In this document: positions 1 to 64,000 of the stretch, piece by piece | Layout of the letters: each line of letters opens with the position of its first letter | Numbering within the stretch: the first letter of the stretch is position 1 | Assembly (NCBI RefSeq): GCF_902833145.1 | Contig: NZ_CADFEN010000015.1 | Coordinates: 97,481-161,480 of the forward strand | DNA from: Burkholderia sp. BCC0506 | GTDB taxonomy: Bacteria > Pseudomonadota > Gammaproteobacteria > Burkholderiales > Burkholderiaceae | Direction: 5' to 3' | DNA length: 64,000 bases | Notes under the pieces: model-generated | Told to the model about the DNA's origin: nothing | Database searches by the model: none | The model's input: the letters and a program-made list of their open reading frames with translations, nothing else | Position numbers and translations under genes: made by a program

Positions 1-7
1 ATAGACC

Positions 8-1018
8 ATGACGATTCGCGTCGCAATCAACGGCTACGGCCGTATCGGCCGCAACACGCTGCGCGCGTTCTATGAAAACGGCAAGAAGCACGATCTCGAG
101 ATCGTCGCGATCAACGACCTGGGCGATGCGAAGACCAACGCGCACCTGACCCAGTACGACACCGCGCACGGCAAGTTCCCGGGCGACGTGTCGGTCGACG
201 GCGACTACCTCGTCGTGAACGGCGACAAGATCCGCGTGCTCGCGAACCGCAACCCGGCCGAACTGCCGTGGGGCGAGCTGGGCGTCGACGTCGTGATGGA
301 ATGCACGGGCTTCTTCACGACGAAGGAAAAGGCGAGCGCGCACCTGAAGGGCGGCGCGAAGAAGGTGATCATCTCGGCGCCGGGCGGCAAGGATGTCGAC
401 GCGACGATCGTCTACGGCGTGAACCACGACGTGCTGAAGGCCGAGCACACGGTCATCTCGAACGCCTCGTGCACGACGAACTGCCTCGCGCCGCTCGTCA
501 AGCCGCTGAACGACAAGATCGGCCTCGAAACCGGCCTGATGACGACGATCCACGCGTACACGAACGACCAGGTGCTGACCGACGTCTACCACGAAGACCT
601 GCGCCGCGCGCGTTCGGCCACGCACAGCCAGATCCCGACGAAGACGGGTGCCGCATCGGCTGTCGGCCTCGTGCTGCCGGAACTGAACGGCAAGCTCGAC
701 GGCTACGCGATCCGCGTCCCGACGATCAACGTGTCGATCGTCGACCTGTCGTTCATCGCGAAGCGCGATACGACGGTCGAGGAAGTCAACGCGATCATGA
801 AGGAAGCGTCGGAAGGCGCGCTGAAGGGCATCCTCGGCTACAACGACGCACCGCTGGTGTCGATCGACTTCAACCACAACCCGGCTTCGTCGACGTTCGA
901 CGCGACGCTGACCAAGGTGTCGGGCCGCCTCGTGAAGGTGTCGAGCTGGTACGACAACGAGTGGGGTTTCTCGAACCGCATGCTGGATACGGCTGTCGCA
1001 TTCGCGAACGCGAAGTAA
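8..1018 (+). CDS. gap: Type I glyceraldehyde-3-phosphate dehydrogenase
   Basis: This cytosolic glycolytic enzyme oxidises glyceraldehyde-3-phosphate with NAD and phosphate to 1,3-bisphosphoglycerate. The 336-residue product has the usual family length. An N-terminal Rossmann motif (INGYGRIGR, residues 7-15) binds NAD. The active-site segment SNASCTTNC places the catalytic cysteine near residue 155, and the conserved C-terminal [11 protein letters not shown] segment is present. Only seven bases lie upstream in this window, so the promoter and any upstream operon partner cannot be seen. A hairpin with a T-run follows the gene. In this window it connects downstream of the Entner-Doudoroff genes edd and eda. 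The identification is secure. Confidence 0.98.
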
Positions 1019-1066
1019 TCGCGCACGTCGCGCGGCCGCCGCTAGGCGGCTGGCGTGGCGAACGAG

Positions 1067-1096
1067 CCCGGCCCGGGTTTCCCGGCCGGGTTTTTT
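1067..1096 (+). terminator. Intrinsic terminator of gap
   Basis: CCCGGCC at 1067-1073 pairs with GGCCGGG at 1084-1090, and six T residues follow directly. It lies between the convergent gap and LysR genes and just overlaps the last codon of the LysR gene. Confidence 0.8.
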
Positions 1097-1985
1097 ATTG
1101 CCCGGCGTTCGCGGTCACCTGCTCGATCGCATCGACGAACGCGCGCTTGAGCGGGCTGTCGAGATCGGTCCACGCGAGACCGACGCCGCTGCGGTGGCCG
1201 GCCAGGTCGAGCGGCCGCGCGAGCACGTTCGGCGGCAGCGCGCCGGCCGCCTCCGCCGGGATCAGCCCGATCCCCATCCCCGCCGCGACGAGCGCGAGCA
1301 TCGTCGTGAATTCGCCGAACTCCTGCGCGATTTCGAGCGTCGTGCCCGCGCGGCTGAGCGCGAGCAGCATGTCGTCGTGAAAGCCGGGCGCGTAGCGGCG
1401 CGCGAGCACGAACGCGGGCCGGCCGCGCAGTGCGGCCGGTGAAATCGCATCGTGCGCGGCGAGCGGATGGTCGAGCGGCAGCGCGACGACGAAGCCTTCC
1501 TCGAGCACCACGCGCGTGTCGATGCCCGCATACGCGGCCGGCAGCCGGATCATCCCGAAGTCGATCCGGCGCTCGCGCAGCGCGGCGATCTGGTCGGGCG
1601 TCGGCATGTCCTTCAGCTCGAGCGCGATCAGCGGATAGCGCTCGCGCATCGTGCGCAGCACGGCGGGCAGCAGCGCCGGCAATACCGACGACACGAACGC
1701 GATCCGCAGCGTGCCGATTTCGCCGCGGCTCGACAGCCGCGCCATCTGTTCCGCGCGCGCGGCCTGCTGCAGCGTCGCTCGTGCTTCGGGCAGGAATACG
1801 CGCCCTGTGTCGCTCAGTTCGACCTTGTGCCGGTCGCGCTCGAACAGGCGCGCACCGAGTTCCGCCTCGAGCGCCTTGATCTGCATGCTCAGCGCGGGCT
1901 GCACGATGAACAGGCGCTGCGCGGCGCGCCCGAAATGCAGCTCTTCGGCGAGCGTGACGAAGGCGCGCAGTTGCTTGAGTTCCAT
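1095..1985 (-). CDS. LysR-family transcriptional regulator next to idnO-idnD
   Basis: This is a DNA-binding regulator of 296 residues. The N-terminal winged helix-turn-helix (about residues 1-60, starting MELKQLRAFVTLAEELHFGR) is followed by a periplasmic-binding-protein-like effector domain (about residues 90-290), the standard LysR layout and length. It is transcribed away from the idonate/ketogluconate dehydrogenase genes across about 150 bases. LysR regulators usually control the divergent neighbour and themselves, so idnO-idnD is the likely target; this is inference from position. The effector is unknown. The gene converges with gap at its 3' end. Confidence 0.9.
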   Translation of the reverse strand: MELKQLRAFVTLAEELHFGRAAQRLFIVQPALSMQIKALEAELGARLFERDRHKVELSDTGRVFLPEARATLQQAARAEQMARLSSRGEIGTLRIAFVSSVLPALLPAVLRTMRERYPLIALELKDMPTPDQIAALRERRIDFGMIRLPAAYAGIDTRVVLEEGFVVALPLDHPLAAHDAISPAALRGRPAFVLARRYAPGFHDDMLLALSRAGTTLEIAQEFGEFTTMLALVAAGMGIGLIPAEAAGALPPNVLARPLDLAGHRSGVGLAWTDLDSPLKRAFVDAIEQVTANAGQ

Positions 1986-2135
1986 GGGTGGCGGGCACGG
2001 GAGGACCGTAATCAGTTTTCATGATAACCGGATCAAAAAAGACCATTGGCGCGGACCCGGCCGGCGGCCGAAGATAGCGTCGACGCGAGACCGGCCGCGA
2101 CGGGCAGCCGGCTCGACTGGCACGAGGAGACATCC

Positions 2136-2909
2136 ATGACCCATGCGCTTGACCGGTTCCGCCTCGACGGCCGCCGCGCGCTGATTACCGGTTCCGGCCG
2201 CGGGATCGGGCTCACGCTCGCCCGCGGGCTCGCGCAAGCCGGTGCGGCGATCGTCATCAACGATCGCAATGAAGAGAAGGCCGCGACGCTCGCGCGCCGT
2301 TTCCGCGACGAAGGCTTCACGGCCGACCATGCGGTGTTCGACGTGGCCGAGCACGCGCAGGTGCGCGCGGGGATCGACGATGTCGAGGCGCGCGTCGGCG
2401 CGATCGACATCCTCGTGAACAACGCGGGCATCCAGCGCCGCGCGCCGCTCGACGCATTCGACCCGGACGACTGGCATGCGCTGATGCGCGTGAATCTCGA
2501 CGGCGTGTTCAACGTCGCGCAGGCGGTCGCGCGGCACATGATCGCGCGCGGCCGCGGGAAGATCATCAACATCTGCTCGGTGCAGAGCGAGCTCGCGCGG
2601 CCGACGATCGCACCGTATGCGGCGACCAAGGGCGCGGTGCGGATGCTGACCAAGGGGATGTGCGCGGACTGGGCACGCCACGGCATCCAGGCGAACGGCC
2701 TCGCGCCCGGCTATTTCGAAACCGAGCTGAATCGCGCGCTGGTCGACGACGCGGCGTTTTCGGACTGGCTGTGCAAGCGCACGCCGGCCGGGCGCTGGGG
2801 GCAGGTCGACGAGCTGTGCGGCGCGGCGATCTTCCTCGCGTCGGCGGCGTCCGATTTCGTGAACGGCCAGACGCTGTTCGTCGACGGCGGGCTGACCAGT
2901 GCCGTCTAG
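2136..2909 (+). CDS. idnO: SDR oxidoreductase, 5-keto-D-gluconate 5-reductase (IdnO-like)
   Basis: This 257-residue classical short-chain dehydrogenase probably interconverts 5-ketogluconate and D-gluconate with NAD(P)H in the cytosol. Visible features are the cofactor motif TGSGRGIG near residue 20, the NNAG motif near residue 93, and the catalytic Ser with the YAATK (Tyr-x-x-x-Lys) motif near residue 160. The segments LCKRTPAGRWG and SDFVNGQTLFVDGG closely resemble IdnO/gluconate 5-dehydrogenase. ATG 2136 was chosen because GAGGAGA lies just upstream; longer in-frame starts lack this site. The next gene, an idonate-type dehydrogenase, begins 13 bases after the stop codon, so the two form an operon. 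Confidence 0.85.
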   Translation: MTHALDRFRLDGRRALITGSGRGIGLTLARGLAQAGAAIVINDRNEEKAATLARRFRDEGFTADHAVFDVAEHAQVRAGIDDVEARVGAIDILVNNAGIQRRAPLDAFDPDDWHALMRVNLDGVFNVAQAVARHMIARGRGKIINICSVQSELARPTIAPYAATKGAVRMLTKGMCADWARHGIQANGLAPGYFETELNRALVDDAAFSDWLCKRTPAGRWGQVDELCGAAIFLASAASDFVNGQTLFVDGGLTSAV

Positions 2910-2922
2910 CAAGGAGCGTGTC

Positions 2923-3981
2923 ATGCGTATGCGGTGCATGTGTGTGGTGATCCACGGGCCGAACGACCTGCGGGTCGAGGAGCAGGACGCGGGCGAGATC
3001 GGGCCGGGGCAGGTGCGCGTCGATGTCGCGATGGGCGGCATCTGCGGTTCCGACCTGCATTATTTCCGGCATGGCGGCTTCGGCGCGATCCGGCTGCAGC
3101 AGCCGATGGTGCTCGGTCACGAGGTCGCCGGCACGGTCGCGGAAGTGGCGCCGGACGTGAGCGCGGTGAAGGTCGGCGATCGCGTCGCGGTCAATCCGAG
3201 CCGCCCGTGCGGCGCGTGCCGCTACTGTCTCGAAGGGCTGCCGAACCAGTGTCTCGACATGCGCTTCTACGGCAGCGCGATGCGGATGCCGCACGTGCAG
3301 GGCGCGTTCCGCAACGCGCTCGTGTGCGACGCGGCGCAGTGCGTGAAGGTGGCGGACCACGTGCCGCTGTCGCTCGCGGCGCTCGCCGAGCCGTTCGCGG
3401 TCGGCCTGCATGCGGTGTCGCGCGCGGGCCCGCTGATCGGCAAGCGCGTGCTCGTGTCGGGGTGCGGGCCGATCGGCGTGCTGGCGGTCGCGGCGGCGCG
3501 CGTGCATGGCGCGGCGGAGATCGTCGCGACCGACGTCGTCGACGCGCCGCTGGAAGTCGCGCGCGCGCTCGGCGCGGATCGCACGATCAATGCGGCGACC
3601 GATGCCGGCTGGGTCGAGCGCTACAGCGCCGACAAGGGCACGTTCGACGTGATGATCGAGTGTTCGGGCAATGCGCGCGCGCTGCGCGACGGGCTGGACG
3701 TGATGCGTCCGCGCGGCGTCGTCGTGCAGCTCGGGCTCGGCGGCGACGTGAGTCTGCCGCAGAACGTCGTGGTCGCCAAGGAGCTGTCGATCTGCGGGTC
3801 GTTTCGCTTCCACGCGGAATTCGCGCTGGCCGTGCAGTTGATCAACGCGGGGCGCGTCGACCTGCGGCCGGCCGTCACGCGCGTGTTCCCGATGCGCGAC
3901 GCGAACCTCGCATTCGAACTGGCGGGCGACCGCCGGCGGGCGATGAAGGTGTTGATCGATTTCGCGAACGACGCCGCGTGA
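2923..3981 (+). CDS. idnD: Zinc-dependent L-idonate 5-dehydrogenase-like enzyme
   Basis: This is a medium-chain zinc alcohol dehydrogenase of 352 residues. It probably oxidises L-idonate to 5-ketogluconate, the substrate of the IdnO-like enzyme encoded just upstream. The catalytic zinc site appears as GGICGSDLHY near residue 35 and GHEVAG near residue 63. The structural zinc cysteines follow in the RPCGACRYCLEGLPNQC segment, and a Rossmann motif (SGCGPIGVL) lies near residue 178. ATG 2923 has AAGGAG at 2911-2916; a GTG at 2899 would overlap the idnO stop and has no better site. Other polyol substrates such as sorbitol cannot be excluded, but the pairing with idnO favours idonate. Confidence 0.82.
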   Translation: MRMRCMCVVIHGPNDLRVEEQDAGEIGPGQVRVDVAMGGICGSDLHYFRHGGFGAIRLQQPMVLGHEVAGTVAEVAPDVSAVKVGDRVAVNPSRPCGACRYCLEGLPNQCLDMRFYGSAMRMPHVQGAFRNALVCDAAQCVKVADHVPLSLAALAEPFAVGLHAVSRAGPLIGKRVLVSGCGPIGVLAVAAARVHGAAEIVATDVVDAPLEVARALGADRTINAATDAGWVERYSADKGTFDVMIECSGNARALRDGLDVMRPRGVVVQLGLGGDVSLPQNVVVAKELSICGSFRFHAEFALAVQLINAGRVDLRPAVTRVFPMRDANLAFELAGDRRRAMKVLIDFANDAA

Positions 3982-4025
3982 CCGTGTGGTATTGGCGCGT
4001 TGCGGCGGCCGCGATGCCCTTGGCA

Positions 4026-4063
4026 AAAAAGGCATGCCCGCGATGCGCGGCGCATGCCTTTTT
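4026..4063. terminator. Bidirectional terminator between idnD and the MFS gene
   Basis: AAAAAGGCATGC at 4026-4037 pairs with GCATGCCTTTTT at 4052-4063. An inner CCGCG-ATG-CGCGG hairpin (4038-4050) extends the stem. The A-run and T-run on either side suit termination from both convergent genes. Confidence 0.88.
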
Positions 4064-4099
4064 CGTCGTGCGGCGCAAACGGATTGCCGGCCTGGCGCA

Positions 4100-5299
4100 T
4101 CACTGCGTGACCTGGCGCGTGCCGGTGCGCTGCGATGCGAGCCACAGCGCGATCAGCACGCCCGATAATGCGGCGCCCGCGATGCATACGCCGCGCCAGC
4201 CGGCGAGGCCGTACGCGACGCTCGCCGCGAACGAGCCGAGCGCGCCGCCGATGAAGTAGCTCGTCAGGTAGATCGTCGTCACGCGGCTGCGCGCATGGCC
4301 GGCGAGCGCATAGATCACGCTCTGGTTCGAGATGTGCATGCCCTGCACGCCGACGTCGAGCAGCAGGATGCCGGCGATCAGCGCCGCGAGCGAATGCGCG
4401 CCGGCCGCGATCAGCGCGAACGCGCCGAGCACGGCCGCCGCGAACAGGCCGGTGGCCGCATTGCCGTGGCCGCGATCGACCAGCCGGCCGGCCGACGTCG
4501 CCGCGAGCGCCCCGACCGCGCCGACGATGCCGAACAGGCCGATCTGTCCTTCCGAATAGCTGTACGGCGGCTGGCTCAGCAGGAACGTGAGGCCCGTCCA
4601 CAGCAGGCTGAAGCACGCGAACACGAGTGCGCCGTAGGTCGAGCGCAGCGCGATCGGCGGCTGCGCGCGCACCAGCGCGACGAGCGACTTCATCAGCGCC
4701 GCGTAGTCCACGCGCGCGTCGCGGCGATCCTTCGGCAGCTTCACGGCGAGCACGGCGGTCAGCGCGAGCACCATCGCCGCGGCGATGCCGTACACCGCGC
4801 GCCAGCCGAACCCGTCGGCGATCGCGCCGGCCGCGACGCGCGCGAGCAGGATGCCGAGCAGCAGCCCGCTCATCACGGTGCCGACCGCGCGGCCGCGCGA
4901 GCGCGCGTCGGCGAGCGATGCCGCGAACGGCACGAGCAGTTGCGTCGAACAGGTGACGAAGCCGAGTGCGACGTTCGCGACGACGAACATCGTGAAGTTC
5001 GTGCTGAACGTGACCGCGACGAGCGCGACGACGTTGAGCAGCAGCAGCCGCACGATCAGCGTATGGCGATTGACCGCGTCGCCGAGCGGGACGATCAGCA
5101 GCAGGCTGGCCGCATAGCCGAGCTGCGTCAGCGTGACGAGATAGCCGAGCTCGGCCGGCGCGTGCCCGAAGCTGTGCGCGATCGCGGCGAGCAGCGGCTG
5201 CGCGTAGTAGATGTTGCCGATGACGATGCCGCACGCGCACGCGAACAGCAGCGTCATGCCGCGGGTGAGGGGAGGATGGTTGTCGTGATGCGGTTCCAT
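4100..5299 (-). CDS. Major facilitator superfamily transporter
   Basis: This 399-residue inner-membrane transporter has about twelve predicted membrane segments in two halves. It belongs to the drug/sugar-efflux type of MFS protein: a PLGDAVNRHTLIV loop after segment 2, and the second-half equivalent AGRLVDRGHG. The start MEPHHDNHPPL at 5299 places the first membrane helix close to the N-terminus. The longer in-frame reading (to 5422) adds a Pro/Arg-rich leader unlike MFS proteins and was not used. The gene is divergent from a CynR-like regulator, but it does not look like the cyanate transporter CynX. The substrate is not predictable from the sequence. Confidence 0.85.
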   Translation of the reverse strand: MEPHHDNHPPLTRGMTLLFACACGIVIGNIYYAQPLLAAIAHSFGHAPAELGYLVTLTQLGYAASLLLIVPLGDAVNRHTLIVRLLLLNVVALVAVTFSTNFTMFVVANVALGFVTCSTQLLVPFAASLADARSRGRAVGTVMSGLLLGILLARVAAGAIADGFGWRAVYGIAAAMVLALTAVLAVKLPKDRRDARVDYAALMKSLVALVRAQPPIALRSTYGALVFACFSLLWTGLTFLLSQPPYSYSEGQIGLFGIVGAVGALAATSAGRLVDRGHGNAATGLFAAAVLGAFALIAAGAHSLAALIAGILLLDVGVQGMHISNQSVIYALAGHARSRVTTIYLTSYFIGGALGSFAASVAYGLAGWRGVCIAGAALSGVLIALWLASQRTGTRQVTQ

Positions 5300-5543
5300 G
5301 GTCGCGAAAAACGGCGGCGCCGGCCGGCGGAACGGGGCTGTCGGCTGCGCGGGGTGACGGAATTCGGGGGGGCGGCGTCGACGGATCGGCGGTGAGCCGA
5401 TGCGCGCCGGGCGGATCGCCATGCGGCGGGCCCAGGCCCGGGCGTGCCGCTCCGGTGCGCCGGCAGCAGCCGTGCACGGAAGCGGATGTGCGTATGATGC
5501 GGGAACCGACTCATAGCGTCCAAGACTGGATCGTTATGGTTTC

Positions 5544-5560
5544 TATTGGCAAAACCAATA
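5544..5560. promoter_or_regulatory. LysR-type operator before the CynR-like gene
   Basis: TATTGG at 5544-5549 and CCAATA at 5555-5560 form a perfect inverted repeat separated by five bases. It contains the T-N11-A pattern (T5546, A5558) of LysR-family binding sites. The site ends eleven bases before the regulator's ATG, in the gap shared with the divergent MFS gene, so autoregulation and control of the MFS gene are plausible. Confidence 0.6.
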
Positions 5561-5571
5561 CATTGATTGCG

Positions 5572-6462
5572 ATGCTTCTGCGCCACATCCGCTATTTCCT
5601 GGCCGTCGCCGAGCAGCGCAGTTTCACGCGCGCGGCCGACGCGCTGCACGTGTCGCAGCCGACGCTGTCGCAGCAGATCCGCCAGCTCGAGGACACGCTC
5701 GGCGTGCCGCTGTTCGACCGCTCGGGCCGCACGGTGCGGCTGACCGAATTCGGCGAGGTCTATGCGCGCCATGCACGCGCCGCGCTGCACGCGCTCGATA
5801 CCGGGCAGCGCGCGCTGCACGACGTCGCCGATCTCGGCAGCGGGTCGCTGCGGCTCGCGATGATGCCGACGTTCGCGGCCTATCTGGGCGGCTCGCTGAT
5901 CGACGCGTTCCATGCCGGCCATCCGAACGTCGCGCTGACGATCGACGCGATGCCGCAGGCGCGCATCGAGACGCTGCTCGCCGACGACGAACTCGACGCC
6001 GGCTTCGGGTTCATGCCGCCGCGCGCGCCGGAGATCGACGCGCTGCCGCTGTGGGACGAGCGGCTCGCGCTGGTGACGGGGCGCATGCACCGTCTCGCGC
6101 GCCGCCGCCGCGCGCTGAGCCCGGCCGAACTCGCCGGCGAGCCGCTGGTGCTGCTGAGCCGCGCGTTCGCGACGCGCGAGCGTATCGACCGGTATTTCAT
6201 CGAACACGGTGCGCGGCCGAAGGTCGCGATCGAGACCAACACGGTCAGCGCGGTGCTGGAGCTCGTGCGGCGCGGCCGGCTCGCGACGGTGCTGCCCGAC
6301 GCGGTCGCGCGCGAGCGCGGCGACCTGTGCGCGCTGGAGATCGATCCACCGCTGCCGACGCGCACGGCCGCGCTGCTCACGCGCAAGGGCGCGTACCGCA
6401 GCGTCGCGGCGCGCGCGTTCATCGAGCGCGTGCTCGCGTATCGCGATCCGTCGGCGCGGTGA
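5572..6462 (+). CDS. cynR: CynR-like LysR-family transcriptional regulator
   Basis: This 296-residue regulator has an N-terminal helix-turn-helix starting MLLRHIRYFLAVAEQ, with VSQPTLSQQIRQLE as recognition region. A LysR substrate-binding domain follows. Segments such as RSGRTVRLTEFGEV, LLSRAFATRERID and VLELVRR match E. coli CynR, the cyanate-responsive activator, more closely than generic LysR proteins. No cyanase, carbonic anhydrase or CynX gene lies nearby, so the effector may not be cyanate. ATG 5572 was preferred over an upstream ATG at 5536 because it matches the family N-terminus and leaves the palindrome at 5544-5560 outside the coding region. Confidence 0.8.
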   Translation: MLLRHIRYFLAVAEQRSFTRAADALHVSQPTLSQQIRQLEDTLGVPLFDRSGRTVRLTEFGEVYARHARAALHALDTGQRALHDVADLGSGSLRLAMMPTFAAYLGGSLIDAFHAGHPNVALTIDAMPQARIETLLADDELDAGFGFMPPRAPEIDALPLWDERLALVTGRMHRLARRRRALSPAELAGEPLVLLSRAFATRERIDRYFIEHGARPKVAIETNTVSAVLELVRRGRLATVLPDAVARERGDLCALEIDPPLPTRTAALLTRKGAYRSVAARAFIERVLAYRDPSAR

Positions 6463-6504
6463 CGGGGCCGGCCGGACGGCGGTGCGGGGGGATTCGCGGG
6501 CGTA

Positions 6505-7197
6505 TTACGCGCCGGGCGTCGGGAAGAAGACGCCCGCGCGCTGCGCGGCGTTCGCGATGTGCGTTTCGATCGCGGTGCCGGCGGCGGCCGCATCGCGCGC
6601 GATCAGCGCGTCGACGATCGCGCGGTGCTCGTGCCACGTCGACAGCAGCAGCTCGCGCCGGTAGAACGGCATGCGCTGGCTTTCCTTCATGATGTCCGCG
6701 CTGCTGCGCAGGATCGACTCGATCGCCGCGTTGCCGGCCAGATGGATGATCCGCATGTGGAAGTCGAAGTCGAGCCGCGACGCCTCGTCGAGCGCGTTGT
6801 CGGTCAGCGCGACGTGCAGGTCGGCGAGGTTGTCCTCGAACCACGCGATGTCCTCGTCGCTGACCGCGTGCGCGGCCATCCGCGCGGCGAACCCTTCGAG
6901 CGCGTAGCGCATCTGGTAGGTGTCGGGCGGCGACGACTGCTCGGCGAATTGCCACGGATGCGCGGCCGACGCCTGCGCGCTTTCGACGTACACGCCCTTG
7001 CCCGCGCGGATGCGCAGCATCCCGAGCGCCTCGAGCGTCGACAGCGCCTCGCGCAGCGACGCGCGGCTGATCTCCAGCTCCTCCGAGAGCTGGCGCTGGG
7101 CCGGCAGCAGGCTGCCGACCGGATACACGCCTGCCTCGATCCGGTCGCGGATCGTCGCGATGGCGGCGTCGGTCACGGTATGCGGAACGTTTTTCAT
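6505..7197 (-). CDS. FadR-subfamily GntR transcriptional regulator
   Basis: This 230-residue repressor has an N-terminal winged helix (about residues 1-70; LPAQRQLSEELEISRASLREAL is the recognition region) and a C-terminal all-helical FCD ligand-binding domain. That domain contains the usual metal-site histidines (for example FHMRIIHLAGN). ATG 7197 fits the start of the DNA-binding domain. The gene is divergent from the transporter-alc-allA operon. Palindromes of the TNGTNNNACNA type, the pattern known for this subfamily, lie before its own start (7211-7225) and just downstream of the operon promoter (7384-7398). I infer a repressor of ureide use and of itself. The ligand is unknown; allantoate, ureidoglycolate or glyoxylate are reasonable guesses. 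Confidence 0.88.
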   Translation of the reverse strand: MKNVPHTVTDAAIATIRDRIEAGVYPVGSLLPAQRQLSEELEISRASLREALSTLEALGMLRIRAGKGVYVESAQASAAHPWQFAEQSSPPDTYQMRYALEGFAARMAAHAVSDEDIAWFEDNLADLHVALTDNALDEASRLDFDFHMRIIHLAGNAAIESILRSSADIMKESQRMPFYRRELLLSTWHEHRAIVDALIARDAAAAGTAIETHIANAAQRAGVFFPTPGA

Positions 7198-7210
7198 GAT
7201 GTGAGCGTTG

Positions 7211-7225
7211 GCCGGTCTGACCGGC
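7211..7225. promoter_or_regulatory. GntR/FadR-type operator near the regulator start
   Basis: GCCGGT-CTG-ACCGGC is a perfect inverted repeat thirteen bases upstream of the regulator's ATG. Its core GGT-N3-ACC is shared with the second site at 7384-7398. It is probably an autoregulatory site. Confidence 0.6.
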
Positions 7226-7341
7226 ATTGTAATCCGCACGCAGGCGGTGCACGACCGCCCTCCGGGAAAGCCACGATCCGCCCCTTTTCGAGGCGCCCCG
7301 AGCGGGTGCGCAGGGGCGGGAAATCCCTATTTTGTCCGTCC

Positions 7342-7370
7342 TTGACGCCACTATATCGGCTTCCTACTAT
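7342..7370 (+). promoter_or_regulatory. Promoter of the transporter-alc-allA operon
   Basis: TTGACG at 7342-7347 and TACTAT at 7365-7370 are separated by 17 bases, a good sigma-70 arrangement. Transcription would start near 7377, immediately before the operator at 7384-7398, so bound repressor would block the start region. Confidence 0.7.
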
Positions 7371-7383
7371 CCACCATAACATC

Positions 7384-7398
7384 ACTGGTCTTACCAGT
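7384..7398. promoter_or_regulatory. GntR/FadR-type operator of the ureide operon
   Basis: ACTGGT-CTT-ACCAGT is a perfect 15-base palindrome with the TGGTNNNACCA core of FadR-subfamily operators. It sits just downstream of the predicted transcription start of the operon and upstream of the transporter start codon. Confidence 0.72.
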
Positions 7399-7439
7399 AT
7401 GAACAGACGAAACTGCAACCGTTGGATCGGGAGAGCGCC

Positions 7440-8759
7440 GTGTCGAAATTCCTCAATTCGCTGTTTGGCCGGGTAGTCGTCGCATTGATACTCGGGGTCG
7501 CGCTCGGCGCGTTCTTCCCGCACTTCGCCGAGTCGCTGCGTCCGCTCGGCGACGGTTTCCTGAAGCTGATCAAGATGGTCATCGGCCCGATCGTGTTCTG
7601 CGTGGTGGTCAGCGGAATGGCCAATGCGGGCGACCTGAAGAAGGTCGGCCGGGTCGGCCTGAAGGCGGTCGTCTACTTCGAGGTGATGACGACGCTCGCG
7701 CTCGGTATCGGGCTCGTGCTCGCATGGGTCACGCGCCCGGGCGTCGGGATGAACATCGACCTGCGCTCGCTCGACGCGGCGTCGCTGTCGACGTACGCGA
7801 AGAACGCCGAAAGCCTGAAGGACACGGCCGGCTACCTGATGAAGATCATCCCCGACACCGCGATCGACGCATTCGCGAAGGGCGACATCCTGCAGATCCT
7901 CGTGTTCGCGGTGCTGTTCGGCTCCGCGCTGTCGCTGCTCGGCGACAAGGCGCAGCGCGTCAACTCGCTGATCGAGGAACTGTCGCACGTGTTCTTCCGC
8001 ATCATCGGCTTCATCATCAAGCTCGCGCCGCTCGGCGTGCTCGGCGCGATCGCGTTCACGACCGGCAAGTACGGCGTCGCGTCGCTCAAGCAGCTCGGCT
8101 ACCTGGTCGCGGTGTTCTACCTGAGCTGCTTCGTGTTCGTCACGGTCGTGCTCGGCGTGGTGATGCGGGTCGCCGGCTTCTCGGTGTTCAAGCTGATCCG
8201 CTACCTGCGCGAGGAACTGTCGATCGTGCTCGGCACGGCGTCGTCGGACGCGGTGCTGCCGCAGGTGATGAGCAAGCTCGAATACATGGGCATCAAGGAT
8301 TCGACGGTCGGCCTCGTGATCCCGACCGGCTATTCGTTCAACCTCGACGGCTTCTCGATCTACCTGACGCTCGCGGTGCTGTTCATCGCGCAGGCCACCA
8401 ACACGCCGCTGTCCACGCACGACCTGATCGTCGTGCTGCTCGTGTCGCTCGTCACGTCGAAGGGCGCGCACGGCATCCCCGGCTCGGCGATCGTGATCCT
8501 CGCGGCGACGCTGTCGGCGATTCCCGCGATTCCGGTGCTCGGCCTCGTGCTGATCCTGCCGGTCGACTGGTTCGTCGGCATCGCCCGCGCATTGACCAAC
8601 CTGATCGGCAACTGCGTCGCGACGGTGGTGGTCGCGGTGTGGGAGAACGACATCGACCGCGCCCGCGCGACGCGCGTGCTGAATCGCGAACTGCGCTACG
8701 TGGCCGACGCGCCCGGCGGCGCCGCACCGGTCGCCGGCGACCAGGCTCACGCGCTCTGA
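7440..8759 (+). CDS. dctA: DctA-type dicarboxylate/amino acid:cation symporter
   Basis: This 439-residue inner-membrane protein belongs to the DAACS family, which imports C4-dicarboxylates or amino acids with protons or sodium. The segment VLGTASSDAVLPQVMSKLE is the serine-rich re-entrant loop (HP1), and PTGYSFNLDG followed by KGAHGIPGSA are conserved substrate-site motifs. The start is GTG 7440 with GGGAG about six bases upstream; a TTG at 7422 is an alternative. The gene leads a likely operon with alc and allA under a GntR-type operator. It may therefore import a ureide-pathway acid rather than serve as the general succinate carrier. That specialisation is inference; the family match is firm. 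Confidence 0.9.
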   Translation: MSKFLNSLFGRVVVALILGVALGAFFPHFAESLRPLGDGFLKLIKMVIGPIVFCVVVSGMANAGDLKKVGRVGLKAVVYFEVMTTLALGIGLVLAWVTRPGVGMNIDLRSLDAASLSTYAKNAESLKDTAGYLMKIIPDTAIDAFAKGDILQILVFAVLFGSALSLLGDKAQRVNSLIEELSHVFFRIIGFIIKLAPLGVLGAIAFTTGKYGVASLKQLGYLVAVFYLSCFVFVTVVLGVVMRVAGFSVFKLIRYLREELSIVLGTASSDAVLPQVMSKLEYMGIKDSTVGLVIPTGYSFNLDGFSIYLTLAVLFIAQATNTPLSTHDLIVVLLVSLVTSKGAHGIPGSAIVILAATLSAIPAIPVLGLVLILPVDWFVGIARALTNLIGNCVATVVVAVWENDIDRARATRVLNRELRYVADAPGGAAPVAGDQAHAL

Positions 8760-8864
8760 ACCCGACGCTCGCGCGGCGCGGCTTCCCCGGCTGCGCGGCG
8801 CGACCGAACTTCATGCGACCGGTGCGATCGCGTGCCGGCGCTTCTCAAAAATAGTGGAGACGAC

Positions 8865-9872
8865 ATGGCAGCCCCCATTCTCGATCCGAACGCGCCGGCT
8901 TTCACGCGGCGCTACATGAATCTCGCCGATCCGCGCCTGGGCGCGCAGGCCCTCTTCGCCAGCGACGAATTCTTCGCGCCGAAGGAGCGCATGCTCAATC
9001 CCGAGCCGGCCGTGTTCATGCCCGGCAAGTACGACGATCACGGCAAGTGGATGGACGGCTGGGAAACGCGCCGCAAGCGCACGACCGGCCACGACTTCTG
9101 CGTGGTCCGGCTCGCGCGGCCGGGCGTGATCCACGGCGTCGATCTCGATACGAGCCACTTCACCGGCAACTTCCCGCCGGCCGCGTCGATCGAGGCGTGC
9201 GCGGCGGACGGTGACACGCCGCCCGACGACGCCGCATGGCGCACGATCGTCCCCGCGACGACGCTGCAGGGCAATTCGCATCACTACGTGAGCGTCGACG
9301 ATGCGCAGCCGGTCACGCACCTGCGCGTGAACCTGTATCCGGACGGCGGGCTCGCGCGGCTGCGCGTGTATGGCCAGCCGCAGCGCGACTGGCGCCGCGT
9401 GCCGGCGGGCGAACTCGTCGATCTCGCGGCGATCGAGAACGGCGGTTATCTGGTGGCCGCGAACAACCAGCACTTCGGCCCGGCCTCGCAGATGCTGATG
9501 CCGGGGCGCGGCGTGAACATGGGCGACGGCTGGGAAACGCGGCGGCGCCGCGAGCCCGGCAACGACTGGGCGATCGTCGCGCTCGCGCGGCCGGGCATCA
9601 TCCGGCGCGTCGAGGTCGATACGGCCTTCTTCAAGGGCAATTTCCCCGACCGCTGCTCGCTGCAGGCCGCGCACGTCACGGGTGGCACCGACGATTCGCT
9701 CGTCACGCAGGCGATGTTCTGGGCCGAACTGCTCGGCGAGCAGAAGCTGCAGATGGACCACGTGCACACGTTCGACCAGCTCGCGGCGCTCGGCCCCGTC
9801 ACGCACGTGCGGTTCAACATCTTCCCGGACGGCGGCGTGTCGCGCCTGCGTCTGTGGGGCGAGCCGGCTTGA
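8865..9872 (+). CDS. alc: Allantoicase
   Basis: The product (335 residues) is allantoicase, which hydrolyses allantoate to ureidoglycolate and urea in purine degradation. The protein is an internal duplication of two related jelly-roll halves. The first half carries DGWETRRKR near residue 65 and [21 protein letters not shown] near residue 83. The second carries DGWETRRRR and [21 protein letters not shown] near residues 220-260. This repeat structure is diagnostic for the family. ATG 8865 follows a GGAGA site. The gene lies 105 bases after the transporter and 14 bases before allA, so the three are probably cotranscribed. Confidence 0.96.
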
Positions 9873-9886
9873 AGGAGGGCGGCGGC

Positions 9887-10420
9887 ATGAGCGGAACCCC
9901 GATCCTGCGCGTCGAGCGCCTGACCCGCGAAGCGTTCGCGCCGTTCGGCGACGTGATCGCGCTCGAAGGCGCGCGGCATTTTCCGATCAACGGCGGCACG
10001 ACCGAGCGCTTTCACGATCTCGCGACGATCGACGTGTGCGCGGACGGCGGCCGGCCGCTCGTCAGCGTGTTTCGCGCGCAGCCGCGCGCGCTGCCGGTGG
10101 CGATCACGCTGATGGAGCGTCATCCGCACGGCAGCCAGGCGTTCATCCCGCTCGCGGCCGTGTCGCGCTACGCGATCGTCGTCGCGCCGGCCGGCGAGTT
10201 CCGGCCCGACGCGATGCGCGCGTTCCTGGCCGAGGGCTGGCAGGGCGTCAATTATGCGAAGGGCGTCTGGCACCATCCGCTGCTCGCGCTCGACGCGGTC
10301 AGCGATTTCGTGATCGTCGATCGCGGCGGGCCGCAGCCGAATTGCGACGAGATTCCGCTGGAACGCGCGTGGGCGCTCGATTTGGAGCCCGCCTGCGCGG
10401 GCGCCGAAGGGATTTCGTAA
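9887..10420 (+). CDS. allA: Ureidoglycolate lyase
   Basis: This 177-residue cupin-fold enzyme splits ureidoglycolate into glyoxylate and urea, the step after allantoicase. Recognisable segments are [13 protein letters not shown] near residue 16, [14 protein letters not shown] near residue 32, [14 protein letters not shown] near residue 73 and [12 protein letters not shown] near residue 125, which include the conserved histidine and acidic residues of AllA. ATG 9887 is preceded by GAAGGAGGG, which overlaps the end of alc. It is the last gene of the operon and converges with fur. Confidence 0.95.
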
Positions 10421-10449
10421 GTATTCCGGGCGCGCGGCACGCGCCCCGT

Positions 10450-10491
10450 AAAAAACGGACGGCCCGGGCGGCGGGATGCCGGCCGGGCCGT
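10450..10491 (-). terminator. Terminator of fur
   Basis: ACGGCCCGG at 10459-10467 pairs with CCGGGCCGT at 10483-10491. On the minus strand the stem is followed, after CCG, by six T residues (10450-10455). On the plus strand there is no T-run, so it mainly serves fur. Confidence 0.65.
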
Positions 10492-10514
10492 GCCGCGTGC
10501 GCGGGTGGCGCGAT

Positions 10515-10943
10515 TCAGTGCTTGCGGTGCGGGCAGTTCTCGGTCGTGCACGAACCGTACATCGCGAGCGAGTGCTCCTGGAGCCGGAAGCCGCGTTCCT
10601 TCGCGATCGCCTGCTGGCGGCTCTCGATCTCGGCGTCGAAGAATTCCTCGACGCGGCCGCAATCGAGGCACACGAGGTGATCGTGGTGCGAACCTTCGTT
10701 CAGCTCGAACACCGCCTTGCCGGATTCGAAGTTGCTGCGCGACAGCAGGCCGGCCTGCTCGAACTGCGTGAGCACGCGATAGACGGTGGCGAGCCCGATG
10801 TCGAGCTGCTCGTTGAGCAGGTTGCGGTAGACGTCTTCGGCCGTCAGGTGCCGCACGGGGCTCTGCTGGAAGATCTCGAGAATCTTGAGGCGCGGTAGGG
10901 TGGCCTTTAGCCCGATATTCTTGAGATCCGTCGGATTGGTCAT
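10515..10943 (-). CDS. fur: Ferric uptake regulator
   Basis: This 142-residue iron-responsive repressor has an N-terminal winged helix (about residues 1-85; [11 protein letters not shown] and [17 protein letters not shown]) and a C-terminal dimerisation domain. The [11 protein letters not shown] motif near residues 88-98 contains metal-binding histidines and the structural zinc cysteines. Further cysteines lie in the C-terminal [11 protein letters not shown]. Length and motifs match betaproteobacterial Fur. It is divergent from bamE, as commonly found in Burkholderiales. I found no convincing Fur box in the shared gap. Confidence 0.97.
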
Positions 10944-10961
10944 GGCTAGGCATCCCTAGAG

Positions 10962-10967
10962 TACAAT
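10962..10967 (+). promoter_or_regulatory. Likely -10 box of bamE
   Basis: TACAAT in the context GTACAATGCAGG lies in the fur/bamE gap, about 118 bases before the bamE ATG. The same context recurs before pyrC and, less exactly, before proA and erpA. No good -35 element is visible. Confidence 0.5.
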
Positions 10968-11084
10968 GCAGGGCTTCAATGTTACCGGCTTTTCGCCGTT
11001 CCAGAAACACGCGCGGCCTGCACGCGGGCCAGCACGGTGAAGGAAATGATCCCAGAATCGCTTTCGCACTTTCAGAGGAGTCGC

Positions 11085-11879
11085 ATGCGGAGTGCCATCA
11101 TCGCTGCCGCCGCCGTTGTCGCGCTGGCGGGTTGTTCGTCGTACGACAGCGTGACGCAGCGCATTGCGCAGAGCATCACGCCGTATCGGATCACCGTCGT
11201 GCAAGGCAACTTCGTGTCGCAGGAGAAAGCCGCACAGTTGCAGGTCGGTATGACGCGCGAGCAGGTCCGCGCGCTGCTCGGCACGCCGCTGCTGGCGGAC
11301 ATGTTCCACGCGGATCGCTGGGATTACCTCTTCTACTTCAAGCGCGGCTCGACGTCGGTCGTCCAGCAGCGTGACCTCGTGGTGACCTTCTCGGGCGATC
11401 GCGTCGCGAGCTGGACCGGCGCCGACAACCTGCCGTCCGAGCTCGACCTGCTGGCCGACATCGACGGCGATCGCGGCGGCAAGAAGGCGAAGGCCGCGGC
11501 CGCGGCGAAGAAGGCGTCCGAAGCGGCCGCCGCGAGCGCCGCGCAGGCTGCCGCTGCCGCGAGCCCGGCCACCGTGCCGGCCTCCGGCGCGGCGGTCGAC
11601 CAGGATGCGAACGCCCAGGCGGCGCGCGCGGCCAACCGCGCGACCAACCAGGTGTCGGGGCAGGGTGCGGCTTCGCGCCGGTTCACGCCGTCCGCGCAGG
11701 CTCAGGGCGGCGCGCCGGTGCCGGGCGGCCAGCCGCCGGGCGCCGCGCCGGCGATCCAGCCGCAGTTCCAGTTCCACCGTCCGCCGCAGCCGAACGTGTC
11801 GAACGAGGCGTCGCCGCCGGTCGGCCCGCAAGGCTCGGACAACCTGCAGAACCAGCCGCTCACCGCGCCGGCGCAGTAA
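11085..11879 (+). CDS. bamE: Outer-membrane assembly lipoprotein BamE with long C-terminal extension
   Basis: BamE is a small lipoprotein of the BAM complex, which inserts beta-barrel proteins into the outer membrane. The signal peptide ends in a lipobox (LAGC) with the lipidated cysteine at residue 17. The conserved domain follows to about residue 115, including VQGNFVSQEKAAQLQVGMTR and DRWDYLFYFKRG. Residues 120-264 form an Ala/Lys-rich helix-like stretch followed by a Pro/Gln/Ala-rich, probably disordered tail. The E. coli protein has only about 113 residues, so the extension doubles the protein. ATG 11085 has AGAGGAG just upstream. It is divergent from fur. Confidence 0.92.
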   Translation: MRSAIIAAAAVVALAGCSSYDSVTQRIAQSITPYRITVVQGNFVSQEKAAQLQVGMTREQVRALLGTPLLADMFHADRWDYLFYFKRGSTSVVQQRDLVVTFSGDRVASWTGADNLPSELDLLADIDGDRGGKKAKAAAAAKKASEAAAASAAQAAAAASPATVPASGAAVDQDANAQAARAANRATNQVSGQGAASRRFTPSAQAQGGAPVPGGQPPGAAPAIQPQFQFHRPPQPNVSNEASPPVGPQGSDNLQNQPLTAPAQ

Positions 11880-11944
11880 GCGGCCGGCGTGCGGAAACGG
11901 GGCGGCATGCGCCGCCCGCCTTTAGACTTGTCGTATAGAAAGCC

Positions 11945-12742
11945 ATGAAGATTGCGATTGCCGGCGCATCGGGCCGAATGGGCCGGATGCTGATCGAAGC
12001 CGTTCTCAACGATGCCGACGCGCAGCTCGTCGGCGCGCTCGACCGCGCCGGTTCGCCGTTCCTCGGCCAGGACGCCGGTGCGTTCCTCGGCAAGGACACC
12101 GGGATCAAGCTGACCGACGATCTCGACGCCGTGTTCGCGCAGGCCGACTACCTGATCGACTTCACGCGTCCGGAAGGCACGATGGCCCACATCGAGGCCG
12201 CGCTGCGCCACGACGTGAAGCTCGTGATCGGCACGACCGGCTTCACCGCCGAGCAGAAGGCCGGGCTGCAGGCCGCGGCGGGCCAGATCGGGATCGTGTT
12301 CGCGGCGAACATGAGCGTCGGCGTGAACGTCACGCTGAAGCTGCTCGAATTCGCGGCGAAGCATTTCTCGCACGGCTACGACATCGAGATCATCGAAGCG
12401 CATCACCGCCACAAGGTCGACGCGCCGTCGGGCACCGCGCTGATGATGGGCGAAGCCGTCGCCGGCGCGCTCGGGCGCTCGCTCGACGATTGCGCGGTGT
12501 ACGGCCGCCACGGCGTGACGGGCGAGCGCGATCCGTCGTCGATCGGCTTTGCCGCGGTGCGCGGCGGCGACATCGTCGGCGACCACACCGTGCTGTTCGC
12601 CGGGATCGGCGAGCGCATCGAGATCACGCACAAGTCGTCGAGCCGCGTGTCGTACGCGCAGGGCGCGTTGCGTGCGGTCCGCTTCCTGTCGGCGCGCGGC
12701 GCCGGCCTGTTCGACATGCAGGACGTGCTCGGCCTGCGCTGA
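11945..12742 (+). CDS. dapB: 4-hydroxy-tetrahydrodipicolinate reductase
   Basis: This 265-residue cytosolic enzyme of the diaminopimelate/lysine pathway reduces hydroxy-tetrahydrodipicolinate with NAD(P)H. The N-terminal Rossmann motif is GASGRMGRM (residues 7-15). The substrate-binding and catalytic segment [15 protein letters not shown] lies near residue 153. The length fits the family. It begins 65 bases after bamE, and an ExbB-type gene follows 19 bases after its stop, so it may be cotranscribed with the downstream proton-channel pair. Confidence 0.97.
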
Positions 12743-12761
12743 CCCTCACGGGGAAACTCCG

Positions 12762-13430
12762 ATGGCGATTCCCACCGGCGTTGTCCACTACCTCGAAAGC
12801 GGCGATGCGATCACGCACGCCGTCGCCTATGTGCTGCTGGCGATGTCCGTCGCCAGCTGGTGCTTCCTCTTCATGAAAGCCTGGCTGCTGGTCCGCGCGA
12901 AGCGGCAGGGGCCGCGCGCGCTCGCCGCGTTCTGGCGCGCGCCGTCGTTCGACGCGGGCATCGCCGCGCTGGCCGGCGCCGATCGCGAACGCGTGTTCGT
13001 GCCGCTCGCCGAAGCCGCGCGCGACGCGACCGACGCGCACGACCCGGCCGCGCTCGCCGCGCGCGTCGAGCGCAGCGAACGCGTGCTGCGCGCGCTGCGT
13101 CATGCGATGCTGCGTTCGCAGCGGCGCCTCGAATTCGGCCAGGTGCTGCTCGCGTCGATCGGCAGCACCGCGCCGTTCGTCGGGCTGCTCGGCACCGTGT
13201 GGGGCATCTACCATGCGCTCGGCAGCATCGCCGCGAGCGGGCAGGCGCAGATCGAGAACGTCGCGGGGCCGGTCGGCGAGGCGCTGATCATGACCGCGTT
13301 CGGGCTGGTCGTGGCGATCCCCGCGGTGCTCGCGTACAACATCCTCGGCCGGCTCGTCCGGCAGCTCGCCGAGGAACTCGACGGTTTCGCGCGCGATCTG
13401 CACGTCTTCGTGTGCGCGCAGGGCGCCTGA
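12762..13430 (+). CDS. MotA/TolQ/ExbB-family proton channel protein
   Basis: This 222-residue inner-membrane protein has about three membrane segments (near residues 15-40, 120-145 and 165-190). The conserved ASIGSTAPFVGLLGTVWGIYHA segment and EALIMTAFGLVVAIPAVLAYN mark the TolQ/ExbB family, which couples the proton motive force to work across the envelope. ATG 12762 was chosen because the longer reading runs back through dapB. It is followed after 24 bases by an ExbD-type gene. No TonB, TolA or TolB gene is nearby, so TonB-type energising is the more likely role than Tol-Pal, but this is inference. Confidence 0.88.
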   Translation: MAIPTGVVHYLESGDAITHAVAYVLLAMSVASWCFLFMKAWLLVRAKRQGPRALAAFWRAPSFDAGIAALAGADRERVFVPLAEAARDATDAHDPAALAARVERSERVLRALRHAMLRSQRRLEFGQVLLASIGSTAPFVGLLGTVWGIYHALGSIAASGQAQIENVAGPVGEALIMTAFGLVVAIPAVLAYNILGRLVRQLAEELDGFARDLHVFVCAQGA

Positions 13431-13454
13431 CGCGCCGGCTGCGGAGGAACGACC

Positions 13455-13910
13455 ATGGCATTCGGCGGGCTCGAGCACCACAAGACGTCCGCGCCGATGG
13501 CGGAGATCAACATGACGCCGCTGATCGACGTGATGCTCGTGCTGCTCGTCATCTTCATCATCACCGCGCCGCTGATGACGCACGCGATCCGGCTCGACCT
13601 GCCGAAGGTCGCGGCGAGCGTCGCGCGCGACACGCCGCAATCGGTCACGCTGTCGATCGACGACGCGGGCAAGCTCTACTGGGACGACGCGCCCGTGGCG
13701 CTCGACGCGCTGCCTGCGCGCTTCAAGGCCGCCGCCGCGAGCGCCGCGCCGCCCGAGCTGCGGCTGCGCGCGTCGCGCGCGACGCGCTACGACGTGATCG
13801 CGCAGGTGATGGGCGCCGCGCAGGCCGCGGGCCTCACGCGGATCGGCTTCGTCACCGACGTGCCGCCGGCCGGCAGCGCCGCGCCGGCCGCCGCCGGCGC
13901 GAAACCCTGA
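13455..13910 (+). CDS. ExbD/TolR-family biopolymer transport protein
   Basis: This 151-residue partner of the preceding channel protein has one N-terminal membrane helix (near residues 17-40). The conserved aspartate lies in the NMTPLIDVMLVLLVIFIITAPL segment. The periplasmic C-terminal domain follows and ends in an Ala/Pro-rich tail. The gene order dapB, exbB-like, exbD-like, leuS contains no third component, so this pair must work with a TonB or similar protein encoded elsewhere. Confidence 0.88.
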   Translation: MAFGGLEHHKTSAPMAEINMTPLIDVMLVLLVIFIITAPLMTHAIRLDLPKVAASVARDTPQSVTLSIDDAGKLYWDDAPVALDALPARFKAAAASAAPPELRLRASRATRYDVIAQVMGAAQAAGLTRIGFVTDVPPAGSAAPAAAGAKP

Positions 13911-16694
<2,784 letters not shown>

Positions 16695-16732
16695 CGGCCG
16701 CCGGCCATCGGACGTACCCAGAAGGAGCGAAG

Positions 16733-17284
16733 GTGATCCGCAGATCGTTTTTGATGCTCGTCGGCAGCGCGGTCGCGCTGTCGGCATGCGGCTTCCAGTT
16801 GCGCGGCCAGCAGGACTACGCGTTCAAGCACCTGTTCGTGGCCGGTGCGCCGGCGCCCGTCGAGGCGCGGCTCACGCGCCTCGTCCAGGCCGGCAGCGAC
16901 ACGAAGATCGTCAAGTCGGCGGACGACGCCGACGCGGTGCTGCGCATGTGGGAGTCGCGTGGCCAGAACACGCTGACGCTCAACAAGTACGGCTCCGCGC
17001 AGGAGTACGCGCTGTTCTACACGCTGAACTACACGCTGACGAGCAAGGACGGCACCGTGCTGATCCCGCCGAGCGCGATCGCGCTGAACCGCGCGATGAC
17101 GTACAGCGACCAGTACACGAACGCGAAGGCGCAGGAAGCCGACATCCTGTACGGCGACATGCAGAACGACGCGGTCGACCAGCTGATGCGGCGTCTCGCG
17201 ATCGTCCACTCGCTGACGCCGGCGCCCGAGGACGTGGTGCCGGGGGTCGCGCCGCGCGCGCCGCTGCCGCCGCCGCCGCTCTGA
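16733..17284 (+). CDS. lptE: LPS-assembly lipoprotein LptE
   Basis: LptE is the outer-membrane lipoprotein that plugs LptD and helps insert lipopolysaccharide into the outer leaflet. The 183-residue product has a signal peptide ending in a lipobox (LSAC, cysteine at residue 19) followed directly by GFQLRGQ, the typical LptE start. The tail is Pro/Ala-rich. The start is GTG 16733, placed after AGAAGGAGCGA; no ATG fits. It lies between leuS and holA, its conserved position. Confidence 0.93.
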   Translation: MIRRSFLMLVGSAVALSACGFQLRGQQDYAFKHLFVAGAPAPVEARLTRLVQAGSDTKIVKSADDADAVLRMWESRGQNTLTLNKYGSAQEYALFYTLNYTLTSKDGTVLIPPSAIALNRAMTYSDQYTNAKAQEADILYGDMQNDAVDQLMRRLAIVHSLTPAPEDVVPGVAPRAPLPPPPL

Positions 17285-17302
17285 TCGACGGCGCACGCAG
17301 CG

Positions 17303-18397
17303 ATGCAATTGCGACTTGATGCGCTGGAGCCGCACCTCGCGAAGGGGTTGGCCGGGCTCTATACCGTCTACGGCGACGAGCCGCTGCTCGCGCAGGAAGC
17401 GTGCGACCGCATTCGCGCGGCCGCACGCGCGGCGGGCTTCACCGAGCGTTCGGTGCATACGGTCGAGCGCGGCTTCGACTGGAGCGTGCTGCTCGGCGCG
17501 ACCCAGGCGATGTCGCTGTTCGGCGAGCGCCAGCTGATCGAGCTGCGCATTCCGTCGGGCAAGCCCGGCAAGGAAGGCGCCGACGCGCTGAAGACGCTTG
17601 CGGCGACGCCCAATCCGGACGCGCTGATGCTCGTCACGCTGCCGCGCCTCGACGCGGCCACGCAGAAATCCGCGTGGTTCACCGCGCTGCAGAACGGCGG
17701 CGTCGCGCTGAAGATCGATCCGGTCGAGCGCGCGCAACTGCCGAACTGGATCGGCCAGCGACTCGCGATGCAGGGCCAGCGCGTCGCGCCCGGCGAGGAC
17801 GGGCGGCGTGCGCTGCAGTTCATCGCGGAGCGCGTCGAAGGCAACCTGCTCGCCGCGCACCAGGAAATCCAGAAGCTCGGGCTGCTGTATCCGCAGGGCG
17901 CGCTGTCGTTCGAGCAGGTGCACGACGCGGTGCTGAACGTCGCGCGCTACGACGTGTTCAAGCTGAACGAGGCGATGCTCGCCGGCGACGCCGCGCGGCT
18001 CGCGCGGATGATCGACGGGCTGAAGGGCGAGGGCGAGGCGATCGTGCTCGTGATGTGGGCCGTCGTCGAGGAACTGCGCACGCTGCTGCGGATCAAGCGC
18101 GGCACGACGGCCGGCAAGCCGCTCGCGACGCTGCTGCGCGAGAACCGCGTATGGGGGCCGCGCGAGCGGTTGATCGCGCCCGCGCTGAACCGCGTGTCGG
18201 AAGCGGTGCTCGAAAAGGCGCTCGCGTTTGCCGCGAAGCTCGACCGGCAGGTCAAGGGGCTCACGGCCGTCGCGCCGGGCCGCCGCACGCAGGACGAGCC
18301 GCCGCCCGACCCGTGGGACGGGCTGTTCCAGCTCGCGATGACGGTCGCGGGCGCCCGCGGCGAGCGACCGCCGACCGCGGGTCGCGTGCGACGCTAA
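17303..18397 (+). CDS. holA: DNA polymerase III delta subunit
   Basis: HolA is the clamp-loader subunit that opens the beta sliding clamp during replication. The 364-residue protein has a conserved N-terminal region (MQLRLDALEPHL, VYGDEPLLAQEACDRIR) that binds the clamp. A degenerate AAA+ core follows, then the C-terminal collar domain. The E. coli protein is of similar length. The gene starts 18 bases after lptE, so leuS-lptE-holA is a likely operon. The C-terminal twenty or so residues are Pro/Arg-rich and not conserved in the family. Confidence 0.95.
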   Translation: MQLRLDALEPHLAKGLAGLYTVYGDEPLLAQEACDRIRAAARAAGFTERSVHTVERGFDWSVLLGATQAMSLFGERQLIELRIPSGKPGKEGADALKTLAATPNPDALMLVTLPRLDAATQKSAWFTALQNGGVALKIDPVERAQLPNWIGQRLAMQGQRVAPGEDGRRALQFIAERVEGNLLAAHQEIQKLGLLYPQGALSFEQVHDAVLNVARYDVFKLNEAMLAGDAARLARMIDGLKGEGEAIVLVMWAVVEELRTLLRIKRGTTAGKPLATLLRENRVWGPRERLIAPALNRVSEAVLEKALAFAAKLDRQVKGLTAVAPGRRTQDEPPPDPWDGLFQLAMTVAGARGERPPTAGRVRR

Positions 18398-18436
18398 GTC
18401 CCGTTCGGGCCTTCAGCGCGCGCTGCGCAACCCGCT

Positions 18437-18442
18437 TACAAT
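18437..18442 (+). promoter_or_regulatory. Likely -10 box of proA
   Basis: TACAAT (context CTTACAATGCTTTG) lies 40 bases after holA and about 150 bases before the proA start. There is no clear -35 element. Confidence 0.45.
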
Positions 18443-18593
18443 GCTTTGATGACCGGGGCGCCGCCCCGCGCGGCGCGGCCTGGCGGCCGCCACCCCGCAC
18501 GGACGGCCGCCCACGGGTGGCCTCCCGGATGGCCGTCCCATGCTTCCCCACGAATTCATGCCGCCCCGCGCGGCTCGCTTCTCGAGTCACACG

Positions 18594-19865
18594 ATGGATA
18601 TCGATCAGTACATGACCGACCTGGGCCGTCGCGCCCGGCACGCTTCCCGCGCGATGGCGCGCGCCAGCACGGCCGCGAAGAACGCGGCGCTCGACGCCGT
18701 GGCCCGCGCGATCGAACGCGACGCGCAGACGCTGAAGGAGGCGAACGCGCGCGACGTCGCCCGCGCCCGTGAAAAGGGGCTCGATGCGGCGTTCGTCGAC
18801 CGCCTGACGCTGTCCGACAAGGCGCTGAACACGATGGTCGAAGGGCTGCGCCAGGTCGCGTCGCTCGCCGATCCGATCGGCGAGATCGGCAACCTCAAGT
18901 TCCGCCCGAGCGGCATCCAGGTCGGCCAGATGCGCGTGCCGCTCGGCGTGATCGGGATCATCTACGAGTCGCGCCCGAACGTGACGATCGATGCGGCCGC
19001 GCTGTGCCTGAAATCGGGCAACGCGACGATCCTGCGCGGCGGCTCCGAGGCGCTCGAGTCGAACGCGGCGCTCGCGAAGCTGATCGGCGAAGGGCTCGAG
19101 GCGGCGGGCCTCCCGCAGGATGCGGTGCAGGTCGTCGCGACCGCCGATCGCGCGGCGGTCGGCAAGCTGATCACGATGACCGAATACGTCGACGTGATCG
19201 TGCCGCGCGGCGGCAAGAGCCTGATCGAACGGCTGATCAACGAGGCGCGCGTGCCGATGATCAAGCACCTCGACGGGATCTGCCACGTGTACGTCGACGA
19301 TCGCGCCGATCTCGACAAGGCGCTGACCGTCTGCGACAACGCGAAGACGCACCGCTACGGCACCTGCAACACGATGGAGACGCTGCTCGTGTCGAGCGGC
19401 ATCGCCGCGAAGCTGCTGCCGCCGCTCGGCAGGCTGTATCGCGACAAGCAGGTCGAACTGCGCGTCGATGCGGCCGCGCGCGCGGTGCTCGCCGATGCGG
19501 GCGTCGGCCCGCTCGTCGACGCGACGGAAGCAGACTGGCACACCGAGTATCTGGCGCCGGTGCTCGCGATCAAGGTCGTCGACGGCCTCGATGCCGCGAT
19601 CGAGCACATCAACCATTACGGCTCGCATCACACCGATGCGATCGTCACCGAGGATCACGACCGCGCGATGCGGTTCCTGCGCGAAGTCGATTCGGCGAGC
19701 GTGATGGTCAACGCGTCGACGCGCTTCGCGGACGGTTTCGAATTCGGCCTCGGCGCGGAAATCGGCATCTCGAACGACAAGCTGCACGCACGCGGCCCCG
19801 TCGGCCTGGAAGGGCTCACGTCGCTGAAGTACGTGGTGCTCGGTCACGGCGAAGGCCGTCAGTAA
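18594..19865 (+). CDS. proA: Gamma-glutamyl phosphate reductase
   Basis: This 423-residue enzyme of proline synthesis reduces glutamyl-5-phosphate to glutamate semialdehyde with NADPH. It is an aldehyde-dehydrogenase-fold protein. The catalytic cysteine lies in [13 protein letters not shown] near residue 263, and [20 protein letters not shown] near the C-terminus is typical. ATG 18594 ([10 protein letters not shown]) gives the normal family N-terminus; an upstream ATG at 18540 would add 18 residues without family support. ProB is not adjacent. Confidence 0.95.
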
Positions 19866-19888
19866 GTCAACCGCGAGGCACACAACCG

Positions 19889-20311
19889 ATGGCAATGCTC
19901 TGGGTCAAGACGTTCCATGTCGTTCTGATCGCCGCGTGGTTCGCGGGGCTGTTCTACCTGCCGCGCATCTACGTGAACCTGGCCATGGAGACGGACCCGG
20001 CCGCGGTGCGGCGCCTGCTGCTGATGGCGCGCAAGCTGTTCCGCTTCATGACGATGATCGCGGTGCCCGCGCTCGCCTGCGGGCTGTGGCTCTGGCTCGT
20101 GATCGGCATCGGGCAGGGGCAGGGCTGGATCCACGCGAAGGTGACGGTGGTGCTGCTGCTGATCGTCTATCACGCGTATTGCGGGCACCTGCTGCGGGTG
20201 TTCGAGCGCGGCGAGAACCGCCGCACCGACAAGTGGTATCGCGTGTTCAACGAGCTGCCGGTGCTCGGCATGCTCGCGGCGGTCGCGCTGGTCGTGATCA
20301 AGCCGTTCTGA
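19889..20311 (+). CDS. hemJ: HemJ/CopD-family membrane protein
   Basis: This 140-residue protein has about four membrane helices. It begins MAMLWVKTFHVVLIAAWFAG with the conserved histidine at residue 10, and it carries an HAKVTVVLLLIVYHAY segment near residue 85. These match the HemJ family of protoporphyrinogen IX oxidases, which perform the penultimate haem step in many bacteria that lack HemG/HemY. Databases also label the family CopD-like or UPF0093. The gene starts 23 bases after proA and is probably cotranscribed. The enzymatic role follows from the family and was not shown here. Confidence 0.8.
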   Translation: MAMLWVKTFHVVLIAAWFAGLFYLPRIYVNLAMETDPAAVRRLLLMARKLFRFMTMIAVPALACGLWLWLVIGIGQGQGWIHAKVTVVLLLIVYHAYCGHLLRVFERGENRRTDKWYRVFNELPVLGMLAAVALVVIKPF

Positions 20312-20351
20312 GCGGCGCGGCGGGCGAATACGTCGCCGCCGGATCATGCGC

Positions 20352-20380
20352 AACGGCGCCCCTCGGGGCGCCGTTGTTCG
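20352..20380. terminator. Terminator between the hemJ-like gene and hexR
   Basis: AACGGCGCCC at 20352-20361 pairs with GGGCGCCGTT at 20366-20375 around a CTCG tetraloop. A modest T-rich stretch (GTTCGTTT) follows. It separates convergent genes. Confidence 0.75.
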
Positions 20381-20421
20381 TTTACGGGCCGATCTTACGT
20401 GCCGCCGCGCGCGGCACGGAT

Positions 20422-21270
20422 TCAATCCTTCGTGCCGTCGTCGATCCGGCGCCGCGTGATCGCTTCCTTCGCGCGGCCGACGCGCTCCATCAGCGCCGGC
20501 CCGCGCGACAGCGCGACGCCGACCGCGAGGATGTCGCCGATCGCGAGATGCGACATTCGCGACGTCATCGGCGAGAACACGTCCGTTTCCTCGGCGACGT
20601 TCGACGCGAGGCTCACCGTCGCGAGCTTCGCGAGCGGCGAATGGCTCTGCGTGATCGCGACGACCTTCGCGCCGCACGCGAGCGCGGAGCGCGCGGCGTC
20701 GACGATGTCGCGCGTGCGGCCGGTGTTCGAGATCGCGACGACGACGTCGTGCGGCCCGAGCAGCGCCGACGACATCGAGAACGTGTGCGGATCCGAATAC
20801 GCGACGCTCGGCACGCCGAGCCGGAAGAACTTGTGCTGGATGTCCTGCGCGGCGATGCCCGAGCCGCCGGCGCCGTAGAACTCGATGCGCGACGCGTTCG
20901 ACAGCAGCGCGATCGCATCGGCGACGCTGCCCGCCGACAGGCTGTTGCGCACTTCGATCAGTGCGCCGATCGTGCGGTCGAACACCTTGCCGATGATGCC
21001 GGGCGCCGGTTCGTTCGGCTCGACGTCGCGATACACCGACGATACGCCCGGCGCGACGCTCTGCGCGAGCCGGATCTTGAATTCGCGAAAGCCGCTGCAG
21101 CCGAGCGCATGGCAGAAGCGCGCGATCGTCGGCTGGCTGACGCCCGCGCGGGTCGACAGCTCGGTCATCGCGAGATCGAGCACCTCGCGCGGCGCGGCGA
21201 GAATGTAGTCGGCGAGCTTGCGCTCGGACGGGCGCAGCTCGGGGCGGATCGCTTCAATGCGAGGCAGCAT
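20422..21270 (-). CDS. hexR: HexR, RpiR-family regulator of central sugar metabolism
   Basis: This 282-residue repressor has an N-terminal RpiR-type helix-turn-helix (about residues 1-80; LSTRAGVSQPTIARFCHALGC) and a C-terminal SIS sugar-phosphate-binding domain (about residues 120-260; EFYGAGGSGIAAQDIQHK and ISNTGRTRDIVDAAR). HexR proteins sense 2-keto-3-deoxy-6-phosphogluconate, the Edd product, and repress edd, zwf and gap-type genes. Here the gene is divergent from edd-eda, and two boxes of the TGTAGT-type palindrome lie between them (21323-21337 and 21466-21480). Autorepression plus repression of edd is the expected circuit. Confidence 0.93.
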   Translation of the reverse strand: MLPRIEAIRPELRPSERKLADYILAAPREVLDLAMTELSTRAGVSQPTIARFCHALGCSGFREFKIRLAQSVAPGVSSVYRDVEPNEPAPGIIGKVFDRTIGALIEVRNSLSAGSVADAIALLSNASRIEFYGAGGSGIAAQDIQHKFFRLGVPSVAYSDPHTFSMSSALLGPHDVVVAISNTGRTRDIVDAARSALACGAKVVAITQSHSPLAKLATVSLASNVAEETDVFSPMTSRMSHLAIGDILAVGVALSRGPALMERVGRAKEAITRRRIDDGTKD

Positions 21271-21322
21271 GGGACGGCACGTGGAAATCGGGTTCGGATG
21301 AGCGAGTGTATCGCAATCGAAT

Positions 21323-21337
21323 TGTAGAAAATCTACA
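21323..21337. promoter_or_regulatory. HexR box 1 (hexR side)
   Basis: TGTAGA-AAA-TCTACA is a perfect inverted repeat about 50 bases upstream of the hexR start. It resembles the HexR consensus (TGTARTTTTACTACA-like) and lies upstream of a possible minus-strand -10 at 21305-21310, so it should repress hexR itself. Confidence 0.72.
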
Positions 21338-21465
21338 TGGAAATACTAGCGCAGTGACGGTGATTTCGACGTGAGGGTGGCGAGGAGGATTAGGGTTTTC
21401 ACTGATAAAAGCCTTGCTGGTGGCGGGAATGGCGGTTGCGGGTACGTTGACCGGCATTGCGTGCT

Positions 21466-21480
21466 TGTAGTTTTTCTACT
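21466..21480. promoter_or_regulatory. HexR box 2 (edd side)
   Basis: TGTAGTTTTTCTACT closely resembles box 1 and the published HexR-type palindrome. It begins 13 bases after a TTGACC (21447-21452) that could be the -35 of edd, so a bound repressor would cover the promoter. Confidence 0.7.
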
Positions 21481-21564
21481 AGACTGCTTTCGTTCGATCG
21501 ACGAAGCTCGACCGTCCCCACGATTCCAACCGCCGGTGTCGTCCGGCATACAGGAGCGCCCAGC

Positions 21565-23421
21565 ATGACGTCGCTGCATCCCACCCTGGCGAAGGTCACC
21601 GAACGCGTGATCGCCCGCAGCCAATCGACCCGTTCCGCCTATCTGCAGCGCATCGACGGCGCGCAAGGCAAGTTCCCGGCACGCGGCGCGCTGTCGTGCG
21701 CGAACCTCGCGCACGGCTTCGCGGGCCTCGAGGGCAACGACAAGTTCGCGATCAAGGCGATCCGCGAGCCGAACATCGGCATCGTGTCCTCGTACAACGA
21801 GATGCTGTCCGCGCATGCGCCGTACAAGGATTTCCCCGAGATCATCAAGGCGGCCGCGCGCGAGAACGGCGGGGTCGCGCAGTTCGCGGGCGGCGTGCCG
21901 GCGATGTGCGACGGCGTCACGCAGGGCAACCCGGGGATGGAGCTGTCGCTGTTCTCGCGCGAGGCGATCGCGATGGGCACGGCGATCGCGCTCACGCACA
22001 ACATGTTCGACGCGGCGCTCTGCCTCGGCATCTGCGACAAGATCGTGCCGGGCCTCTTGATCGGCGCGCTGCAGTTCGGTCATCTGCCGACGATCTTCGT
22101 GCCGGCCGGCCCGATGACGAGCGGCCTGTCGAACGACGACAAGGCGAAGATCCGCCAGCAGTTCGCGACCGGCCAGGTCGGCCGCGACGCGCTGCTCGAA
22201 GCCGAATCGGCCGCGTATCACGGCCACGGCACCTGCACGTTCTACGGCACCGCGAACAGCAACCAGATGCTGATGGAGCTGATGGGGCTGCACCTGCCGG
22301 GCTCGGCATTCGTTCATCCGCATACGCCGCTGCGCACCGCGCTGACGGCAGAGGCCGCGCGCCGCGTGCTCGACCTGACCGTCGAGCGCGGTCACTACAC
22401 GCCGATCGGCCATGTGATCGACGAAAAGGCGATCGTCAACGGGATCGTCGCGCTGCTCGCGACGGGCGGCTCGACCAACCACACGCTGCACCTCGTCGCG
22501 ATCGCGCGCGCGGCCGGCATCCTGATCGACTGGAACGACTTCGACGAACTGTCGGCCGTCGTGCCGCTGCTCGCGAAGATCTACCCGAACGGCAAGGCCG
22601 ATGTGAACCATTTCCACGCGGCGGGCGGTGTCGCGTTCCTGGTACGCAACCTGCTCGAAGGCGGGCTGCTGCACGAGGACGTGACGACGGTCGCCGGCAA
22701 GGGGCTTGCGCACTACACGAAGGAGCCGAAGCTGATCGACGGCAAGCTGACGTGGGTCGACGGCGCGGCCGAGAGCCACGACACGAAGGTGCTGCGCGGC
22801 ATTCGCGACCCGTTCCAGCCGGACGGCGGCCTGCGCCTGATGCAGGGCCGGCTCGGCCGCGGCGTGATCAAGATCTCGGCGGTCGCGCCCGAGCACCGCA
22901 AGGTGAAGGCGCCCGCGATCGTGTTCGACTCGCAGGAAGCCGTGCAGGAAGCGTTCGATCGCGGCGAGCTGAAGCGCGATTTCGTCGCGGTGGTGCGCTT
23001 CCAGGGCGCGCGTGCGAACGGGATGCCCGAGCTGCACCGTTTGACGCCGCTGCTCGGCGTGCTGCAGGATCAGGGCTTCCATGTCGCACTGGTGACCGAC
23101 GGCCGCATGTCGGGCGCGTCGGGCAAGGTGCCGGCCGTGATCCATCTGTCGCCGGAAGCGCTGCTGGCCGGCCCCATCGGCAAGGTGAAGACGGGCGACA
23201 TGCTCGTGATCGACGCGGAAGCCGGCGTGCTCGACATCGAGGTCGACGACGCCGAATGGCAAGCGCGCCCGGTCGCGCAGCCGCAGCACCAGGCCGACAA
23301 CGAAGTCGGTTTCGGGCGCGAACTGTTCGGCGTGTTCCGTGCGGCGGCCGCACCGGCCGAGCAGGGCGCATCGGTTTTCGGGGCGCTGGTCGGCGAAACG
23401 GCCGCTAGCGTCGCCGCATGA
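21565..23421 (+). CDS. edd: Phosphogluconate dehydratase (Entner-Doudoroff)
   Basis: This 618-residue iron-sulfur dehydratase converts 6-phosphogluconate to 2-keto-3-deoxy-6-phosphogluconate. It belongs to the IlvD/Edd family. Cluster-binding cysteines are visible in [15 protein letters not shown] near residue 115 and [12 protein letters not shown] near residue 153. Residues [11 protein letters not shown] and [13 protein letters not shown] near the C-terminus form the conserved substrate region. ATG 21565 follows CAGGAG; the longer in-frame reading has no family support. The eda gene follows 19 bases after its stop. Confidence 0.97.
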
Positions 23422-23440
23422 ATTTCAAGGAGCCAATTCA

Positions 23441-24067
23441 ATGAAGACGATTGCTGAAATCGTGAAGCTGGGCCCGGTCATTCCGGTGCTCGCATTCGAC
23501 TCGGTCGAGCAGGGCGAACACGTGTCGCGTGCATTGCACGCGGGCGGCGTGAAGGTGCTCGAGATCACGCTGCGCACGCCGGCGGGCCTCGAGGCGATCC
23601 AGCGCGCGAGCCAGCTCGCGGACGACATCGTCGTCGGCGTCGGCACGATCACGAAGCCCGAGCACTGCGAGCAGGCGAAGCGCGCGGGCGCGAAGTTCGG
23701 CGTGTCGCCGGGCCTGACGAAGGAACTGCACCTCGCGTCGCTCGACGCGGGCCTGCCGTTGCTGCCGGGCGTGATGACGCCGAGCGACATCATCCAGGCG
23801 CTCGAATTCGGCTACGACATCGTGAAGTTCTTCCCCGCGCAGCAGGCGGGCGGCGTGCCGATGCTGCAGGCGTTCCACGGCCCGTTCCCGGCGCTGAAGT
23901 TCTGTCCGACGGGCGGCATCACGGTCGACACCGCGCCGAACTTCCTGAAACTGCCCAACGTCGTGTGCGTCGGCGGCTCGTGGCTCACGCCGAAGGCCGC
24001 ACTTGCCGCGCAGGACTGGGCCGAAGTCACGCGTCTCGCGCAAGCGGCGAGCCAGTTGCCCCGCTAA
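23441..24067 (+). CDS. eda: KDPG aldolase (2-dehydro-3-deoxy-phosphogluconate aldolase)
   Basis: This 208-residue class I aldolase splits KDPG into pyruvate and glyceraldehyde-3-phosphate. The TIM-barrel carries the Schiff-base lysine in DIVKFFPAQQAGG near residue 130 and the catalytic glutamate in VLEITLRTPAGLEA near residue 40. ATG 23441 follows AAGGAG. It is the second gene of the edd-eda operon under the HexR box and is followed by a strong terminator. Confidence 0.96.
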   Translation: MKTIAEIVKLGPVIPVLAFDSVEQGEHVSRALHAGGVKVLEITLRTPAGLEAIQRASQLADDIVVGVGTITKPEHCEQAKRAGAKFGVSPGLTKELHLASLDAGLPLLPGVMTPSDIIQALEFGYDIVKFFPAQQAGGVPMLQAFHGPFPALKFCPTGGITVDTAPNFLKLPNVVCVGGSWLTPKAALAAQDWAEVTRLAQAASQLPR

Positions 24068-24091
24068 AACTTGTACCAAACGGCGGTTTGG

Positions 24092-24136
24092 CCCTCGGAA
24101 AGCAAGCGCTTAGTGCTTGTTTTACCGAGGGTTTTT
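24092..24136 (+). terminator. Terminator of edd-eda
   Basis: CCCTCGG at 24092-24098 pairs with CCGAGGG at 24125-24131. An inner AGCAAGC (24101-24107) pairs with GCTTGTT (24115-24121), and five T residues follow the outer stem. Confidence 0.8.
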
Positions 24137-24140
24137 GCTG

Positions 24141-24156
24141 ATGGAACCGGTTCTAT
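24141..24156. promoter_or_regulatory. LacI-type operator upstream of gntP
   Basis: ATGGAACCGGTTCTAT is a 16-base near-palindrome (only the G/T pair at positions 3 and 14 fails) centred on CG, the shape of LacI/GntR-family operators. It lies between the eda terminator and gntP. No LacI-family gene is in this window. Confidence 0.5.
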
Positions 24157-24288
24157 CCGCAGATCGCAAAGATAAGTAAAATTCAGCGTCCTGACGGGGT
24201 GGGTACCCCCCGTGTATCGGAGACCTGCATAGCCGGGCATACTCGCAACGACTCGCCCGGTTCGAACAAATTCTAGGAGGAGTGCCAC

Positions 24289-25650
24289 ATGGGGGCCGTC
24301 CAAGGCAGCATGCTGCTCGTATTCACGCTGATCGCGATTGCCGCGCTGATCCTGATGATCGCGCGCTACAAGATCTACCCGTTCCTGGTGCTGATCATCG
24401 TTTCGCTCGGCCTCGGTCTCGTCGTCGGCATGCCGATGGACAAGATCGTCAAGTCGTTCGAAACGGGCACGGGCGGCACGCTCGGCCACATCGCGATCGT
24501 CGTCGGCCTCGGCACGATGCTCGGCAAGATGATGGCCGAGTCGGGCGGCGCCGAACGGATCGCGACCACGCTGATCGACTGGTTCGGTGAAAAGAACATC
24601 CACTGGGCGATGATGTTCGTCGCGATCATCGTCGGCCTGCCGGTGTTCTTCGAAGTCGGCTTCGTGCTGCTGATCCCGATCGCGTTCAACGTCGCGAAGC
24701 GCACCGGCAAGTCGCTGCTCGTCGTCGGCCTGCCGATGGTCGCCGGCCTGTCGGTCGTGCACGGGCTGATCCCGCCGCACCCGGCCGCGCTGCTGGCCGT
24801 CCAGCAATACGGCGCCGATATCGGCAAGACGATCGCGTTCGGCCTGATCGTCGGCGTGCCGACCGCGATCATCGCGGGCCCGCTGTTCGCGCTGACGATC
24901 TCGAAGTTCGTGAAGCTGCCGGAGCACAACCCGCTCGCGGCGCAATTCGTCGATTCGAGCGCGGACGGCCGCAAGCGCGAACTGCCGGGCTTCGGCATCA
25001 CGCTGTTTACGATCCTGCTGCCCGTCGTGCTGATGCTCGTCGGCAGCTGGGCCGACCTGGTGTTCGCGCCGAAGTCGCTGCCGAACAACCTGCTGCGCTT
25101 TGCCGGCAACTCCGACGTCGCGCTGCTGATCGCCGTGCTCGTGAGCTTCTTCACGTTCGGCAAGCTGCAGGGCTTCAACCGCGACCAGATCCAGAAGTTC
25201 TGCGGCGAGTGCCTGGCGCCGATCGCCGGCATCACGCTGATCGTCGGCGCGGGCGGCGGCTTCGGCGGCGTCCTGCGCGACAGCGGCATCTCGCAGCAGA
25301 TCGTCGAGACCGCGAAGCACGCGCACCTGTCGCCGCTGCTGCTCGGCTGGTTCGTCGCGGCGCTGATGCGTCTCGCGACGGGTTCGGCGACGGTCGCGAT
25401 GACGACAGCCTGCGGCATCGTCGCACCGATCGCCGCGGCGGCCGGCACGACGGTCAGCCCGGAACTGCTGGTGCTCGCGACGGGCTCGGGCTCGCTGATC
25501 TTCTCGCACGTGAACGACGGCGGCTTCTGGCTGATCAAGGAATACTTCGGGATGACGGTCGGTCAGACGTTCAAGACCTGGTCGTTGCTCGAAACCATCA
25601 TCTCCGTGCTTGGCCTGGGCTTTACGCTGCTGCTGAGCATGGTTCTGTAA
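24289..25650 (+). CDS. gntP: GntP-family gluconate permease
   Basis: This 453-residue inner-membrane proton symporter has about twelve to fourteen hydrophobic segments. Family motifs are GLGTMLGKMMAESGGAERIA near residue 63, GLPVFFEVGFVLLIPIAF near residue 112 and GLSVVHGLIPPHPAAL near residue 150. MTTACGIVAPIAAAAGT and FSHVNDGGFWLIKEYFGM lie towards the end. It imports gluconate, which the gntK product phosphorylates for the Entner-Doudoroff route. A GGAGG site precedes ATG 24289, and gntK follows 13 bases after its stop. Confidence 0.93.
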   Translation: MGAVQGSMLLVFTLIAIAALILMIARYKIYPFLVLIIVSLGLGLVVGMPMDKIVKSFETGTGGTLGHIAIVVGLGTMLGKMMAESGGAERIATTLIDWFGEKNIHWAMMFVAIIVGLPVFFEVGFVLLIPIAFNVAKRTGKSLLVVGLPMVAGLSVVHGLIPPHPAALLAVQQYGADIGKTIAFGLIVGVPTAIIAGPLFALTISKFVKLPEHNPLAAQFVDSSADGRKRELPGFGITLFTILLPVVLMLVGSWADLVFAPKSLPNNLLRFAGNSDVALLIAVLVSFFTFGKLQGFNRDQIQKFCGECLAPIAGITLIVGAGGGFGGVLRDSGISQQIVETAKHAHLSPLLLGWFVAALMRLATGSATVAMTTACGIVAPIAAAAGTTVSPELLVLATGSGSLIFSHVNDGGFWLIKEYFGMTVGQTFKTWSLLETIISVLGLGFTLLLSMVL

Positions 25651-25663
25651 CAAGGGGTAGTCA

Positions 25664-26167
25664 ATGATTCTGATCGCAATGGGCGTGTCGGGCGCGGGCA
25701 AGTCGCGAATCGGCGAAATGCTGGCGGAACGCCTGTCGTGCAGCTATACCGACGGCGACGCGTTTCACAGCGCGGCGAACAAGGAAAAGATGCACCACGG
25801 CATTCCGCTGACCGACGAAGACCGCTGGCCGTGGCTGCGCTCGATCCGCGAGGCCATCGAGGAAAAGCAGCGTGCGGGCGAGACGGCCGTGTTCACGTGC
25901 TCGTCGCTGAAGCGCTCGTACCGCGACGTGCTGCGCGGCACCGACACCGACGTGCGGTTCGTGTATCTGAAGGGTTCGTTCGACGTGTTGCGCGAGCGCC
26001 TGAAGACCCGCACCGGCCATTTCTTCGATCCGTCGCTGCTGAAGAGCCAGCTCGACACGCTCGAGGAGCCGGGGCCCGACGAAGCGATCGAGGTCAGCAT
26101 CGAGCTGACGCCCGAGCAGATCGTCGATCAGGTCATGGTGAAGATCGGCCTCGCGCAGCAGCACTGA
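25664..26167 (+). CDS. gntK: Gluconokinase
   Basis: This 167-residue P-loop kinase phosphorylates gluconate to 6-phosphogluconate, the Edd substrate. The Walker A motif GVSGAGKSRIG lies at residues 6-16. YTDGDAFHSAANKEKMHHGIPLTDEDRWPWL near residue 27 and CSSLKRSYRDVLR near residue 78 are characteristic. Length is normal. It forms a two-gene operon with gntP and ends at a bidirectional terminator. Confidence 0.96.
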   Translation: MILIAMGVSGAGKSRIGEMLAERLSCSYTDGDAFHSAANKEKMHHGIPLTDEDRWPWLRSIREAIEEKQRAGETAVFTCSSLKRSYRDVLRGTDTDVRFVYLKGSFDVLRERLKTRTGHFFDPSLLKSQLDTLEEPGPDEAIEVSIELTPEQIVDQVMVKIGLAQQH

Positions 26168-26189
26168 GCGGTTCGCGGCCATCGTCATG

Positions 26190-26215
26190 AAAAAGGCACC
26201 TTCGGGTGCCTTTTT
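26190..26215. terminator. Bidirectional terminator between gntK and a TetR gene
   Basis: AAAAAGGCACC at 26190-26200 and GGTGCCTTTTT at 26205-26215 pair perfectly around a TTCG tetraloop, with an A-run on one side and a T-run on the other. Confidence 0.9.
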
Positions 26216-26236
26216 CGTTGGCGGCGCGCATGCCGG

Positions 26237-26884
26237 TCAGGCCGCGCGGGCGCGTTGCGCGATGCCGTCGAGCAGCACGTCGAGCATCGTGTCGTGCACG
26301 ACCGCCGGGTCGAGCTGCGCATAGAGCGGGGCGGCCGACTTGACGAGCGGATGATCGGCGTCGGCCAGCGCGTGCATTTCCGCGAGCTCGACGTCGTTCG
26401 CGGCGCGCGTGAGCCCGCCCGCTTCGGCGGCGGCGAGCCCGATCACGCTCGCGTACCAGCCGACGCATACCGACGGCAGCGCCGCGCGCGGAATACCGGC
26501 GTCGGTCAGCGCGCGATGCACGGCTTCGATATGCGCGAGGTCGGCCGGCCCCGTGCTCATGTGCCGCTGCAGCAGCGCGAACGCGGCCGGGTAGCGCAAC
26601 GCGAGCGCGCGGTACTGGCGGGCGAGGTCGCGCAGCCGCTCGCGCCACGGCATCGAAGGATCGACCGGCACCAGCGAGCGCGACAGCGCGTTCGCGATCG
26701 CGCGGCTCAGGCCGTCCTTCGACTTGAAGTGATACAGCACGCTCATCGGGTCGCAGCCGACCGATTGCGCAAGCTTGCGCACGCTGAACGCGGCTTCGCC
26801 GACGTCTTCGAGCAGCGCGAGCGCGGCCGCGACGATCGCGTCCTTGTCGAGGCCACGCGGCCCCTGGGCGGGTTTGTCTTTCAT
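26237..26884 (-). CDS. TetR/AcrR-family transcriptional regulator
   Basis: This 215-residue repressor has an N-terminal TetR helix-turn-helix (about residues 10-60; AIVAAALALLEDVGEAAFSVRKLAQSVGCDPMSVLYHFKSKDGL). An all-helical ligand-binding and dimerisation domain of the TetR_C type follows. It is divergent from a PuuB-like amine oxidase gene. Two copies of a TTCTRC-N3-GTAGAA palindrome lie in the gap at the promoter, so it probably represses both itself and the oxidase. Its ligand may be the oxidase substrate; this is inference. Confidence 0.88.
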   Translation of the reverse strand: MKDKPAQGPRGLDKDAIVAAALALLEDVGEAAFSVRKLAQSVGCDPMSVLYHFKSKDGLSRAIANALSRSLVPVDPSMPWRERLRDLARQYRALALRYPAAFALLQRHMSTGPADLAHIEAVHRALTDAGIPRAALPSVCVGWYASVIGLAAAEAGGLTRAANDVELAEMHALADADHPLVKSAAPLYAQLDPAVVHDTMLDVLLDGIAQRARAA

Positions 26885-26924
26885 CGACGCAGGCTGGCAG
26901 GCCGGCGCAGCACCGGCTGTAAAC

Positions 26925-26972
26925 TTGACGAAAGTTTATTCTACACTGTAGAATTATTTCTGCGGTGTAGAA
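26925..26972 (+). promoter_or_regulatory. Promoter with two TetR-type operators
   Basis: TTGACG at 26925-26930 and TAGAAT at 26949-26954 (18-base spacing) form a promoter towards the oxidase gene. The perfect palindrome TTCTAC-ACT-GTAGAA (26939-26953) overlaps its -10, and a second imperfect copy TTCTGC-GGT-GTAGAA follows at 26958-26972. Transcription from here would leave a leader of roughly 205 bases before the oxidase ATG, in which I see no convincing gene. Confidence 0.65.
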
Positions 26973-27169
26973 ATTGGGTGTCCCGGCACCTTTCACGACG
27001 TGCTTTCGCACAGTCCGGGATCCAGGCGGCACGAGCGTGCCCGCCGTCAACACGGGCCATCGCGCCCCTTTTCTCGTTGACACCCATGTGGAACCGGCTG
27101 CCCCCACCCGCGAAGCCTCGAAGCAACGAGGCTCTTCGACAGGCGGCCCAAGACCATGCAAGTGCAATC

Positions 27170-28591
27170 ATGACGTCCAACCACAAACCCCTGATCCAGG
27201 GTGAAGCGCGTTTCGAGCAAACGCAACTGAACATCGAAAAAGACAACTGGAACTGGTGCGACCCGGCCCGCTACGACGGCGAGCACCCGGCCAACTGGTA
27301 CGAGGCGTCGCTGTCGCGCCATGAAAACAGCGCGCCGCTCGCGCACGACGCCGTCTGCGACGTGCTCGTGATCGGCGGGGGCCTGCTCGGCGCATCGGCC
27401 GCGCTGCATCTCGCGCAAGCGGGCGTCGACACGATCCTCGTCGACAAGCATCGCGTCGGCTCGGCCGCGTCGGGCCGCAACGGCGGGCAATTGACGCCCG
27501 GCCTCGCCCGCTGGGAAGCCGCCGACATGATCGACCACCTGTCGCACGACGACGCGAAGCGACTGTGGCGCTTCGCGTCGACCGAGTCGATGGACCTGAT
27601 CGACGAGATCGGCGCGCGTTACGCGCTCGATCTCGACCGCAAGCGCGGCCACGTCACGGCGGCGGTGCATCCCGGCCACATGAGCGCGCTGCTCGACGGC
27701 GCGGATGCGCGCCGCCATCTCGGCGACGCGGGCGTGACGCTCGTCGGCCGCCATCAACTGCACGACGAATACGTGCGCTCGGGGCTGTACCACGGCGCGG
27801 CGATCGACGCGATCGGCGGCCAGATCCACCCGCTCGCGCTGGTGCGCGGCCTCGTGCACGGCTTCCGGCTGAACGGCGGCGCGCTGTACGAGGGCACCGA
27901 GGTGCTCGAGCTCGACGAGACGCCCGCGGGCGTCGTCGCGACGACGCCGGGCGGCACGATCACCGCGCGCCGCGGCGTCGTGCTCGCGCTGCACAACACG
28001 ACGTTCCGGCTGCTCGACGACGGCGCGGCGACGACGGTGCCGTTCTTCACGTACGTGAGCGTGACGGCGCCGCTCGACGTCGACGTCGCGACGCTGTTGC
28101 CGGCCGGCATGCCGGTGTACGACACGCAGTTCCAGATCGACTACTACCGGCCGGTGCGCGGCAACCGGCTGCTGTTCGGCGGGCAGGGCACCGGCAGTTG
28201 CTGGGCGCAGCCCGACGTCAACGCGTATCTGCTGACGCGGTTGAACACGGTGTTTCCGCAGCACGACGGCCGCTTCGCGCTCGACTACTGCTGGAGCGGC
28301 GTGAGCGACTTCACGCTGAACGGCGCGACCGACAGCCGCAAGACCGACGGCCGCGTGCCGATGTACATGGTGCAGGGCTGGAGCGGCCACGGCGTCGCGC
28401 AGACGGTGCGGATCGGCAAGGCGATCTGCGACGATTTCGTCGGCCGCAGCGACGATTTCTCGATGCTCACGGGCATCGACCATCGCGCGATTCCGCTCGG
28501 CCGGCAGCTGTCGCCGATCGCGATTCCGGCCGCGAAGGCGGCGATGAGCGTGATGAGCGCGCTGAACCCGGGGCGGATGATTTCGTTCTGA
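27170..28591 (+). CDS. FAD-dependent oxidoreductase, PuuB-like (gamma-glutamylputrescine oxidase type)
   Basis: This 473-residue flavoenzyme belongs to the DAO superfamily. After an unusual N-terminal segment of about 60 residues, the FAD-binding motif VIGGGLLGASAALHLAQAG lies near residues 67-85. It is followed by SAASGRNGGQLTPGL and GQIHPLALVRGL. The C-terminal FAD motif is QGWSGHGVAQTVRIGKAI near residue 405. These features fit PuuB/OrdL enzymes that oxidise amines such as gamma-glutamylputrescine. No other puu gene (puuA, puuC, puuD) is nearby, so the substrate is uncertain. Expression is probably controlled by the divergent TetR regulator. Confidence 0.82.
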   Translation: MTSNHKPLIQGEARFEQTQLNIEKDNWNWCDPARYDGEHPANWYEASLSRHENSAPLAHDAVCDVLVIGGGLLGASAALHLAQAGVDTILVDKHRVGSAASGRNGGQLTPGLARWEAADMIDHLSHDDAKRLWRFASTESMDLIDEIGARYALDLDRKRGHVTAAVHPGHMSALLDGADARRHLGDAGVTLVGRHQLHDEYVRSGLYHGAAIDAIGGQIHPLALVRGLVHGFRLNGGALYEGTEVLELDETPAGVVATTPGGTITARRGVVLALHNTTFRLLDDGAATTVPFFTYVSVTAPLDVDVATLLPAGMPVYDTQFQIDYYRPVRGNRLLFGGQGTGSCWAQPDVNAYLLTRLNTVFPQHDGRFALDYCWSGVSDFTLNGATDSRKTDGRVPMYMVQGWSGHGVAQTVRIGKAICDDFVGRSDDFSMLTGIDHRAIPLGRQLSPIAIPAAKAAMSVMSALNPGRMISF

Positions 28592-28620
28592 TCGTCGTGC
28601 CCGGCGCACGCCAATAGAAA

Positions 28621-28652
28621 AAGCCCGATGCGATTGCTCGCATCGGGCTTTT
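28621..28652. terminator. Bidirectional terminator between the oxidase gene and purB
   Basis: AAGCCCGATGCGA at 28621-28633 and TCGCATCGGGCTT at 28638-28650 pair perfectly (13 bp) around a TTGC loop. It is flanked by an A-run before and a T-run after. Confidence 0.92.
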
Positions 28653-28673
28653 CTCGTCAGGCGACGGCGGTGC

Positions 28674-31266
<2,593 letters not shown>

Positions 31267-31270
<4 letters not shown>

Positions 31271-31284
31271 CCGCTGGCGGTTAA
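31267..31284. repeat. Perfect inverted repeat at the end of the LysR gene
   Basis: TTAACCGC-TG-GCGGTTAA is an 18-base perfect palindrome that includes the LysR stop codon. No T-run follows, so it looks more like a protein-binding site than a terminator. Confidence 0.55.
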
Positions 31285-31548
31285 TCCGGCCCACCGGGCG
31301 CGGCCGGCTGACGGCGGCCTGGCGGCGCCTGTCGGACGGCGAGTCCGGCGGGCGGCACGCATCCCCACCATCCGGTTTTTCACGAACGCGATGCACGGCC
31401 GATCGCGGGCGTTCTTGCGCAAATCGACCGCGGATTTGCGAAAAATCGCGATCATGCAAGAAACGCATAATCGAATAAGCAAACGGCATTGGATAAAAAA
31501 AACGGGTTTTTCGACAATGTGCGCAATCCGTTGAACGTTGGAGCATCC

Positions 31549-32835
31549 ATGTCTTCGCAACAGCAGTCCATCCCGTCCTACCTGCACGCCGACGATCTCG
31601 GCCCGTGGGGCAACTACCTTCAGCAGGTCGATCGCGTCGCGCCGTACCTCGGTTCGCTGTCGCGCTGGCTCGAAACGCTGAAGCGTCCGAAGCGCATCCT
31701 GGTCGTCGACGTGCCCATCGAGCTCGACAACGGCACCGTCGCGCACTTCGAGGGTTACCGCGTGCAGCACAACGTGTCGCGCGGCCCGGGCAAGGGCGGC
31801 GTGCGCTACCACCAGGACGTGACGCTGTCGGAAGTGATGGCGTTGTCGGCATGGATGTCCGTGAAGAACGCGGCCGTGAACGTGCCGTACGGCGGTGCGA
31901 AGGGCGGCATCCGCGTCGACCCGCGCAAGCTGTCGCGCGGTGAGCTCGAGCGCGTGACGCGCCGCTACACCAGCGAAATCGGCATCATCATCGGCCCGAA
32001 CACCGACATTCCGGCGCCGGACGTCAACACCAACGAACAGGTGATGGCGTGGATGATGGACACCTTCTCGATGAACCAGGGCCAGACGTCGACCGGCGTC
32101 GTGACCGGCAAGCCGATCTCGCTCGGCGGTTCGCTCGGCCGCAAGGAAGCGACGGGCCGCGGCGTATTCGTCGTCGGCTGCGAAGCGGCGAAGAAGAAGG
32201 GCCTCGAGATCGAAGGCGCGCGTATCGCGGTGCAGGGCTTCGGCAACGTCGGCGGCATCGCGGCGAAGCTGTTCCAGGAAGCGGGCGCGAAGGTGATCGC
32301 GGTGCAGGATCACACGGGCACGATCTACCAGCCGGCCGGCCTCGATTCGAACAAGCTGCTCGACCACGTCGCACGCACGGGCGGCGTCGCGGGCTTCGAC
32401 GGCGCGGAACCGATGCCGAACGACGAGTTCTGGACGGTCGAGACCGACATCCTGATCCCGGCGGCGCTGGAAAACCAGATCACCGAGAAGAACGCGGCGA
32501 AGATCCGCACGAAGATCATCGTCGAAGGCGCGAACGGCCCGACGACGACGGCGGCCGACGACATCCTGAGCGCGAACGGCGTGCTCGTGATCCCCGACGT
32601 GATCGCGAACGCGGGCGGCGTGACCGTGTCGTACTTCGAGTGGGTGCAGGATTTCTCGAGCTTCTTCTGGACGGAAGACGAGATCAACCACCGTCTCGAG
32701 CGCGTGATGCGCGAAGCGTTCGCCGGCGTGTGGGCGGTCGCGGAAGAGCACAAGGTGACGGTGCGTACGGCGGCGTTCATCGTCGCGTGCAAGCGCATCC
32801 TGATGGCGCGCGAAATGCGCGGCCTCTACCCCTGA
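31549..32835 (+). CDS. gdhA: Glu/Leu-type glutamate dehydrogenase
   Basis: This 428-residue enzyme interconverts glutamate and 2-oxoglutarate plus ammonia with NAD(P). The N-terminal dimerisation domain carries [13 protein letters not shown] near residue 83 and the catalytic-lysine segment [15 protein letters not shown] near residue 115. The Rossmann motif [13 protein letters not shown] lies near residue 230. ATG 31549 ([13 protein letters not shown]) is the family-like start; an in-frame TTG at 31489 would add 20 residues. The preceding gene is a LysR regulator and the following operon imports glutamate/aspartate, which makes a coherent glutamate region. Confidence 0.95.
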
Positions 32836-32876
32836 TCGGGCGTCCCTGACCGGGCGTCCCTAACCGGGCGTCCCTG
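32835..32876 (+). repeat. Three tandem 14-base repeats at the gdhA stop
   Basis: The unit AYCGGGCGTCCCTR occurs three times without gaps (32835-32848, 32849-32862, 32863-32876), with one or two changes between copies and a partial fourth copy (ATCG). It begins at the last base of the gdhA stop codon. It is followed by a GATCGTCG-A-CGACGATC hairpin at 32876-32892. Confidence 0.8.
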
Positions 32877-32933
32877 ATCGTCGACGACGATCGATTCATG
32901 ACGCAATCCACCCGATTGCGGAGATGAACCCTC

Positions 32934-32963
32934 GCGGGCGGTGCCGAATCCGGCACCGCCCGC
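32934..32963 (+). terminator. Strong hairpin after gdhA, weak T-tract
   Basis: GCGGGCGGTGCCG at 32934-32946 pairs with CGGCACCGCCCGC at 32951-32963, a perfect 13-bp stem with an AATC loop. Only TTGCGC follows, so it may act as an RNA 3'-end stabiliser or a weak terminator between gdhA and gltI. Confidence 0.6.
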
Positions 32964-33096
32964 TTGCGCATCCGGGGTGCCCGAAGCCGGGAGGACGGCT
33001 TCGCACAGGGCAATTCGTAGTGCGGTAAACAACCAGTACTTTCAAAAATATTACTTTGATACACTGGCGCGGGTTTTAGCCAAGGAGATGACCAAA

Positions 33097-33990
33097 ATGA
33101 AATACCACAAGGCAGTCCTGATGGTCGCGGCGCTTTGCGCGTTCGCAAGCGGCGCGCATGCTCAGGAGACGGGCACGCTGAAGAAGATCAAGGACACGGG
33201 CGTGATCGCGCTGGGCCACCGCGAATCGTCGATTCCGTTCTCCTATTACGACCAGAACCAGCAGGTGGTCGGCTATTCGCGCGACTTCCAGTTGAAGGTG
33301 GTCGACGCGGTGAAGAAGAAGCTGAACCTGCCGAACCTGCAGGTGAAGAACATCCCCGTCACGTCGCAGAACCGTATCCCGCTGGTGCAGAACGGCACGG
33401 TCGACATCGAGTGCGGCTCGACGACCAACAACCTCGAGCGTCAGCAGCAGGCCGCGTTCTCCGACACGATCTTCGTGATCGGCACGCGCCTGATGACGAA
33501 GAAGGATTCGGGCGTCAAGGATTTCGCCGACCTGAAGGGCAAGACGGTCGTGACGACGGCCGGCACGACGTCGGAGCGCCTGCTGCGCAAGATGAACAAC
33601 GACAAGCAGCTCGGCATGAACATCATCAGCGCGAAGGATCACGGCGATTCGTTCAACACGCTGGAATCGGGCCGCGCGGTCGCGTTCATGATGGACGACG
33701 CGCTGCTCGCGGGCGAGCGCGCGAAGGCGAAGCAGCCGGGCGACTGGGTGATCGTCGGCACGCCGCAATCGGAAGAGGCTTACGGCTGCATGATGCGCAA
33801 GGGCGATGCAGACTTCAAGAAGGTCGTCGACGACGCGATCTCGCAGGTCGAGAAGTCGGGCGAGGCCGCGAAGATCTACGCGAAGTGGTTCGAGAACCCG
33901 ATCCCGCCGAAGGGGCTGAACCTGAACTTCCCGCTGTCCGATTCGATGAAGAAGCTGTACGCGAACCCGAACGACAAGGCGCTCGACTGA
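33097..33990 (+). CDS. gltI: Glutamate/aspartate ABC transporter, periplasmic binding protein
   Basis: This 297-residue periplasmic protein captures glutamate/aspartate for the GltJKL importer. A signal peptide (MKYHKAVLMVAALCAFASGAHA) is probably cleaved after residue 22. The family-3 solute-binding fold includes GYSRDFQLKVVDAVK near residue 54, an IECGSTTNNLERQ segment and KGKTVVTTAGTTSE. ATG 33097 was preferred over ATG 33088, because the AAGGAG at 33082-33087 would touch the earlier codon. It is the first gene of gltIJKL, and a terminator-like hairpin separates it from gltJ. Confidence 0.95.
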   Translation: MKYHKAVLMVAALCAFASGAHAQETGTLKKIKDTGVIALGHRESSIPFSYYDQNQQVVGYSRDFQLKVVDAVKKKLNLPNLQVKNIPVTSQNRIPLVQNGTVDIECGSTTNNLERQQQAAFSDTIFVIGTRLMTKKDSGVKDFADLKGKTVVTTAGTTSERLLRKMNNDKQLGMNIISAKDHGDSFNTLESGRAVAFMMDDALLAGERAKAKQPGDWVIVGTPQSEEAYGCMMRKGDADFKKVVDDAISQVEKSGEAAKIYAKWFENPIPPKGLNLNFPLSDSMKKLYANPNDKALD

Positions 33991-34023
33991 CCGCACGGCC
34001 GTTGATGCAGAAATGACGCTACT

Positions 34024-34059
34024 GAAACGGAAGAGGCCACGCTTCTTCCGTTTCTTTTT
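34024..34059 (+). terminator. Intra-operon terminator/attenuator between gltI and gltJ
   Basis: GAAACGGAAGA at 34024-34034 pairs perfectly with TCTTCCGTTTC at 34044-34054, and TTTTT follows. It lies inside the operon, so partial termination would give more binding protein than permease. Confidence 0.8.
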
Positions 34060-34074
34060 GCTGGAGTCTTGCCC

Positions 34075-34815
34075 ATGTCTTACCACTGGAACTGGGGCAT
34101 CTTCCTGAGCCCCGTGTCGACCGGCGAGCCGACGACTTATTTCGGATGGCTGATGTCCGGCTTCTGGGTGACGATCGAAGTGTCGCTCGTCGCCTGGGTC
34201 ATCGCGCTGATCGTCGGGTCGCTGTTCGGCGTGCTGCGCACCGTGCCGAACAAATGGCTCGCCGCGATCGGCACCGTATACGTGTCGATCTTCCGGAACA
34301 TTCCGCTGATCGTGCAGTTCTTCGTCTGGTATCTCGTGATACCCGAGTTGCTGCCTGCGTCGATCGGCACCTGGATCAAGCAGTTGCCGCCCGGCACGCA
34401 GTTCTTTACCGCGTCGATCGTCTGTCTCGGCCTGTTCACGGGCGCGCGCGTGTGCGAACAGGTGCGCTCGGGGATCAACGCGCTGCCGAAGGGCCAGCGC
34501 GCGGCCGGCCTCGCGATGGGCTTCACGCAATGGCAGACCTATCGCTACGTGCTGCTGCCCGTCGCGTACCGGATCATCGTGCCGCCGCTCACGTCGGAAT
34601 TCCTGAACATCTTCAAGAACTCCGCCGTCGCGTCGACGATCGGCCTGCTCGACCTGTCCGCGCAGGCGCGCCAGCTCGTCGACTACACCGCGCAGACCTA
34701 CGAGTCGTTCATCGCGGTGACGCTCGCGTACGTGCTGATCAACCTCGTCGTGATGGCGTTCATGCGCTGGATCGAAGGCCGTACGCGGCTGCCCGGCTAT
34801 ATCGGAGGCAAGTGA
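34075..34815 (+). CDS. gltJ: Glutamate/aspartate ABC transporter permease GltJ
   Basis: One of two permease subunits in the inner membrane (246 residues). Several membrane helices and the HisM-type permease signature are visible: [12 protein letters not shown] at the end, and the EAA-like loop [31 protein letters not shown] near residue 142 that contacts the ATPase. [10 protein letters not shown] is the typical GltJ start; a TTG six bases earlier is possible. The stop codon overlaps the start of gltK (TGATG). Confidence 0.94.
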
Positions 34816-35492
34816 TGCATCAGTTCGACTGGAGTAGTATTCCCGGCGCGATTCCGACGCTGTGGTCCGGCGCGGTCGTCACGTTCAAGATCACGCTGAT
34901 CGCGATCGTGGTCGGGATCGTCTGGGGCACGCTGCTCGCGCTGCTGCGGCTGTCCGGCGTGAAGCCGCTCGCGTGGTTCGCGAAGGCGTACGTGACGGTG
35001 TTCCGCTCGATCCCGCTCGTGATGGTGCTGCTGTGGTTCTTCCTGATCGTGCCGCAGGTGCTGCAGGGCGTGCTCGGGCTGTCGCCGACGATCGACATCC
35101 GGCTCGCGTCGGCCATGGTCGCGTTCTCGTTGTTCGAAGCCGCGTATTATTCCGAGATCATCCGCGCCGGCATCCAGGCGGTGCCGCGCGGGCAGGTGAA
35201 CGCCGCGTTCGCGCTCGGCATGAACTACGCGCAGGCGATGCGCCTCGTGATCCTGCCGCAGGCGTTCCGCGCGATGGTGCCGCTGCTGCTCACGCAGGCG
35301 ATCGTCCTGTTCCAGGATACGTCGCTCGTGTACGTGATCAGTCTCGCGGACTTCTTCCGCACGGCCGCCAACATCGGCGATCGCGACGGCACGACCGTCG
35401 AGATGGTCCTGTTCGCGGGTGCATGCTATTTCGTGATTTGCTCGGTGGCGTCTGCCCTCGTCAAAGGTCTCCAGAAAAAGGTCACAAGATGA
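34815..35492 (+). CDS. gltK: Glutamate/aspartate ABC transporter permease GltK
   Basis: The second permease subunit (225 residues), with about four to five membrane helices. The ATPase-contact loop is [31 protein letters not shown] near residue 133. Start and stop both overlap neighbouring genes (TGATG with gltJ and ATGA with gltL), which points to translational coupling and fixed subunit ratios. Confidence 0.94.
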
Positions 35493-36214
35493 TTTCCATC
35501 AAGAACGTTTCGAAGTGGTACGGCCAGTTTCAGGTCCTTACCGACTGCACGACCGAGGTCAAGAAAGGCGAGGTGGTCGTCGTGTGCGGCCCGTCGGGCT
35601 CGGGCAAGTCGACGCTGATCAAGACCGTGAACGGCCTCGAGCCGTTCCAGCAGGGCGAGATCCTCGTGAACGGCCAGTCGGTCGGCGACAAGAAGACGAA
35701 CCTGTCGAAGCTGCGCTCGAAGGTCGGGATGGTGTTCCAGCATTTCGAGCTGTTCCCGCACCTGTCGATCACCGAGAACCTGACGCTCGCGCAGATCAAG
35801 GTGCTCGGCCGCGGCAAGGACGAAGCGGCCGACAAGGGGCTGAAGCTGCTCGATCGCGTCGGCCTGAAGGCGCATGCGCACAAGTTTCCGGGCCAGCTGT
35901 CGGGCGGCCAGCAGCAGCGGGTCGCGATCGCGCGCGCGCTGTCGATGGACCCGATCGCGATGCTGTTCGACGAACCGACGTCCGCGCTCGACCCCGAGAT
36001 GATCAACGAAGTGCTCGACGTGATGGTCGAACTCGCGCAGGAAGGGATGACGATGATGGTCGTCACGCACGAGATGGGCTTCGCGAAGAAGGTCGCGCAT
36101 CGCGTGATCTTCATGGACAAGGGCGCGATCGTCGAGGACGACCGCAAGGATGATTTCTTCTCGAACCCGAAATCGGACCGCGCGAAGGACTTCCTCGCGA
36201 AGATCCTGCACTGA
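35489..36214 (+). CDS. gltL: Glutamate/aspartate ABC transporter ATP-binding protein GltL
   Basis: This cytoplasmic ATPase of the importer (241 residues) has the Walker A motif GPSGSGKST near residue 35, the Q-loop [10 protein letters not shown], the ABC signature LSGGQQQR near residue 135, Walker [14 protein letters not shown] near residue 155 and the switch histidine in VVTHEMGFA. It has the normal length for polar amino acid transporters. It is the last gene of gltIJKL and is followed by a strong terminator. Confidence 0.96.
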
Positions 36215-36244
36215 GCATTCGCGCGTCTTGCGCGCATCGATGCG

Positions 36245-36279
36245 AAAACCGCCCGGCATGCCGCCGGGCGGTTTTTTTT
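36245..36279. terminator. Terminator between gltL and the autotransporter gene
   Basis: AAAACCGCCCGGC at 36245-36257 pairs with GCCGGGCGGTTTT at 36263-36275 (13 bp). It continues into eight T residues on the plus strand, with an A-run on the other side, and serves both convergent units. Confidence 0.92.
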
Positions 36280-36295
36280 CGTCCGCCGCCGGGCG

Positions 36296-39200
36296 TTACC
36301 AGCTGTACCGGTAGCCGACCTGCCCGACGATCCCGCGACGGTAGTCGCCGCCGATGTTGCGCGCGATCTTCGCATTCGCGTACAGCTCGCCCGACTTGCC
36401 GAAGCCGGCGGTCACGCCGACGCCGAGCTCGTACCAGGTGCGCCCGAGATGCGTCGCGAACGGCGTGCCGCCGACCACGGTTTGCCCCGGCGACAGGAAG
36501 TCGTGCAGCACGTCGGCCGTGAAGTACGGCGTCGCGGCGCCGCCGCCCGCGTCCGACTGGAGGTTCGGCCGGAAGAGGCGCACGCCGACGCGGCCGCGCA
36601 GCGCATTCGACGTCGTGCCCGATACGGGCGACACGTTGTCGTTGAACCCGTTCAGCTTCAGGTACTGATACATCAGCTGCGCCTGCGGCTCGACCGCGAC
36701 CGGCAACGTGCCGATCGCGAACGGCTTGCCGACTTCCTGCGACAGCGCGACGCCGAAGCCGTTCTGCGACGCCTCGTTGCCGTAGCTGTCGCGATAGCGG
36801 TTGCCGTAGTGCGTGACCTGCCCGACGGTGTCGAAGTAGGTGCCGTCGGACAGGTAGCGCGTCCAGTAGCCGCCGACGCTCTGCGCGTGCATCTCGACCG
36901 AGCCGGTCGACGTCGACAGATTGGGCGAGCCCGCACGCGCCAGGTCGCTGAAGCTCGCATTCGACGTACCGATGCTGGCCGTCACGCCCGCATGCGTGCT
37001 GCCGGCGCCGTTGGGCGCCTGGTCGAGGGTCCAGTCCTTGCCGAACTGCGCGAAGAACGTGCGTTCGTCGGCCGAGAAGCGCCCCGCGTTCGCATCGAGG
37101 CTCTGGCCGCCGATGCGCCCCCACACGCCGTCGCGATTGCCGGGCTGCTGCTTCTCGACGTTGTAGAGGTCGCCGACGCGCTCGTGCAGCCTGCCGAGCG
37201 TCGAGAAGCCGTAGTCGGCGTTCAGCAGCGGCGTCATCGCGTAGCCGGAGACACCCGGACGATACGCGAGCGCGCCGCCGTTGCCATTCCCGTTTCCATT
37301 TCCGTTACCGCCGCCGCCGGACGGGTGGATCGGATCGCCGGGGTCGGTCTGGTCGAGCTGCGAACGCAGGTACCAGCCGTTCGCGTCGCTTTGCCCGCCG
37401 CGATAGAGCCGGTACTCGTATGCGCCGGCCTGGACCGGGCCCGCGAGATGGAATGCCGACGCGGCGGTCGTGCCGCCGTTGGCCGTGACCACCACGGGAA
37501 TCCCGTCGCCGGTCGTCTGCGCGCCGGTGCCGGCCGTGTTGGCGATCTTCAGGCCGGTCGTGCCGCTCGCCGCGCCGCCGTTCACGATCAGCCGGTCGGT
37601 CGGCGACCCGTCGGCGCCGAGATACGTGTTCAGCGCGATCGTGCCGCCGTTGCCGACGTAGCCGCCGGTCGTCAGCGTCTTGTAGCTGCCGGCGAGCGTC
37701 GGCGAGCCGGTCGGCGCGGCGAACGCGACGAGGCCCGCGTTGTTCAGGTTGCTCAGCACCGAGCTGCCCGTCATGCGCCACGTGCTCGTGCCGTCGACGG
37801 TCAGCGCGACCGGATCGATCTTGCCGGTCAGCGTCGTGCCGTTCGCGAGGAACACGTTGCCGGTGCTCGTTGCGTCGGAAACGATGTCGCCCGCGAGGTT
37901 CACGGCCGATGCGTCGAACGTCACGTTGCTGCCGTTCGCGAGGTTCAGCAGCGTCCCGTTGCCGGCCGACACGACCGTGCCGTTGCGCACCGCGATGTCG
38001 GCCGTGCCGCCGCGTGCGGCGAAGGCCGGCCCGGCGACGGACGTCACGCTGCCGCCGTCGACGAGCACCGAGCTGGTCGCGCCGTTCGCGAGCGTGTCCG
38101 ACGTCAGCACGCCGGCCGTTGCACCCGTGAGCGCCGTGCCGGTCAATGCGAGCACGCCGCCGCTGTTCGCGGTGGCGCCGTTGCCGGCCGCGCTGGCGAG
38201 CGACGAACCCGTATCGGCGATGCGGCCGCCGTTTTGCGCGACGACGCCATCGGCCGCGGCGCCCGACGCGGAAATTTTCACGCCCGACAGCAGCGCCGTC
38301 GCGCCGCCGTCCATCACGATCGCATGCGCGTTCGTGCCGGCTGTCGCGACGGTCGTCCCGTTGGCCGCGAGCGTCGAATCGGCCCCCGACACGGACAGGC
38401 CGAGCGCGCCGGCACCGGTCGTGCGCACGACCGTGGCCGCATCGGCCGCGATGCGTGCGCCGGCGCCGGTCGACGTGACGCCGGCGGCGCCGTTGCCGGT
38501 CGTGGCGACCTGCGTGCCGGCCAGCGCGATCGTTGCATTCGCACCGAGGTTGCGGATCCCGCTGCCGGAACCGCCGACCGCGATCGACGTCGTGCCGGCC
38601 GCGATGCCGCCTCCCGTGACGGTCGAATCGATCAGCACGCCGTCGGCGCTGCCGTTCGCGCTCACGGTGCCGGCGCCCGACAGCGCGACCGATGCGCCGG
38701 CCCCTGTCAGGCGCACGCCTGCGATACCGTCATCCGCTTCGATCGAACCTGCATTGGCGAGCGTGGCCGACGCGCCCTGCACGAGCGCGCCCGTGCCGTC
38801 CGACACGCGAATCGTCGAGGCATTGCTCACTGTGCCTTGCGTGCCGACGACGACGCCCGTCGAGCCGGCGCCGGTCAGCAGCACCGTGCTGCGGTTCTCG
38901 AGCGTGCCGAGGTTTTGCGCGACGAAGCCCGTCACGCCGGCGGTCGACGACGTGACGGCGGCATTGTTGGTCAGCGTCGTCGCGACCGGCGCGCCGGCAG
39001 CCGCGCCCGCGAGGTCGTGCGCCTGGCCGTCCACCACGCCCGCGGTCGCGCCGGCCGCATTCAGGTTGATCGTCGCGCCCGCGTCGATCGTGCCCTTCGC
39101 GCCGCCTTCGACCGCGATCGCGATGCCGTTCGCGCCGTTGACGTCGTACACCGCGTTGCCGGTCGACAGCGTGGTGCCGGCGTCGGTCGCGACGACACCG

Positions 39201-41560
39201 CGCGCGCGCTGGCCGTTGACGTCGGTCGTCAGCGCGCCGGCCGCCGACGCGCCCGTGTAGGCCGCGCCGCCCGCGACGCGGAACAGCGTCGAATCGTCGG
39301 TGTCGACGCTCAGGTGCTGCGCGGCGACGTTGATTTTCGAGCCCGCGCCGTATGCGTAGAAGCCGATCTGGTTCGTGCCGGACATGAAGGCCGGCACGGC
39401 GTTCGCGCCGACGTCGATCGTCGCGCCCGAGCGGGCATGCACGCCGATCGCGCCGGTGCCCGTCAGGTTCAGCGCGCCGTCGAGCGTCGCCTTCGCGAGC
39501 GGCCCTTCCGCCCAGACGCCGTAGTTGCGCGTGCCCGATGCGGGATCGAGGCCGCCGGCCACGTCGATCGTGCCGGTCGACGTCGCGGCCGTCGCGTTCG
39601 CGCCGGTGCCGACGACCATGATGCCGATGCCGTTCACGCCATTCAGCGTGATCGTGCCCGTGTTGGTCACGGTCGCGGCGGTGTCGGCCGCGAGCATGCC
39701 GACGTTGGCGAGCGGCGTGCCGGGCGCGGCGCCGTTGACGACGATCGCGCCCGCGTTGGTGAGCGTGCCGGACGTCGAGCCGATGCTCGCCAGCGCGGCG
39801 CCGTTCTGCGTCTGCGAGCCGATCACGATCGTGCCGAGATTGCTCGCGGTGCCGGACGCGCCGAGCAGGATGCCGTACCCGTGCGCGGACAGCGCGACGT
39901 CGTCTGCCGTGCCGCCGGGCGCGTACTGGGCCGAGCGGCCGAGATAGATCGTGCCGCCGGCTTCGTTCGTGAAGCTGCCGCCGGCGACGAGGCCGCCGAT
40001 CACCTGGCTGTCGAGCGTCGTCGCATTCACGCCGACGTTGATCGTGCCGCTGTTCGACGCGCGCGCACCGTCCGCCGCGGCGACTGCGTAGTTCTGCAGG
40101 TCCGGCCGGTTGCCGTCGAGCGTCCATGCGCCGACGTTCATCACGCCGTGGTTCACGAACGAGGTGCCCGTACCGCTCGCATACACGCCGTTGCCCTCCG
40201 TGTACGCGTTGAAGCCGAAGTTGGCCGGCGGCGCGCTGCCGCTCGTGTCGAAGTTGTCGCCGGACGCATAGCCGGACGAGATCGTGCCGTTGTTGACGCC
40301 GCTTGCACCGCTCAGCAGGCGCACGAGCGTGAAGTCGCCCGACAGGCGCCCGTCGTTGACGAAGTGCGCGCCGTCCTCCGCGAGGACGGCCGAGCTCGAG
40401 ACGATCGTGTTGGTGCCGCGGAAGTCGATCTGTCCGTCCTTGCCGATCTGCAGCGTCGCGTTCGCGCCCGTGCCGTGCATCGCCGACAGGAAATCGATCG
40501 GCAGCGTGTTCTTGTCGCCCGCCGATACGTTGTTCCGGTACTGGAAGGTTTCCTGCGAGAACGTGACGGCCTGGCCGAATGCGTTGTCGTATGCGGTCTG
40601 CGAGCCGAGCGCGCCGTTGCGGACCGAACGCACGAGAAAGTCGTTGTACGCGGCGAGCGACGCGGCATCGGTGACGCTCCACGTGCTGCCGTCGAACGCG
40701 GTGAAGGTGCCCGCGTAGGCCGGCACGTCGAGCTGGAGGTTGCCGACGGCGCCGCCGTTCGCGAGATAGTCGCCGGTGGTGAACCAGACCTGGTTGCGCG
40801 AATTCCAGTTCACGATGCTTTTCGCGGAGCCGGTGCCGTCCGCGAAGGTCAGGTCGGTATCCTTCGCGGCGATCGAGATCGCGTTGCCGGGCGCATCGGG
40901 TGCGTTCGCCGGATTGCCGACCGACACGTCGAGCGTGCCGCCGGTGCGGCCGACGGTGCCGATGCGTGCGTCCAGGTACTGGTTGCCGTTCACGTCGTGG
41001 TAGACCGGCACGTTGGCCGCGGCTGCCGTCGACGCGGTGAACGCGGACGAGTCGTAGGTCGCGACCGACGTGTGCGTGCCGGTGATCGAGTCGGGCGTGC
41101 TGACGCTGTACGTCTTGCCGCCGAGCGACAGCAGCGGCTGGTTCGGATTGCCCGATACGACGGTCGTGCTGCCGATCGGCGCGAGCGTGTAGCCGCCATC
41201 GCCGGTCGAGCCGGCCCATGCGCCGGTCACGCCGACCGTGTCGCCGCCCGACACGGTCACGGAACCGACGCCGTGGTCGTTGATCGTCGGGCTGAAGCTG
41301 CTGAGTGCGCAGGTGCCGCCGCTCGCGGCGGTTGCGCCGTTGCCGCAGGTCGATGCGTGCGCGGCGCCGGCCGACAGCGCGGCCAGTGCGGCGCCGAGCG
41401 CCGCGACGCGCAGTGGCAACCGGCGCGTCGTTGCGCGTGCGGTGTGACGACTTGAGCCCGATGCACTGCCCGAACGCTTGCCGCGCGCCCGAGTCGTTTC
41501 CGCGACCGCGACCCAGCAGCCGGCGGCCTCGCTCCATATCGATCGAAATGAGTGATTCAC
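36296..41560 (-). CDS. Large type V autotransporter with extended signal peptide
   Basis: This surface-exposed or secreted protein of 1754 residues has three parts. The first is an extended signal peptide (residues 1-69): the conserved ESPR region (MNHSFRSIWSEAAGCWVAVAE), a second basic stretch and a hydrophobic core ending AGAAHA. The passenger (about 70-1460) is very rich in Gly, Ala, Thr, Ser, Val and Asn with degenerate beta-helix repeats such as ASNLGTIVIG and LTNAGAIVVNG. A Gly-Asn linker (near residue 1420) then leads to a C-terminal autotransporter barrel (from about residue 1478, GVWGRIGGQSLD), ending QVGYRYSW with an aromatic final residue. The start is GTG with GAGGGG upstream. Adhesin, invasin or biofilm roles are common in the family; none is shown here. 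The gene is monocistronic. Confidence 0.92.
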   Translation of the reverse strand: MNHSFRSIWSEAAGCWVAVAETTRARGKRSGSASGSSRHTARATTRRLPLRVAALGAALAALSAGAAHASTCGNGATAASGGTCALSSFSPTINDHGVGSVTVSGGDTVGVTGAWAGSTGDGGYTLAPIGSTTVVSGNPNQPLLSLGGKTYSVSTPDSITGTHTSVATYDSSAFTASTAAAANVPVYHDVNGNQYLDARIGTVGRTGGTLDVSVGNPANAPDAPGNAISIAAKDTDLTFADGTGSAKSIVNWNSRNQVWFTTGDYLANGGAVGNLQLDVPAYAGTFTAFDGSTWSVTDAASLAAYNDFLVRSVRNGALGSQTAYDNAFGQAVTFSQETFQYRNNVSAGDKNTLPIDFLSAMHGTGANATLQIGKDGQIDFRGTNTIVSSSAVLAEDGAHFVNDGRLSGDFTLVRLLSGASGVNNGTISSGYASGDNFDTSGSAPPANFGFNAYTEGNGVYASGTGTSFVNHGVMNVGAWTLDGNRPDLQNYAVAAADGARASNSGTINVGVNATTLDSQVIGGLVAGGSFTNEAGGTIYLGRSAQYAPGGTADDVALSAHGYGILLGASGTASNLGTIVIGSQTQNGAALASIGSTSGTLTNAGAIVVNGAAPGTPLANVGMLAADTAATVTNTGTITLNGVNGIGIMVVGTGANATAATSTGTIDVAGGLDPASGTRNYGVWAEGPLAKATLDGALNLTGTGAIGVHARSGATIDVGANAVPAFMSGTNQIGFYAYGAGSKINVAAQHLSVDTDDSTLFRVAGGAAYTGASAAGALTTDVNGQRARGVVATDAGTTLSTGNAVYDVNGANGIAIAVEGGAKGTIDAGATINLNAAGATAGVVDGQAHDLAGAAAGAPVATTLTNNAAVTSSTAGVTGFVAQNLGTLENRSTVLLTGAGSTGVVVGTQGTVSNASTIRVSDGTGALVQGASATLANAGSIEADDGIAGVRLTGAGASVALSGAGTVSANGSADGVLIDSTVTGGGIAAGTTSIAVGGSGSGIRNLGANATIALAGTQVATTGNGAAGVTSTGAGARIAADAATVVRTTGAGALGLSVSGADSTLAANGTTVATAGTNAHAIVMDGGATALLSGVKISASGAAADGVVAQNGGRIADTGSSLASAAGNGATANSGGVLALTGTALTGATAGVLTSDTLANGATSSVLVDGGSVTSVAGPAFAARGGTADIAVRNGTVVSAGNGTLLNLANGSNVTFDASAVNLAGDIVSDATSTGNVFLANGTTLTGKIDPVALTVDGTSTWRMTGSSVLSNLNNAGLVAFAAPTGSPTLAGSYKTLTTGGYVGNGGTIALNTYLGADGSPTDRLIVNGGAASGTTGLKIANTAGTGAQTTGDGIPVVVTANGGTTAASAFHLAGPVQAGAYEYRLYRGGQSDANGWYLRSQLDQTDPGDPIHPSGGGGNGNGNGNGNGGALAYRPGVSGYAMTPLLNADYGFSTLGRLHERVGDLYNVEKQQPGNRDGVWGRIGGQSLDANAGRFSADERTFFAQFGKDWTLDQAPNGAGSTHAGVTASIGTSNASFSDLARAGSPNLSTSTGSVEMHAQSVGGYWTRYLSDGTYFDTVGQVTHYGNRYRDSYGNEASQNGFGVALSQEVGKPFAIGTLPVAVEPQAQLMYQYLKLNGFNDNVSPVSGTTSNALRGRVGVRLFRPNLQSDAGGGAATPYFTADVLHDFLSPGQTVVGGTPFATHLGRTWYELGVGVTAGFGKSGELYANAKIARNIGGDYRRGIVGQVGYRYSW

Positions 41561-42173
41561 GACATACCCCTCTTTCTTCTTTTTGAAGTGGCATTCGCCG
41601 CCATTCGGCGAATTCGCGTTCCGCGGTGGGCAAATAATCCGAAGGAGCGTGCGGCGGCTCTGGCTGCGTGTCGCGCCAATCGTGTTTCGTTACACCGAGG
41701 ATGGGCGGAGTCTACTGATTCGAGTGGCCGTCGATTATCGAGAAATGGGAAACTGTAATGATGCGAACCGTAATGCGTGGTATTTTTGATTTGTGTGGTT
41801 GATCGAACCGAACGCCATGGCCGGTGCGGGTTTGAGGGCGGTGTGTTAAAAGCGGAAAGGGTGGCCGGGGTAGGTGGGATAGCGCACGGTTCCGGCGGAT
41901 GAGATGCACTAAAATGCGGCTCGAGGATTATGTTTTAATTGCTGGCTGTTTTGTTTGTCTCGGATTTTATTTATTTTCGCTTGTAAATTAATAAAATCAA
42001 GCGAATGTTGCGTGACATCGATCGGTTGCATCGGGCAATGCCCAAAATGAAACCGTATTGACTGCAGCGACGCGATTTGCGCGGATGGCGGGCGCTGTCG
42101 ACGGTGCCGGATGAAGTTCGCGCGGCAGGCAGGAAACGAGCGGAAAGCGGGCGCTGCCGATGCCGCGCCGGCG
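41561..42173. other. AT-rich 613-base intergenic region upstream of the autotransporter
   Basis: No gene is visible. The part at 41880-42010 is markedly AT-rich compared with the rest of the window. It contains an inverted repeat, TTCGCTTG at 41976-41983 and CAAGCGAA at 41998-42005, around an AT-only loop. The region should hold the autotransporter promoter on the minus strand, but I could not assign -35/-10 elements with confidence. Low-GC upstream DNA is typical of genes silenced by H-NS-like proteins or gained by transfer. Confidence 0.6.
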
Positions 42174-43088
42174 TCAGAAATCGATCGCGTCGTCGGAATC
42201 GCCGTCGGCCGCGGTGGCGAGCGCTTCGCGAACCGCCGTGCGCGGCGCGGACGCCGACGCGTCGAGCGACGGGTTGCGCAGCTTCTCGAGCACGCGCTCG
42301 GGCACCGGGATCTGCATCCGCGCGGCGACGTCGCCGCACTGGAACATGATCAGCTCGCCCGGCTCGAATGCGGTCCACACTTCGTTGTCGGTGAGCGGCT
42401 GCGTCGCGATCACCGCGACGCGATCCTCGGGCGTCGTGTATTTCGCGAAGTCGATCGACAGGTCTTCGTCGACGAGATGCGCGGTCGAGAACGGCCAGCG
42501 CCGCACGAGGTAATGCAGCCGTGTCGAGCAGTGCGCGAAGAGCGCCTGGCCGTTCGACATCAGGAAATTGAACACGCCGTGATCGGTGATGCCGCGCGTC
42601 AGCTCGCCGACTCGCTCGAACAGCTCCGGCAGCGGCGGCTGCGCACCGGGAAAGGCCTCGCGCAGCCCCTGCATCAGCACGCAGAACGCCCGTTCGCTGT
42701 CGGTCGTGCCGACCGGATGGTAGACGCTGCCGTCCATGTCGGGCGCGTAGTCCTGCAGGTCGCCGTTATGCGCGAAGATCCAGTGCCGGCCCCACAGCTC
42801 GCGCATGAACGGATGGCTGTTCTCGAGCAGGATGTGCCCTTGCGTCGCCTTGCGGATGTGCGCGATCGTGTTCTTCGACTTGATCGGGTAGCGCTTCACC
42901 ATTTCGGCGATCGGCGACGTGGCCGAGGCCTGGTGATCGATGAAGAGGCGGCAGGCCTTGTCCTCGAAGAACGCGATGCCCCAGCCGTCGGCATGGTGAT
43001 CGGTGAGCCCGCCCCGGGCCGCGAAACCTGTGAAGGAGAATGTGACGTCCGTCGGCGCGGCGCAGTTCATTCCTAGGAGTTGGCACAT
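42174..43088 (-). CDS. Class II glutamine amidotransferase (YafJ-like)
   Basis: This 304-residue protein has an N-terminal nucleophile hydrolase domain of the GATase_4 type. The catalytic cysteine is residue 2 (MCQLLGM). Other conserved features are DHHADGWGIAFF near residue 33, the AHIRKATQG segment near residue 75 and FAHNGDLQDY near residue 107. The family member YafJ in E. coli has no settled reaction, so the ammonia acceptor is unknown. It is divergent from pyrC. The last 20 residues are acidic. Confidence 0.88.
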   Translation of the reverse strand: MCQLLGMNCAAPTDVTFSFTGFAARGGLTDHHADGWGIAFFEDKACRLFIDHQASATSPIAEMVKRYPIKSKNTIAHIRKATQGHILLENSHPFMRELWGRHWIFAHNGDLQDYAPDMDGSVYHPVGTTDSERAFCVLMQGLREAFPGAQPPLPELFERVGELTRGITDHGVFNFLMSNGQALFAHCSTRLHYLVRRWPFSTAHLVDEDLSIDFAKYTTPEDRVAVIATQPLTDNEVWTAFEPGELIMFQCGDVAARMQIPVPERVLEKLRNPSLDASASAPRTAVREALATAADGDSDDAIDF

Positions 43089-43141
43089 TTTACGTGGGGC
43101 GGCAGGCTGAAGCAGGGGGTAACGAACCGGGCGAACCCCGG

Positions 43142-43147
43142 TACAAT
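43142..43147 (+). promoter_or_regulatory. Likely -10 box of pyrC
   Basis: TACAAT in the context GTACAATGCGGC, about 150 bases before the chosen pyrC start. Its surroundings are nearly identical to the bamE element. Confidence 0.5.
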
Positions 43148-43293
43148 GCGGCTTCTAGCATATCACCGAGCCCTGAGCGGTAAAAAGCGGATTCCGCTGG
43201 CCCAAGGCCCCGTGTTGCGGTTTGCCGTCAGTCGGCCCGCGCACGCGCGTTCCGGCCCCGCCGATGGCAAGCCCGTTCCTCACGACGCCTCCT

Positions 43294-44358
43294 ATGACTG
43301 CCTCGAACGCTTCTTCCCCGGCGACGCTTTCGCTCGCCCGTCCCGACGACTGGCACCTGCACCTGCGCGACGGCGACATGCTCGCCGCCGTGCTGCCGCA
43401 CACCGCCCGCCAGTTCGGCCGCGCCATCGTCATGCCGAACCTGAAGCCGCCGGTCACGACCACCGCGCACGCGCAGGCCTATCGCGAGCGCATCCTCGCC
43501 GCGCTGCCGGCCGGGATGACGTTCGAACCGCTGATGACGCTGTACCTGACCGACAACACGCCGCCCGACGAAATCCGCCGCGCGCGCGAAAGCGGCTTCG
43601 TGCGCGGCGTGAAGCTGTATCCGGCAGGCGCCACGACGAATTCGGACCACGGCGTCACCGATCTCGCGAAATGCGCGAAGACGCTCGAGGCGATGCAGGA
43701 AACCGGCATGCCGCTGCTCGTGCACGGCGAGGTGACCGATGCGTCGATCGACCTGTTCGACCGCGAGAAGGTGTTCATCGACCGCGTGATGACGCCGCTG
43801 CGCCGCGATTTCCCGGGCCTGAAGGTCGTGTTCGAGCACATCACGACGAAGGATGCGGCCGACTACGTGCGCGATGCCGACGCGGCGCCCGGCCTGCTCG
43901 GCGCGACGATCACCGCGCATCACCTGCTGTACAACCGCAACGCGCTGTTCGTCGGCGGGATTCGTCCGCACTACTACTGTCTGCCGGTGCTGAAGCGCGA
44001 GACGCATCGCGTGGCGCTGGTCGAGGCCGCGACATCGGGCAACCCGCGCTTCTTCCTCGGCACCGACAGCGCGCCGCATGCGCGCGACGCGAAGGAAACC
44101 GCGTGCGGCTGCGCGGGCTGCTACACGGCGCTGCACGCGCTCGAACTGTACGCGGAAGCGTTCGACACGGCCGGCGCGCTCGACAAGCTGGAAGGGTTCG
44201 CGAGCTTCTTCGGCGCCGACTTCTACGGGCTGCCGCGCAGCGCCGAGACGGTCACGCTGCGCCGCGAGGCGTGGGAACTGCCGCGCGAGATCTTCGCGGG
44301 CGATACGCCGGTCGTGCCGCTGCGCGGCGGGGAGACGATCGGCTGGAAACTCGCGTGA
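43294..44358 (+). CDS. pyrC: Dihydroorotase
   Basis: This 354-residue zinc amidohydrolase of pyrimidine synthesis cyclises carbamoyl aspartate to dihydroorotate. Metal ligands are visible in [11 protein letters not shown] near residue 18, the carboxylated lysine in [13 protein letters not shown] near residue 106, HGEVTD near residue 145 and [10 protein letters not shown] near residue 210. The catalytic aspartate lies in [11 protein letters not shown] near residue 255. This is the short E. coli-type class. The start is uncertain: ATG 43294 (MTASNAS) fits family length, but ATG 43264 is in frame and neither has a clear ribosome-binding site. The stop overlaps the next gene's GTG. Confidence 0.94.
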
Positions 44359-45233
44359 CCGGTGCGCCGCCGCGCGAATCCGGCCGTGCGGCCGGTCGTG
44401 CGTCGGCGGATTTCGCGCGGATCGACTGGTCCGCGCCGTGGCTCGCGCCTTACGCGGCGCCGGGCCGTGAGTGGCAGGCGGCCGCCCGGGCGGGCGAGGC
44501 CGTGTGGCTCGATGCGTTGACCGGCGCGTTGCGCGACGGCGATCGGGTCACCGGTCGCGGCAGGCCGCTGCGCTTCGTCCCGCAGGCCGAGCTGCCGCCC
44601 GGCGTCGCGTACGAGACCCATATCGCGGACACCGGCTGCGTGCCGACCCGCCACAATCTTCACGACTTCTTCAATGCGCTCGTCTGGTTCGCGTACCCGC
44701 GCACCAAGGCCGCGCTGAACGCGCGCCAGGCCGCCGCGATCGACGCGGCGGGCGGCGTCGGCCCCGTGCGCGGCGCATTGCGCGATGCGTTGACGTTGTT
44801 CGACGAGAACGCCGCGCTGTTCGTGACCGCCGAGCGCGCGCTCGCCGACGCGCTGCGCGGCTTCGACTGGCCGCGGCTGTTGATCGCCGCGCGCGACGCG
44901 TGGGGCACGCGCTGCGAGGCGCGGCTCGTCGGCCATGCGCTGCTCGAACAGCTGGTCGCCCCCTACAAGTCCTGCACCGCGCACGCGTGGATCGTCGAAG
45001 TGAGCGCCGACTATTTTTCATGGCCCGATGCGCAACGGATCGCGCACGTCGACGCGCGAATCGCCGCCGAACTCGCGACGCGCGCGCTGACGAGCCGCGA
45101 TTTCGCGCCGTTGCCGGTGCTCGGCGTGCCGGGCTGGTGCGCGGCGAACGCCGACGCCGCGTTCTACGACGACACGGCCGTGTTTCGCCGCGGCCGCCGC
45201 TCGCGCGCTGCCGACGGCGGCGCGCAGTGCTAG
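44355..45233 (+). CDS. DUF3025 domain protein
   Basis: This protein of unknown function (292 residues) contains the DUF3025 region over most of its length, with the family segments [36 protein letters not shown] (near residues 95-130) and [20 protein letters not shown] near residue 200. No membrane helix or signal peptide is visible. The start is GTG 44355, which overlaps the pyrC stop (GTGA), so it is translationally coupled to pyrC. Its stop codon (TAG) forms part of the likely rnpB -10 box. Confidence 0.85.
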
Positions 45234-45236
45234 AAT
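45231..45236 (+). promoter_or_regulatory. -10 box of rnpB overlapping the DUF3025 stop
   Basis: TAGAAT, with CTGCCG at 45208-45213 as a weak -35 at 17-base spacing. The first three bases are the TAG stop of the preceding gene. The distance to the mature RNA 5' end (45246) fits a transcription start. Confidence 0.6.
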
Positions 45237-45245
45237 GCGCGTCGC

Positions 45246-45653
<408 letters not shown>

Positions 45654-45666
45654 GCCGTTCGAATGC

Positions 45667-45705
45667 GAAAGGGCCGGCGTCTCCGTGCGGAGCGCCGGCC
45701 CTTTT
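45667..45705 (+). terminator. Terminator of rnpB
   Basis: AAAGGGCCGGCG at 45667-45678 pairs with CGCCGGCCCTTT at 45692-45703, and the T-run continues to 45705. It also separates rnpB from the convergent osmC-family gene. Confidence 0.88.
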
Positions 45706-45724
45706 TCATGCGCGCGTCGTGCGC

Positions 45725-46147
45725 TCAGGCGGCGACGATGTCGAACGAATGCGTGAGTTCGGCCGTCTTCGCGATCATGATCGACGCGGAGCAGTACTTG
45801 TCGTGCGACAGGTTGATCGCGCGCTCGACCGTGGCCGGGTTCAGGTTGCGCCCGGTGACCGTGAAGTGGAAATGCACCTTCGTGAACACCTTCGGATCTT
45901 CGCTCGCGCGCTCGGCCTTCAGCGTAACCGAGCAGCCGGTCACTTCCTGGCGGCTCTTCTTCAGGATCAGCACGACGTCATAGGCCGTGCAGCCGCCGGT
46001 GCCGAGCAGCACCATTTCCATCGGACGCGGCGCGAGGTTGTGGCCGCCGCCTTCCGGCGCGCCATCCATCGTGACGAGATGCCCGCTGCCGGTCTCGGCG
46101 GAAAACGCCATGCCGTCCTGGCCCATCCAGCTTACTTTGCATTCCAT
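45725..46147 (-). CDS. OsmC-family protein
   Basis: This 140-residue protein has the OsmC/Ohr fold. The two redox cysteines are in GTGGCTAYDVVLIL near residue 60 and DKYCSASIMI near residue 122. Family members reduce organic or fatty-acid hydroperoxides, or act as YhfA-type proteins; the sequence fits the YhfA-like group better than Ohr. The start MECKVSWMGQ at 46147 was chosen over an Arg-rich 14-residue extension. It is a single gene. Confidence 0.88.
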   Translation of the reverse strand: MECKVSWMGQDGMAFSAETGSGHLVTMDGAPEGGGHNLAPRPMEMVLLGTGGCTAYDVVLILKKSRQEVTGCSVTLKAERASEDPKVFTKVHFHFTVTGRNLNPATVERAINLSHDKYCSASIMIAKTAELTHSFDIVAA

Positions 46148-46427
46148 GCTTGCACTCCAGCGTTGCCTGATTCGAATTCGATCCGGCATTGTAGCCCGCG
46201 GCGCAACGGTCGGCTGATGCGCTGCACGACGTGCAACGCCGGTGCCGCGCGAGCGGGGTGGCGAGCGGCGATTTCCCTGCTTGATTTAGGGGTTTTGCTC
46301 TAGGAAGGGGCGTTTTGGAGTCGTGTCGGAAGAATCTATGTTGTTGAATTTAAACGGGAATTTGTTTTGGCGTGCTCGCCTGCTGGGATCCCATATCGTG
46401 GGATTGGATTTCGTAATGCAAATTTTC

Positions 46428-46456
46428 TTGTGAAGTCGGCGGGGTATTCGTATAAT
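46428..46456 (+). promoter_or_regulatory. Strong promoter of a candidate small RNA
   Basis: TTGTGA at 46428-46433 and a perfect TATAAT at 46451-46456 are spaced by exactly 17 bases. No start codon with a ribosome-binding site or recognisable reading frame follows before the terminator. Confidence 0.75.
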
Positions 46457-46462
46457 GAGATC

Positions 46463-46554
46463 CATTGGTTGTCGCGCTGCGGCAACCTCCGAATGTCTCC
46501 TCCACCCTCCTCCTAAGGTGGATTAAGCCCGAACCAGCCGTTCGGGCTTTTTTT
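46463..46554 (+). ncRNA. Candidate small regulatory RNA with anti-Shine-Dalgarno loop
   Basis: Transcription should start near 46463 and end at the T-run at 46554, giving about 92 bases with three hairpins. The first is 46467-46475 with 46479-46487 (9 bp, one G-U). The second is CCACC at 46502-46506 with GGTGG at 46517-46521, enclosing a loop that reads CTCCTCCTAA. The third is a terminator, AAGCCCGAAC at 46525-46534 with GTTCGGGCTT at 46540-46549, followed by T residues. Further C/U-rich tracts, ACCTCC and TCTCCTCC, lie between hairpins. These tracts are complementary to Shine-Dalgarno sequences. The layout recalls CUCCUCCC-loop RNAs of alphaproteobacteria such as CcsR, but I could not search for homologues. 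Confidence 0.7.
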
Positions 46555-46599
46555 CGTCCCATGCAAGCATCGGCAGCCGATTTGGGCGCGCCGACACCG

Positions 46600-46905
46600 T
46601 CATGCGGGCTGGCGCGCGCCTGGCTGCGACGTCGCGTCGGGCGGCATGCCGCGCGAGCCCGCGTCGGGCGCCGGCGCGGGGACGGCCGACGCATGGCCAT
46701 GGCCGCGTGCGCAGAAGTGGCGCACGCGTTCGCGCACCGCGCGCAGGCGCGCGACGCGGTCTTCGGCATGGGCGGTTCGGGCGTCGGCGATGCGCGCGTC
46801 GAGTGCGTCGAGCTTGGCTTCGCAGCCGGAGCGGGCGGCGACGGCGGGCGCCGCGGCGGCCAGCAAGGCGGCCGCGAGGCAGGGTGCAAGGCGTTGTTTC
46901 ATCAT
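46600..46905 (-). CDS. DUF1090-family small secreted protein
   Basis: This 101-residue protein has a signal peptide (cleavage near residue 24, after APAVAA). The conserved DUF1090 core follows, with GCEAKLDALDARIADART and RVARLRAVRERVRHFC and its cysteine pair (about residues 27-66). The C-terminal third is Pro/Gly/Ala-rich and not conserved. The E. coli relative YqjC is periplasmic and of unknown function. The gene lies between the candidate small RNA and the rplM promoter and is transcribed towards the RNA. Confidence 0.75.
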   Translation of the reverse strand: MMKQRLAPCLAAALLAAAAPAVAARSGCEAKLDALDARIADARTAHAEDRVARLRAVRERVRHFCARGHGHASAVPAPAPDAGSRGMPPDATSQPGARQPA

Positions 46906-47065
46906 GCTGGATTGTTGTTTTTCGGGTTCGGCCGGTCGGGCGCGGCAAGGTCATGTACCGCGCGTCGATGGGTGCTCCCGCCGGCGCTCGGTTCGCCTGG
47001 CTTGTCGGGGCACGATCGAATTTTGGCCCATTTCGGCCGCCGCGAACACGGGACGTGGATTCTCT

Positions 47066-47095
47066 TTGACCACGCAGCCGTATTTCCTTTATAAT
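47066..47095 (+). promoter_or_regulatory. Promoter and leader of rplM-rpsI
   Basis: TTGACC at 47066-47071 and a perfect TATAAT at 47090-47095 (18-base spacing) form a strong promoter. The leader of about 115 bases starts with a hairpin, TTTTCCG at 47103-47109 pairing with CGGAAAA at 47122-47128. It may take part in ribosomal-protein autoregulation, but I could not match it to a known leader. Confidence 0.8.
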
Positions 47096-47216
47096 TCAGG
47101 GCTTTTCCGCATTCATGCCCACGGAAAAAGAACAGGGAGAGCCTGCACCGCGCCTCGAAGCGCACACAGACAAGCAGGAAGAACACATCGGGCAAAGCAA
47201 TTTTTTTGGATCGATC

Positions 47217-47645
47217 ATGAAGACGTTTTCCGCAAAAGCCCATGAGGTGACGCGCGAATGGTACGTGATTGACGCGACGGATAAGGTTCTCGGCCGTGTT
47301 GCCAGCGAAGTGGCACGCCGTCTGCGCGGCAAGCACAAGCCTGAGTTCACCCCGCACGTCGACACTGGTGATTTCATCATCATCATCAACGCGAGCAAGT
47401 TGAAGGTCACGGGCAACAAGACGCTGGACAAGAAGTACTACCGTCACTCGGGCTACCCGGGCGGTATCTATGAAACGACGTTCGGCAAGATGCAGGAACG
47501 CTTCCCGGGCCGCGCGCTCGAGAAGGCGGTCAAGGGCATGCTGCCGAAGGGCCCGCTCGGCTACGCGATGATCAAGAAGCTGAAGGTCTACGCAGAAGCG
47601 ACGCATCCGCACTCGGCTCAACAGCCGAAGGCGCTCGAGATCTAA
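47217..47645 (+). CDS. rplM: 50S ribosomal protein L13
   Basis: This 142-residue large-subunit protein binds early during 50S assembly. Recognisable segments are [29 protein letters not shown] (near residues 12-40), [25 protein letters not shown] and [12 protein letters not shown] 47217 ([10 protein letters not shown]) gives the family start; the reading frame is open upstream to 47115, but that stretch is the RNA leader. rpsI follows 11 bases after its stop. Confidence 0.98.
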
Positions 47646-47656
47646 GGGGAGCCCAC

Positions 47657-48049
47657 ATGATCGGTAACTGGAACTACGGTACGGGCCGCCGCAAGAGCGC
47701 AGTCGCACGTGTCTTCATCAAGGCTGGCAAGGGCGACATCATCGTCAACGGCAAGCCCATCGCTGACTACTTCTCGCGCGAAACGTCGCTGATGATCGTG
47801 CGCCAACCGCTGGAACTCACGAACCACGGCCAGACGTTCGACATCAAGGTCAACGTCAACGGCGGCGGCGAAACGGGTCAGGCAGGCGCAGTGCGCCACG
47901 GCATCACCCGTGCACTGATCGACTACGATGCGACGCTGAAGCCGTCGCTGTCGAACGCAGGCTTCGTCACGCGCGATGCGCGTGAAGTCGAGCGTAAGAA
48001 GGTCGGTCTGCGCAAGGCACGCCGCGCAAAGCAGTTCTCGAAGCGTTAA
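47657..48049 (+). CDS. rpsI: 30S ribosomal protein S9
   Basis: This 130-residue small-subunit protein has a C-terminal tail that reaches the P-site tRNA. The family pattern is clear: [14 protein letters not shown] near residue 8, [18 protein letters not shown] near residue 65, and the basic tail [18 protein letters not shown]. It is cotranscribed with rplM and followed by a strong terminator. Confidence 0.98.
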
Positions 48050-48091
48050 TTCCGCTTCATGGCCTCGCCGCTTTCGGGCGGCGTCCGCCGG

Positions 48092-48125
48092 AAAAACCGC
48101 CAGCTTTCACGCTGGCGGTTTTTTT
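48092..48125 (+). terminator. Terminator of rplM-rpsI
   Basis: AAAAACCGCCAGC at 48092-48104 pairs with GCTGGCGGTTTTT at 48111-48123 (13 bp, TTTCAC loop), with the T-run continuing to 48125. Confidence 0.93.
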
Positions 48126-48232
48126 ATGCCCGCTTCCCGGCCGCCGCCGCGGCCGCCCGTGCGGGCGCGCTTGATGAAATCGACAAGAACCTATTGATTT
48201 CATGGACTTCAGCACGATCTTCTGATCGGCCC

Positions 48233-48238
48233 TACAAT
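48233..48238 (+). promoter_or_regulatory. Likely -10 box of erpA
   Basis: TACAAT (context CCTACAATAGCGG) lies 29 bases before the erpA ATG, giving a short leader. The -35 region is weak, which would suit activation by a factor that I cannot identify. Confidence 0.5.
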
Positions 48239-48266
48239 AGCGGCTAAAGCTTTTTGGAGAGTTCGA

Positions 48267-48638
48267 ATGAACGCTGTTACCGAATCCGCAGCAACGACGA
48301 CCGATATGCCGATGCCGTTCGTCTTCACCGACGCCGCGGCCGACAAGGTCAAGCAACTGATCGACGAAGAGGGCAATCCCGACCTGAAGCTGCGCGTGTT
48401 CGTGCAGGGTGGCGGCTGTTCCGGCTTCCAGTACGGCTTCACGTTCGACGAGGAAGTCAACGAGGACGACACCGTGATGGACAAGAACGGCGTCCAGCTC
48501 CTGATCGACTCGATGAGCTACCAGTACCTGGTCGGCGCCGAGATCGACTACAAGGACGACCTCAACGGCGCCCAGTTCGTGATCAAGAACCCGAACGCGA
48601 CCACCACCTGCGGGTGCGGTTCGTCGTTCTCGGTCTGA
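48267..48638 (+). CDS. erpA: Iron-sulfur cluster insertion protein ErpA
   Basis: This 123-residue A-type carrier delivers Fe-S clusters to apoproteins such as those of isoprenoid synthesis and respiration. The three conserved cysteines lie in [11 protein letters not shown] near residue 50 and [11 protein letters not shown] at the C-terminus. The [18 protein letters not shown] start of the fold is typical. It is a single gene between two strong terminators. Confidence 0.95.
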
Positions 48639-48670
48639 GCGCACATCAGATCCACGCCGGTTCGCCGGAA

Positions 48671-48703
48671 TGAAAAAACGGGGCTTCATGCCCCGTTTTT
48701 TCA
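48671..48703. terminator. Bidirectional terminator between erpA and anmK
   Basis: TGAAAAAACGGGGC at 48671-48684 pairs with GCCCCGTTTTTTCA at 48690-48703 (14 bp, TTCAT loop), with runs of A and T on either side. Confidence 0.92.
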
Positions 48704-48746
48704 TGCGCATTCATCCTTCCACACCCGCCGCGCGGCGGGTATCGCC

Positions 48747-49895
48747 TCAACGCGGATAGAGCGCGCCGAGCACGCGATTGCCGGCTGCGCCGGTGACCGT
48801 CGCGAGATTGCCCGGCTGGCGCGCGGTGAAGCGGTACGCGAGCCACGCGAACGCGAGCGCTTCGACTTGCTGCGGCGGCACGCCGAGCGCGGCCGTCGTC
48901 TCGACGGTGGCCGGCACGCCGGCCTCGCTCAGCGCGTGCCGGAGCGCGTCGAGCAGCACCGGATTGCGGGCGCCGCCGCCGCATACGAAGACGGCCTTGC
49001 AGCCCGGTGCGTGCTGCGCGATTTCGCGCGCCACCGATACGGCGGTGAGCGCGGTGAGCGTCGCCTGCACGTCCTCCGGCGCAACCTGCGGGAACGCGGC
49101 GAGCTTCGCATCGAGCCATGCGGGATTGAACAGGTCGCGCCCGGTGCTTTTCGGCGGCGGCGCGGTGAAATACGGTTCGTCGAGCAGCGCGTCGAGCAGC
49201 GGCGCGTGGAGGGTGCCGCGTGCGGCGAACTTCCCGCCGTCGTCGTACGGCTTGCCCAGATGGCGGGTCGCCCATGCATCGATCAGCGCGTTCGCGGGGC
49301 CGCAGTCGAAGCCGCGCACGTCGCCGCCGGCGCCGGGCAGGATCGTGATGTTGCTGATCCCGCCGAGATTGCAGACGACGCGCGTTTCGCCCGGCGCGCC
49401 GAATACCGTCGCATGGAAGGCCGGCGCGAGCGGCGCGCCGTGGCCGCCCGCGGCCACATCGCGGCTGCGGAAATCGGCGATCACGTCGACCTGGGTCAGC
49501 TCGGCGAGCAGTGCCGGGTTGTTGAGCTGGCGCGTATAGCCGCGCTCGGGGCGATGGCGCACCGTCTGGCCGTGCACGCCGATCGCGCGGATCTCGTCGC
49601 GCGACAGCCCGGCCGTGCGCTGCAATTCATGGCAGCACACCGCATAGCGTGTGACGAGCGCATTCGCCGCGAGCGATTCGCGGTCGATCTCGTTGTCGCC
49701 GGGCTGTTGCAGCGCGAACAGCGCATCGCGCAGCGATTGCGCGAAGCCGACGAATGCTTCGGCGAGCACGACCGGCGCGCGGCCGGCCTCGAAACGCACG
49801 GCGACGCCGTCGACGCCGTCCATGCTGGTTCCCGACATCAGCCCGAAGTAGATGCCGTCTGCCGGATCGGCATGCTGCGGCTGTCGTTGCGGCAC
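48747..49895 (-). CDS. anmK: Anhydro-N-acetylmuramic acid kinase
   Basis: This 382-residue kinase of cell-wall recycling opens the 1,6-anhydro ring of anhydro-MurNAc and phosphorylates it to MurNAc-6-phosphate. It has the actin-like ATPase fold with the N-terminal [18 protein letters not shown] (near residue 18), [11 protein letters not shown] near residue 108, [17 protein letters not shown] near residue 145, and [14 protein letters not shown] near residue 195. The start is GTG 49895, preceded by AGGAGAA. It is divergent from tyrS. Confidence 0.95.
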
Positions 49896-50037
49896 GTTGG
49901 GTTCTCCTGGATCGTGCGGCGCGGGCCGGTGCCGCGCGCCTTGCGCCCGATTATCCGCGCAACGTGACGCGCCGTTAAGCGATGCGCGCGCAAGTTATGG
50001 GAAAATCCCTGTTTTTGCGACATTCTTCCTGGCACCG

Positions 50038-51279
50038 ATGAGCACCGAACCCAGTTCCAAGCCCGTTTTCCCGATCACCGACGAAGTCCGGCATGCGCTC
50101 GCCGTCACGAAGCGCGGCGTCGACGAGCTGCTGATCGAGGAAGAGTTCGCGCAGAAGCTCGCGCGCAGCGCAGCCACGGGCACGCCGCTGCGCATCAAGC
50201 TCGGCCTCGACCCGACCGCGCCGGATATCCACATCGGCCATACGGTCGTGCTGAACAAGATGCGTCAGTTGCAGGACCTCGGTCACACGGTGATCTTCCT
50301 GATCGGCGATTTCACGTCGCTGATCGGCGATCCGTCGGGCCGCAACGCGACGCGCCCGCCGCTCACGCGCGAGCAGATCGAATCGAATGCGAAGACCTAC
50401 TTCGAGCAGGCCGCGCTCGTGCTCGATCGCGACAAGACCGAGATCCGCTACAACAGCGAATGGTCGATGCCGCTCGGCGCGGACGGGATGATCAAGCTCG
50501 CGTCGCGCTACACGGTCGCGCGGATCCTCGAGCGCGAGGATTTCACGAAGCGCTTCCAGGGCGGCGTGCCGATCTCGATCCACGAATTCCTGTACCCGCT
50601 GATGCAGGGCTACGATTCGGTCGCGCTGAACGCCGATCTCGAACTCGGCGGCACCGACCAGAAGTTCAATCTGCTGGTCGGCCGCGAACTGCAGAAGCAG
50701 TACGGCCAGGAACAGCAGTGCATCCTGACGATGCCGCTGCTCGAAGGCCTCGACGGCGTCGAGAAGATGTCGAAGTCGAAGGGCAACTACGTCGGCATCA
50801 GCGAGAAGCCGACCGACATGTTCGGCAAGCTGATGAGCATCTCGGACACGCTGATGTGGCGTTACTTCGAACTGCTGTCGTTCCGCAGCCTCGACGAGAT
50901 CGTCGGCTTCAAGCGCGAGGCCGAAGGCGGCCGCAACCCGCGCGACTTCAAGGTGCTGCTCGCGCAGGAAATCGTCGCGCGCTTCCATTCGCAGGCCGAC
51001 GCCGAGCGCGCGCTCGAGGACTTCAACCACCGCGCGAAGGGTGGCGTGCCGGACGACATTCCGTCGGTCACGCTGGCCGGCGCGCCGCTGGCGATCGGTC
51101 AGTTGCTGAAGCAGGCCGGCCTCGTGCCGTCGACGAGCGAAGCGCTGCGCAACATCGAGCAGGGCGGCGTGAAGATCGACGGCGCAACCGTGTCGGACAA
51201 GGGCCTGAAGGTCGAGGCCGGCGAGTTCGTCGTGCAGGTCGGCAAGCGCCGCTTCGCGCGCGTCACGCTGACCGCATGA
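50038..51279 (+). CDS. tyrS: Tyrosyl-tRNA synthetase
   Basis: This 413-residue class I synthetase charges tRNA-Tyr. The HIGH motif appears as [19 protein letters not shown] near residue 60, the KMSKS loop as [12 protein letters not shown] near residue 242, and an S4-type RNA-binding domain ends the protein. Sequence and length fit the TyrS type found in betaproteobacteria. ATG 50038 ([11 protein letters not shown]) was chosen over a longer Arg/Cys-rich extension. The stop overlaps the dtd start (ATGA). Confidence 0.96.
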
Positions 51280-51734
51280 TCGCGCTGATCCAGCGCGTGA
51301 CGCGCGCCGACGTGCGCGTCGGCGGCCGCACGACGGGCGAGATCGGCGCGGGCCTGCTCGCGCTGGTCTGTGCGGAGCGCGGCGATACCGAGGCCGCGGC
51401 CGACAAGCTGCTCGCGAAGCTGCTCGGCTACCGCGTGTTCAGCGACGCGGCCGGCAAGATGAACCTGCCGGTGTCGAACATCGACGGCGAAGGCCGCGCG
51501 GGCGGCCTGCTGCTCGTGTCGCAGTTCACGCTCGCGGCCGATACCAACAGCGGGCTGCGTCCGAGCTTCACGCCGGCCGCGCCGCCCGACGAAGGCGCGC
51601 GGCTGTTCGACTATTTCGTCGCGGCCGCGCGGGCGCGCCATCCCGTCGTCGAGACGGGCGAGTTCGGCGCCGACATGCAGGTATCGCTCGTCAACGACGG
51701 CCCCGTGACGTTCTGGCTGCAAGTGCGGCCCTGA
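51276..51734 (+). CDS. dtd: D-aminoacyl-tRNA deacylase
   Basis: This 152-residue proofreading enzyme frees tRNAs mischarged with D-amino acids or glycine. Conserved motifs are the N-terminal [34 protein letters not shown] near residue 80 with the active-site region, and [13 protein letters not shown] near residue 140 carrying the Gly-cisPro element. It is translationally coupled to tyrS, which fits: TyrRS readily charges D-tyrosine, and Dtd clears it. Confidence 0.95.
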
Positions 51735-51757
51735 TTCTTCCCCGGAGACGCGCCGCG

Positions 51758-52423
51758 ATGGCCACCACGCAGATTCTTTTCATCCGCCATGGCGAGACGG
51801 CCTGGAACCGCATCAAGCGCATCCAGGGGCATATCGACATCCCGCTGGCCGACACGGGGCTCGCGCAGGCGCAGCGGCTGGCCGCCCGGCTCGGGCGGGA
51901 GGCGCGCGACGGCGCGCGGATCGACGCCGTGTATTCGAGCGACCTGATGCGCGCGCAACAGACCGCGCAACCCTTTGCCGATGCGCTCGGGCTGCCGCTG
52001 CTGCTGCGCGAAGGGTTGCGCGAACGCTCGTACGGCGCGTTCCAGGGGCACGACAGCACCGAGATCGAAGCGTTATTTCCGGACGCGTATGCGGCGTGGC
52101 AGACGCGCGATCCGGGTTTCGCGCCGGAGGGCGGCGAGTCGCAGCGCGAGTTCTATCACCGCGTGCTGCATGCGCTCGAACCGATCGTCGCCGCGCATCC
52201 GGGCGGCCGGATCGCGTGCGTCGCGCACGGCGGCGTGCTCGATTGCGTGTATCGCTTCGCGAACGGGATCGAGCTGTCGGCGCCGCGCACCTATCAGTTG
52301 CTCAACACCAGCATCAACGTCGTCGATTACGCGGATGGCCGTGCGCAGGTCGTGAAGTGGGCCGACGTGTCGCATCTCGACGCTGCGAGCGACGATGACG
52401 ACGGGTACCGCAAGGTGCTCTGA
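51758..52423 (+). CDS. Histidine phosphatase family protein (GpmB/CobC-like)
   Basis: This 221-residue phosphatase has the catalytic RHGE motif (LFIRHGETAWN, residues 7-17). The second histidine is in CVAHGGVLDCVYRF near residue 155, and the acidic general-base region is RERSYGAFQGHDS near residue 89. The substrate cannot be set: phosphoglycerate-mutase-like, alpha-ribazole phosphatase and nucleotide phosphatases share this fold. It begins 23 bases after dtd and may be the third gene of that operon. The final fifteen residues are acidic. Confidence 0.85.
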   Translation: MATTQILFIRHGETAWNRIKRIQGHIDIPLADTGLAQAQRLAARLGREARDGARIDAVYSSDLMRAQQTAQPFADALGLPLLLREGLRERSYGAFQGHDSTEIEALFPDAYAAWQTRDPGFAPEGGESQREFYHRVLHALEPIVAAHPGGRIACVAHGGVLDCVYRFANGIELSAPRTYQLLNTSINVVDYADGRAQVVKWADVSHLDAASDDDDGYRKVL

Positions 52424-52484
52424 GCATGCCTGCCCCGTCCGGCCTGGCCGGCCCGGGGCTCCCTTGTCTTCTTCCGCGTGACGC

Positions 52485-53609
52485 TTACCGCGGCAGCCCG
52501 TGACGCGTCTTGTAGTCGAGCGCGTACGCGATCTTGCCGGGCTTGTCGGCCGTGATCGGCTGGCGCAGCTTGTCGAATTCCCCCTTGCTGTATTTCTTCC
52601 CGCCGTTGATCGCATCGGCGCGCCCGAGGTCGGCACCCGTCTTGCCGTCGATCACCGGGTCCGTGGCCGCGACCATCCGCGTCGACGCATTCCAGACGGC
52701 ATTCAGGTAGCCCGTGTCGGCCTTCGCCGGATCGGGATCGGTCGCGCCGGGCCGCGTCAGGTCGTAGCCGGCCAGCGTGAACGTGCCCGGCTGCGCGCGC
52801 AGCCAGTCGGCCCAGTAGAACTCGAGGTAGTCGGTCGCCTGGGCGGGTTTGCTGTAGCCGATGTCGCGCGTGAAATAGACGAGCGACCGGTAGCGGTCGT
52901 TCGTCATCCCGCGTGTCAGGCCGAGGCCGGTCGGCAGTTGCGCGGTCGTGATCGGCTTGCCGTCGCCGTCCTTCAGGCGCAGATAGCCGCGGCTTTGCAT
53001 CTGCTGCCAGAATGCGTCCCCCGCGTAGTCGCTGAGGTTGTCCTTGACGACGACGTGCACGTGCAGCGTCGGGCCGCCGTCCGGCGTCTCGTAATAGGTC
53101 GACAGGCCGTGGTGACCGTCGGTCAGGTACAGCGCATCGCCGTTCGGGCCGATCACGACGGGGTTCAGCACCGAGCGGTCGCGCGCGTTCGCGTCGGTCG
53201 TCGCGCACGTGTAGCTTGCCGGCTCGCGCAGCGACGATCGGGCCGTGTAGCCGCTCGATGCGACGCCGCCAAGGCCTTCGTCGGCGCAGAAGTCGTCGAA
53301 CTTCTTGTCGGGCTGCAATTCGTAGCGGCCGAGCTTGTAATAGATCTGGTCGTAGCCGATCGCCCCCTGCGTCGGATGGAGATCGCCGAGCGTCACGTCG
53401 ATCAGGTCGCCGGCGCGGGCGGCTTTCCACTTGCCCGGTTGGGGCGGGTTGGTGGCGGGCGGCGTGGGGGCCGGCGTCGTCGTGCCGCCGGACGGCGACT
53501 GCGCGTCCGTGCGCGCGACGGCGGCGACATCGTCGCCTCCGCACGCGGCGAGGGCGAAGACGGCGGACAGACTGGCGGCAAGGGCGAAACGGATCGGCAG
53601 GCGTGGCAT
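52485..53609 (-). CDS. Lipoprotein with ParB-like (ParBc_2) domain
   Basis: This 374-residue protein has a signal peptide ending in a lipobox (LAAC, lipidated cysteine at residue 23), a Thr/Pro-rich linker (about 30-60), and then a domain resembling the putative ParB-like nuclease family PF08857. Supporting features are IDVTLGDLHPTQGAIGYDQI near residue 70 and the signature ALYLTDGHHGLSTYYE near residue 165, where His and Asp would form the active site. Here the domain would be exported, unlike cytosolic ParB proteins. The biochemical role of this branch is unknown. No phage, plasmid or toxin-system gene is adjacent. Confidence 0.72.
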   Translation of the reverse strand: MPRLPIRFALAASLSAVFALAACGGDDVAAVARTDAQSPSGGTTTPAPTPPATNPPQPGKWKAARAGDLIDVTLGDLHPTQGAIGYDQIYYKLGRYELQPDKKFDDFCADEGLGGVASSGYTARSSLREPASYTCATTDANARDRSVLNPVVIGPNGDALYLTDGHHGLSTYYETPDGGPTLHVHVVVKDNLSDYAGDAFWQQMQSRGYLRLKDGDGKPITTAQLPTGLGLTRGMTNDRYRSLVYFTRDIGYSKPAQATDYLEFYWADWLRAQPGTFTLAGYDLTRPGATDPDPAKADTGYLNAVWNASTRMVAATDPVIDGKTGADLGRADAINGGKKYSKGEFDKLRQPITADKPGKIAYALDYKTRHGLPR

Positions 53610-53762
53610 CGCGGGCGTCGGGCGTCGGTAACGGGTGGCAGGGCGCCGCGCGGGTCACGGGCGTGCGGGACGGGCACGACGTGCGACCGTGCGCGGGTGC
53701 AAGCGTGTCAGCTTGTCACAGGTATTTGACAGTAAATTGAAATGATCCGAAGAAGCGGATCG

Positions 53763-54720
53763 TCAGGCGGGCGGGGCGCCGTCGGACGGGGCGGCCGTCG
53801 CGCGGCGGCGCGCACGCTTCGACGCACCGTTGACGAGCGCCCAGCGCAGCACGGGGGCGACGGCACGTATGCCGGGCCGGACCACCGCGCGCCGCAGCGG
53901 CGCGAACGCCGATACGCGCAGCATGCGCTGCGCCCACGGCGGCAGCAGGTCGATCCCGGCATGCATCACCAGCGACGCGGCAGGCCGCAGCGCCGGCTTC
54001 GCGACCGGCACATTCAGCAGGATGGACATCACGTCGAACGTGCGCGGCCCGGCTTCGAGTTCTGGCAGGCAGCATGCGCGCGAGGTAGGCCGCCACCTCG
54101 GCGCGCGAACGCGGAACCGCTTCGGCGCCGAGCAGCTCGGCGATCAGTGCCGTCTCCGCGTAATAGCGGTCCTGCAGTTCGCCCGGCAGCGCCGGATTCA
54201 CGTAACGCAGATGCGCGGCGAGGAAGCTTGATACTTCGGCGACATGCACCCAGGTCAGCAACGCAGGATCGTCGGCGCGGTACGGTCGTCCGTCCGGCGC
54301 GCTGCCCGAGATGTGCGCATGGATCGCTTTCACGCGCTCGATCAGCGCGAGCGCGTCCGCGCGGCTGCCGAACGTCGTGCCCGTGATGAACGTGGCGGTG
54401 CGCCGCAAGCGGCCGAAGATGTCGGTGCGGAACGACGAATGATCCCAGACACCCGCGAGCGCGAGCGGGTGGAGCGCCTGCAGCAGCAGCGCGGCGATGC
54501 CGCCCGTCATCATCGACGTGAAATCGGCATGCACGCGCCAGCAGACGGCGTCGGGGCCGAACAGCCCCGGGTCGCCAGGCGGCGAAGACAGATCGATCGA
54601 CGGGCCGCCGCCGCCCGCCGTCAGGTGCGTGATGCCGGCCACGAGCCGCTTGCGGATCGGCTCGGCCCAGCGCGGGCCCGGCGCGGATGCGGTGGGGTGG
54701 CGGCTGGGCGGCGTCGTCAT
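53763..54720 (-). pseudogene. MpaB/DUF2236-family oxygenase-like gene broken by a 4-bp duplication
   Basis: The first part (54720 down to about 54070) encodes a clear DUF2236/MpaB-type protein: GPDAVCWRVHADFTSMMTGG near residue 55, LLLQALHPLALAGVWDHS, and YYAETALIAELLGAEAVPRS near residue 185. The family's C-terminal part continues in another frame (LEAGPRTFDVMSILLNVP to RRRATAAPSDGAPPA, ending 53763). The break lies at a tandem GGCA GGCA at 54064-54071. Removing four bases restores one frame of 317 codons plus a stop. Left as is, frame one runs on to 53716 with an unrelated Arg/Ala-rich tail. It may be a real pseudogene, a slipped-strand variant or a sequence error. Confidence 0.8.
54064..54071. 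repeat. Tandem GGCA duplication causing a frameshift
   Basis: GGCAGGCA in the context TCTGGCAGGCAGCAT. On the coding strand this is CTGC repeated. One copy fewer joins the two halves of the MpaB-family reading frame. Confidence 0.8.
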
Positions 54721-54744
54721 GGCGGATGCGGCTCGGGCGACGGA

Positions 54745-55815
54745 TTACTTCCCGTCGGGGGTATCCCAGTCGTCGCGTTCGGTGCGGCGGGCTTCGGGCA
54801 CCGACAGCCCGAAGTGGCGATACGTGAGCAACGTCGCGACGCGCCCGCGCGGCGTGCGCTGCAGGAAGCCCTGCTGGATCAGGTACGGTTCGAGCACGTC
54901 CTCGATCGTGTCGCGCTCCTCGCCGATCGCCGCCGCGAGGTTGTCGACGCCGACCGGGCCGCCGTCGAACTTGTACAGGATCGCTTCGAGCAGCTTGCGG
55001 TCCATCAGGTCGAAGCCGACCGGATCGACGTCGAGCATCGCGAGCGCGGCGTCGGCCACCGCCGCGGTGATCTGGCCGTCGGCCTTCACTTCCGCGAAGT
55101 CGCGCACGCGGCGCAGCAGCCGGTTCGCGATCCGCGGCGTGCCGCGCGAGCGCTTCGCGATTTCCAGCGCGCCGTTCGGATCGATCTGCGCATTGAGCAG
55201 CGACGCCGAGCGCCGCACGATGCGCGACAGTTGATCGGCGTCGTAGAACTCGAGGCGCGCGACGATCCCGAAACGATCGCGCAGCGGGTTGGTCAGCATG
55301 CCCGCGCGGGTGGTCGCGCCGACCAGCGTGAACGGCTGCAGGTCGAGCTTCACGCTACGCGCGGCCGGGCCTTCGCCGATCATGATGTCGATCTGGTAAT
55401 CCTCGACCGCCGGATACAGGATTTCCTCGACGACCGGCGACAGCCGGTGGATTTCGTCGATGAACAGCACGTCGTTCGCTTCGAGGTTCGTCAGCAGCGC
55501 GGCGAGATCGCCCGCGCGTTCGAGCACGGGGCCCGACGTCTGCCGCAGGTTCACGCCCATCTCGCGCGCGATGATGTGGGCGAGCGTCGTCTTGCCGAGA
55601 CCGGGCGGCCCGAACAGCAGTACGTGGTCGAGCGGCTCGGAGCGGCGCTTCGCGGCTTCGATGAAGATTTCGAGCTGGCCGCGCACCTTTTCCTGGCCGA
55701 CGTAGTCGTCGAGCTGGCGCGGCCGCAACGCACGTTCGAACACCTCCTCGTGCGACGAGGCGGGCGTGGCGGCGATGATCCGCTGCTCGGTGGCGAGTTT
55801 GTCGGTTTCAATCAT
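54745..55815 (-). CDS. ruvB: Holliday junction branch migration helicase RuvB
   Basis: This 356-residue AAA+ motor of the RuvABC resolvasome has Walker A in [16 protein letters not shown] near residue 70, Walker B in [16 protein letters not shown] near residue 118, sensor 1 in [10 protein letters not shown] near residue 160, and the C-terminal winged helix with [18 protein letters not shown]. Length is normal. It follows ruvA in the same direction after about 108 bases. Confidence 0.98.
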
Positions 55816-55923
55816 GCGGCCATTGTACCGCGCGACGAATCCCGGGCCACCTGGCCGAACGGCCGACTGGCGAGCGCCGCGCGGCGGCGCGACACTGGCT
55901 TCGACGGCCGGATCGAGCGCGCG

Positions 55924-56505
55924 TTACGCCTTCGACAATGCCTTCAGCGCGAGCTTGATGCCTTCGGACACGCCGGTGCCGGCCGGCACGTTCTTGATCG
56001 CGGCCAGGCCTTCCTTCTCGGAGTAGCCGAGCGCCAGCAGCGCGTTGAGGATGTCGGTCGCGTGGTCGGACGGCGACGCGGCGCCGGCGAGCGCGCCGAG
56101 GTCGGCGCCGAGCTTGCCCTTCAGTTCGAGCAGCAGGCGCTCGGCCGTCTTCTTGCCGATGCCGGGCAGGCGCGTGAGGCGGGCGGCGTCCTGCATCGTC
56201 ACGGCCTGCGCGAGCTCCTGCACGCTCATGCCGGACAGCACGGCGAGCGCCATGCGCGCGCCGATGCCGGTGATCTTCAGCAGCTCGCGGAAGGTCGTGC
56301 GCTCCTGCGGCGTCAGGAAGCCGTACAGCAGGTGCGCGTCCTCGCGGACGATCTGCTGCGTGAGCAGCACGACGCGCTCGCCCGTTTGCGGCAGGTTGTA
56401 GAAGGTGCTCATCGGCACGTCGATTTCGTAGCCGACGCCGTTGCAGTCGACGAGCAGATGAGGCGGGTTCTTTTCGAGCAGGATGCCGGCGATGCGACCG
56501 ATCAT
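55924..56505 (-). CDS. ruvA: Holliday junction binding protein RuvA
   Basis: This 193-residue tetrameric protein binds the four-way junction and positions RuvB. It has the N-terminal OB-fold ([28 protein letters not shown]), a helix-hairpin-helix pair ([14 protein letters not shown] and [20 protein letters not shown], about residues 70-130) and the C-terminal RuvB-contact domain ([16 protein letters not shown]). ATG 56505 starts the OB-fold; the open frame further upstream is Arg/Pro-rich and unsupported. It lies between ruvC and ruvB. Confidence 0.97.
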
Positions 56506-56696
56506 GGAGGACGGGATGCGAGGAAGAAAGCGCGAGTGTAGCGCACGCGCGGCGCAATGCCGATGGGCGCGGCCGTCAGGCTGGAGCGGCGCGCGTCGCG
56601 GGCGGGCAGGCGCGGATGAAGCGGTCAAGGTGGCCGGCGCAGGCAAGGCGGCCAACGCGGTCGCGCCGACGTGCCGGGCCGCGGTGCGCGGCAGCG

Positions 56697-57239
56697 TCAG
56701 CCGACCAGCCTGCCGCGCCGCACGCGCAGCCCTTTCTGCGCGAGCGCCGGCGCGAGGCCGCCCAGCGTGCCGAGCGTGCTGCCGCCGTGCGCGTGGCAGA
56801 TCGCCATGCCGAGCGCGTCGGCCGCGTCGGAGCCTGGCTGGCCGGACAGGTTGAGCAGCCGCGTGACCATTTCCTGCATCTGCGTCTTGGTCGCGCGGCC
56901 GTAGCCGACCACGGCCTGCTTGAGCTGCAGCGCCGTGTATTCGGCGACCGGCAGCCCGCCCGCGACGAGGCCGCAGATCGCGGCGCCGCGCGCCTGGCCG
57001 AGCAGCAGCGTGGACTGCGGGTTCACGTTGACGAACACCTTTTCGATCGCGGCCTGGTCGGGCGCGTGTTCGCGCACGATCGTCGAGACGCCCTGGAAGA
57101 TCGTGCCGAGCCGGGTGGCCAGATCGGCCGTCGGCGTGCGGATCACGCCGCTCGTGACATAGGCGAGCCGGTGGCCGCTGACGTCGATGACGCCGAAGCC
57201 GGTGACGCGCAGGCCGGGGTCGATGCCGAGAATTCGCAT
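56697..57239 (-). CDS. ruvC: Holliday junction resolvase RuvC
   Basis: This 180-residue endonuclease cuts Holliday junctions. Acidic catalytic residues appear in [19 protein letters not shown] (Asp7), [13 protein letters not shown] near residue 67, and [16 protein letters not shown] near residue 140, in the RNase-H-like fold. It is the first of the ruvC-ruvA-ruvB run. The roughly 190 bases between ruvC and ruvA hold no gene that I can support. Confidence 0.97.
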
Positions 57240-57326
57240 TGAGTGAGGAGAGTGGCGTGATGCAGCGATACTACAACGAATGGTGCGGCAAGCCGGCCGC
57301 CGGCTCGCGCGGGAACGCGCCGCGCA

Positions 57327-57360
57327 ATAAAAAACCCGGCGGAGGTGATGCCGCCGGGTT
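57327..57360 (-). terminator. Terminator of purH
   Basis: AACCCGGCGG at 57333-57342 pairs with CCGCCGGGTT at 57351-57360. On the minus strand the stem is followed by a T-run (57329-57334). It lies between purH and ruvC. Confidence 0.82.
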
Positions 57361-57394
57361 CCGGTGCGGCGGCCGCGCGGGCCGCATGCCGCGA

Positions 57395-58960
57395 TCAGTG
57401 ACGGAAGTGGCGCACGCCCGTCAGGATCATCGCGATGTTGTGCTCGTCGGCTGCCGCGATCACTTCGTCGTCGCGCATCGAGCCGCCCGGCTGGATCACG
57501 CAGGTCGCGCCGGCCGCCACGACCACGTCGAGGCCGTCGCGGAACGGGAAGAACGCATCCGACGCGACGGCCGAGCCGGCCAGCGTCAGGCCCGCATTCT
57601 GCGCCTTGATGCTCGCGATGCGGGCGGAATCGACGCGGCTCATCTGGCCGGCGCCGACGCCGAGCGTCATGCCGTTGCCGCAGAACACGATCGCGTTCGA
57701 CTTCACGTACTTCGCGACGCGCCATGCGAACAGCAGGTCGTCCATTTCCTTCGGCGTCGGGTGGCGCTTCGTGACGACGCGCAGCTCGTGCGGCTGCACG
57801 TTCTTCGAGTCGAGCGACTGCACGAGCAGGCCGCCGCCCACGCGCTTCAGGTCGAACGCGTTGTGGCCGTCGCCCAGCGCGATCTCGAGCAGGCGCACGT
57901 TCTGCTTCGCGGCGAACACCTGCTTCGCGGCGTCGGAGAACGACGGGGCGATCAGCACTTCGACGAACTGCTTCGCCACCGCCTGCGCGGCCGCTTCGTC
58001 GACTTCGCGGTTGAACGCGATGATGCCGCCGAATGCCGAGGTCGGATCGGTCTGGAACGCCTTCGCGTATGCGTCGGCCGAGTCGTTGCCGACCGCGACG
58101 CCGCACGGGTTCGCATGCTTGATGATCACGCAGGCCGGCGCGTCGAACGTCTTCACGCATTCCCACGCCGCGTCCGAATCCGCGATGTTGTTGTACGACA
58201 GTTCCTTGCCCTGCAGCTGGCGGTAGTTCGCCAGCGCGCCGGCCGGCGCCGCGAGGTCGCGGTAGAACGCGGCGCTCTGGTGCGGGTTCTCGCCGTAGCG
58301 CAGGTCCTGCACCTTGTCGAACGCCAGGTTCAGCGTGGCCGGGTACGTGCTGCGCGATGCGTGCTTCAGCTCGTCGGTCAGGCTCGTCAGGTAGTTCGTG
58401 ATCGCGCCGTCGTATTGCGCGGTGTGCGCGAACACCTTCGTCGCGAGACGGAAGTTGGTCGGGTAGCCGACCGTGTTGCCGTTCGCCTTCATTTCATCGA
58501 GCACGACCGCGTAGTCGGCCGGGTCGACCACGACCGTCACGTCGCGGTGGTTCTTCGCGGCCGAGCGCAGCATCGTCGGGCCGCCGATGTCGATGTTCTC
58601 GATCGCGTCGGCGAGCGTGCAGTCGTCCTTCGCGATCGTCGCGACGAACGGATACAGGTTCACGACGAGCAGGTCGATCGTCGGGATGCCGTGCTGCTCC
58701 AGCGCCTGCATGTGCTCGGGCAGGTCGCGGCGCGCGAGGATACCGCCGTGCACCTTCGGGTGGAGCGTCTTCACGCGCCCATCGAGCATTTCCGGGAAGC
58801 CCGTGTAATCGGCCACTTCGGTCACGGGCAGGCCGGCGTCGGCGAGCAGTTTCGCGGTGCCGCCCGTCGACAGCAGCTTGACGCCGAGGTCGGACAGCGA
58901 CTTCGCGAAGTCGACGATGCCGGTCTTGTCGGAAACGGAAATGAGCGCTTGCTTGATCAT
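57395..58960 (-). CDS. purH: Bifunctional AICAR transformylase/IMP cyclohydrolase
   Basis: This 521-residue enzyme performs the last two steps of IMP synthesis. The N-terminal IMP cyclohydrolase domain (residues 1-200) begins [19 protein letters not shown] and carries [19 protein letters not shown] and [15 protein letters not shown]. The C-terminal transformylase domain carries [15 protein letters not shown] near residue 210 and the catalytic Lys-His region [14 protein letters not shown] near residue 265. ATG 58960 is conserved. It follows fis in the same direction. Confidence 0.98.
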
Positions 58961-59004
58961 GATGGAACCACCAATAGCCAGGGAAACGGGGACGGGACGG
59001 CTGC

Positions 59005-59238
59005 CTACAGCAGGCCGTGCTGCTGCAGCTTCTTGCGCAGCGTATTGCGATTGATGCCGAGGTACTCGGCGGCGAGCGACTGGTTGCCGCCGGCCTGTAC
59101 GAGCACGACCTCGAGCATCGGCTTTTCGACGCAGGACATCACCATTTCATAGACGTCGTGCGGATTGGAGCCGTCTAGATCCCGGAAATACACGTCCAGG
59201 CTCTCGCGGACACATTGTTCGATGTTGTGCTTGCTCAT
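59005..59238 (-). CDS. fis: Fis-family DNA-binding protein
   Basis: This 77-residue nucleoid-associated regulator bends DNA and helps control rRNA promoters, recombination and replication. The C-terminal helix-turn-helix [28 protein letters not shown] is unmistakable. The N-terminal part is shorter than in E. coli Fis (98 residues), as usual in betaproteobacteria. Its ATG overlaps the dusB stop (ATGA), the conserved dusB-fis arrangement, so the two are translationally coupled. Confidence 0.95.
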
Positions 59239-60302
59239 GCTGCTAACTGGTTATGGTCGTCCGACTCGCCCTGGCCGTTTTCCGCTTCGTCATCGACGTA
59301 GACGAGGTGGTCCGACAGCGCCTTTTGCGCCTCGAAGAAGGCATTGACGGCGGCGAGCTGCTCGCGGGTGGAATCGAGCGTGTTCATCCTGTGCCGGAAC
59401 GCGTTGGCACCGGAAAGGCCGCGAGTGTACCAGCCGATGTGCTTGCGCGCAGTACGGACGCCGGTGAATTCGCCATAGAACGCGTAGTGGTCTTCCAGGT
59501 GTTCGTTCATCACGTGCTGGATCTCGTCGATCCGCGGCGGGGGCAGCAGCTCGCCGGTTTGCAGGAAATGATCGATTTCGCGGAACAGCCACGGCCGGCC
59601 TTGCGCGGCGCGACCGATCATCAGCGCGTCGGCGCCGGTCGCATCGAGCACGGCCTTCGCCTTGGCGGGCGACGTGATGTCGCCGTTCGCGACGACCGGA
59701 ATGCGCACGGCCGCCTTCACGGCCGCGATGGTGTCGTACTCGGCGTCGCCGCGGTACAGGTCGGCGCGGGTGCGGCCGTGCACGGTGAGCATCGAGATGC
59801 CGGCCGCTTCGGCCAGGCGCGCGACCGTGATCGCGTTCTTGTGCTCGCGGTCCCAGCCGGTGCGGATCTTCAGCGTGACGGGCACCGCATCGGGCCCCGT
59901 GCCGACCGCCGCGACGACGGCCTCGACGATCCGCTGCACGAGCGGCTCGTTCTGCAGCAGCGCGGAGCCGGCCGCGACGTTGCAGACCTTCTTCGCCGGG
60001 CAGCCCATGTTGATGTCGATGATCTGCGCGCCGTTGTCGACGTTGTAGCGGGCCGCTTCGGCCATCATCGCCGGATCGGCGCCGGCGATCTGCACCGCGA
60101 TCGGCTCGACTTCGCCTTCGTGGTTCGCCCGGCGCATCGTCTTCGCGCTCTTCCACAGCTGCGCGTTGGACGCGACCATCTCGGACACGGCGTAACCGGC
60201 CCCCAGCCGCTTGCACAGCTGGCGGAACGGACGATCCGTCACCCCGGCCATCGGGGCGACGAACAGGTTGTTACGCAAGACGTGAGGGCCGATAACGGGC
60301 AT
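59235..60302 (-). CDS. dusB: tRNA-dihydrouridine synthase B
   Basis: This 355-residue FMN enzyme reduces uridine to dihydrouridine in the tRNA D-loop. It has a TIM barrel with the N-terminal APMAGVTDRPFRQLCKRLGAG (near residue 17), the catalytic cysteine in INMGCPAKKVCNVAAGSAL near residue 98, MLTVHGRTRADLY near residue 165 and ANGDITSPAKAKAV near residue 200. The C-terminal 40 residues are acidic and poorly conserved. It leads the dusB-fis unit. Confidence 0.96.
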   Translation of the reverse strand: MPVIGPHVLRNNLFVAPMAGVTDRPFRQLCKRLGAGYAVSEMVASNAQLWKSAKTMRRANHEGEVEPIAVQIAGADPAMMAEAARYNVDNGAQIIDINMGCPAKKVCNVAAGSALLQNEPLVQRIVEAVVAAVGTGPDAVPVTLKIRTGWDREHKNAITVARLAEAAGISMLTVHGRTRADLYRGDAEYDTIAAVKAAVRIPVVANGDITSPAKAKAVLDATGADALMIGRAAQGRPWLFREIDHFLQTGELLPPPRIDEIQHVMNEHLEDHYAFYGEFTGVRTARKHIGWYTRGLSGANAFRHRMNTLDSTREQLAAVNAFFEAQKALSDHLVYVDDEAENGQGESDDHNQLAA

Positions 60303-60441
60303 CGCAATGGCGCCGCCCGCGACACGCGCGGGCAGGAGAAGGGAAGACGGAAAACGCGCATTTTACCGTATTCCCATGCCCCGCCGATTTGACCCGGTTT
60401 GCCTGGTTTGCGCGGGGCGAGGCAGTGCGGTGCGCCGCGCG

Positions 60442-61629
60442 TCAGTTGCGCTGGCCGAACATCATCTGGCGCGCGATCGCCTTCTTCAGCGGCGGCACGA
60501 ACTCGAGCGCGGTGAGCGCCGCGCCGCGCAGCAACGGAAGCGGGCCGGAATCGATCGTAAACAGGCGCGCGAGCGTGTCGGTCGCGCCGATCGTGAGGCG
60601 CCGGTCGAGCGCGCGGCGCGCGTTGAAGGTCGCGAGCGCCGTCGCCTCGAAACCTTGCGCGGACAGCGTGTCGACGAGCGTGTGCGCATCGCGCAGCCCG
60701 AGGTTGAGCCCCTGGCCCGCGACCGGATGCAGCGTCTGCGCGGCGTTGCCGACGATCGCGACGCGGCCGTTGACGAGCGTCTGCGCGGCGTTCAGGCCGA
60801 GCGGGAACGCCGCGCGCCCGGCGATCGCGACGAACGTGCCCATGCGTTCACCGAACACGCTGCCGAGCTCGCGCAGGAACGCATCGTCGGGCAGCGCGGC
60901 ACGTCGCGCCGCTTCGTCCGGCGTGCAGCACCAGACGAGCGAGTAGTCGGCCTGGCGCGGCCCGCCGAGCGGCAGCAGCGCGAGCGGGCCTTCGTGCGTG
61001 AAACGTTCCCACGCGACGTTCGGGCGCGGCGCCGATACCGTGACCGTGCCGACGAGCGCGGTCTGCCCGTAGTCGCGGCGATGTTTGCCCGTATCGGCCT
61101 GCTGCTGGTGAAACAGCCCGCCTTCGGCATTGACGACGATGCGCGCGCGCAGCGTGCGCTCGCCTTGCGGGCCGTCGAGCGTCAGCGTGACGCCGTCGGC
61201 ATCCTGCCGCGGTGTGTGCGCGGTGGTCGACGTGAGCCAGTCGACGCGCGTGCCGCGCACGGCGCCCGCGAGCGCCTGCACGATCGAGCCGTAACGCACG
61301 ACGTAGCCGAGCGCGGCGAGCGCGTGCTCGTCGCGCTCGATCAGCGTGCGGCCGAAATGGCCGCGCTGCGATACGTGGATATGTTCGATCGGCGTGGCGT
61401 CGGCGGGCCACGCGAGCGTGTCGAGCAGCACGCGGCTGCCGTGCGACACGGCGATCGCGCGCGGGTCGTTCGCGCTCGCGGCCGGTTCGCGCGCATCGAT
61501 CAGCGCGATCGACGCGTGCTGCGTCGCGCTGCGGCGTGCGAGCCAGCCGGCGAGCGCGAGCCCGACGGGGCCCGCGCCGACGATGGCGAGGTCGTAATCC
61601 GGCGTGGCCGGGGAGGAAGCGGTCGTCAT
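60442..61629 (-). CDS. UbiH/UbiF/Coq6-family FAD hydroxylase
   Basis: This 395-residue flavoprotein monooxygenase probably hydroxylates the ubiquinone ring. The N-terminal FAD motif is LAIVGAGPVGLALAGWLARR near residue 13. The family motif GRVAIVGNAAQTLHPVAGQGLNLGLRDAHTL (near residues 278-308) holds the second FAD-contact region. It follows pepP in the same direction, as ubiH does in E. coli, which supports a UbiH or UbiI role; which carbon is hydroxylated cannot be told. ATG 61629 (MTTASSPATPD) was chosen over an upstream in-frame ATG. Confidence 0.9.
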   Translation of the reverse strand: MTTASSPATPDYDLAIVGAGPVGLALAGWLARRSATQHASIALIDAREPAASANDPRAIAVSHGSRVLLDTLAWPADATPIEHIHVSQRGHFGRTLIERDEHALAALGYVVRYGSIVQALAGAVRGTRVDWLTSTTAHTPRQDADGVTLTLDGPQGERTLRARIVVNAEGGLFHQQQADTGKHRRDYGQTALVGTVTVSAPRPNVAWERFTHEGPLALLPLGGPRQADYSLVWCCTPDEAARRAALPDDAFLRELGSVFGERMGTFVAIAGRAAFPLGLNAAQTLVNGRVAIVGNAAQTLHPVAGQGLNLGLRDAHTLVDTLSAQGFEATALATFNARRALDRRLTIGATDTLARLFTIDSGPLPLLRGAALTALEFVPPLKKAIARQMMFGQRN

Positions 61630-61666
61630 CTTGATTCGTGAAACGGAGGTAACGGTCGGCGGCCGG

Positions 61667-63052
61667 TCATGCACCCGCGCGCATCAGCGCCTCGATCTCG
61701 TCGGCCGCGACCGGCACGTCGCGCGTGATCAGCTCGCAGCCGTGCTCGCGTACGATCGCGTCGTCCTCGATGCGGATGCCGATATTCCAGTACTCGGGCG
61801 GCACGTCGTCGGCCGCGCGCACATACAGGCCGGGCTCGACGGTGAGTGTCATGCCCGGCTTCAGCGTGCGCCACGGCAGCGCGCCGTTGGCGTCGCGCGC
61901 GGCGAGCCGCTCGCGGTAGTCGCCGCAGTCGTGCACATCCATCCCGAGCCAGTGGCCCGTGCGGTGCATGTAGAAACGCGTGTACGCGCGCTCGGCGATC
62001 ACGTCGTCGACGCTCGAGAAGCGCGTTTTCGGGATGATGCCGGTGTCGAGCAGCCCCTGCGCGAGCACGCGTACGGCCGCGTCGTGCGGCGCCTCGAACG
62101 GCACGCCCGCGCGCGTCGCGTCGATCGCGGCCTGCTGCGCGGCGAGCACGATGTCGTACAGCGTGCGCTGCGCGGGCGAGAAGCGGCCGTTGGCCGGGAA
62201 CGTGCGGGTGATGTCCGATGCATAGCCGTCGAGTTCGCAGGCGGCATCGATCAGGATCAGGTCGCCGTCGCGCGCGGCCGCGTTGCCGGCCGGGTAGTGC
62301 AGCACGCATGCATTCGCGCCGGCCGCGACGATCGACCCGTACGCGGGCGCCTGCGCGCCGTGCTTGCGGAACAGGTACAGCAGCTCGGCCTCGAGCTCGT
62401 ATTCGCGGATGCCGGGGCGGCACACCTGCATCGCACGGCGGTGCGCGAGCGCGGAGATGTGCGCGGCGCGCATCATGATCGCGAGTTCGTGTTCGTCCTT
62501 CACGAGCCGCATGTCGTCGAGCAGCGGCGTGAGGTCGAGCAGCGCGTCCGGCGCGGCGACGCCCGCGCGTGCCTGCGCGCGCACCGCGTCGATCCAGCCG
62601 GCGAGCTGGCGCTCGAAGTCGGCCGATGCGCCGAACCGGTAGTGCACGGTGCCCGCGTCGGCGAGCAGGCGCGGCATCTCGGTGTCGATCACGTCGATCG
62701 CGAAGGCCGCGTCGAAGCCGAACGCGTCGCGCGCGGCATCGGGCCCGTAGTGAAAGCCTTCCCAGATCTCGCGGTCGACGTTCCTGGCGCGGCAGAACAG
62801 GATCGATTCCGGCGCGCCGTGCGGCGCGGCCGCGTTCAGCACGAGCACGGCATCCGGCTCCGTGAAGCCCGTCAGGTAATGGAAGTAGCTGTCGAACCGG
62901 TACGGGTAGGCCGTATCGCGGTTGCGCAGCATTTCCGGCGCGGTGGGGACGATGGCGACGCCGCCGCCGGCGGCACGCAGTGCGGCAAGCACGCGTTCAC
63001 GGCGCTGGCGGTGGACGTCGACGGCGATGGCGGTATCGAGGGGCGCATTCAT
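61667..63052 (-). CDS. pepP: Xaa-Pro aminopeptidase P
   Basis: This 461-residue metallopeptidase removes N-terminal residues that precede proline. The N-terminal AMP_N domain (RRERVLAALRAAGGGVAIVPTAPE) is followed by the creatinase/pita-bread catalytic domain. Its metal ligands lie in ILIDAACELDGYASDITRTFP near residue 265, HRTGHWLGMDVHDCGDY near residue 375, and TVEPGLYV near residue 413. ATG 63052 (MNAPLDTAIAVD) was chosen; the reading frame is open to 63202 but lacks family similarity. It probably heads an operon with the UbiH-family gene. Confidence 0.93.
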   Translation of the reverse strand: MNAPLDTAIAVDVHRQRRERVLAALRAAGGGVAIVPTAPEMLRNRDTAYPYRFDSYFHYLTGFTEPDAVLVLNAAAPHGAPESILFCRARNVDREIWEGFHYGPDAARDAFGFDAAFAIDVIDTEMPRLLADAGTVHYRFGASADFERQLAGWIDAVRAQARAGVAAPDALLDLTPLLDDMRLVKDEHELAIMMRAAHISALAHRRAMQVCRPGIREYELEAELLYLFRKHGAQAPAYGSIVAAGANACVLHYPAGNAAARDGDLILIDAACELDGYASDITRTFPANGRFSPAQRTLYDIVLAAQQAAIDATRAGVPFEAPHDAAVRVLAQGLLDTGIIPKTRFSSVDDVIAERAYTRFYMHRTGHWLGMDVHDCGDYRERLAARDANGALPWRTLKPGMTLTVEPGLYVRAADDVPPEYWNIGIRIEDDAIVREHGCELITRDVPVAADEIEALMRAGA

Positions 63053-63235
63053 CGTGCGATTGTAGCGCCGCGCGACGCGGTGCGTGAACGTGGGGCCCGA
63101 AGCCGCGCCGGACGGGCCCGCGCGGCCGCTGTTGCAAACCATCCACAGGCCGGACGGGCGATTTTCTACCCGGCCGTACCGGCCGGTTATGATCGGCGAC
63201 AACGTATACTCTCGGCGGTTCCCTTAAAAAGGCAG

Positions 63236-63850
63236 ATGATGAAATTAATCGGTTCGCTCAGCAGCCCGTACGTCCGCAAGGCGCGGATCGTGCTTGCTGA
63301 AAAGAAGATCGACTACAAGCTGGAGCTCGAGGACGTGTGGGCGCCGCAGACGGATATTCATGCATCGAATCCGCTCGGCAAGGTCCCGTGCCTCGTGATG
63401 GAGGATGGTGCCGCGGTGTTCGATTCCCGCGTGATCTGCGAGTACGTCGATACGCTGTCGCCGGTCGGCAAGCTGATTCCGCCGTCGGGCCGCGAACGCG
63501 TCGAAGTGCGCTGCTGGGAAGCGCTCGGCGACGGCGTGCTCGACGCGGCCGTCGCGATTCGTCTCGAACACACGCTGCGGGAAGAAGCGCAGCGCAGCGC
63601 GAGCTGGATCGCGCGCCAGCAACGCAAGATCGACGATGCGCTCGTCGCGATGTCGCAGGGCCTCGGCGGCAAGACCTGGTGCGTCGGTAATCATTACACG
63701 CTGGCCGACATCGCACTCGGCTGCGCGCTCGGCTACCTCGACTTCCGGATGCCCGAACTCAACTGGCGCGATCGCCACCCGAACCTCGACAAGCATTTCG
63801 TGAAGCTGCAGCAGCGGCAGTCGTTCGCCGATACGCTGCCGCAAGGCTGA
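63236..63850 (+). CDS. Glutathione S-transferase family protein (YibF-like)
   Basis: This 204-residue protein has a thioredoxin-like N-terminal domain (MMKLIGSLSSPYVRKARIVLAEKKIDY; the SSPYVRK region is the glutathione site) with NPLGKVPCLVMEDGAAVFDSRVICEYVD near residue 45. An all-helical C-terminal domain with YTLADIALGCALGYLDFR near residue 155 follows. The E. coli relative YibF is the best functional comparison; the substrate is unknown. Either of two adjacent ATG codons (63236 or 63239) could start it. A TATACT at 63205-63210 may be its -10. Confidence 0.9.
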   Translation: MMKLIGSLSSPYVRKARIVLAEKKIDYKLELEDVWAPQTDIHASNPLGKVPCLVMEDGAAVFDSRVICEYVDTLSPVGKLIPPSGRERVEVRCWEALGDGVLDAAVAIRLEHTLREEAQRSASWIARQQRKIDDALVAMSQGLGGKTWCVGNHYTLADIALGCALGYLDFRMPELNWRDRHPNLDKHFVKLQQRQSFADTLPQG

Positions 63851-63904
63851 GCCGCGGCCGGCCTGCACGCATTCGGCAGACGAAAGAAAAGCGCCCCGCG
63901 GGGT

Positions 63905-63938
63905 AATGCCGTTCAGTTAAGAACTGAACGGCATTTTT
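63905..63938 (+). terminator. Terminator after the GST gene
   Basis: AATGCCGTTCAGTT at 63905-63918 pairs with AACTGAACGGCATT at 63922-63935 (14 bp, AAG loop), and T residues follow to 63938. The remaining bases to the window end hold no gene that I can see. Confidence 0.9.
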
Positions 63939-64000
63939 GTTTTGGGTGTTGTAAACGATGATGGGGGCTGTTAACCTGCGTCGCCATGCTTGATGACACC

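Follow-up and report, generated by a model that had tools for sequence, protein, structure and literature searches.

An NcS27 orthologue among the RF02278 small RNAs of Burkholderia sp. BCC0506 and a possible PhaR link of its sister genes

The window analyzed here is a 64,000-nucleotide stretch of DNA from Burkholderia sp. BCC0506. The locus of interest lies between an OsmC-family gene, its divergent neighbor (45725..46189, − strand; PF02566, 65.8 bits; detected at 50/50 orthologous loci), and a DUF1090-like gene, its convergent neighbor (46600..46905, − strand; PF06476, 23.9 bits), followed by rplM, which encodes ribosomal protein L13 (47217..47645, + strand; PF00572, 156.1 bits; 49/50 orthologous loci). 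The PF06476 score falls just under the curated cut-off of 24.4, with a relative of the gene present at 36/50 orthologous loci, and the sole orthologous locus without rplM is cut by the end of its contig. RNase P RNA (RF00010, 293.9 bits) was also matched in the window, at 45246-45657 on the + strand. Between the flanking genes, a −35 box (TTGTGA, 46428..46433, + strand) and a −10 box (TATAAT, 46451..46456, + strand) are separated by 17 bases and show mean conservation of 90% and 99%, respectively, across 50 orthologues.

Downstream of these boxes lies a 92-nt RNA gene (46463..46554, + strand) identical over 92/92 bases to the NcS27 small RNA of B. cenocepacia NCTC13227. Its 5′ end at 46463 was placed from the 92-nt length of NcS27 in strain J2315 and from the spacing to the −10 box. 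RNA folding predicted hairpin 1 (46467..46487, + strand), hairpin 2 (46501..46522, + strand) with the loop CTCCTCCTAA at 46507-46516, and an intrinsic terminator (46525..46554, + strand) composed of a hairpin at 46525-46549 and a T-run at 46548-46554. The segment 46463-46560, folded as RNA, reached −38.9 kcal/mol versus a mean of −23.03 (sd 2.96) for 200 shuffles with dinucleotides kept (z −5.36), and 0/200 shuffles matched the native fold energy. The promoter TTGTGA-N17-TATAAT, three hairpins, terminator, and CU-rich tracts described in the initial annotation, which was made from the sequence alone, were thus recovered at the places given there, including the CU tract presented by the loop of the middle hairpin. 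That annotation had named two further anti-Shine-Dalgarno tracts. The first, TCTCCTCC (46496-46503), is unpaired but for its last three bases, which start the hairpin 2 stem; the second, ACCTCC (46485-46490), is only half free, because the 3′ arm of hairpin 1 takes up its first three bases. The 5′ tract as a whole, UGUCUCCUCCA (46494..46504, + strand), is near-invariant and complementary to GGAGGAGACA ribosome-binding sites.

A mechanical open reading frame at 46465-47094 starts with TTG, reads through the terminator, and has no support as a gene; we rejected it, in agreement with the annotation's view that the stretch is noncoding. We likewise rejected a 5′ leader of a longer mRNA, a reading that would have counted against the annotation: the transcript has its own terminator, and the DUF1090-like gene that follows is oriented the opposite way.

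The Rfam model RF02278, "Betaproteobacteria toxic small RNA," matched 46494-46555 on the + strand at 73.6 bits, over model positions 1-64 of 64 and above the gathering cut-off of 50 bits. This part (46494..46555) corresponds to the double-hairpin form and has the layout of the family, with two hairpins, the second of which is the terminator, and an unpaired 5′ UGUCUCC; hairpin 1 lies 5′ of it. Four RF02278 RNAs are reported in B. cenocepacia J2315: ncS27, ncS03, ncS05, and ncS62 (PMC4603805, PMC5688073). Of these, ncS27 is 92 nt long, has a mapped start and a 3′ end confirmed by RACE, carries a processing site that yields a shorter double-hairpin form, and lies between BCAL3348a and BCAL3349 in the same relative orientation as the window locus (PMC4603805, PMC5688073). 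From gene order and orientation, we infer that BCAL3348a and BCAL3349 are the DUF1090-like and osmC genes. The window locus shares with NcS27 the osmC/DUF1090-like and rplM flanks, the 92-nt length, the fold, and the additional 5′ hairpin 1. In the sequence comparison, for which NCTC13227 was used in place of J2315, a few bases differed in the promoter spacer, the stretch before the start, and the upstream boxes, and none differed in the transcribed part. The candidate small RNA of the initial annotation is therefore one already published, NcS27 of Burkholderia; even so, a real regulatory RNA can be picked out from bare sequence. We are highly confident that the locus is an NcS27 orthologue, one of several RF02278 genes, and that a small RNA blocking ribosome-binding sites explains it as a whole.

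The annotation had further placed the RNA close to the CcsR and cuckoo type. CcsR, cuckoo, and ar14 RNAs of alphaproteobacteria carry anti-Shine-Dalgarno CCUCC motifs, and such exposed motifs are common to the window RNA as well. Together with a weak similarity to the ar14 model (22.3 bits), they are what speaks for an unrelated new small RNA that merely resembles the alphaproteobacterial ones. The ar14 score is far under its cut-off of 58.8, however, and we rejected membership in that family; the osmC/rplM synteny found order-wide argues against an unrelated RNA, and the betaproteobacterial RF02278 match and the full identity to the B. cenocepacia NcS27 sequence refute this notion, which we regard as extremely unlikely. 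Scores for two other models were also below their gathering values: NmsRb of Neisseria (RF02877; 26.7 bits versus 52) and anti-hemB of Burkholderia (25.6 bits versus 49.5).

The NcS27 locus was carried by all 65 Burkholderia genomes searched (65/65, own genome included), from which 50 orthologues were aligned, comprising 30 returned loci and the 20 more divergent of the remaining 35. Mean conservation, measured by the commonest base, was 97% for hairpin 1, 97% for the RF02278 5′ tract with hairpin 2, 95% for the terminator hairpin, and 100% for the T-run. The variable parts were the −35/−10 spacer (77%) and the six bases after the −10 box (72%), and the flanks reached 77% downstream and 58% far upstream. 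Promoter and stems are thus kept within the genus, as the annotation's reading led one to expect. Base pairs were counted in 21 hand-picked sequences among the 50, and two-sided changes occurred in 2/25 pairs. One pair of hairpin 1 changed from G-C to A-U in 4/21 sequences, with 4 broken cells across the 9 pairs of this hairpin, and one pair of the terminator hairpin was altered on both sides in 1/21. The hairpin 2 stem was invariant save for one gap and therefore provides no covariation evidence within the genus; of the three stems in which the annotation proposed to look for compensatory changes, hairpin 1 and the terminator show them in these sequences.

Beyond the genus, RF02278 matches at E up to 0.001 were found in 128/200 genomes of an order-wide sample (75 above the cut-off), in 103/369 of a class-wide sample (3 above the cut-off), and in 0/14 control genomes. 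Among 73 family members, the tract TGTCTCCTCCA (46494..46504) was identical in 63, and the inner stem of hairpin 2 showed changes on both sides. When the 73 family cores were cut to 34 bases and folded alone, the 5′ tract was unpaired in 64/73 and a CU-rich loop formed in 52/73, although some of the resulting stems are fold artefacts. Hairpin 1 is nearly constant within Burkholderia, and the sequence before the tract differs outside the genus, where a few loci (L088, L089) fold a similar small hairpin at this place. Neighboring genes were also shared: within the fetched stretch, osmC accompanied 23/30 RF02278 loci outside the genus and rplM 17/30. In one other family, from which four loci were fetched, two (L037 and L108) appear to be flanked by coq7 together with osmC and, at the opposite end, by ilvA, coq7 and ilvA being named by eye from reading frames. 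The S17 RNA of Bordetella adjoins coq7 (PMC11722255). Because coq7 stands beside S17 and beside these two loci, NcS27 and S17 may descend from one ancestral locus. As separate observations, a class member outside the order had three weak RF02278-like matches ∼150 bases apart (G327:C3:217943-218301), and in one family of the order, for which five genomes with matches were listed, three (G439, G486, and G607) had 8 to 9 RF02278 matches each.

The BCC0506 genome itself contains four RF02278 genes above the cut-off and two weaker matches. The paralogues L001, L002, L004, and L005 share the UGUCUCCUCCA tract (with a different first base in L005), the hairpin, and the terminator but, unlike the window copy, lack hairpin 1. 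The J2315 RNAs ncS03, ncS05, and ncS62 are likewise short, at 57-67 nt versus 92 nt for NcS27 (PMC4603805, PMC5688073). A further RF02278-like match, L006 (G000:C5:517904-517956; 32.6 bits, below the cut-off), has a different 5′ tract, GACACCTCC, and is perhaps a diverged member of the family. The same genome harbors an ISL3-family insertion sequence (PF01610, 234.6 bits) with eight right ends (L121-L128; contig ends of G000:C4, C10, C13, C17, C18, C20, and C22). Seven of the eight have flanks; all seven are no more than two bases away from an A- or T-run, and five follow a terminator-like hairpin pointing at the element. A hairpin with a T-run likewise precedes the single left end seen. RF02278 matches account for two of the targets (L004 and L005), one of them below the cut-off. 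The element thus seems to insert preferentially at the T-run of intrinsic terminators, and none of the papers listed by a literature search was evidently on such a preference.

Experiments on orthologues and homologues of the window RNA have addressed transcription, processing, growth effect, and direct repression of one target (PMC4603805, PMC5688073, PMC11722255). To these, our analysis adds sequence, predicted fold, conservation, family membership, and synteny, and we infer all function in Burkholderia sp. BCC0506 from the orthologues and homologues. In the mechanism we propose, a sigma-70-type promoter would give rise to the 92-nt RNA, and cleavage past hairpin 1 would leave a short form of ∼60 nt in which an unpaired 5′ UGUCUCCUCCA tract precedes a hairpin whose loop is CU-rich and then a terminator ending in a U-tail. 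These CU tracts would pair with the Shine-Dalgarno sequence and adjoining bases of selected mRNAs and block their translation, with Hfq probably assisting the pairing. As growth slows, amino acids and sugars are predicted to be taken up and broken down less.

Published data on both RNAs bear on this mechanism. Predicted NcS27 targets center on ribosome-binding sites, and occlusion of these sites has been proposed (PMC4603805, PMC5688073, PMC10987360). In Bordetella, RNase E yields the short form of S17 and Hfq plays a part; without S17, 92 genes (91 as given elsewhere in the paper) go up, 70 of the rising genes have complementary sites near the ribosome-binding site, and S17 (S17S) represses one target mRNA directly in a reporter assay (PMC11722255). 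The annotation's reading of an independently transcribed RNA with exposed anti-Shine-Dalgarno tracts is supported, and the RNA probably represses several mRNAs. In the BCC0506 genome, the pattern GGAGGAGACA-N1-8-ATG gave 7 distinct sites (8 rows, two of which are alternative ATGs of one site) versus 1 site for the reversed control pattern and 1 for a second control, GGAGGAGCAC. Judged by eye, the products look like two MFS transporters, a porin, an OmpW-like protein, a CoA transferase, an indolepyruvate-ferredoxin-oxidoreductase-like enzyme, and a LysR regulator. Apart from the LysR regulator, 6/7 look like transporters, outer-membrane proteins, or amino-/acyl-CoA-related enzymes, which agrees with the classes of target published. 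The corresponding pattern for the loop of hairpin 2, TTAGGAGGAGG-N1-10-ATG, had 0 matches in the same genome; the loop may therefore be less important than the 5′ tract.

Two other modes of action were weighed against repression of chosen mRNAs. The family was named for growth inhibition when introduced into E. coli, and overproduction of ncS27 slows planktonic growth while silencing accelerates it, with no significant effect of either change reported in biofilms (PMC4603805, PMC5688073); the inhibition of E. coli and the slower growth on overproduction speak for a general inhibitor of the ribosome. Yet the tracts are complementary to the Shine-Dalgarno sequence and so resemble the 3′ end of 16S rRNA, not its complement. 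Furthermore, NcS27, which is conserved in Burkholderiales and has a proposed role in metabolic shutdown once nutrients run out, alters growth on certain substrates and not others (PMC10987360). S17S is not similarly toxic, impairing E. coli growth modestly and only on entry into stationary phase (PMC11722255), so RF02278 members need not act alike. We consider a general ribosome inhibitor unlikely. A sponge or decoy for another RNA or for Hfq would fit the four to six genome copies, five of them with near-identical 5′ tracts, and the U-tail and the unpaired CU-rich stretches are features suited to Hfq binding. The direct repression of a target mRNA reporter by S17S and the matching sites near the ribosome-binding sites of 70 S17-responsive genes (PMC11722255) argue against such a role, which we judge very improbable. 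Repression of selected mRNAs at the ribosome-binding site remains the preferred reading.

Upstream of the NcS27 promoter, Burkholderia orthologues carry two boxes, A and B, with box A 20 nt 5′ of box B. Box A is of the ATTTCGCATTATGG type (46388..46401, + strand) and is divergent in the window copy, with the orthologues similar by eye; box B is of the ATTTCGYAATGCAA type (46408..46421, + strand) and is kept in the orthologues. Mean conservation over 46396-46427 was 86% versus 58% farther upstream (50 orthologues). Box B is a degenerate relative of the palindrome TGCRNYGCA, with the window form CGTAATGCA at 46412-46420. Taken together, the boxes (46388-46421) look like a putative regulator site.

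The intact palindrome was frequent at sister genes. TGCRNYGCA lay within 150 bases upstream of 23/28 RF02278 loci outside the genus versus 13/494 background windows (L100 and L112, whose core was not parsed, were left out). Because the motif was first noticed in this set, it was fixed beforehand for a second set of 40 loci, taken by rank from the order-wide list with own-genome copies and one close tandem neighbor excluded, and was found in 14/40 versus 9/120 background windows. The p values for these comparisons are too small, since the loci include related genomes and, in the first set, second copies from seven genomes, none of which count as independent. In short-leader genes (e.g., L001, L095, L106, L110, L227, L255, and L262), the motif occupies the expected place of the −35 box, 33 to 35 bases ahead of the RNA. 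Among the own-genome paralogues, it occupies the −35 position in L001, is one base off in L002, and lies farther upstream in L004.

TGCRNYGCA fits the Sinorhizobium PhaR motif NYGCRNYGCRN, and PhaR represses the small RNA MmgR in that organism (PMC12542648, PMC8401924). In Cupriavidus, PhaR leaves its promoters for PHB granules (PMC9049629). The motif occurred within 350 bases before 25/28 phasin genes versus 17/196 background windows (28 of 30 loci used; L199 and L215 were dropped as short), in two or more copies at 19/25 of the phasin loci having it; the BCC0506 genome has two phasin genes, and one of them is preceded by it. A PhaR gene was present in 28/30 genomes, and the two genomes without it (G474 and G574) are among the five loci without a site. 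An additional hint of a connection to PHB comes from two weak RF02278 matches below the cut-off (39.4 bits at G616:C11:39345-39959 and 35.1 bits at G288:C1:2688307-2689018), each with a phasin domain encoded on its strand a few hundred bases upstream. Against control by PhaR, the motif was found in only 10/28 regions upstream of phaR (versus 10/196 background windows), precedes only one of the two BCC0506 phasin genes, and was less frequent in the second set of RF02278 loci than in the first. It also occurred upstream of osmC (10/23; 0/17 for rplM), a gene that can lie across the same intergenic region as the RNA, so part of the sites could act on osmC instead.

Also against control by PhaR, the window copy itself has no intact TGCRNYGCA upstream, near its −35 box or elsewhere, and the motif is missing from 49/50 orthologues, the one exception having it at −57. 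Across the BCC0506 genome, TTGCRNYGCAVMA was not enriched (52 sites versus 49 for its reversed form as control). In Burkholderia, the loose motif YGCRNYGCR has no discriminating power, since it occurs at 50/50 orthologues and also in 551/1140 background windows, and hairpin 1 itself holds a match.

Earlier work bears on the regulation of these genes. Sass et al. 2017 reported that three of the four J2315 genes share an upstream motif, and stated as unknown what regulates accumulation of the RF02278 small RNAs (PMC5688073). PhaR is not named in the main text of that paper or in PMC4603805. For the S17 promoter, Sim et al. 2024 postulated repression in one mode, by a repressor left unnamed (PMC11722255). 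A link between PhaR and RF02278 RNAs seems unpublished within the literature searched, in which no paper, most of them judged by their listing, evidently joined the two. We tentatively propose, at slightly less than even confidence, that the RF02278 anti-Shine-Dalgarno RNAs across much of Burkholderiales belong to the PhaR regulon and act as a brake under carbon surplus. With a PhaR operator overlapping or adjoining the −35 box, the small RNAs would be freed during carbon storage and would then shut off nutrient uptake; in Burkholderia, the sister gene L001 would retain the site largely lost from the NcS27 copy. PhaR would also be a candidate for the repressor postulated at the S17 promoter, whose −35 box is TTGCAT. 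This possible PHB link of the sister genes is the main interest of the locus: if true, a PHB-sensing operator would bear on the open regulation of these small RNAs and of the S17 promoter.

These RNAs can be set beside several known systems. Control of the sister genes by PhaR, if true, would resemble that of the PhaR-repressed small RNA MmgR of Sinorhizobium (PMC12542648, PMC8401924). NmsR RNAs of Neisseria (RF02877) have similar CU-rich tracts and overall layout, with a model score below gathering. With ar14, CcsR, and cuckoo RNAs, compared through the ar14 model of the Rfam library, the CCUCC motifs are common but the lineage is different. A counterpart outside the genus is S17 of Bordetella pertussis. 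S17 differs in its 190-nt precursor, its glycosyltransferase and coq7 neighbors, and its lack of similar toxicity in E. coli (PMC11722255). However, its 5′ region and double hairpin closely resemble those of NcS27, its long form is cut as that of NcS27 is (by RNase E for S17), and it represses targets at the ribosome-binding site (PMC11722255).
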